Positions 1-21,898 of a stretch of 21,898 nucleotides of DNA are shown here, piece after piece. Made by a program: the position numbers and the translations under genes. The notes under the pieces are model-generated. The model saw only the letters and a program-made list of their open reading frames with translations. It ran no database searches and was not told the DNA's origin. Positions within the stretch are counted from its first letter, which is position 1, and the number at the start of each line of letters is the position of its first letter. The DNA comes from a virus: IMG/VR virus record IMGVR_UViG_3300037628_000367, positions 1 through 21,898 of that record. One strand, written 5' to 3'.

Positions 1-678
1 GCGTAGGCCTACGACGACACCGGCAGGATCCCGGAAACGTATGTCGGACACGTCGCCGTCGATTACCGGCCGCCCCTTGAACGTCGCCGGCAGGTCGGCC
101 CCTTTCTTGACGTCGAAAACAACGGCGACGTTGCGGCCGGCGGATAGTTCCGCGTCAACCGATCCGGCGAACCTGCCGGTGTCGTCGTTCTCTTCCGAGC
201 GGCTAAAGGTTAGGTGATAATTCGCCGGAAAATCTGAGCGGTTCTGCCGGCCCGGGATTTTCGTGTAATCGTAAAATTGAATGTGCGCGAATTCGGCGAA
301 AATCTCGGGTGCGATCCGTTCCCACATTATGTCGGTCGTACCGTTCAACCGGACGGCCGGCGTTAGGCCTAGCTTGCTCGCCTTGCGATCTAGGGCCGCA
401 ATGTCTTTCCGTAGGTTGTACAGAAACGCGGGCCGCTCTTCAAAGAAGTAAATCGTTTTCGACACCCGAGCATTCTTGACGGATTCGAACGCCCCCATAC
501 CGGCCCCAAAGAGGCAGAATTCCGCGCACTCTTTCGACGCCATGGCGCAGGTTTGGTAACCCGATTCGCGGGCCGGTGCACCGTAAAAGATCCCGGTTAA
601 AACACCGTAGGCATTCCCCTTGGACGTTTTCGCGTTCGTGTCTATTCCCAGTATGGTGCGACGTTTCGGGTTAGCCAT
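1..678 (-). CDS. Gp88-family phage protein (partial, C-terminus off the window)
   Basis: An open frame of 226 codons runs from an ATG at 678 to the left edge with no stop, so the C-terminus is missing. The protein resembles the Gp88 family of phages (Pfam Gp88): an N-terminal N-A-K-T-S-K-G motif (residues 15-21), a Cys cluster C44-x6-C51-x3-C55, then L-N-G-T-(T/S)-D-I-x-W, F-Y-D-Y-T-K-I-P, N-Y-H-L-T-F-S and, near the edge, V-I-D-G-D followed by G-V-V-V-G-L-R. These blocks appear in the family's usual order. The biochemical role of the family is not established as far as I know; the conserved cysteines suggest metal or Fe-S binding, which is inference. The start overlaps the stop of the upstream gene as TAATG, implying translational coupling. 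Leucine codons are unusual for the window: about half are CTA, whereas the genes after 1.7 kb prefer CTC/CTG. Confidence 0.8.
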   Translation of the reverse strand, partial: MANPKRRTILGIDTNAKTSKGNAYGVLTGIFYGAPARESGYQTCAMASKECAEFCLFGAGMGAFESVKNARVSKTIYFFEERPAFLYNLRKDIAALDRKASKLGLTPAVRLNGTTDIMWERIAPEIFAEFAHIQFYDYTKIPGRQNRSDFPANYHLTFSRSEENDDTGRFAGSVDAELSAGRNVAVVFDVKKGADLPATFKGRPVIDGDVSDIRFRDPAGVVVGLR

Positions 679-944
679 TAGGACGCCCCCCAAGGGCCGT
701 TGTCTACCGCGTCAATGGCCCACGCCGGTGCGCCGGCCCTTAGTACAGACTGGCCCCGATGCGTGACGTTGACGGGGCCGTATGTGACACCGTCGGCCCA
801 CAGATCAAAGAGGCTAGGGTGCGCCGCATTGTGTGCGATAATTTCGGCCGCAATAACGCGGGCCGGCAGGTCGGCCGCACCCTCTTTAGACCATCCGGGC
901 CGGTGCAAAAAAACGACGTCGCCGACTACAAACGGGGCCGGCAC
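678..944 (-). CDS. Hypothetical protein, 88 aa, GTG start
   Basis: The frame can be extended to an ATG at 1088, but the start is better placed at a GTG at 944, which overlaps the TAG stop of a 23-residue upstream ORF (TAGTG). The longer form would overlap that ORF and start upstream of the promoter -10 box at 1060-1065. The 88-residue protein has V-P-A-P-F-V-V-G-D-V-V-F near the N-terminus, a basic/hydrophobic middle (residues about 23-40, V-I-A-A-E-I-I-A-H-N) and W-A-D-G-V-T-Y-G-P later. There is no signal peptide or TM segment. I do not recognise the family. The beta-rich N-terminus with a G-D-V-V-F turn resembles small SH3-like phage proteins, but this is weak. Its stop overlaps the Gp88-like start (TAATG), so it is the middle gene of a coupled three-gene unit. 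Confidence 0.6.
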   Translation of the reverse strand: MPAPFVVGDVVFLHRPGWSKEGAADLPARVIAAEIIAHNAAHPSLFDLWADGVTYGPVNVTHRGQSVLRAGAPAWAIDAVDNGPWGAS

Positions 945-1015
945 TAGATCGCCACCATGGCAAGAAAGAAGAGTGCGACGAAAACAAAGGCCTTGAAGCT
1001 TGTTCCGTTTCTCAT
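944..1015 (-). CDS. Small hydrophobic peptide, 23 aa, single TM
   Basis: A 24-codon ORF begins at an ATG at 1015, preceded by an AAAGGGG-type ribosome binding site at good spacing (forward strand 1022-1028). The peptide starts M-R-N-G-T-S-F-K and continues as F-V-F-V-A-L-F-F-L-A-M-V-A-I, an almost uninterrupted hydrophobic stretch of about 15 residues that would insert in the membrane with the basic end inside. Its stop TAG shares a base with the GTG of the next gene. It lies about 40 bases downstream of a good promoter, so it is the first ORF of the transcript. It could be a membrane microprotein or a leader whose translation opens the next start. The precise RBS and overlap support translation; function is unknown. 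Confidence 0.5.
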   Translation of the reverse strand: MRNGTSFKAFVFVALFFLAMVAI

Positions 1016-1059
1016 TTGGTGCCCCTTTCGAAGGGTTGTAATGTGTTGCGCGTATAGGG

Positions 1060-1088
1060 ACCATAAGGTCGGCACTCTGTCGAGTCAA
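1060..1088 (-). promoter_or_regulatory. Sigma70-type promoter for the leftward three-gene unit
   Basis: Read on the - strand, a -35 box TTGACT (1088-1083) is followed by a 17-base spacer and a -10 box TATGGT (1065-1060). That is five of six and four of six matches to the consensus at ideal spacing. Transcription would start near 1053, about 40 bases before the 23-aa ORF and its RBS. The region 1089-1200 between the divergent units also holds a + strand TTGACG (1097-1102) with TAGGTA at 17 bases, and a TTGACA (1138-1143) with no good -10. The rightward promoter is therefore unresolved. Confidence 0.55.
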
Positions 1089-1200
1089 AGGTTAATTTGA
1101 CGTAGTCGAAAAAAAGGCTTAGGTATGCGGCCGTTTCTTGACACCGGCACCATAGTCCTACACGTTTTCGAGTAGCAAGCTCAATCTAGGATGGGGTTAA

Positions 1201-1515
1201 ATGGACCTAGAAAAGAAGGTATCGCCGAACGTTATCAGGGCCGCGTGCCGGGGCCGATTCTATTCGGCACTTGAGACTCTTTCCGAGCTTGCGGCCGACC
1301 CGGATACTAAAGACGCGGATAAGATACGCGCTATCGATACGTTGGGCCGGTTCGGCCTAGGTGCGGCCGACCAAGGGGCCGTCCACATACACGCCGGCGA
1401 CGGTTCGACGGTGTTGGGTGTCGTGCACCTGCCGGCCCTTGAGGTTGCCGACGATACGCCGGCCGACGTTGCGCCTAGCGGGCCGGATGGCCCCAAGCTA
1501 TTGACTAGCGGCTAG
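1201..1515 (+). CDS. Hypothetical helical phage protein, 104 aa
   Basis: The ATG at 1201 is preceded by a GGATGGGG purine stretch that can serve as RBS. The first 60 residues are predicted mainly helical: one helix around residues 8-32 (N-V-I-R-A-A-C-R-G-R-F-Y-S-A-L-E-T-L-S-E-L) and a second around 38-54 (D-A-D-K-I-R-A-I-D-T-L-G-R-F-G-L-G). The rest is a proline/alanine/aspartate-rich low-complexity tail. The helical pair followed by G-L-G resembles short phage proteins of the kind sometimes called terminase-small-subunit-like, but no DNA-binding motif is evident and I leave it unassigned. It is the only + strand gene of region 1 and is divergent from the leftward unit. Codon use (GGCC-rich, CTA leucines) matches that unit. 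Confidence 0.7.
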   Translation: MDLEKKVSPNVIRAACRGRFYSALETLSELAADPDTKDADKIRAIDTLGRFGLGAADQGAVHIHAGDGSTVLGVVHLPALEVADDTPADVAPSGPDGPKLLTSG

Positions 1516-1548
1516 GGTGCGATCCTGTAACCGTATGTCCCCCCACAC

Positions 1549-1610
1549 GTTAGCCTATGCGGTTCGTATAATGTACATTATGTTAACCTAGGCACACAAC
1601 ATAGGCTAAC
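1549..1610. promoter_or_regulatory. Nested inverted repeats with a perfect TATAAT: operator or att-like site
   Basis: An 11-base perfect inverted repeat, GTTAGCCTATG (1549-1559) and CATAGGCTAAC (1600-1610), encloses a perfect 14-base palindrome ATAATGTACATTAT (1568-1581) and a third degenerate copy of the arm, GTTAACCTAGG (1582-1592). A perfect -10 hexamer TATAAT lies at 1567-1572 on the + strand, with no recognisable -35 at 16-18 bases. The symmetry suits binding of a dimeric repressor or activator, or a recombinase core with arm sites. No protein starts directly downstream on the + strand. The 61 bases are clearly AT-richer than the flanks. Confidence 0.5.
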
Positions 1611-1634
1611 ACATTGCGAACACTAGCTTTACAG

Positions 1635-1710
1635 GGCCGGCCCCATGGCAGGCTGGGCTCGAGTCTACTCTGTGGGTGGGCGGCCGCGAGGTCGGGACCT
1701 CTGCATCGAT
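1635..1710. other. Composition boundary with clustered rare restriction sites
   Basis: Within 76 bases there are palindromes matching GGCCGGCC (1635-1642), CCATGG (1643-1648), CTCGAG (1658-1663), GCGGCCGC (1680-1687) and ATCGAT (1705-1710), plus a GAGGTC-GG-GACCTC dyad at 1688-1701. This is where GGCCGG-rich, CTA-using sequence on the left meets the CTC/CTG-using phage block on the right. No gene is convincing between 1516 and 1776. The cluster may be chance in GC-rich DNA, a natural recombination joint, or a cloning/assembly joint. Confidence 0.35.
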
Positions 1711-1772
1711 CCCGGTCATTGGTTTAGAAGCATAAAACACCCCCTCCACACGATACAGGCCCAAAATATTTT

Positions 1773-1794
1773 CCCCTCAATTTTTTTCGAGGGG
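1773..1794 (-). terminator. Weak hairpin at the end of the leftward operon
   Basis: CCCCTC (1773-1778) and GAGGGG (1789-1794) can form a six-base-pair stem around a 10-base loop containing a run of seven T/A. It overlaps the last codons and stop of the final - strand gene. In the leftward transcript the hairpin is followed by AAAAUAUUUU rather than a clean U-tract, so it is at best a weak or bidirectional terminator between convergent units. Confidence 0.3.
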
Positions 1795-1989
1795 CTCACC
1801 GCTGGAGATATCGAAGCGGGTGTCGAGGGTCTCAGCGAGCTTGACGATCTCGAACATCGCTCTTGCCAGGGCCTCATGCTCTTGGGGGGTACCGCGCTTC
1901 ACGACGGACTTCATAAGCGTCCCTATCGCGGTCACGATGGAGGGATCGGTGGCGGTGTGAGTTCCGAGGGAGATGGTGAAGCTCTTCAT
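1777..1989 (-). CDS. Hypothetical protein, 70 aa (last gene of - operon)
   Basis: This is the ninth and last gene of the leftward operon. Its ATG at 1989 overlaps the stop of the preceding gene as ATGA, so it is probably translated by coupling; a GGGGAG lies immediately upstream but too close to be ideal. The 70 residues contain a beta-like N-terminus (M-K-S-F-T-I-S-L-G), then two predicted helices (residues about 17-32 and 37-57, the latter H-E-A-L-A-R-A-M-F-E-I-V-K-L-A-E-T-L). There are no cysteines, no TM segment and no signal peptide. I do not recognise the family. A short helical-hairpin protein at the end of a replication-type operon could be a binding or regulatory subunit, but no function is assigned. 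Confidence 0.65.
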   Translation of the reverse strand: MKSFTISLGTHTATDPSIVTAIGTLMKSVVKRGTPQEHEALARAMFEIVKLAETLDTRFDISSGEPLEKN

Positions 1990-2192
1990 ACTCCCCAGTC
2001 GTCGTCGCTCTTCATGCCCATGAAGATTCTGGTGATGCTATCGACGTAGAGGACGTGGAAGCAGCGGGCGCAGCAGAGGACCAGCTCTCTCATCCGGGAT
2101 CCATCTTCCTGCTCTTCGTCCCAAGAGGACTCCTCGTACTCGTAGTAATGCCGGTAACCCCCTACGCACTTCTTGGGGATCACTCTCATCAC
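1986..2192 (-). CDS. Hypothetical small Cys-containing protein, 68 aa
   Basis: The start is either a GTG at 2192 (GTGA overlap with the upstream stop) or the ATG at 2189 (TGATG overlap); both imply coupling and differ by one residue. The N-terminus carries a Tyr/acid-rich patch (Y-R-H-Y-Y-E-Y-E-E-S-S-W-D-E-E-Q-E-D), followed by L-V-L-C-C-A-R-C-F-H-V-L-Y-V-D. The C-C-x-x-C-x-H group could bind a metal ion, but a second pair of ligands is missing (only one more Cys, near residue 9), so a full zinc ribbon is not supported. It is the eighth gene of the operon, directly after the replisome-organizer-like gene. Function unknown. Confidence 0.6.
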   Translation of the reverse strand: MMRVIPKKCVGGYRHYYEYEESSWDEEQEDGSRMRELVLCCARCFHVLYVDSITRIFMGMKSDDDWGV

Positions 2193-2704
2193 TGGAGGGC
2201 GGCGAGGGTAGCGTCGAGGTCGTCTTGGCTAATCCCGAAGTCTTTGCCGAACCGGCTCCATTCGACGGGGTCGATGTACAGGATCATCTTCAAGTCTCGA
2301 CCGTTAGTTTGTTCTTTCTCTACCTCTCCCTCTTCTCTACCTCTCGCGAGCGCGCGAGGGATATCCTCCTGATGCCCGGCTGTAATCAGCTTGATATCAT
2401 CGCGGTATCCCGATCCGGTGATCAAGCCTGAGTCGGACAGCTCGGCCAGCCGGTAGGTGAGGTTGTCCAGGTCTAGCCTGACCTCCCAGGCCAGGTCGTC
2501 GCCTTCGAGGTTGATTGTGCCGAATGGCTCGTCCTCGGTGGACAGCAGCAGCAGGTCGATGTAGAGCTTGGCGGCGTCCCCGGAGAGGTGCCTCCAGCGG
2601 CGGTTGTGGCGCAGGGCTCGGTAGAGCTTGATCCAGATCGGGTCGCGGTCCTTGAAGTGCTGGAGCTTGGACCAGTTGGCGATCTCAATCCTAGGCTTCG
2701 TCAT
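2189..2704 (-). CDS. Replisome-organizer-like winged-helix protein (phage replication initiation)
   Basis: The chosen start is the ATG at 2704 behind a GGAG-type RBS, giving 171 aa; an upstream non-ATG start would only add a basic tail. The N-terminal 90 residues match phage replisome-organizer / DnaD-like N-terminal domains: N-W-x-K-L-Q-H-F-K-D-R-D-P-I-W-I-K-L-Y-R near the start, then S-G-D-A-A-K-L-Y-I-D-L-L-L-L-S, a short basic/acid turn, W-E-V-R-L and a final winged-helix segment L-D-N-L-T-Y-R-L-A-E-L-S-D-S-G-L-I. Such proteins bind the origin and recruit helicase. The C-terminus after about residue 110 is charged and probably flexible (G-R-E-E-G-E-V-E-K-E-Q), ending in a small helical element. 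It overlaps the zinc-protein gene upstream by 14 bases. I am fairly confident of the domain, less so of the exact role. Confidence 0.7.
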   Translation of the reverse strand: MTKPRIEIANWSKLQHFKDRDPIWIKLYRALRHNRRWRHLSGDAAKLYIDLLLLSTEDEPFGTINLEGDDLAWEVRLDLDNLTYRLAELSDSGLITGSGYRDDIKLITAGHQEDIPRALARGREEGEVEKEQTNGRDLKMILYIDPVEWSRFGKDFGISQDDLDATLAALQ

Positions 2705-3008
2705 GGGCCATCTCCTCGAACATCTCCACAAAGACCCCAAGCGTGTGGGCTTCCATGCTGTATTGGTTCTTCGCGTAGAGCGAGGCTTGGTAGGCCTTCA
2801 GGCCCGCGAGTGCGTGCGGGTCAAACTCTGGGTCGAGCACGAACACGATGACGCCCCGCTTCTTGCCGTCCCTGCGGACCACCCGGTATTCGTCAGAGAT
2901 CGGGATCGGCGGGAATCGTGGGTCGCGGTGGCGCTCACAGTATTGCTTCATGTCACCCGCTGGGTTCCCGCATTGCTTCCCACGCTGGGTTGTGGCCTCA
3001 CATCTCAT
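2691..3008 (-). CDS. Small Cys/His zinc-binding protein, 105 aa
   Basis: The N-terminus has the pattern C3-x9-C13-x10-C24-x2-H27 with a G-K-Q-C-G-N core and Y-C-E-R-H. This is typical of the short bacterial and phage Cys3His motif (C..T..G..C.N......YC..H, DUF5763-like) thought to bind one zinc ion. After a proline-rich link (F-P-P-I-P-I) comes a domain with V-V-R-R-D-G-K-K-R-G-V-I-V-F-V-L-D-P and an Ala-rich helix, then an acidic C-terminus. The ATG at 3008 lies 11 bases inside the upstream gene and has a TGGAG sequence about 11 bases upstream. It precedes the replisome-organizer-like gene, consistent with a nucleic-acid role, which is inference. Confidence 0.65.
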   Translation of the reverse strand: MRCEATTQRGKQCGNPAGDMKQYCERHRDPRFPPIPISDEYRVVRRDGKKRGVIVFVLDPEFDPHALAGLKAYQASLYAKNQYSMEAHTLGVFVEMFEEMAHDEA

Positions 3009-3189
3009 CGGGCGGGTTCTCCACGTAGATCGGGAAGCAGAAGTTCGGGGTGCTATCTGGGGCGACGTTCAGTGGCCAGTGCGGGTTCGCGAGCTTCCTG
3101 TTCTGGTCGGCGACCGACTGGAGGTTCGCTGCGCTCGCCCAGCCGATCAGCACCCGGGGCTTGGTCGTGTCCTCGCAGGGCTTGCTCAT
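2998..3189 (-). CDS. Hypothetical protein, 63 aa
   Basis: A longer frame reaches 3384 but runs antiparallel in codon sense through the DUF3307 gene, which is better supported. The ATG at 3189 overlaps the stop of that gene as ATGA, so I use it. The 63-aa product begins M-S-K-P-C-E-D-T-T-K-P-R-V-L-I-G-W and contains S-A-A-N-L-Q-S-V-A-D-Q-N-R-K-L, then ends in an F-C-F-P-I-Y-V-E-N-P-P stretch. No TM segment or known motif is visible. The SD is weak (GGGTGG), fitting coupled translation. Function unknown. Confidence 0.6.
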   Translation of the reverse strand: MSKPCEDTTKPRVLIGWASAANLQSVADQNRKLANPHWPLNVAPDSTPNFCFPIYVENPPDEM

Positions 3190-3527
3190 AGCAGCGCCAC
3201 CCAGAGGAGCTTGCACGCGACGTGCAGCGCCTGGTCGGTGTGGATGCCGGTCCAGTTCTCGCACTTCGCGAAATCGATCACCCAGTGGATTCCAGCCTCG
3301 GCCAGGCCCATCCACCACACACCCGTGATCAGGCTCACAGCCCCACCATGGATCAGCGCGTGGCTCGTCAGCCAGTAGGGCCAAACGGTCATCACCTTCT
3401 GGCCGCGTGGGATCTTCGTGATGTCCACGATGGTGTTCCGGTTCTTGCCCTTCGCCATGTCGGAAGTCTGCAGCGCGAAGTCCGCGAGCGCGTGCCCCGC
3501 GATCAGGTAGAAGAACGTCTCAATCAT
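3186..3527 (-). CDS. DUF3307-type integral membrane protein, 113 aa
   Basis: The ATG at 3527 has a strong GGAGGAGG RBS and overlaps the upstream stop as ATGA. The protein resembles the DUF3307 family: an N-terminal hydrophobic segment with the signature G-H-A-L-A-D-F-A-L-Q-T-S (residues 11-22, conserved H, D and Q), a basic loop M-A-K-G-K-N, then W-P-Y-W-L-T-S-H-A-L-I-H-G-G-A-V-S-L-I-T (second hydrophobic segment with an H-x-x-x-H pair), and G-I-H-W-V-I-D-F-A-K plus a last hydrophobic helix after T-D-Q-A-L-H-V-A. Three or four membrane helices are likely. Family members occur in bacteria and phages; their biochemical role is not known to me. It sits in the middle of the leftward operon. Confidence 0.75.
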   Translation of the reverse strand: MIETFFYLIAGHALADFALQTSDMAKGKNRNTIVDITKIPRGQKVMTVWPYWLTSHALIHGGAVSLITGVWWMGLAEAGIHWVIDFAKCENWTGIHTDQALHVACKLLWVALL

Positions 3528-3709
3528 CGGGGGTCCTCCTCCCGGGGCGCGGGGATCACACCCAGGATCGGATACTCCGATTTGAGCCAGGCATTGAAGG
3601 CCTCGGCCGGGTTCGGCTCGCCCTTCTTCTCCGTCGCGTCGAGGGCCCACTTTCCACCCTCATGGAACGCCGACCACAATAGGTGCCTGAGTTCCTCAAG
3701 GAGCCTCAT
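3524..3709 (-). CDS. Hypothetical protein, 61 aa
   Basis: The start at ATG 3709 is chosen because of a GAGGAGG RBS immediately upstream; the longer form from 3763 has only an Arg/Thr-rich extension. The product begins M-R-L-L-E-E-L-R-H-L-L-W-S-A-F-H-E-G, an amphipathic helix, and continues with A-E-A-F-N-A-W-L-K-S-E-Y-P-I-L-G-V-I-P-A-P-R-E-E-D. The stop overlaps the DUF3307 start as ATGA, and the start lies 14 bases inside the upstream gene. The amphipathic helix may contact the membrane, perhaps with the DUF3307 product, which is speculation. No family recognised. Confidence 0.65.
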   Translation of the reverse strand: MRLLEELRHLLWSAFHEGGKWALDATEKKGEPNPAEAFNAWLKSEYPILGVIPAPREEDPR

Positions 3710-3932
3710 CGGGTTCCTCCTCGACCTTGTAGATGCTCTCGGCCATGTCGTCCTGCTCGGCATGGTGCTCCCGGTCGCGGGCCTCCTCCAGCGCCTTTCG
3801 GATCGCGTCGTTCACCGTCTCCGTTACGATCTGCTGGCCGAAGAGGAACTTGCGGCAGCGGTCCAGGCGCTCCATACGGGTCTCGCCGTACCAGGTGCCG
3901 ATCTCGCTTTCCAGGGAATCAGTGTTGGCCAT
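3696..3932 (-). CDS. Hypothetical charged helical protein, 78 aa
   Basis: The ATG at 3932 follows a GGAGAG RBS and lies 14 bases inside the preceding gene. The protein starts with an acidic segment (D-S-L-E-S-E-I-G-T-W-Y), then R-M-E-R-L-D-R-C-R-K-F-L-F-G and a long charged helix (T-E-T-V-N-D-A-I-R-K-A-L-E-E-A-R-D-R-E-H-H), ending with an acidic tail. The helix from about residue 36 to 60 could form a coiled coil. No catalytic or metal motif is visible. Second gene of the leftward operon; function unknown. Confidence 0.65.
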   Translation of the reverse strand: MANTDSLESEIGTWYGETRMERLDRCRKFLFGQQIVTETVNDAIRKALEEARDREHHAEQDDMAESIYKVEEEPDEAP

Positions 3933-4239
3933 CTGGTTTCTCTCCGTCTCGGTGTTTTTGGATGAACTCTTGGAACTCCTTCTGCGTCATCACATCCTCT
4001 TGATCGATGATGTGGACCTGGTGCGGCTCGAGCCCCAGGACGTCGATGATGCTGCCCACGATGTTGACCGCCCCGGCCTTCCCGGAGAGAGCCCCCAGCT
4101 CCTGGCTCAACTTATCGGTGACGTGGTCGCCAGCGGCTGCTGACTCTACCATGTGGGTGACGGCGTCCACGAGATGCTCGGCTTGACCGGAGAACTTCTG
4201 GTCGCACTTTGAGCACGTCATGGTGACAGTGAATTCCAT
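3919..4239 (-). CDS. Hypothetical CxxC protein, 106 aa (first gene of - operon)
   Basis: The longer frame reaches 4425, but the ATG at 4239 with a GGAGG eight bases upstream (4248-4252) is clearly the start; the extension would cross the divergent control region. The product opens with a beta strand M-E-F-T-V-T-M-T, then C-S-K-C with a following D-Q-K-F-S-G-Q, as in half of a zinc ribbon. A long helical part follows with D-A-V-T-H-M-V-E-S-A-A-A-G-D-H. The C-terminal half contains I-V-G-S-I-I-D-V-L-G-L-E-P-H-Q-V-H-I-I and a basic tail. Only one CxxC pair is present, so zinc binding would need dimerisation or other ligands. First gene after the divergent promoter region, so probably expressed early. 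Confidence 0.7.
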   Translation of the reverse strand: MEFTVTMTCSKCDQKFSGQAEHLVDAVTHMVESAAAGDHVTDKLSQELGALSGKAGAVNIVGSIIDVLGLEPHQVHIIDQEDVMTQKEFQEFIQKHRDGEKPDGQH

Positions 4240-4363
4240 GGGCAGGACCTCCGCGTAAGAGGATCGAACGGGGTTAGAGAATCTAAATGCCTGGCGTCCC
4301 AGGGCCCCGCCGATTATCGTTGAAATAGATCGAAGCAAACCTGAATGCAAGCAGGGGGGTTGG
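4240..4363. promoter_or_regulatory. Divergent control region with a central dyad
   Basis: These 124 bases separate the divergent leftward operon (start 4239) and rightward genes (start 4364). Near the middle a perfect dyad CCTGG-CGTC-CCAGG (4290-4303) is followed by GGGCCCC. On the - strand a GATAAT hexamer (4318-4313) could be a -10 box, but the sequence at -35 (GGTTTG at 17 bases) is poor. The rightward RBS is AGGGGGG at 4352-4358. A shared operator at the dyad would control both directions, which is inference. Confidence 0.35.
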
Positions 4364-4666
4364 ATGAAGCACAATCGAAGGGGATTCTTCCGAATGCTGC
4401 TGGCAGCTCCCGCTGCCGCTGCCATAGCCGCTGGGCTCTACAAGCCTCGGCCGACGTGGACTCCGCTCAACCTGAAGTACACGAAGATCATGGGCACGAT
4501 GGAGATCACGCCCGAGGCCTACAAGGCGGTCTACGGTGGCGGCCGTGGTGGTGGGAACTTCGCAAGGCTGCTGATGGAGACCCTGCAGAAGCATCAGGAG
4601 GACATGAACAGATTCTATGGCTTCCACAGGGCGGCCATGGGTGACGATATTGGCGTCAGGGGGTAG
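4364..4666 (+). CDS. Small Tat-signal exported protein, 100 aa
   Basis: The ATG at 4364 is preceded by an AGGGGGG RBS. The N-terminus is a twin-arginine leader: N-R-R-G-F-F-R at residues 4-10 followed by a hydrophobic Ala-rich h-region (M-L-L-A-A-P-A-A-A-A-I-A-A-G-L) to about residue 25. A cleavage site is not obvious. The mature part has L-N-L-K-Y-T-K-I-M-G-T-M-E-I-T-P-E-A-Y and a Gly-rich loop G-G-G-R-G-G-G-N, then a helix A-R-L-L-M-E-T-L-Q-K-H-Q-E-D-M-N-R-F. This would place a folded product across the inner membrane or anchored in it. Function is unknown; the G-rich loop is not a P-loop. A second Tat-leader protein is encoded at 5397-5651. Confidence 0.65.
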   Translation: MKHNRRGFFRMLLAAPAAAAIAAGLYKPRPTWTPLNLKYTKIMGTMEITPEAYKAVYGGGRGGGNFARLLMETLQKHQEDMNRFYGFHRAAMGDDIGVRG

Positions 4667-4691
4667 GTGCTAGCTGGCGAGCGACGTACCT

Positions 4692-5075
4692 GGAGTGCCC
4701 GAAATTATTCCCTTTCGACGGGTGGCTCCCACGGTCTAGAGAATCCGTGCTTGCAAGCCCCCTGGCGTCATTCGCTTTTGAAGGAGCAGCGGCAGAGCCG
4801 TTGTCATAGCGGTGTGCGTTAGTCGTACCTCACCGTGGCGAACCCCCTGTAGGGGGGGCGGGCCTACACCCGGCCGTTGCTCCGTGGTTTTGCTGGTCGC
4901 CCGCTGATAGCGACACCTCAGTCCTGGGCGGGGAGTGCGGTTTCTTGCAGAGACGCCTGTGACCGTGCTGGGTTTAGTCACCCGGCCAGCTTTGATTGCA
5001 GGGCCGTGACCCCGAGGGGTTGCGCTTGAGGGGATGAGTGCCCCCAGTTGACTCACCCCGATCCGTATCGGTTTT
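4692..5075 (+). ncRNA. Candidate structured RNA (about 380 nt) or long leader, ending in a terminator
   Basis: The gap 4667-5115 has no convincing gene, but the + strand folds by eye into a run of hairpins. Stems: GGAG/CTCC plus CCCG/CGGG (4692-4729); CACGG/CCGTG (4730-4749); seven pairs CAGCGGC-AGA-GCCGTTG (4787-4803); CGGTG/CACCG (4810-4835); CCCCC-TGTA-GGGGG (4843-4856); GTCGC/GCGAC (4896-4914); GTCA..GGCC/GGCC..TGAC (4977-5010); GGGG..GAGT/ACTC..CCCC (5030-5059); and the terminator stem CCGAT/ATCGG (5058-5071) with TTTT. The last two stems share bases 5058-5059, so they may be alternatives. It may be an independent small RNA, or a 5' leader/attenuator of the gene at 5116. Known classes (tmRNA, RNase P, 6S, group I intron) were considered and none matched by eye. 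Confidence 0.45.
5058..5075 (+). terminator. Intrinsic terminator
   Basis: A perfect five-base-pair stem CCGAT-CCGT-ATCGG (5058-5071) is followed by TTTTGT. It lies 41 bases before the start of the next gene and ends the folded region. The stem is short, so termination may be partial, as in attenuators. Confidence 0.5.
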
Positions 5076-5115
5076 GTCGTTGCCGTCACGGCCCAGTTCT
5101 CACAAAGGAGGAACC

Positions 5116-5400
5116 ATGCCCTCGCACACCCCAGCAGAGCGGGCCAAGAACCGCCCAGCTCGCGATGCCCAGAGACGCAGGAACACCGCGAAGGTCGCCA
5201 AGTCCGCGATCAAAGGGCAGCCACCCAGGTCGGCCACGGCAGGCCTCGTTGTAGGCCCCCTCCTGGGTCCAACCAGGGGCGCTGCGGCGGCGAGGACGGG
5301 ACGGGCCATGAATGCCCGCGCCGCCAGGGCGATCAGGGCACCCAGGAACTCTCCCCCGATGAGTAGCCTCGACAACGTGGGCGGCATCAGCGGGCGATGA
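5116..5400 (+). CDS. Basic alanine/arginine-rich protein, 94 aa
   Basis: An AAAGGAGG RBS with ideal spacing selects the ATG at 5116 over an upstream alternative at 5038 that would start inside the terminator region. The N-terminal 40 residues are highly basic (R-A-K-N-R-P-A-R-D-A-Q-R-R-R-N-T-A-K-V-A-K). A short apolar segment follows (A-G-L-V-V-G-P-L-L-G-P), then another Arg/Ala-rich run (A-A-A-R-T-G-R-A-M-N-A-R-A-A-R-A-I-R). The apolar segment is too short to be a sure TM helix. Nucleic-acid binding or membrane association is possible; no family is recognised. The stop overlaps the next start (ATGA). Immediately downstream of the candidate structured RNA. Confidence 0.6.
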   Translation: MPSHTPAERAKNRPARDAQRRRNTAKVAKSAIKGQPPRSATAGLVVGPLLGPTRGAAAARTGRAMNARAARAIRAPRNSPPMSSLDNVGGISGR

Positions 5401-5651
5401 TCCGCAGGACGTTCATCAAGCGGTTCTCCGCTGGAGTCCTCGGCTGTGGTATGCTGGCCGACGCCCTCCTCTCTCGCGGACCCACGATGATGGTGGCCGA
5501 GACCGATATGCCCGTGGCCTCGGCACGCTTCATCCCGGAGCATCGGCGCATCGACGTCGGCCCTCGGGTCCGCAACCGCGACGACATGGAGCACAAGTTC
5601 GAGCGCGGCCACGGGGTGCTCTACGTCAACGGCCTCCCTGACTATGGCTAA
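5397..5651 (+). CDS. Small Tat-leader protein, possibly lipoprotein, 84 aa
   Basis: The ATG at 5397 overlaps the previous stop as ATGA; there is no clear SD, so coupling is likely. The first residues M-I-R-R-T-F-I-K-R-F fit the twin-arginine consensus (R-R-x-F-I-K) and are followed by a hydrophobic region with G-V-L-G-C17, a possible lipobox for lipid attachment, and M-L-A-D-A-L-L. The mature part has A-R-F-I-P-E-H-R-R-I-D-V-G-P-R-V, N-R-D-D-M-E-H-K-F-E-R-G-H-G-V-L-Y-V-N-G-L-P-D-Y. No enzyme motif is visible. Together with the product of 4364 it forms a pair of phage Tat-leader mini-proteins, both of unknown role. Confidence 0.65.
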   Translation: MIRRTFIKRFSAGVLGCGMLADALLSRGPTMMVAETDMPVASARFIPEHRRIDVGPRVRNRDDMEHKFERGHGVLYVNGLPDYG

Positions 5652-5805
5652 CGGGCGAGTCTCACCCAGGGCACTCCGGGCGAGGGCGCACAGGCGGGCT
5701 CACGGGCTCCACCGGAAACAGGCTCCCCTGGAGACACGGAGACGGCTTGGGGGTCGTGTCCCGCCCGCTGTCCACGACGACCGGCACCGGGGGCGTCGTG
5801 GCTAA
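5644..5805 (+). CDS. Possible small Arg-rich ORF, 53 aa
   Basis: An ATG at 5644 lies inside the end of the Tat-leader gene and opens a 53-codon frame to 5805, overlapping the start of the DUF6496-like gene. The product is extremely rich in Arg and His (R-A-R-A-H-R-R-A-H-G-L-H-R-K-Q). No SD is present. The tight overlap at both ends suits this operon and the frame fills an otherwise empty gap of 146 bases, but the amino-acid composition could equally come from chance in GC-rich DNA. Low confidence. Confidence 0.3.
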   Translation: MANGRVSPRALRARAHRRAHGLHRKQAPLETRRRLGGRVPPAVHDDRHRGRRG

Positions 5806-5935
5806 GAAGGTTCGGGTTCGACGCTCGCAGAAGCAGAAGATCAGTGATAAGATCTCCCTCCTCGTGAGAGAGGGGAAACCACGGAAGCAGGCCATCGCCA
5901 TCGCCCATTCAATGTCGAGACGAGGAGACCTATGA
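5798..5935 (+). CDS. DUF6496-like small basic protein, 45 aa
   Basis: I start at a GTG at 5798; a TTG at 5747 would add a low-complexity Ser/Thr/Gly extension. The protein reads M-A-K-K-V-R-V-R-R-S-Q-K-Q-K-I-S-D-K-I-S, then L-V-R-E-G-K-P-R-K-Q-A-I-A-I-A-H-S-M. The last part matches the motif of short phage and bacterial proteins of the DUF6496 kind (E-G-x-P-x-K-Q-A-(V/I)-A-I-A-x-S-M). The role is unknown; such genes are often close to head or terminase genes. Its stop overlaps the next start (ATGA), which has its own GAGGAG RBS. Confidence 0.6.
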   Translation: MAKKVRVRRSQKQKISDKISLLVREGKPRKQAIAIAHSMSRRGDL

Positions 5936-6237
5936 CGCCCTCAATGCCGCCGGTAGACAGCCGCAACAACGGCCCCCGCGAGCTGACCGAGGAAGAGGTC
6001 AAGCACGAGATCTTCAAGCGCCAGGAGAAGGCCAAGCGAGCCCGCAACCAGACGAAGGGTGGGATCCTGATCGGGGCGGTCGGCATCGCCCTGGCCGCGT
6101 ACTCTGGCCTCATCACCGGGTTCATCTGGATGACCGTCCTCGGGTTCGTGATGGCCCTGATCGGCTTCGGGTTCATCAACGTCAAGGAAGCCGGCGACAT
6201 CGCCAAAGGGCTCCTCGGCCGGGGTGGCAAGGACTAG
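5932..6237 (+). CDS. Two-TM membrane protein, 101 aa (holin-like by topology only)
   Basis: The ATG at 5932 follows a GAGGAG RBS and overlaps the previous stop. A charged N-terminus (E-E-E-V-K-H-E-I-F-K-R-Q-E-K-A-K-R-A-R) of about 42 residues precedes two hydrophobic segments, G-I-L-I-G-A-V-G-I-A-L-A-A-Y (residues about 44-60) and F-I-W-M-T-V-L-G-F-V-M-A-L-I-G-F-G-F (about 64-82), joined by a short loop. The C-terminus is short and basic. Two TM helices with charged ends and about 100 residues fit small holins, and the next gene looks like a membrane-anchored coiled coil, but no endolysin was found nearby. Holin function is therefore only a possibility. Confidence 0.7.
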   Translation: MTPSMPPVDSRNNGPRELTEEEVKHEIFKRQEKAKRARNQTKGGILIGAVGIALAAYSGLITGFIWMTVLGFVMALIGFGFINVKEAGDIAKGLLGRGGKD

Positions 6238-6876
6238 GTGCTTCCATCCTCTCGGGCGCAGTGGATCTTCCAGATCGTGGTCCTCGCCATCCTGGCTGTC
6301 GTAGGCCGGAACTACTTTACGGCCAGCGCGGAGGCCAGGCTCTTGGCTGACCAGCTCGAAGTCGCGCTCGACAGCGTTGAGGTGGCCGTCGATGCCCACG
6401 AGTTGGAGATCGCCAAGAGTGACAGTCTGATCGCCCTCCAGGACTCAGCGCAGGCGGCGGACACCGCAGCCGTCAACGCGGTGGCGGCGGTCTCCGACGA
6501 GACCGCCAGCGAGACGGCGAGAGCACTGGCAGAGGCCAGGGAGGCGGCTGCAGGGTTACCCGTCGTTCAGGCGGCTCTGGACCGGGCAGAGGAGGCCCTG
6601 GCCGCTTCTGAGGAAGCTCGCCTGGAGGAGAGGTCCACGAGTGCGGCGGCTCTCTTCGGGTCACAGCAGCGGGAGCGCACACTCGGGCTGCAGCTCATCA
6701 GCGAACGCACGACGGCCTCCACGGAAATCACCCGACTGAACACGGCCCTGAGTCTCTCCATGCAGGAGGCTATGGCCTGGCAACGTGCAGCTTCCCCAGG
6801 GGCCCTGACACAGATTTGGAGACAGGGGAGGGCCGCCGTTGTGGCCGTCATCCTCGTCACAGTAATCAGCAACTAG
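6238..6876 (+). CDS. Membrane-anchored coiled-coil protein, 212 aa (Rz/i-spanin-like)
   Basis: A GTG at 6238 follows directly on the TAG of the two-TM gene. Residues about 9-22 (I-F-Q-I-V-V-L-A-I-L-A-V-V-G) form an N-terminal TM helix. Then comes a long Ala/Glu-rich region (residues about 30-185) with heptad-like spacing (L-A-D-Q-L-E-V-A-L-D-S-V-E-V-A-V) predicted as coiled coil. The end has a second apolar segment (A-A-V-V-A-V-I-L-V-T-V-I). N-terminal TM plus periplasmic coiled coil is the shape of inner-membrane spanins (Rz-like), but length and the C-terminal apolar helix are atypical, and no outer-membrane partner was identified. A tape-measure-like or scaffolding role is less likely given the position before TerL. 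Confidence 0.6.
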   Translation: MLPSSRAQWIFQIVVLAILAVVGRNYFTASAEARLLADQLEVALDSVEVAVDAHELEIAKSDSLIALQDSAQAADTAAVNAVAAVSDETASETARALAEAREAAAGLPVVQAALDRAEEALAASEEARLEERSTSAAALFGSQQRERTLGLQLISERTTASTEITRLNTALSLSMQEAMAWQRAASPGALTQIWRQGRAAVVAVILVTVISN

Positions 6877-6884
6877 GAGTAGGC

Positions 6885-7172
6885 ATGAGAGACGCAACAA
6901 TCGAAGAGACGATGTCCGATCAGAAGGAAGAGGCACCCCACCAGGCCGCTTCACGGCGTCTGCGGATCCAGGCCATCGAGAAGTTCTTCGCGCCGGTCGT
7001 GATCAAGAACGGCACCAGGCAGAAGTCCTCCATCGAGACGATCCGCGAGCGGTGCCGACTGCTCGCCCTGGCGATTGAGGACCACGTCCCTGAGGGTGAC
7101 CAGAAGGGGGTCGCCCGCCAGAAGTGTGCCGAGGCGATGTTCTGGGCGAACCAGGCCATCAGCCATCGGTGA
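6885..7172 (+). CDS. Acb2/Tad1-type helical-hairpin protein, candidate anti-CBASS cyclic-nucleotide sponge, 95 aa
   Basis: The ATG at 6885 has an AGGAG RBS just upstream, and its TGA overlaps the GTG of terL. The N-terminal 25 residues are polar. The rest matches the short helical hairpin of the Acb2/Tad1 hairpin family: one helix with S-S-I-E-T-I-R-E-R-C-R-L-L-A-L-A-I-E-D-H (residues 48-67), the turn V-P-E-G-D-Q-K, and a second helix A-R-Q-K-C-A-E-A-M-F-W-A-N-Q-A-I-S (77-93). Family members often carry the same (I/L)-x-x-(T/H)-(P/V)-P-x-x-x-x-(K/S)-x-x-A-x-x-K-x-x-E-A-x-x-W-A-N-x-A-I pattern. Acb2 proteins bind cyclic di- and trinucleotides and block CBASS defence. Binding-site residues cannot be checked without alignment, so the activity is inferred. 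Confidence 0.62.
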   Translation: MRDATIEETMSDQKEEAPHQAASRRLRIQAIEKFFAPVVIKNGTRQKSSIETIRERCRLLALAIEDHVPEGDQKGVARQKCAEAMFWANQAISHR

Positions 7173-8695
7173 CTGAGGGCGTCGTCTGGGCTCCGAACAG
7201 CGAGCCCCAACGTCAGTTCTGTGCGTCCACCGAAACGGAGGTCCTCTACGGTGGAGCGAAGGGCTGCGCGAAGTCGGACGCCATCCTGTTCGCGTCCCTC
7301 TCGCAGGTTCACCTGCCGCGCTACAAGGCGCTGATCCTTCGGCAGACCTTCCCGGAAGTCCAGGAGCTGATCGACCGCAGCGCGTTCGCGTTTCCCCAGC
7401 TCGTGAACGCGCCAAGCTGGAAGGGCGACCTCAAGCGGTGGACCTTCCCAGGCGGCGGCATCGTCCAGTTCGGGTACTGCAGCACGAAGGAGGAGGTGCA
7501 GCGATACCACGGGCAGGAGTGGGCCTACATCGGATTCGATGAGGTGGGTGACGTCGCGGACGAGAACGTGTGGGTCATGCTCATGGCCGAGAACCGCTGC
7601 AAGAATCCCGAGGTGATCACGATGATGCGCGGCTCCGCGAACCCAGGGAAGCCGGGCCACCCGTGGATCAAGAGGCGGTTCATCGACAAGTGTGGGAAGA
7701 AGGGCGAGAAGATCTATCGCTTCACCCACCAGATGCCTGCCTACGAGGATATGCCCGCCATGGAGGCGTCGATCACCAGGCGCTTCATCCCGGCTCGAGT
7801 CACGGACAACCCTGTCTACGCGACCGACGCCATCTACATGGCCAAGCTCTTCAGCCTCCCGGAGATGCTCCGTCGCCAGCTCCTCTACGGGGACTGGGAC
7901 GCCGGCTTCGGCATGGGCCTGGACGAACTGAACGAGGACGTCCACATCCTGCAGCCCTTCGGCATCCCGCCCAACTGGGTCCAGTTCGGATCGTTCGACT
8001 GGGGCTACAGCCATCCGTGGGTGTTCGGGCACTACTGCGCGGACGAGGACGGGGTGGTCTACAAGGTCAACACCTACCGTGGCCGCCTCATGTCGGATCG
8101 GGTGATCGCGGAGGCCATCAACCACCACGTCGATGTCTCGGCTCTCCGTTACATCGTCGCCGGGCACGACTGCTGGTCCCACCACAAGGCCCGCCTGGAT
8201 GACGAGACCCCGTCCACCCAGGAGCGGTTTGCGGATGCGCGGATCTTCCTGACCCATGCGTCCATCGCTCGGTACGCCGGGCTCAAGAATCTGCGAGAGA
8301 TGGTCGCTTGGAAGGGCATCATCCCGAATCCCGACGGAGGCGATCCCTTCGACGGCGAGCCCAACCTCTACTTCATGGATACGCCGGGCAACCGGAAATG
8401 CTTCACGTCCCTGGAGATGATGGTCACCAACCCCGAAGACCCCGAGGACGTCCTCAAGCGGGACGCCGATGCGATCACGGGTGAGGGTGGCGACGACGAC
8501 TACGACGAGACGCGCTACGCGCTGGCCTCCCGCCCCGGCCGCGCCAAGACCAACTGGAAGGAGCAGGAGGTCAGGGCCTTCAGCAAGGCCACCCTGCTGC
8601 ACGAGATGGAGAAGCGCCGGCACACCTCCGGGCCGCTCACCAGGTCGATCATGGAGCAGGAACACGACCTCATGGTGGACGGGATGGTCCAGTGA
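7169..8695 (+). CDS. terL: Terminase large subunit (ATPase/nuclease), 508 aa
   Basis: I choose the GTG at 7169 because it overlaps the previous stop (GTGA). The N-terminal ATPase shows the Walker A-like loop G-G-A-K-G-C-A-K-S (residues 28-36), in which the usual Gly before Lys is Ala, and Walker B Y-I-G-F-D-E (120-125). A coupling-motif-like segment R-G-S-A-N-P-G-K-P-G-H-P-W follows near 155. The C-terminal nuclease has acidic residues at expected places: F-G-S-F-D277-W-G-Y, G-H-D334-C-W and D-Y-D446-E-T-R-Y-A-L. The protein packages DNA by docking on the portal and cutting concatemers. The portal is encoded 4 kb downstream. No classical small terminase gene precedes it. Confidence 0.9.
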   Translation: MTEGVVWAPNSEPQRQFCASTETEVLYGGAKGCAKSDAILFASLSQVHLPRYKALILRQTFPEVQELIDRSAFAFPQLVNAPSWKGDLKRWTFPGGGIVQFGYCSTKEEVQRYHGQEWAYIGFDEVGDVADENVWVMLMAENRCKNPEVITMMRGSANPGKPGHPWIKRRFIDKCGKKGEKIYRFTHQMPAYEDMPAMEASITRRFIPARVTDNPVYATDAIYMAKLFSLPEMLRRQLLYGDWDAGFGMGLDELNEDVHILQPFGIPPNWVQFGSFDWGYSHPWVFGHYCADEDGVVYKVNTYRGRLMSDRVIAEAINHHVDVSALRYIVAGHDCWSHHKARLDDETPSTQERFADARIFLTHASIARYAGLKNLREMVAWKGIIPNPDGGDPFDGEPNLYFMDTPGNRKCFTSLEMMVTNPEDPEDVLKRDADAITGEGGDDDYDETRYALASRPGRAKTNWKEQEVRAFSKATLLHEMEKRRHTSGPLTRSIMEQEHDLMVDGMVQ

Positions 8696-9090
8696 GCGAG
8701 AACCTGGCCAACGGTGTTCTGTCACTCGCCATCGTCGGATGGGCGGCGGCGTTCTTCGCTATCTCGATGTGGTGGTCTGAGAGGCGGATGCGGATCTTCG
8801 TCCATAACTACACGACCTTCGGAGGCACCCCGCTGAAGAAGGCCAGGGTCTTCGCGCCGCCCGACGAGGAGCAGGTCCTGGAGACGGCCCTCGACCGTAT
8901 CGAAGGGATCGCCAACACCAAGGTGAGCAGGCAGCCCACCCCCGAGGACGCGAAGTTCACTGCTGAGACCCTCGACAACGGGGTCCAGTGGCTCATGGCC
9001 CAGGCGCGTGAGCAGGGGTCAATGCTGACCGTCGAGCAGGCGACGGAAGAGGCCGAGAGGATGTTGAATGCCGAAGGAACCGAGATGTGA
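8692..9090 (+). CDS. Single-TM protein, 132 aa
   Basis: A GTG at 8692 overlaps the terL stop (GTGA) behind a GGGATGG sequence. Residues about 9-28 (V-L-S-L-A-I-V-G-W-A-A-A-F-F-A-I-S-M-W-W) make a strong TM helix followed by basic S-E-R-R-M-R, so the C-terminal 100 residues are probably cytoplasmic. That domain has V-F-A-P-P-D-E-E-Q-V-L-E-T-A-L-D-R-I-E-G-I and two amphipathic helices (D-N-G-V-Q-W-L-M-A-Q-A-R-E-Q-G and V-E-Q-A-T-E-E-A-E-R-M). I do not recognise the family; its position between terL and an HTH gene suggests a small phage accessory protein. Confidence 0.65.
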   Translation: MSENLANGVLSLAIVGWAAAFFAISMWWSERRMRIFVHNYTTFGGTPLKKARVFAPPDEEQVLETALDRIEGIANTKVSRQPTPEDAKFTAETLDNGVQWLMAQAREQGSMLTVEQATEEAERMLNAEGTEM

Positions 9091-9373
9091 GATGGCGACG
9101 TACACCCTGAGGGCACCGCTGCTCAAGCCCTTCACGACCATGGAGACCCTGGTCACGGCGCTGCTGATCCGGGGCGAGGGCTACGCGGCAATCGCGAAGC
9201 GGCTCCACATCTCAAAGCAGGCCGTCGGCTTCCATTCCCGCAACGCGAGCAGGAAGATCCCGGGCGACTTGCAGCCCTTCGTCAGGATCCAGTTCTGGGG
9301 ACGCGGCGCGACCATCGACCAGCTCACGGGCGAGGGATGGATGCCTGGACCGCCGGGTGACGAGGATGTATAG
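9068..9373 (+). CDS. LuxR-type helix-turn-helix protein, 101 aa
   Basis: The ATG at 9068 is behind GAGAGG, and overlaps the end of the previous gene by 23 bases; an ATG at 9092 is an alternative start. Residues about 33-63 read L-I-R-G-E-G-Y-A-A-I-A-K-R-L-H-I-S-K-Q-A-V followed by G-F-H-S-R-N-A-S-R-K-I, a GerE/LuxR-type DNA-binding helix-turn-helix (I-A-x-x-L-x-I-S-x-x-x-V-x-x-H). Then comes P-G-D-L-Q-P and W-G-R-G-A, a pattern I associate with HTH proteins in environmental phages. There is no receiver or ligand domain. It could regulate late genes or, as it lies next to terL and no small terminase was seen, act in DNA recognition for packaging. The second option is speculation. Confidence 0.7.
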   Translation: MPKEPRCEMATYTLRAPLLKPFTTMETLVTALLIRGEGYAAIAKRLHISKQAVGFHSRNASRKIPGDLQPFVRIQFWGRGATIDQLTGEGWMPGPPGDEDV

Positions 9374-9381
9374 ATAGGGGC

Positions 9382-9422
9382 ATACGCTGGACAGGACCCA
9401 CCCCACAACAGCGAGAGCGTAT
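9382..9422 (+). promoter_or_regulatory. Stem-loop abutting the start of the first structural gene
   Basis: ATACGCT (9382-9388) and AGCGTAT (9416-9422) are perfect seven-base complements 27 bases apart, and the right arm ends two bases before the ATG at 9424. No SD sequence is present in between (GCGAGAG is the nearest). The stem could hide or present the start region for translational control, or be a protein-binding operator at the DNA level. Confidence 0.4.
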
Positions 9423-9423
9423 C

Positions 9424-10227
9424 ATGCCTGCAGAAAGACCTACCCGGCTGAAAAGACCCTGGCCCGAAGCCAAATCCGCCAAGAGCCCCTTTCAGGGGCT
9501 AGTGGCCGGTTTCCTGGACGTAGGCGGTGTCGCCGCCTCGGGCATCCTGACCTTCGGGGCCAACGCTGGTAACCTCGACATCGTTACCATCGACGCGAAG
9601 GTCTACACGTTCCAGACGGTCCTCACGAACGTGGACGGGAATGTGCTCATTGGGGCGACCGCCTCTGATTCCCTCGACAACCTGATCGCTGCGATCACGC
9701 TCGGGGCTGGATCGGGCGTCGATTACGCAGCCGCCACGACGCTGCACCCCACCGTCACCGCTGTTGCCGGAATAGGTGACACGATGGATGCGACGGCCAA
9801 GGACCAGGGCGTGGCCGGAAACGGCATCGTGTCCACCACGGACGTGGCTGCTGCGTCTTGGGCACCAGTGGGCACCTTCGGCGGCGGTGTGGACCCAGGA
9901 GATGCCATCTCCTTCGTGCCGGTCATCCAATGGTCTTCGATCCGTATCAGGATGCGGATCACTGGCTCTGACGGGGTGCTAGGCGTTGAGTTCGCCCGGC
10001 CCGCTCGTGACAAAGAGCCCAACACAGACGGCCTGGCTTTCGTCTACACCGTAGACCAGCCCGACACCAACGGGCTGGGCTGGACGGACGGGTCGGAGAT
10101 TTCGGTAGAGATCACGGCTGCAGAGCACCAGGGCGAGAATTGGCTAAAGATCACCTTGAGCCCCACGGACGATGGTGCGGTTCTCGACTTCTTCGATATC
10201 AGCGGTGTGAACCTCGGACAGTCCTAG
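9424..10227 (+). CDS. Virion structural/tail protein with a repeat-type beta domain, 267 aa
   Basis: The ATG at 9424 is the only reasonable start, with the stem-loop 9382-9422 just upstream. Residues about 37-135 match a module often seen in phage tail and baseplate proteins: A-S-G-I-L-T-F, then T-I-D-A-K-V-Y-T-F-Q-T-V-L-T-N-V-D-G-N-V-L-I-G, A-T-A-S-D-S-L-D-N-L-I-A-A-I, A-A-A-T-T-L-H-P-T-V-T-A and A-T-A-K-D-Q-G-V-A-G-N-G-I. The C-terminal half (about 150-267) is beta-rich with W-S-S-I-R-I-R-M-R-I-T-G-S-D-G and a jelly-roll-like pattern. It is probably a virion surface or tail protein; position directly before a tail-fibre-like gene supports this. Exact role unknown. Confidence 0.7.
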   Translation: MPAERPTRLKRPWPEAKSAKSPFQGLVAGFLDVGGVAASGILTFGANAGNLDIVTIDAKVYTFQTVLTNVDGNVLIGATASDSLDNLIAAITLGAGSGVDYAAATTLHPTVTAVAGIGDTMDATAKDQGVAGNGIVSTTDVAAASWAPVGTFGGGVDPGDAISFVPVIQWSSIRIRMRITGSDGVLGVEFARPARDKEPNTDGLAFVYTVDQPDTNGLGWTDGSEISVEITAAEHQGENWLKITLSPTDDGAVLDFFDISGVNLGQS

Positions 10228-10233
10228 ACGTAG

Positions 10234-11451
10234 ATGCCATTCTCCGGCGCGGAAGTATCAGAGAAGGGGTTCCCCAGGGGTTGGGATGCGGACGCTGAAG
10301 ACCTAGCCTCGCAGCGCGTTTTCCGTGTCACCCAACTCCTGGAGGCGATGGTCTTCAGGCCCTTCTCCTGGAACATCTTCGCCTCCATGGGCCTGGAGTA
10401 CGCCTTCCACGGTGGCCTCATCGACAACGGCGTTGACGAGTGGGTGCTGATTGGGGACGGCATTGTCGAGCTAATGGATGGAGAGACTAACTTCATCGAA
10501 CGCTCGGACGCCGGGAACGTGGTCGTCAATCAGACCGGCTTCACGTACATCGGCTTCATCCCGATGGCCGAGATAGAAACGAGGAACGGCACGTTCATCG
10601 CCACGACCTACATCGACCGACGCCCCGAGATCGGTGGCGCTCCAGCGGGCGGGAGCGGGGCCACGATCACCTTCCCTCAGATCATCGGCCTCATCCTCAA
10701 TTCCCAGGTGCCTGTCGGGGCCGTGAAGCAGCACGAGGCGGCGCTCTGCATTCGGGCATTACAAGTGACACCGGGGACCTTCGGTGCAGGCTCGTGCGCT
10801 GCTCTGGGCGATTACACGTTCGGGAGGGATTTGGACATCCTCCAGGATCTCTTCGTTGGGCGCGATGCGATCATCAACGAAGACCTCCAGGTCATAGAGA
10901 CCATGATGGTGGGCGGGACCTTCACCGCCGAGAGCTTGGCCTTCTTTCTGGGTGCTGCCGTCTTCTCGGCCCTCGCCACGTTCGAGGCTGCGGTGGTCAT
11001 GGAGTCCACGCTCAACGTGCAGGGGCTCGCCACGTTCGAGGCCCAAGCACTCTTCCAGGCGCTCGCGACGTTCCAGGCTGCAGCCGTGTTCGAGTCCACC
11101 GTCAACATCGAAGGGGTCACGACCCTGGAGGATCAGGTCCGTCGAGGCATCCGCACGATTACGGCTGCAGATACGCCGTACACGCTGATCGAGACGGACT
11201 GGCACCTGAACGTGGACATCAGCCTGGGCTCCGTAGAGGTCCTGATCCCTGACGCAGCCGCCCACTTCTCGGCAGGGTTCACGGACCAGCTCCACTTCAA
11301 AATCATCGGCTCCGGTTTCGGGGAGCCGTTCGTGACGCTAACTCCCTCTGTGCCGGGGCAACTGATCGACACCTTTGAGGAGGCCATCCTGCGACGGAAC
11401 AACCTGTCGTTCACGCTGGTGACCGACGGCACAGGGTGGTGGATCCAGTGA
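10234..11451 (+). CDS. Tail-fibre/receptor-binding-like protein, 405 aa
   Basis: The ATG at 10234 follows the previous gene by six bases; SD is weak. The N-terminal 140 residues form a globular module (F-R-P-F-S-W-N-I-F-A-S, G-G-L-I-D-N-G-V-D-E-W, T-Y-I-D-R-R-P-E-I-G-G), probably virion-binding. A Gly-rich link (A-P-A-G-G-S-G-A) precedes a stalk with repeats L-A-T-F-(E/Q)-A about 30 residues apart (A246 and A276), suited to a trimeric beta-helix or collagen-like shaft. The last 100 residues (R-T-I-T-A-A-D-T-P-Y-T-L to D-G-T-G-W-W-I-Q) match the C-terminal domain common to phage fibres (T-A-x-x-x-x-Y-T-L ... D-G-T-x-W). No catalytic motif was seen, so a binding rather than depolymerase function is likelier. 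The host receptor is unknown. Confidence 0.78.
   Translation: MPFSGAEVSEKGFPRGWDADAEDLASQRVFRVTQLLEAMVFRPFSWNIFASMGLEYAFHGGLIDNGVDEWVLIGDGIVELMDGETNFIERSDAGNVVVNQTGFTYIGFIPMAEIETRNGTFIATTYIDRRPEIGGAPAGGSGATITFPQIIGLILNSQVPVGAVKQHEAALCIRALQVTPGTFGAGSCAALGDYTFGRDLDILQDLFVGRDAIINEDLQVIETMMVGGTFTAESLAFFLGAAVFSALATFEAAVVMESTLNVQGLATFEAQALFQALATFQAAAVFESTVNIEGVTTLEDQVRRGIRTITAADTPYTLIETDWHLNVDISLGSVEVLIPDAAAHFSAGFTDQLHFKIIGSGFGEPFVTLTPSVPGQLIDTFEEAILRRNNLSFTLVTDGTGWWIQ
10969..11148 (+). repeat. Two 90-bp (30-aa) tandem repeats in the fibre stalk
   Basis: The unit beginning A-L-A-T-F-E-A (residue 246) recurs 30 residues later as A-L-A-T-F-Q-A (residue 276), each followed by (V/A)-(V/F)-x-E-S-T-(L/V)-N-(V/I)-(Q/E)-G. 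An extra L-A-T-F-E-A occurs inside the first unit. The DNA is similar but not identical, pointing to an old duplication kept at protein level. Confidence 0.6.
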
Positions 11452-11612
11452 GCTTCGATCCCGGAGCTGATGCGGAAGAGGTACTACAAGGGATTGCCGA
11501 ACAGGCGAACAAAACCAGGGCTCTGCTGGAGGAGATTCTAAAGGTGCTGCTCAGGATTGAGAAGCACTGGGAGATCGCAACCGACGAGGAGATGGAAAAC
11601 GATGTTCATTAG
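11448..11612 (+). CDS. Small coiled-coil protein, 54 aa
   Basis: This short gene starts at a GTG at 11448 that overlaps the stop of the fibre gene (GTGA) and ends at a TAG at 11612, 11 bases into the next gene. The 54 residues include A-E-E-V-L-Q-G-I-A-E-Q-A-N-K-T-R-A-L-L-E and E-I-L-K-V-L-L-R-I-E-K-H-W, a long amphipathic helix with heptad-like spacing and an acidic tail (D-E-E-M-E-N-D). It could be an assembly chaperone or trimerisation helper for the fibre, from position only. Tight overlaps at both ends support a real gene. Confidence 0.6.
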   Translation: MSFDPGADAEEVLQGIAEQANKTRALLEEILKVLLRIEKHWEIATDEEMENDVH

Positions 11613-12195
11613 AGATCCACTCACCGAACAGGGCGCACGGGTAGCCGGTGGTCGGCTGCGGACAGAGGCAATCTCGGAGTCCCTGGAGGCCGACGCTTCA
11701 CGTAACGGCGAGGCCTTTACGCTCGCTACCTCCCAGAGCGTTCGCAGCCTGACGCTCAAGGTGGCAGACGTTGGCCCTGTCCTCTACATCCGAAACTTGT
11801 CGGAGTCGAAGATCCTGGTCGCGGACGGCTTCACCGCCACAGAGAGCGCACCGGGGACGATCCTGTTCCTGGTGAAGAATCCGGTCCTGGCGGTGATCGG
11901 GGCCAACGTCCCCATCGTCGCGTCCAACAGGAACTTCTCCTCGACCAGAGAGGCGAGCATCGAAGCCCACGTCTGGGACGAGTCGGGCGTGGTGGGACTC
12001 ACGGGCATCAGTGGCGGCGAGGAGGTCGCGTCGTTCCTCCGTCCGGTGCCTGCGGGCACGCTGGATCTGAAGAACGCAGTTCGCTTGGGTCGCTTGGACA
12101 GCGCCTACTTCGGCTACGAGAACCCGACTGCGGGGGCCATCGAAGCCTCGCTGGCCTTCCGCTTCCACATGGAGGACATTGAGGTCTTCACGTAA
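11602..12195 (+). CDS. Virion structural protein (beta-rich), 197 aa
   Basis: The ATG at 11602 has a GAGGAG sequence upstream and lies 11 bases inside the preceding small gene. The protein begins M-F-I-R-D-P-L-T-E-Q-G-A-R-V-A, then a largely beta-type stretch with V-R-S-L-T-L-K-V-A-D-V-G-P-V-L-Y-I-R-N, a Thr/Ala-rich loop, and I-V-A-S-N-R-N-F-S-S-T-R-E-A-S-I-E-A-H-V-W. The C-terminus has S-L-A-F-R-F-H-M-E-D-I-E-V-F. No signal or TM. It is likely a minor virion component, tail or head decoration; family not recognised. It is part of the uninterrupted structural cluster between the HTH gene and the portal. Confidence 0.6.
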   Translation: MFIRDPLTEQGARVAGGRLRTEAISESLEADASRNGEAFTLATSQSVRSLTLKVADVGPVLYIRNLSESKILVADGFTATESAPGTILFLVKNPVLAVIGANVPIVASNRNFSSTREASIEAHVWDESGVVGLTGISGGEEVASFLRPVPAGTLDLKNAVRLGRLDSAYFGYENPTAGAIEASLAFRFHMEDIEVFT

Positions 12196-12846
12196 ATGCT
12201 CGGGTTCGGTCTTCGCGATTTTCTGACCAAGCGGTCGGCAGGGATAGACATCTTCGGTGCTCTCAGGACGAGGGACACCGGCCTGCCGCCGTTCGGCAAC
12301 ACGGTCCAGGCGATCCCGTTCCAGGGCTTCTTCAGCGACGTGAACGGGGTGACCGACATGAGGGTGGACGGGTCGGTCGATCCGCAGTTCTTCGAGATCC
12401 GGCCCGACACGGATCGCGACCGCTACATCAAGACGGTCCAGATCACCATCGTGGACGCCCAGGCAACGCTGAACAGATTCGGGTTCATCACGGCCCTCAC
12501 CAACGGCACCCTCTTCGAGTGGGATCGGCTCGGTGAGACCGTGGAGCTCGCGGTGATGCGGACGAACTACGATCACGTCCGTTTGGCGGGGGGCCAACCG
12601 GCCTTCGGGACCGGGACATCGGCCTTCCAAGCCAGCAACGTCATCAGCACATCCGAGGCCTACCTGCCCATGGTGGACTTCCAGCTCATCTTCGGATTGC
12701 CGTGGGGGATCAGACTCGCGGCGGGCAGCGACGAAGTTCTCAGGCTCACGGTTCGTGATGACACCCAGGCGGTGGACGGCTACGATGCCCTGGCGCGTGG
12801 CTTCGAGATTGAACCAGAGGAGGCCCAGATGGGCCTCGGCACATAG
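12196..12846 (+). CDS. Virion structural protein, 216 aa
   Basis: The ATG at 12196 follows directly on the previous stop (TAAATG). The protein starts M-L-G-F-G-L-R-D-F-L-T-K-R-S-A-G-I-D-I-F and has a beta-rich middle (Q-A-I-P-F-Q-G-F-F-S-D-V-N-G-V-T-D-M-R, I-K-T-V-Q-I-T-I-V-D-A-Q-A-T-L), then A-S-N-V-I-S-T-S-E-A-Y-L-P-M-V-D-F-Q-L-I-F and L-R-L-T-V-R-D-D-T-Q. It ends in an acidic segment. I do not know the family. The fold looks like a jelly-roll or Ig-type beta sandwich, in line with a virion surface or neck component. Spacing to the portal gene is only 13 bases. Confidence 0.6.
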   Translation: MLGFGLRDFLTKRSAGIDIFGALRTRDTGLPPFGNTVQAIPFQGFFSDVNGVTDMRVDGSVDPQFFEIRPDTDRDRYIKTVQITIVDAQATLNRFGFITALTNGTLFEWDRLGETVELAVMRTNYDHVRLAGGQPAFGTGTSAFQASNVISTSEAYLPMVDFQLIFGLPWGIRLAAGSDEVLRLTVRDDTQAVDGYDALARGFEIEPEEAQMGLGT

Positions 12847-12859
12847 GAGGGGAAGGACC

Positions 12860-15238
12860 ATGGCTCTCGCTGCATCGCGCTTCGGAGGGAAAACCGGCTC
12901 GTCGTCCACGGCCATCGGGCCAGGTGGCAAGCGGTTCGACTTCGATCAGGTCCCCGACATCCGGGCCGAGGGGAACGATGGCCACGGCGAGAAGGACGAG
13001 CGGGACAGCGAGCGGATCGCGTGGGCGATCTACAGTTGGGACTCCCAGGACGACGTTCTCCGCAGGCGCGACCGGCAGATCGAAGAGAACATCAGGATGC
13101 TGGCTGGCCAGCAGTGGGCCGTCTTCAATCCGAGGATTGGGCGCTTCGTGGACGTCACCCAGTGGATGACGGCGGAGGAGAAAAAATGGAGGCAGCGGCC
13201 GGTCTTCAATAAGCTCCTCTCGTGGTTCATCATCACGCACGCCCGCATGAACGAGAACCCGCCTATCATCACCTTCATACCTGGGCCAGACCGGATCGAC
13301 GCGATGCTGGCTGCGACCCAGGACGTCATCTTCAAGACGAAGTGGCGGGAGGTGAAGATGGCCGAGGTGTGGGACGAGGCCAGCTCGTGGATCATCCCGG
13401 CCGGGACCGTCTACCTGCAGAGCACCATCGACCTCGACAAGGGCGACTTCATCGACTTCGCCGGCCAGGCAGACGAGGCCGGCATGGAGGGGCTCGAGCC
13501 GGAGCAGCAGCAGGCCGTCCTACAGGCCCAGGAGAACGGCGGCCAGGTCGGCTTCGATCAGGAGGGCGAGCTACAGTTCGATGAGGAGGGGCAGCCGCTC
13601 GGTCCCGAAGGTGCCCACTCCGAGAGGAAGGGAGACCTAGCGGTCGAGGTTCTCAACCCCGTCCAGGTGAGAGGCGAGTGGGGCCCAGCTCCATGGCACC
13701 AGAAGTCCTGGCACATGACGCGGAGCTTCCTCACGTCGGCCGAGATCTTCGACACCTACGGGATCAAGCTCAAGGGTGGCGAGCAGAGCACGGCCGAGGG
13801 TGGCAGCACGACCGGCATCCAGGAACGCCTGACCTACGGGAGCGGATACTTCGGGGCTGCGGATCCGTCCGTCTTCGGGGCCGACTTCAGCCAGGACGTG
13901 AGCATCCCGGAGGTCACCCACGAGGTGTTCACGATGTGGCACAAGCCCGCCAAGTTCGCTCGAATGAATGAGACGAAAGACGAGCCCGGCGGCAGGCTCC
14001 TGATCTGCACCCGCAAGCAGGTCCTGCACGACAGCACGAGGCCAGTCCGCTACGCCAACACGAGCCCGATCCGGCGGTTCGAGTTCGTCAGATTGCCCGG
14101 CCGACCGGCTGGTGGGAGCACTCCGCAGGAAGCGATGAATTTCCCACAAAGGGTGTTTAACAAGGTTGCCGCATTAATCATCGAACACGCGAACCTGTGC
14201 GCCAACCCGCTCAAGATCATCGACTCCCAGAGCGGTATCGAAGAGACTCAGATCACGAACCGACCGGGCCTGGCCATCAGCGTGAACCGGCGTGAGCGCG
14301 TGCCCCCGTTCGAGTGGGTCGCACCGCCGCCTCTGTCGTCCGACGCCTACCGCGTCCTGGAGTTCATGGCCCAGCAGATCGATGAGATGGGCAACCTGGC
14401 TGGGACCGAGGGAAACGCGCCGACCGAAGACGCTTCCGGCGAACTCGTGAAGGAGCTTCGCTTCAACTCCGACCGCTTCCTCGGCCCCACCATGCGTCGA
14501 GCTGCAGAGGAGTTCGCTCGCATGGCCGAGGACTGGGAAGTCCTCTTCCCGGTGATCTACGACGAGGAAGAGATCCTCTCCTACGCGGGCGAGGACAACG
14601 TCGCTCGGACGATCATCGTCCAGCCGGAGATGTTCGAGGAAGGGTCCGTGAACATCGTGGCCGACGTGGAGTCCATGCTCCCAGAGGGACGTGGCGAGAA
14701 GCAGAAGAACATCACGGCGCTCTACGCCAACGGTCTCTTCGGGCCTCCGGGAACGCCAGCGGCGGTGGCCACGTTCTTCGAGCTGAGTCAGTTCCCCCAC
14801 CTCGGGCGAGCTGGCAAGTTCGGAGGCATCCACCGGATCACGGCCGACCAGGAGAACGGCAAGCTCCTACAGGGTGTGCCCTTCAACGAGATCCCGGTCT
14901 TCGAGTGGTACAACGACCTGGTCCACCTGCTCTCGCACGAGGAGTTCATGTCTTCGCCGGAGTTCCTGGAGATCGAGCCGATCATCCAGAAACAGTTCGA
15001 GGCACACCGCCAGATGCACATCACGAACATCATGCTCAAGACGCTCCAGGCGGCCGAGGCAGATCCCGAAGGTGGCAGCGCCGGAGACAACCAGTTCGAT
15101 GGAAGCGACAACCCTTCCGGTGACGGAGCAGCAGGGTCGCCCGAAGGAGCTTCCACATCAGAGGCAGCAGTCTCTCCCGGATCCGAATCACGGAACCCGG
15201 AGGGCGTTGCCGAGGCACCAGCAGCGGCCGGTCAGTAG
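12860..15238 (+). CDS. Portal protein, 792 aa
   Basis: The start is the ATG at 12860, behind GGAGGGGAAGG; the alternative upstream start lies inside the previous gene. The protein is long for a portal, as in P22-type portals. The N-terminal part includes W-D-S-Q-D-D-V-L-R-R-R-D-R-Q-I-E-E-N-I-R, Q-W-A-V-F-N and R-P-V-F-N-K-L-L-S-W, a common opening of such portals. The middle has a Gln/Glu-rich insertion (residues about 210-250). Downstream come F-E-F-V-R-L-P-G, N-K-V-A-A-L-I-I-E-H-A-N, D-E-M-G-N-L-A-G-T-E-G-N and E-L-V-K-E-L-R-F-N-S-D. The last 80 residues are Ser/Gly/Glu-rich and probably disordered. Forms the dodecameric ring through which DNA is packaged by TerL. Confidence 0.85.
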   Translation: MALAASRFGGKTGSSSTAIGPGGKRFDFDQVPDIRAEGNDGHGEKDERDSERIAWAIYSWDSQDDVLRRRDRQIEENIRMLAGQQWAVFNPRIGRFVDVTQWMTAEEKKWRQRPVFNKLLSWFIITHARMNENPPIITFIPGPDRIDAMLAATQDVIFKTKWREVKMAEVWDEASSWIIPAGTVYLQSTIDLDKGDFIDFAGQADEAGMEGLEPEQQQAVLQAQENGGQVGFDQEGELQFDEEGQPLGPEGAHSERKGDLAVEVLNPVQVRGEWGPAPWHQKSWHMTRSFLTSAEIFDTYGIKLKGGEQSTAEGGSTTGIQERLTYGSGYFGAADPSVFGADFSQDVSIPEVTHEVFTMWHKPAKFARMNETKDEPGGRLLICTRKQVLHDSTRPVRYANTSPIRRFEFVRLPGRPAGGSTPQEAMNFPQRVFNKVAALIIEHANLCANPLKIIDSQSGIEETQITNRPGLAISVNRRERVPPFEWVAPPPLSSDAYRVLEFMAQQIDEMGNLAGTEGNAPTEDASGELVKELRFNSDRFLGPTMRRAAEEFARMAEDWEVLFPVIYDEEEILSYAGEDNVARTIIVQPEMFEEGSVNIVADVESMLPEGRGEKQKNITALYANGLFGPPGTPAAVATFFELSQFPHLGRAGKFGGIHRITADQENGKLLQGVPFNEIPVFEWYNDLVHLLSHEEFMSSPEFLEIEPIIQKQFEAHRQMHITNIMLKTLQAAEADPEGGSAGDNQFDGSDNPSGDGAAGSPEGASTSEAAVSPGSESRNPEGVAEAPAAAGQ

Positions 15239-15264
15239 GCCCGTCGCATCACTAGGAGGTAGTC

Positions 15265-16518
15265 GTGGCAGGAGAAGAAGAGGGCACCGCCGGAGAGGCC
15301 GGGTCCGAAGAGGTCAAAGAGGAAGAAGAGAAGGGTCCACCCAACATCGCTGACGCCCTCTCACGGGCGCGTGAGGTCCTGGCCGACAAAGGGACCATGA
15401 TGGGGATGGCCGACGACCAGAAGGGCGGCGAAGAGGAGGAGGAAGCCGATGGGGAAGAGGGCGCTGAAGGCGGCGAAGAAGACGAAGAGGAGGAAGCGGG
15501 CGAGGAGGAAGGCGGCGAGGCCGGAGAGGATGATGAAAAAGACGAGGAAGGTGAGGGATCCGATGCCGACGATGAGGTAGAGGACGAAGAGGAAAAAGAG
15601 GAGGAGGAGGAGGAAGAAGAGGAAGAAGAGGAGAAGGCCAAGCCGATCACGGTCTCGGTCCCAGGCCGGCAGCCCGACGATGAGGACATCGAGATCGAAG
15701 TCGATGATCAGGAGCTGGCGGAACGAATCGCACACCTGAAGAGCGGCTTCATGCGTGGCGAGGAAGTGCGGGAGCGCGAGGTGGCGATGAACGCCTCTGA
15801 GGACACGATGGCCGCACTGAGTGAGTCCTTCGAGGTCGATCCGGTCGGGTTCGTGGTGGAGTATACGGAGAAGGACGAGCTGCCCCAGGTGGCCCTCGCC
15901 CTGATCACGATGCCCGGAGTCTGGGAGGAGATATCCGCGCAGGTGGACAAGCTCTTCACCAACGAAGGGGAGCTGCGTACCCTCCAGGCCGAGATGAAAG
16001 CGAACCGCCTGGAGTCGAAGGAGAAGCTCCAGACGCGGGCTGCAGAGCGCAAAGAGAACGCCGAGAACGGCCGGAAGCTGGCCGTGGCGATAGACCTTAT
16101 GATCCCGGAAGAAGTGACGGATGCCAAGCGGGAACAGCTCATCGCGGACTTGACTCGCGACACCACTGACCATATCTCACGGAACAAGCTACCGTCGCTC
16201 GACGTCAAAGACCTCGTGCCGATCTTGGCTTCACGACTGGAAACGAACGGGATCGATCCACTCGATGCGAGGAAAGCGATCCAGAACGGCTCCCGTAGCC
16301 GTGGCAAAATTTCGACCAAGAAAGGTCTGAAGAAAAAGCCGAAGACCGGGCAAGAACTCGCTAAGGCCAGTGCCAAACGGAAGAAAGTGGCGGCAGCGCC
16401 TGGACCAGGCAGAAAAGCTGCACCCACCCAACCAACTAAGCTGCCAGCGGGGATGACGATCAAGGAGAGCATAGCCTTGGCCCGTGATAAGGGCTTGGCT
16501 GCATTCTCTAAGAGCTAA
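15265..16518 (+). CDS. Putative scaffolding protein with acidic N-terminal half, 417 aa
   Basis: A GTG at 15265 follows AGGAGG. Residues 1-135 are dominated by Glu/Asp, with an almost pure acidic run around residues 108-124. Next come I-T-V-S-V-P-G-R-Q-P and D-D-Q-E-L-A-E-R-I-A-H-L, then helical segments with coiled-coil character (about 150-260, E-L-R-T-L-Q-A-E-M-K-A-N-R-L-E-S-K). The C-terminal 60 residues are very basic (K-K-G-L-K-K-K-P, K-R-K-K-V-A) and end in a helix. A helical, highly charged protein between portal and major capsid genes, with a basic C-terminus, fits capsid scaffolding proteins, whose basic end contacts the shell. No protease motif was seen. Opposite charge halves may let molecules pack head to tail. 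Confidence 0.65.
   Translation: MAGEEEGTAGEAGSEEVKEEEEKGPPNIADALSRAREVLADKGTMMGMADDQKGGEEEEEADGEEGAEGGEEDEEEEAGEEEGGEAGEDDEKDEEGEGSDADDEVEDEEEKEEEEEEEEEEEEKAKPITVSVPGRQPDDEDIEIEVDDQELAERIAHLKSGFMRGEEVREREVAMNASEDTMAALSESFEVDPVGFVVEYTEKDELPQVALALITMPGVWEEISAQVDKLFTNEGELRTLQAEMKANRLESKEKLQTRAAERKENAENGRKLAVAIDLMIPEEVTDAKREQLIADLTRDTTDHISRNKLPSLDVKDLVPILASRLETNGIDPLDARKAIQNGSRSRGKISTKKGLKKKPKTGQELAKASAKRKKVAAAPGPGRKAAPTQPTKLPAGMTIKESIALARDKGLAAFSKS
15586..15637 (+). repeat. 52-base pure purine tract (GAG/GAA codons)
   Basis: From 15586 to 15637 the + strand has only A and G, mostly GAG and GAA glutamate codons, inside the acidic part of the scaffold-like gene. The opposite strand therefore shows a Ser-rich shadow frame. 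Such a tract can slip during replication and form triplex DNA, and copy number may vary between related phages. Confidence 0.8.
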
Positions 16519-16544
16519 TCCTCTGAGAAAAGGTTGGGGCACAA

Positions 16545-17894
16545 ATGGCCAGTGCGACTACCACCACCGATGCCATTACCGAGGCGATGAAGATCATCTT
16601 CTCGGATCCCCTGATCGTGAACATCGTGGAGGACAGCGAACTGCTGTCCATTTTTCAGACTGACATGAACGTCAGTGTGGACGATACGACCGGCGGTCGG
16701 TTCATCGAGATGGCGCACTACTTCCAGCTTCCTGCTGGTGTGGGTGCCAGGGCTGAGAACGAATACATCCCTGAGGCCGATGACCCCGTCTTCAAGAACT
16801 CCAGGCTCTTCCTTCGGAAGATCCAGGGGACTGTGGAGATGACCGGCGACACGATGCGACGGGTCGTGGGAGATGAAGGCGCTTTCATCAATTATATGGA
16901 GCGGGCGCTCCCGGATCTGGTGACTCGTTTGGTGAACGAGATCGACCGGATGTACATCGGATTCGGGGCCGGTATCAAGGCTCGAGCCGAACTCACGCCG
17001 GTGAAGACCTCCATCACCACGGTGGAAATCCAGGTCAACCGCTCCCTCGGAGTGGACGGCTTCACGGATGCCTTCCTTCAGTTCCTCGAAGGCGAGCAGA
17101 TCGTGTTCGATACTGCCGCAGATGGGCAGACGCTCATCACGGGCGGTGGCGATCAGTCACTGCAGGTCACGGACATCGATGAGGACAACAACACCATCCA
17201 GTTCACCGGATTGGAAGCTCTCATCGACGCTGTCGTGGCAGCCGGAGCAAACATCTATCTGTTCCCCGGCGACGAGGCCGGAGCTTCCTCCCAGACCGCT
17301 GGCGGCGTAGACCGCGAGATCGCTGGCCTGATGGCCGGAGCGGACGACGGTGGGATCATCGCGACGTACAACAACATCTCTCGGACGGGCGCTCTGTCTC
17401 GGCTGTGGAAGGCCATCATCATCGATGGTTCGGACGCAGCCTGGGGTGGCCAGCTCACCGAGGAACTGTTGTCGTTCGCGGACGACGAAGTGGCCGTAAA
17501 GGGCGCAGGACGGATCGACACCGTCATCACGTCACGCGCTGCAGCTCGCGGTTACTGGCAGTCCCTGAAGGGCGACCGGGTCTTCAACGATCCGCGTGCG
17601 TTCGCGGGTGGCCGGAATGGCTTGAGCATCATCCTGGGCGACCGGGAAGTGATGCTGAAGGTGGCCAGGAAGCTGCCGCCCGAGGTGGCCTTCGGGCTCC
17701 AGGCCGACACCTGGCGTCGTCTGACGCTCGGGACGTGGGACTGGGACGACCGGACGGGGAGCATTTGGAACCGCGTCACGGATAGCGTAGGGCGCAAGGA
17801 TGCGTTCTTCGCGACCGGGAATATGTACGAGCAACTTTTCTGCGTTGCTCCCCGGAAGAACGTCCGCATCGACAACCTCGACGCTTCGTTCTAG
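16545..17894 (+). CDS. Major capsid protein, 449 aa (HK97-type likely)
   Basis: The ATG at 16545 gives an N-terminus M-A-S-A-T-T-T-T-D-A-I-T-E-A-M-K. Capsid-type blocks are visible: F-I-E-M-A-H-Y-F-Q-L-P, E-A-D-D-P-V-F-K-N-S-R-L-F-L-R-K-I-Q-G, V-E-M-T-G-D-T-M-R-R-V, then A-L-P-D-L-V-T-R-L-V-N-E-I-D-R (spine-helix-like) and, in the C-terminal half, V-I-T-S-R-A-A-A-R-G-Y-W and R-N-G-L-S-I-I-L-G-D-R-E. A beta-rich insertion around residues 170-245 (L-E-G-E-Q-I-V-F-D ... I-Y-L-F-P-G-D-E-A) has the look of an added surface domain. Location after the scaffold gene supports the call. A strong hairpin follows at 17910. Confidence 0.85.
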   Translation: MASATTTTDAITEAMKIIFSDPLIVNIVEDSELLSIFQTDMNVSVDDTTGGRFIEMAHYFQLPAGVGARAENEYIPEADDPVFKNSRLFLRKIQGTVEMTGDTMRRVVGDEGAFINYMERALPDLVTRLVNEIDRMYIGFGAGIKARAELTPVKTSITTVEIQVNRSLGVDGFTDAFLQFLEGEQIVFDTAADGQTLITGGGDQSLQVTDIDEDNNTIQFTGLEALIDAVVAAGANIYLFPGDEAGASSQTAGGVDREIAGLMAGADDGGIIATYNNISRTGALSRLWKAIIIDGSDAAWGGQLTEELLSFADDEVAVKGAGRIDTVITSRAAARGYWQSLKGDRVFNDPRAFAGGRNGLSIILGDREVMLKVARKLPPEVAFGLQADTWRRLTLGTWDWDDRTGSIWNRVTDSVGRKDAFFATGNMYEQLFCVAPRKNVRIDNLDASF

Positions 17895-17909
17895 TCAGCA
17901 GGCGGGTAA

Positions 17910-17935
17910 CCCTGGGGGGTTTCGGCCCCCCAGGG
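17910..17935 (+). terminator. Strong hairpin after the major capsid gene
   Basis: CCCTGGGGGG (17910-17919) pairs perfectly with CCCCCCAGGG (17926-17935) around a TTTCGG loop: ten G-C-rich pairs, 16 bases after the mcp stop. No U-tract follows, so it more likely acts as an mRNA 3'-end stabiliser or partial terminator that raises capsid over downstream expression. Confidence 0.55.
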
Positions 17936-17970
17936 CCGCATCATTGGCTCTGAAAAAACGGAGAATTATC

Positions 17971-18900
17971 ATGCTGCAGGATCGCAACATCCATCGTGAC
18001 GCCCAGGCCCTACGCAAGTCCATCGCCGTACCGCTCATCGCTCCCGCCTTTGGAGTCGATCAGGACGAGCCGATGTACGTCACAGCCCCGAGGTACAACT
18101 GGCGGCTGGGTGATCTGTACGGGTCGCAGCAGTCCCTAGCGACTGCGGACCTGATCGTGAAGGCCCAGGCCGTTGGGCCGGGCAACGCGCTCGGGAGCCC
18201 CCAGCTTTCACAGGGCAGCGCAGTGGTGACGTTCGGGGTCGAGGAGTTCTGGTGGCGCGGGGAAGGTACTGCGTCCGGTTCGTTGCTGAACAAAGCTGCC
18301 ACCGCAGCCCTGGCCTTTGGTGCTAACGGCATACCATCCACGATCCTGGACGGCTTCTGGGGTGTGTACCTCATCCAGATAGACGAGTCGGGCAACCTCA
18401 ACGTCTTCACGCAGGCTGCGATCATGGCCTTCGCGACCGAAGAGATCGCGCTGGAGAACTGTCCGAAGGTCCGTGAGCTAGTCCCCGGTTTCGAAGAAGG
18501 GCGGGTAGCGATCCTGACCATCAATGCCGTGGGAGGGGACTTCATCGCGGGCACCACGAACACCGATGCGGCCCTGGTGGCAGCGTTCAACACGGCCCCA
18601 CAGGACGGCCACGTTCTGCAGATGAGCGTCGGCACGAGACCCACGGCCAACAACTCGGTTCTCGGCCAGCAACTCAAGGATGCGTCAGGCGAGAACATCT
18701 TGCAGGGCAGGGGCAGCACGGGTGTCGTGAGCCCGACCGCTGGCGCGAACGGCGATCTGCTCTGTCTCAGCGTGCGGAGCGCGGGTGCTCCGGTGCTCGT
18801 GGGAGCCCAGGCGATCATAGAGTGGCGTCCGTGGCCAGCAGGCGGTGAAGGTCTGGGTGACACTTCGGTGAGCCAGAACCGGCCTTCGTTCGTTCCGTAG
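17971..18900 (+). CDS. Virion protein, 309 aa (head decoration or minor capsid candidate)
   Basis: The ATG at 17971 follows GGAG with suitable spacing and is used instead of a longer frame that would overlap the mcp end and cross the hairpin. The N-terminus is M-L-Q-D-R-N-I-H-R-D-A-Q-A-L-R-K-S. The body is beta- and Gly/Ala-rich: P-R-Y-N-W-R-L-G-D-L-Y-G, G-S-A-V-V-T-F-G-V-E-E-F-W-W-R-G, G-V-Y-L-I-Q-I-D-E-S-G-N-L, V-A-I-L-T-I-N-A-V-G-G-D-F and V-G-A-Q-A-I-I-E-W-R-P near the end. No family is recognised. Placed directly after mcp and its hairpin, it may decorate the shell. The next gene begins one base after the stop. Confidence 0.6.
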   Translation: MLQDRNIHRDAQALRKSIAVPLIAPAFGVDQDEPMYVTAPRYNWRLGDLYGSQQSLATADLIVKAQAVGPGNALGSPQLSQGSAVVTFGVEEFWWRGEGTASGSLLNKAATAALAFGANGIPSTILDGFWGVYLIQIDESGNLNVFTQAAIMAFATEEIALENCPKVRELVPGFEEGRVAILTINAVGGDFIAGTTNTDAALVAAFNTAPQDGHVLQMSVGTRPTANNSVLGQQLKDASGENILQGRGSTGVVSPTAGANGDLLCLSVRSAGAPVLVGAQAIIEWRPWPAGGEGLGDTSVSQNRPSFVP

Positions 18901-18901
18901 G

Positions 18902-19444
18902 ATGATCGAACGCTTCATCGACATCCCAGTGGAGAAGGAGACGCCTGACCGGGTGCTCCTTCTCCTCCGGGAAGTCCACCCCATGGCCGAACTACTCTAC
19001 GTGGATCACGGCTGGTGGTGGGTCGGCATCGTCAAGCCGGAGGCCCCGGCTCGAGAGAAGGCCAGGCAGACCCTGGAACGAATGAGGGATTCGAAGACGG
19101 GGGTCATTGAAGAGAGGAAGTACGCCAAGGCCATCGTCCGTCGCTGGCGTCTCCAGGAGCAGGGCTTCGCGCTCTGCGGGAAGTATCGCTTCGGTGACGA
19201 GGGGCCCGACTTCGATGCTATCGTGAAGGACTTCACGTTCGCCGACTTCGTCTACAGGAACTGGGGAGCTGGGAACGAGAAGATCAGGGCGCAGATCGAT
19301 GAGTCCGGTGTTCTGGACGACGAGATGCGGCTCAAGGCTCGGGCAGCTACTGTGGAACGGTTGGCAGCCGATGAGCGATACCTGTTTACTCGACTGATTC
19401 GAAAGAATCCGCGACCTGTCACAGTGGGAGCTAACTTGACATGA
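18902..19444 (+). CDS. Hypothetical phage protein, 180 aa
   Basis: The ATG at 18902 lies one base after the preceding stop (TAGGATG). Residues 1-45 look like a small alpha/beta domain (M-I-E-R-F-I-D-I-P-V, then L-L-Y-V-D-H-G-W-W-W-V-G-I-V). A basic helical part follows (R-E-K-A-R-Q-T-L-E-R-M-R-D), then A-I-V-R-R-W-R-L-Q-E-Q-G-F, a possible Trp/aromatic segment F-T-F-A-D-F-V-Y-R-N-W and a charged C-terminus. No known motif. Its stop overlaps the next start (ATGA). Such a gene between capsid and connector genes is common in phages, but its role is unknown. Confidence 0.6.
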   Translation: MIERFIDIPVEKETPDRVLLLLREVHPMAELLYVDHGWWWVGIVKPEAPAREKARQTLERMRDSKTGVIEERKYAKAIVRRWRLQEQGFALCGKYRFGDEGPDFDAIVKDFTFADFVYRNWGAGNEKIRAQIDESGVLDDEMRLKARAATVERLAADERYLFTRLIRKNPRPVTVGANLT

Positions 19445-19863
19445 GCCATTTCGGACACAGGGTGATCGGCCGCACGAAGGCCGCCGAAGAAGCCGAGGTC
19501 GCGGCGACTGGGGCCGACCACTTCGGTCCTCGCGTAATCGGCGACGTCCTCGCCAAACGCAGGCTGCTGGCCCGTAAGGACGAGGGGGCGAAGGACAGCC
19601 GCAGAGATCCGTCCAAGAGGGCGAAGAAGGCGGCAACGCAGGAGCCGAAGGCCGAAGCCCCAGAGACACCCGTGACGACAAGCCTGGATGAACTGGAGGC
19701 TGCGCTCGACGGCAACGCGGAGTTCTACGAAGGGCTCTACAGCCAGGAGCTGCTACGGCCGGCGGGGCCGAGGAAGGGTGCCCTCCGGCTCTTCCTGAAG
19801 TTCGAGATGGGGCACGAGGACAGAGAAGACCGCAAGGCCGAGATCGAAGCCGCACTGAAATAG
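19441..19863 (+). CDS. Small charged protein with duplicated HFGxRVIG motif, 140 aa
   Basis: The ATG at 19441 overlaps the previous stop (ATGA). The octapeptide H-F-G-(H/P)-R-V-I-G occurs twice, at residues 3-10 and 27-34. A basic, Lys/Arg/Ala-rich linker (about 40-85) follows, then a helical C-terminal domain, S-L-D-E-L-E-A-A-L-D-G-N-A-E-F-Y, E-L-L-R-P-A-G-P-R-K-G-A-L-R-L-F-L and an acidic/basic end. The C-terminal pattern (L-x-E-L-E-x-A-L then a second helix with R-P-x-G-x-R-K-x-A-L) resembles short helical domains in other phage head proteins. The doubled N-terminal motif suggests two equal binding contacts. Function unknown. Confidence 0.6.
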   Translation: MSHFGHRVIGRTKAAEEAEVAATGADHFGPRVIGDVLAKRRLLARKDEGAKDSRRDPSKRAKKAATQEPKAEAPETPVTTSLDELEAALDGNAEFYEGLYSQELLRPAGPRKGALRLFLKFEMGHEDREDRKAEIEAALK

Positions 19864-19874
19864 GGGAGTAGACG

Positions 19875-21068
19875 ATGGGGTTGGTGAGGCCAACATCTGA
19901 CATCGCCAGCTTCCCGGGCGCGGGCTGGACGGTCTCTCCGTTGTTCTCGGAGCTGAACTCGACGGACCCGGATGACACCACGTTCATCACGGCCCCGGTC
20001 CTGGACACCGAGGATCCCCAGGTCGCCCTCGGGCTCGCTGACCTGCAGATCCCCTACGGAGCTTCGGGCCGCATAGAGCTGCGTGTCCGTCTCAGGTGGA
20101 GCGCGGCGCTCACCGCAGCCCCCGCGACCGTCCGCGTGGGGCTAGCGGATGCGGCTGACCTGACCATCGACAACCCCATCCTGGTGTTCGAGCAGTCGCT
20201 GTTCGGCACCGAGATATTCGACTTCGGCAGCGACACCCAACTGGAGTTCATGGAGTTCGAGGTCGTCTTCAACTACGACGACTTCAGTGGCGATGCCGCC
20301 GCCTTCGGTGTGTACGTCGAGATGACACCCGACGCGGCCGACACGACCCAACAGGGCCAGCTCGGATGGGTCGAGGTGCTGGCGTGCGTCCCGGCGGTGA
20401 TCACGAAGGTCTGCAGCCTGGGTGGTCTCACGGCAGGAGCGGTGATCACGGAGGCTCGGGACGCCCATCCCGCCTTCAACAAGCGGCAGCACCCCAACGG
20501 GACCTTGCTCCGAATCCTCTCCAGCTATCAGCGCAAGATCACCTCGGAGATCGCACGGGTGAACGCCCCCCTCTGCGCCTCAGAGGTCCTGATTGCCCTG
20601 CCGCTGGACGACTTCAATGCTGGCGTGAAGCTGCCTGCGAACACCTACGTGCTCCCCGGCGTGCTGCTCCGCAACACCGTGAACGTGGACTTGAAGGAGC
20701 CCATCGACCTGGTGGACATGACGCTCCGGGCAGAGCTGGATATGCCCCACAAGTTCGCCTACCTGGAGGGCAACAACCTCTTCCTTGGCAGACGGGCCTC
20801 GAACTACGACAACTTCGACCAACTCATCCTGAAACTGGTGCTCGTGCCGAGGAGGCTGGATAGGCTTACGGACACCCTACTGCTGCCCGACTGGGGCGAG
20901 GAGACCTACATCGGGGCTCTCGTGAACAAGATGGCCATCAGACAGGAGCTGGGCGGCAACGTGCTGCTCGACGCGGACAAGATGGAGAAGGACTTCCTGG
21001 CCACGGTGGCACAGCAAAAGGCGGCACAGGCCTCGGGTACGCTCGACGTCTGGCCGGGGCACTTCTAA
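19875..21068 (+). CDS. Head-tail connector/adaptor candidate with N-terminal beta domain, 397 aa
   Basis: The ATG at 19875 follows GGGGAGTAG. The N-terminal 165 residues look like a beta-sandwich (R-I-E-L-R-V-R-L-R-W-S-A, L-E-F-M-E-F-E-V-V-F-N-Y, F-G-V-Y-V-E-M-T). The C-terminal part is helical then beta: D-A-H-P-A-F-N-K-R-Q-H-P-N-G-T-L-L-R-I-L-S-S-Y-Q-R-K-I-T at about 205-232, then V-L-P-G-V-L-L-R-N-T-V, and L-V-N-K-M-A-I-R-Q-E-L near the end. The order (helix with P-x-x-x-L-L-R-x-L-S-x-Y-Q-R) is reminiscent of phage neck/adaptor proteins that follow the capsid genes. Stop and next start overlap as TAATG. Role inferred from position and pattern only. Confidence 0.5.
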   Translation: MGLVRPTSDIASFPGAGWTVSPLFSELNSTDPDDTTFITAPVLDTEDPQVALGLADLQIPYGASGRIELRVRLRWSAALTAAPATVRVGLADAADLTIDNPILVFEQSLFGTEIFDFGSDTQLEFMEFEVVFNYDDFSGDAAAFGVYVEMTPDAADTTQQGQLGWVEVLACVPAVITKVCSLGGLTAGAVITEARDAHPAFNKRQHPNGTLLRILSSYQRKITSEIARVNAPLCASEVLIALPLDDFNAGVKLPANTYVLPGVLLRNTVNVDLKEPIDLVDMTLRAELDMPHKFAYLEGNNLFLGRRASNYDNFDQLILKLVLVPRRLDRLTDTLLLPDWGEETYIGALVNKMAIRQELGGNVLLDADKMEKDFLATVAQQKAAQASGTLDVWPGHF

Positions 21069-21751
21069 TGCCTGCCACAACCACCGTTCAGGACGTCCTA
21101 GATGGTGCCTACGGCACGAGCACGAAGAACCAGCCCGACACCATCGCCAACGAGGCCGTCGAGCTTCTGGCGGTCGTGAAGCGGAAGCTGGCGGGGATCT
21201 ACGCCTTTGCGTCCCGCATCAATCCGATCCACTTCTCGGCCAGCGAGGATGTGACCGGCGTGGCTGGGCAGTGGGAGCGGCCAGATGCGGCCAACGCGAT
21301 CTTCAGGATTGAGAACGCGGGCTTCGCGGAGGTGGTTGTGGTTCCCTTCGATGACCGCCTGGCGGCAGAGCCGAAGCCGTCGCTCTACGAGTTCAGTGGG
21401 TTCTTCACGGCCGACGCACTCCAGACGAATCCTCCGGGGGGTACGGACGTTCTGACGTTCTGGTTCTCGAAGCGGCCCGACGATCCAACTCCTGATAACC
21501 TGACCGGCGTCCTGGATCCCGACTGGGACGACGCTTACACGGATCTCCTGATCTTCGAGCTGGCGATCTACCTGTCCCTAAAGGACGGTCGTGTCGAAGA
21601 GGTGGCCCTCTTCAAGGAAGAGCGGAACCAGTGGGCCCAGGTCTTCGCGAGCTTCCTGCAGCACTCGACGGCAAACCTGCAGAGGCGCTTCGGCCACAAG
21701 AAGATGGTGGACGTCGAGACGCTGCTGCCGATGCTCACCGGGGGAGCCTGA
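21068..21751 (+). CDS. Head-tail adaptor/neck-like protein, 227 aa
   Basis: The ATG at 21068 overlaps the preceding stop (TAATG). The N-terminal helix pair M-P-A-T-T-T-V-Q-D-V-L-D-G-A-Y and A-N-E-A-V-E-L-L-A-V-V-K-R-K-L-A-G-I-Y resembles adaptor proteins that dock on the portal. A beta-type core follows (F-A-E-V-V-V-V-P-F-D-D-R, L-Y-E-F-S-G-F-F), then an aspartate/proline-rich turn (P-D-D-P-T-P-D-N) and a C-terminal helical stretch (I-F-E-L-A-I-Y-L-S-L-K-D, F-A-S-F-L-Q-H-S-T-A-N-L-Q-R-R-F). Its stop overlaps the start of the next gene (TGATG). Adaptor role is inferred. Confidence 0.5.
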   Translation: MPATTTVQDVLDGAYGTSTKNQPDTIANEAVELLAVVKRKLAGIYAFASRINPIHFSASEDVTGVAGQWERPDAANAIFRIENAGFAEVVVVPFDDRLAAEPKPSLYEFSGFFTADALQTNPPGGTDVLTFWFSKRPDDPTPDNLTGVLDPDWDDAYTDLLIFELAIYLSLKDGRVEEVALFKEERNQWAQVFASFLQHSTANLQRRFGHKKMVDVETLLPMLTGGA

Positions 21752-21898
21752 TGACCTTCCAGGAGATCGTGGACAACGCGAAGGCCCGTGGCCTCGACTT
21801 CAGCGTCACGTACCCGACCACTGACCGCGTGCTCTTCCGACGGATAGAGATCCGCCAGCAGGAGTTGTTCTCGGCTGCCGACCGGGTCAATCCCGACT
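21751..21898 (+). CDS. Phage protein, N-terminal fragment (cut by window edge)
   Basis: An ATG at 21751 overlaps the previous stop (TGATG) and its frame is open to the end of the window. The visible 49 residues, beginning M-T-F-Q-E-I-V-D-N-A-K-A-R-G-L-D-F and ending R-Q-Q-E-L-F-S-A-A-D-R-V-N-P, are helical and charged. The start resembles the helical openings of small head-completion proteins, but too little is present to classify. Confidence 0.5.
   Translation, partial: MTFQEIVDNAKARGLDFSVTYPTTDRVLFRRIEIRQQELFSAADRVNPD

Follow-up and report, generated by a model that had tools for sequence, protein, structure and literature searches.

Covariation points to a conserved four-way-junction RNA ahead of the lysis and terminase genes of uncultivated phages

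Results

A module of about 120 nt, designated M1, was identified in the 21.9-kb virus record IMGVR_UViG_3300037628_000367 of an uncultivated phage, which was analyzed over its whole length of 21,898 nt (hereafter the window). M1 folds into a four-way junction and is very probably a genuine RNA structure under selection. It was found in 6/6 phages, the window included, that reach the locus at a terminase identity of at least 73%, and it occurs in exactly one copy in each phage having the locus, always in the orientation of the operon and ahead of the lysis and terminase genes. M1 probably represents a new family of phage RNAs, of which few members are known. The statement as a whole, namely that M1 is a conserved RNA and that the array to which it belongs acts in cis on the late mRNA, is put forward tentatively, with slightly less than even confidence.

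Genomic context of the array

The first ~4.2 kb of the window is occupied mostly by leftward genes, and a rightward set runs from 4364 on. Within this set, the array stands between a small gene with a twin-arginine-type start and a small basic-protein gene, followed by a second gene of the twin-arginine type, the stretch 5932-6876, a gene at 6909-7172, and the genes for the terminase, the portal, and the major head protein (Table 1). The product of the first gene gave a weak match to the Pfam TAT signal model (E 0.021), and family searches with the product of the basic-protein gene returned no family match. We read the stretch 5932-6876 as small membrane and coiled-coil genes of the lysis-cassette type. 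The array had been described in an earlier note on this DNA as gene-free, which nearly holds, the only exception being the stop codon of the upstream ORF (TAG, 4664-4666), which lies in the 5' strand of the M1 outer helix. An antisense ORF at 4736-5089 has no counterpart in the relatives.

Two further observations were made in the rightward set. The product of 6909-7172 (plus strand) contains an Acb2/Tad1 hairpin domain (PF24729, E 1.6e-8), which marks the family of phage sponges for cyclic nucleotide defence signals; this gene adjoins and overlaps the large terminase gene and is 52-84% conserved in six relatives. Additionally, a strong GC hairpin without a T-run, CCCTGGGGGG-TTTCGG-CCCCCCAGGG, was observed at 17909-17940, just 3' of the major head protein gene.

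Table 1. Coordinates of the modules, their parts, and the neighboring genes in the window.
Feature	Position	Strand	Description	Basis
Small gene	4364-4666	+	twin-arginine-type start RRGFFR	homologues in L002, L003, and L004, 47-55% identity
M1	4651-4770	+	four-way-junction RNA, ~120 nt	fold, covariation, covariance-model matches
M1 P1	4651-4664/4757-4770	+	outer (closing) helix, 13-14 bp	
M1 P2; P3; P4	4665-4691; 4692-4729; 4730-4749	+	three hairpins stacked almost without linkers	
M1 P3 loop, CCUUUCGAC	4711-4719	+	loop motif	invariant in window, L002, L003, and L004; absent from L006 and L008
M1 J4/1	4750-4756	+	unpaired 3' joining strand CUUGCAA	UUGCAA or close variant across relatives
MX	4783-4883	+	11-bp outer helix around three hairpins	z -3.0 to -3.5; folding alone
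M2	4892-4990	+	7-bp outer helix GCUGGUC/GGCCAGC around three hairpins	z -2.6; L004 homologue
M3	5001-5094	+	outer helix GGGCCGUG/CACGGCCC around three hairpins	L002 and L003 homologues
Reported "terminator"	5058-5075	+	CCGATCCGTATCGG-TTTT	internal to M3
Ribosome-binding site	5104-5111	+	AAAGGAGG, of the gene at 5116	direct reading of the sequence
Small basic-protein gene	5116-5400	+	N-terminus and ribosome-binding site like short ORFs of L003 and L004	by eye
Second small gene	5397-5651	+	twin-arginine-type start RRTFIKR	near operon head
Large terminase	7124-8695	rightward set	phrog_979/phrog_2 type	family match

Distribution among related phages

The comparison covered ten phage contigs with a close relative of the terminase and a further, distant one (L012). 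In L002, L003, and L004, whose terminases are 82-84% identical to that of the window, M1 lies at the same place, with M2 also present in L004 and M3 in L002 and L003. An M1-like module occupies the same locus in L006 and L008 (73-75% terminase identity), and L005 and L007 end short of the locus. A covariance model of M1 built from four phages (R1) matched L002, L003, and L004 with an E of about 1e-32 and, independently and at the corresponding place, L006 with an E of 2e-4. The model misses L008, although that phage folds into the same four-way form, and no match to M1 was obtained by covariance model in L009 to L011 (61-68% terminase identity).

When the entire viral collection was searched with several patterns, no further family member emerged. 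The M1 core and end-helix patterns matched 13 and 19 stretches, the M2 pattern GCAGAGACGCCTGTG matched 35, and the M3 pattern matched at least 120 (five with a tighter pattern); beyond the known relatives, the inspected matches were chance or coding repeats. L198, retrieved through the interior pattern of L006 and L008, was likewise judged to be a chance match, and a distant blastn comparison of the window, L006, and L008 regions with annotated phages returned nothing meaningful.

Among 298 genomes from the phylum to which a Gemmatimonadota bin belongs, four contained relatives of the terminase, the best at 64% and one on a contig of over 240 kb, and the best match listed among annotated phages was 39%. 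Based on these sequence matches, the host may be Gemmatimonadota, the one phylum searched. R1 gave four matches in 395 genomes of the same phylum (E 0.01-0.06 per genome), which were at chance level with unconvincing alignments.

Structure and covariation of M1

The fold of M1 in the window had a z-score of -3.63, with 0/300 dinucleotide shuffles as stable, and its antisense strand scored -0.39. On the plus strand, M1 scored -4.5, -3.9, and -4.1 in L002, L004, and L008, respectively, again with no shuffle as stable, and only -1.55 in L006; antisense z-scores over the phages ranged from -1.8 to +0.3. In a four-sequence alignment, 93.9% of the cells were paired, versus 40-49% with one strand slid, and double-sided changes occurred at 10/41 pairs, versus 0-2 in the slid controls; as the alignment structure was taken from L002, the paired percentage leans to that phage and more weight belongs to the double-sided count. 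In the outer helix, 65/65 cells were paired over five distinct sequences, three of them close, a count that is partly preselected because L006 and L008 were first spotted by eye and then retrieved with a pattern that already required purine-pyrimidine in part of the helix but left positions 3 and 10 free. Double-sided changes were found at 5/13 positions of this helix, and 0/20000 column shuffles reached 65 paired cells. Covariation in relatives, which had been named as the decisive test, is thus borne out for M1.

Two G-U positions of the outer helix were also kept, with U-G in 5/5 sequences and G-U in 4/5, the one change being to G-C. Because G-U pairs are conserved and the antisense score is near zero, the evidence points to M1 as an RNA rather than a DNA cruciform. 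A DNA element was weighed in two forms, a cruciform-forming packaging or origin site and a small mobile element bounded by inverted repeats. The location ahead of the terminase operon would suit it, a GGCGTC...GGCGTC repeat resembles a target duplication, and L002 and L003 share 147 identical nucleotides across M1 where the neighboring 50-nt bins are 44-88% alike. However, the stability is specific to the plus strand, and DNA would have mismatches at the conserved G-U pairs. The end repeats of L006 and L008 have changed in a way that keeps the pairing but loses the direct repeat, so the mobile-element reading of the repeat was rejected. The terminase genes of L002 and L003 are themselves 93% alike, and the 147-nt identity may stem from exchange, from ordinary constraint, or from the overall closeness of the two phages. 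A DNA element is therefore regarded as quite improbable.

Limits and modules of the array

The earlier note had drawn the array at 4692-5075 and proposed an independent RNA of about 380 nt. Cut in this way, the stretch had a folding energy of -162.8 kcal/mol versus -158.2 kcal/mol in dinucleotide shuffles (z -0.71), a lack of gain that the note itself had said would refute its proposal. The poor score arises from wrong limits, since the third helix of M1 begins at 4692 and 5075 lies inside M3, so that both modules lose their outer helices in the cut. The corrected block, approximately 4651-5094 on the plus strand, comprises four modules, and in each of them an outer helix encloses three hairpins. 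Against dinucleotide shuffles, a z-score of -2.4 was obtained for the plus strand of 4649-5096 and one of +0.15 for its minus strand, and the plus-strand z-scores of the single modules were -3.6 for M1 (with no shuffle among the 300 as stable), -3.0 for MX, -2.6 for M2, and -2.2 for M3. The case illustrates that a bad fold score can reflect wrong limits and not missing structure.

Within the corrected limits, the hairpins of the earlier description stood, and the stems that it named are present in the sequence: CAGCGGC/GCCGTTG and CCCCC/GGGGG inside MX, and CCGATCCGTATCGG followed by TTTT at 5058-5075. Several of the stems drawn by eye are, however, not the conserved ones, and the CAGCGGC/GCCGTTG stem competes with the 11-bp outer helix of MX. 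Instead of a single RNA, the array is a chain of separate modules.

The array had also been read as acting on the gene at 5116, as its leader or attenuator, with an intrinsic terminator at 5058-5075. The hairpin and TTTT are present in the window and L003, and M3 stands directly ahead of the ribosome-binding site, as this reading would have it. However, CCGAT/ATCGG is internal to M3, 19 nt before the end of the M3 outer helix; the T-run is absent from L002; and three terminator-like sites were found, this one included, versus 2.2 expected in shuffles, which is chance level. In addition, L002 carries M1 and M3 without a gene like that at 5116, its M3 preceding a different gene, and the subsequent lysis and terminase genes would fall beyond the terminator. 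No GC hairpin with a T-run kept in the relatives was found, and we consider an attenuator of this kind very improbable.

The remaining modules differ in their conservation. No sequence like MX was found in any relative. M2 has a homologue in L004 (459-549), with a conserved GCAGAGACGCCUGUGACCGUG and three double-sided pairs between these two sequences. M3 shows a conserved UGCGCUUGA and six double-sided pairs over three sequences, and its conserved four-way fold lies at most 0.2 kcal/mol from the optimum; its z-score of -2.2 is matched by an equally low antisense score of -2.3. Support for M3, present in three phages, and for M2, present in two, is modest. Both are probably optional modules of the same general build as M1, and MX may be another.

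Chance folding of GC-rich intergenic DNA, free of function, was a further concern, the earlier note having cautioned that such DNA forms stems easily. Over the whole window, a stability filter for four-way folds returned 27 plus-strand and 19 minus-strand candidates, mostly within genes, and sliding z-scans did not pick out the array, as coding stretches went down to z-scores of -5 to -6. Since four-way folds and low z-scores are common here, covariation was relied on instead and carries the claim; for the same reason, the common build of the four modules is no evidence for a shared origin. Chance folding applies to MX, which occurs in one phage only, and weakly to M2. It is already disfavored for M1 by covariation, synteny, and strand asymmetry, and covariation also speaks against it for M3, so as an account of the array it appears highly improbable.

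Several short sequences recur around the modules. The 9-mer TTTGTCGTT occurs once each in the window (5073-5081), L003 (8539), L006 (3629), and L008 (5032), always in or beside the module array. The 13-nt sequence CAGTTGACTCACC is present both in M3 (5045-5057) and in a second structured stretch of L006 (3580-3592). L006 also contains a further strongly folded module at 3652-3728 (GTCAGCGGG...CCCGCTGGCATC, z -3.9), which shares its end motif with M1.

Comparison with known RNAs

A search against the 4,227 families of Rfam 15 gave no match at gathering score in the window and none over the array region at an E of up to 5-10, and no match at gathering was obtained in L002, L003, L004, L006, L008, and L011. 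ARAGORN predicted no tRNA in the window or in L002-L011, and a 70% threshold gave only poor, mispaired candidates in the window; the array showed neither tRNA arms by ARAGORN nor a match to the Rfam tRNA clan. Literature searches turned up no description of these elements. The earlier view of a new phage structured RNA outside the known classes, consistent with the absence of an Rfam match at any threshold tried, is upheld for M1 and is probably right for M3 and M2 as well.

Likenesses to known systems are of a general kind. HK022 put and lambda-type antitermination leaders are structured, lie close to the beginning of a phage operon, and act in cis on the transcript; a put-like element makes RNA polymerase read through terminators. 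The M1 array is similarly placed and might act in cis as well, but put elements are much smaller hairpins than M1, with no match in sequence or structure. The phi29-type pRNA is a junction RNA of 100-180 nt with a three-way junction that works with the phi29 ATPase. Like M1, it is phage-encoded and has a long closing helix, with a sequence that varies and a structure that is kept. In contrast, M1 has a four-way junction, no Rfam pRNA match was found, and the phage encodes a large terminase of the phrog_979/phrog_2 type. Junctions of pRNA are treated in PMC5340915 and PMC12670572. Strings of cloverleaf-type RNAs in a gene-free stretch are also seen in phage tRNA arrays, but M1 to M3 have no T-arm, 7-bp acceptor, or anticodon arm. 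GOLLD, ROOL, and OLE are large, ornate structured RNAs of phages and mobile elements that were found by comparison and whose function is unknown (PMC12286853); unlike M1, they are single RNAs several times longer, and no Rfam match to them was found here.

Discussion

The placement of M1 relative to its neighbors favors an intercistronic element acting in cis. The stop codon of the upstream gene falls 9-54 nt into M1 in four phages (window, L002, L003, and L004), and in the same four phages 18-25 nt separate the end of the last module from the next ATG, a gap that holds a purine-rich ribosome-binding site. From the location, strand, fold, covariation, synteny, and spacing observed, we infer that 4651-5094 would be transcribed on the plus strand within the rightward lysis and packaging (late) transcript, and that the array would fold after ribosomes leave the upstream stop codon. 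The folded array might then set the ends or stability of the message, or dock a phage or host factor for an effect of the processing, protection, or antitermination type, and it would present the next ribosome-binding site just past the last helix. Against such action in cis, translation would disrupt M1, into which it extends by 54 nt in L002 and L003. The intercistronic setting is also not universal, as L006 and L008 have no convincing upstream gene; in these phages, the transcript may begin directly with M1.

In the main rival reading, M1, perhaps along with M2 and M3, is cut out of the transcript to act in trans as a small structured RNA; it might bind a phage protein as a packaging RNA does, or serve as a tRNA-like mimic or decoy. 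The self-contained fold with its long closing helix and the single M1 of each phage with the locus would suit such an RNA, and the conserved unpaired motifs are as well suited to it as to an element acting in cis. Upstream of the terminase operon, in a stretch free of genes, L011 also carries a degenerate tRNA-like cloverleaf of 72 nt (4513-4584), with CAU at the anticodon position and a GAGGTTCGATTCCTC T-arm. This cloverleaf gave a weak match to Rfam tRNA-Sec (21.3 bits, gathering 47), under the Rfam cut-off, was called by ARAGORN only at a lowered threshold, and is distinct from M1, which itself has neither tRNA arms nor an Rfam match. Furthermore, neither a promoter-like site near M1 nor a conserved terminator was found, and M1 overlaps coding sequence. 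An excised RNA working in trans is therefore possible but rather unlikely, and the element acting in cis on the late mRNA is retained as the preferred, if tentative, reading.

A broader proposal is that M1 founds a new class of phage RNA. In this view, it would be an essential four-way-junction RNA, present in one copy per genome where the late operon begins, in a group of uncultivated phages whose host is possibly Gemmatimonadota; a variable set of related junction modules would go with it, and it would serve late gene expression or DNA packaging. This we hold to be doubtful as a whole. Should M1 itself prove to be what it appears, a group of phages seen only in metagenomes would carry a previously unrecorded family of RNAs in a fixed position before the lysis and terminase genes. 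Structured RNAs of phages are few, and several of the large ones have no function assigned; at 120 nt and with clear limits, the compact M1 offers a practical object for testing.

Follow-up and report, generated by a model that had tools for sequence, protein, structure and literature searches.

The gene at 6885-7172 of the window, that is, of the whole stretch of 21,898 nucleotides of viral DNA analysed here, probably encodes a sponge of the Acb2 type, which would sequester cyclic oligonucleotides (a probability of roughly 0.77 on our analysis). Its product of 95 amino acids is almost certainly a member of the known Acb2/Tad1 sponge family, and represents a divergent new member rather than a new kind of system. 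The small, all-helical protomers would most likely assemble into a hexamer, which would bind and hold cyclic oligonucleotides generated by host defence enzymes (CBASS and related systems), and suicide effectors of the CBASS type would thereby stay off during infection. An anti-CBASS activity, as put forward in the first-pass annotation, is plausible in view of the family. The features discussed below are the following:

6238-6876 (+): upstream neighbour of 212 amino acids, function unknown, conserved (comparison with relatives)
6876-6880 (+): Shine-Dalgarno-like AGGAG ahead of the ATG at 6885 (direct sequence reading)
6885-7172 (+): putative Acb2-type sponge gene, 95 amino acids, PF24729 hairpin at residues 46-92
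6942-6986 (+): predicted short N-terminal helix, residues 20-34 (AlphaFold2)
6984-6995 (+): codons of F34, F35, A36 and P37, likely aromatic pocket segment (alignments)
7023-7163 (+): predicted helical hairpin, helix 47-67, P-E-G-D turn, helix 72-93 (PF24729 match, AlphaFold2)
7044-7046 (+): codon of the invariant R54, in the column of Acb2 K26 and T4 K23 (alignments)
7098-7100 (+): codon of D72, aligned with the loop arginine R67 in P. aeruginosa phage Acb2 (alignments)
7169-8695 (+): terL, large terminase (phrog_979, E = 7.5e-39)

The open reading frame extends from the ATG at 6885 to a TGA at 7170-7172 and is preceded within a few bases by the AGGAG (ctAGGAGtaggcATG). The program-made listing begins this frame at a TTG (6816); the supported start is the ATG. 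A P-E-G-D element and an A-E-A-M-F-W-A-N-Q-A-I end had been described for the 95-residue protein, and both are present on reading the sequence, as part of V-P-E-G-D at residues 68-72 and as residues 82-92, respectively. Scans of viral contigs yielded homologues in six phage contigs at 50-84% identity, and over the last 76 codons dN/dS is mostly 0.2-0.4 (range 0.12-0.73); accordingly, the frame is a real gene. An antisense open frame of 601 codons (6920-8725, minus strand) lies opposite the sponge gene and terL, with similar ones in relatives, and most likely is a by-product of high-GC codon usage.

Three lines of evidence bear out membership in the hairpin family, as proposed at first sight of the sequence: a curated Pfam model, comparisons of profiles and the predicted fold. 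A failure to match any family profile had been named as a refuting result, and this outcome did not occur. The protein matches PF24729 (Acb2/Tad1 hairpin) at 34.8 bits (E = 1.9e-8), above the curated cut-off of 27 bits; the homologues of L001, L005, L006 and L007 also exceed this cut-off, and that of L008 falls slightly below it (25.6 bits). The same model matches T4 Acb2 (71.4 bits) and P. aeruginosa phage Acb2 (66.5 bits), and also covers the mycobacteriophage proteins Reptar3000 gp5 and Aminay gp3. A separate sponge-family profile was composed solely of known or candidate sponges, namely T4 Acb2, P. aeruginosa phage Acb2 and actinophage or prophage homologues, leaving out the phage group of the query. 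Against this profile the query scores 47.6 bits, compared with 12.0 bits for the best of 2,000 shuffles and 4.6 bits for the next-best open frame across the six frames of the window. Given these values and the PF24729 E-value, the family match is not due to chance.

Profile-profile comparison of the phage group with the sponge family gives a probability of 98.3% (E = 1.9e-14). Further matches are phrog_1454, a family of unknown function (E = 1.7e-11), and the solved chain 9ptq, “Acb2 homolog 43”, with E = 0.005 for the single sequence and 4e-10 for a 15-sequence profile. Neither R54 nor the E-A-M-F-W-A-N block varies in any of 15 homologues from phages and prophages. The N-terminal 45 residues align poorly with known Acb2 proteins, which counts against a sponge. 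PADLOC holds no model for this gene. The Pfam families DUF5421 and DUF5847 were rejected as identities, as their weak matches lie below cut-off, and a match to cyanophage S-2L (E = 0.03) falls in an unannotated gap.

AlphaFold2, run as a single-chain prediction on 15 sequences, places helices at residues 20-34, 47-67 and 72-93, the latter two being the helices that were expected on either side of P-E-G-D. The model has a mean pLDDT of 79 and a pTM of 0.65, with pLDDT above 90 over most of the hairpin, and supersedes an earlier model built on 7 sequences (pLDDT 68). It predicts the layout of Acb2 as defined previously (PMC10419184), a short N-terminal helix followed by an antiparallel helical pair. 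In a comparison with predicted viral structures, Acb2/Tad1 hairpin proteins make up most of the top matches, at modest E-values (0.009 at best). Searches of solved structures with both models by Foldseek and VIA-align returned only generic helical bundles among the matches listed; solved Acb2 chains were not among these, as can occur with a small helical hairpin, and we weigh this result neither for nor against the fold.

Which ligands might be bound can be approached through individual residues. We take the aromatic Y11 and the basic K26 of Acb2 to serve the dinucleotide pocket, and the loop arginine R67 presumably serves the trinucleotide site. Numbering of Acb2 was checked against PDB chain 8h2j. 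R54 opens the first long helix, as do K26 in the P. aeruginosa phage protein and K23 in T4. The aromatic Y11 (Y8) of Acb2 pairs with F or Y in actinophage proteins; its equivalent here probably is F34 or F35, in a segment that contains a short insertion and aligns ambiguously, and F34 and P37 are invariant within the phage group. The loop-arginine column, where R67 of P. aeruginosa phage Acb2 lies in P-G-R, is occupied by D72 here, by D, P or A in the group, by R in the more distant L047, and by D in T4 Acb2. A loss of ligand-binding residues had been named as evidence against the family; the alignments give a divided answer, as the basic equivalent of K26 is kept and the loop arginine is replaced.

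T4 Acb2, with D at this position, binds 3'3'-cGAMP (PMC11722364), and therefore the lack of the arginine alone does not abolish dinucleotide binding. Since T4 Acb2 is a family member without a loop arginine, the loss concerns specificity and not membership. Going by these residues, the dinucleotide pocket seems more likely to have been preserved than its trinucleotide counterpart, and because the loop is changed, dinucleotides would be the likelier ligands. A plausible picture is a sponge for cyclic dinucleotides that binds trinucleotides weakly or in an altered way.

The genomic setting was compared across ten related contigs retrieved by terL. A hairpin homologue is present in nine of them, that is, in all with enough upstream sequence; the tenth (L041) starts 895 bases ahead of terL, too near to judge. 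In the window and its closest relatives, L001 and L005, the sponge gene adjoins terL, and the codons overlap; in the window, the GTG start of terL (7169) overlaps the sponge stop codon as GTGA. One other gene separates the two in L006-L008, and in L045-L047 the sponge gene lies 3.5-4.7 kb upstream of terL. Only about one third of the residues are identical in the L047 homologue, whereas terL identity drops only from 84% to 61% over the range of relatives. By this comparison, the sponge gene is retained almost throughout, changes faster than terL and has no fixed place relative to terL. Marine and spring podoviruses have the terminases most similar to that of the group. In the Mycobacterium phages Nairb and Aminay the hairpin gene adjoins the genes for the small and the large terminase, which are annotated separately, and in other named phages it is found far from terminase genes, beside genes for a ClpP-like protease or SSB. 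Expression together with the packaging genes had been proposed for the window; adjacency to terL holds there and fails in the distant relatives, and as the distance varies, the proposal amounts to a positional remark. The link of the sponge gene to packaging is positional only.

These data also bear on whether the gene encodes the small subunit of the terminase or some other accessory of packaging, which we regard as improbable. A small helical protein directly before terL, with the overlap shared by L001 and L005 and a homologue in 9/9 informative relatives, would suit this role, and no terS profile match occurs anywhere in the window. Yet Aminay and Nairb possess the hairpin homologue beside a small terminase of their own, the gene is separated from terL in L006-L008 and L045-L047, and the protein matches the sponge family and no small-terminase family in Pfam, PHROGs or NCBIfam. 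A frame of 104 amino acids at 1201-1515 (plus strand), kept at 56-66% in L001, L005, L006 and L008 and devoid of family matches in profile searches, is a candidate for the missing small terminase. A Tad1-type anti-Thoeris function is very unlikely. The Pfam hairpin domain is common to Acb2 and Tad1, and the wider 15-sequence profile weakly matches Tad1 chains (E = 0.036). In Tad1, however, an N-terminal antiparallel beta sheet precedes the hairpin (PMC12043709), and AlphaFold2 predicts only helices and no beta strand in the 95-residue protein, its N-terminal region included; moreover, Tad1 chains comprise 123-138 amino acids. The layout is that of Acb2 and not of Tad1, so that nothing specifically favours an anti-Thoeris role.

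A hairpin protein that has lost nucleotide binding and serves another role, e.g., as a protein-protein adaptor in head assembly, would explain why the loop arginine is missing across the phage group and why the unusual 45-residue N-terminal region carries invariant residues of its own (H19, R24, R25, F34, P37, G43, Q46). We nevertheless consider it an unlikely outcome, as the basic R54 of helix 1 and the E-A-M-F-W-A-N block are retained, and T4 Acb2 lacks the arginine as well and still binds cGAMP. A gene that occurs in every relative looks more like part of the core than like a counter-defence gene of sporadic occurrence, and this speaks against a sponge. A variant that we consider rather unlikely envisages an Acb2-derived sponge with hairpin loop and N-terminal segment rewritten to capture a signal different from those that known Acb2 proteins bind, as a near-core rather than sporadic gene.

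Several other genes of the window deserve mention. Two genes past terL, a frame of 101 amino acids (9068-9373, plus strand) encodes a LuxR/GerE-type helix-turn-helix (PF00196, 25.6 bits, cut-off 23.5); it is conserved in the relatives searched and possibly specifies a late regulator or a DNA-binding packaging protein. The small proteins at 4364-4666 and 5397-5651 (plus strand) start with twin-arginine-like signals (MKHNRRGFFRMLLAAPAAAAIAAG; MIRRTFIKRFSAGVLG), which seem unusual for a phage; a match to Pfam TAT_signal is below cut-off, and the former protein is conserved in L001, L002 and L005. A short motif, G-[PHS]-R-V-[ITL]-G, recurs in several small proteins of these phages; the window protein at 19441-19863 (plus strand) has two copies, and the motif is also present in L042 (5122-5685), L043 (338-886), L044 (6415-6984) and L047 (2218-2964); in four relatives such a protein is encoded directly 3' of the sponge gene. 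A DUF3307 domain protein is encoded at 3186-3650 (minus strand; 29.9 bits, cut-off 23).

With the Acb2-type sponge as the preferred reading, the Acb2 family is extended to an uncultured phage group. At the loop position presumed to govern trinucleotide binding, natural homologues differ (R, D, P, A, E), and a comparison among them can put ligand specificity to the test. In other respects the putative counter-defence gene is ordinary and well explained. Acb2 of P. aeruginosa phages (p26; 8h2j, 8ixz) and of T4 (Vs.4; 7uq2) resemble the protein in size (88-95 amino acids), in the short N-terminal helix with an antiparallel helical pair, in the Pfam domain and in the basic residue opening the first long helix. 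Sequence identity to both is low, with no significant pairwise match; the N-terminal region is longer here, the inter-helix insertion is absent, and the loop arginine of the Pseudomonas protein is replaced. Acb2 homolog 43 (9ptq) and the actinophage or prophage hairpin proteins (phrog_1454) share the P-x-G-x-x-K loop and the E-A-M-F-W-A-N-x-A-I-type block, and some actinophages likewise keep the hairpin gene close to terminase genes. In these proteins the loop mostly reads G-R-E-K, in contrast to G-D-Q-K, G-P-E-K or G-A-E-K in this phage group, and the N-terminal segment differs as well. Tad1 (7uav, 8kbe-8kbh) has the helical hairpin domain in common with the 95-residue protein, which lacks the N-terminal beta-sheet domain of Tad1.
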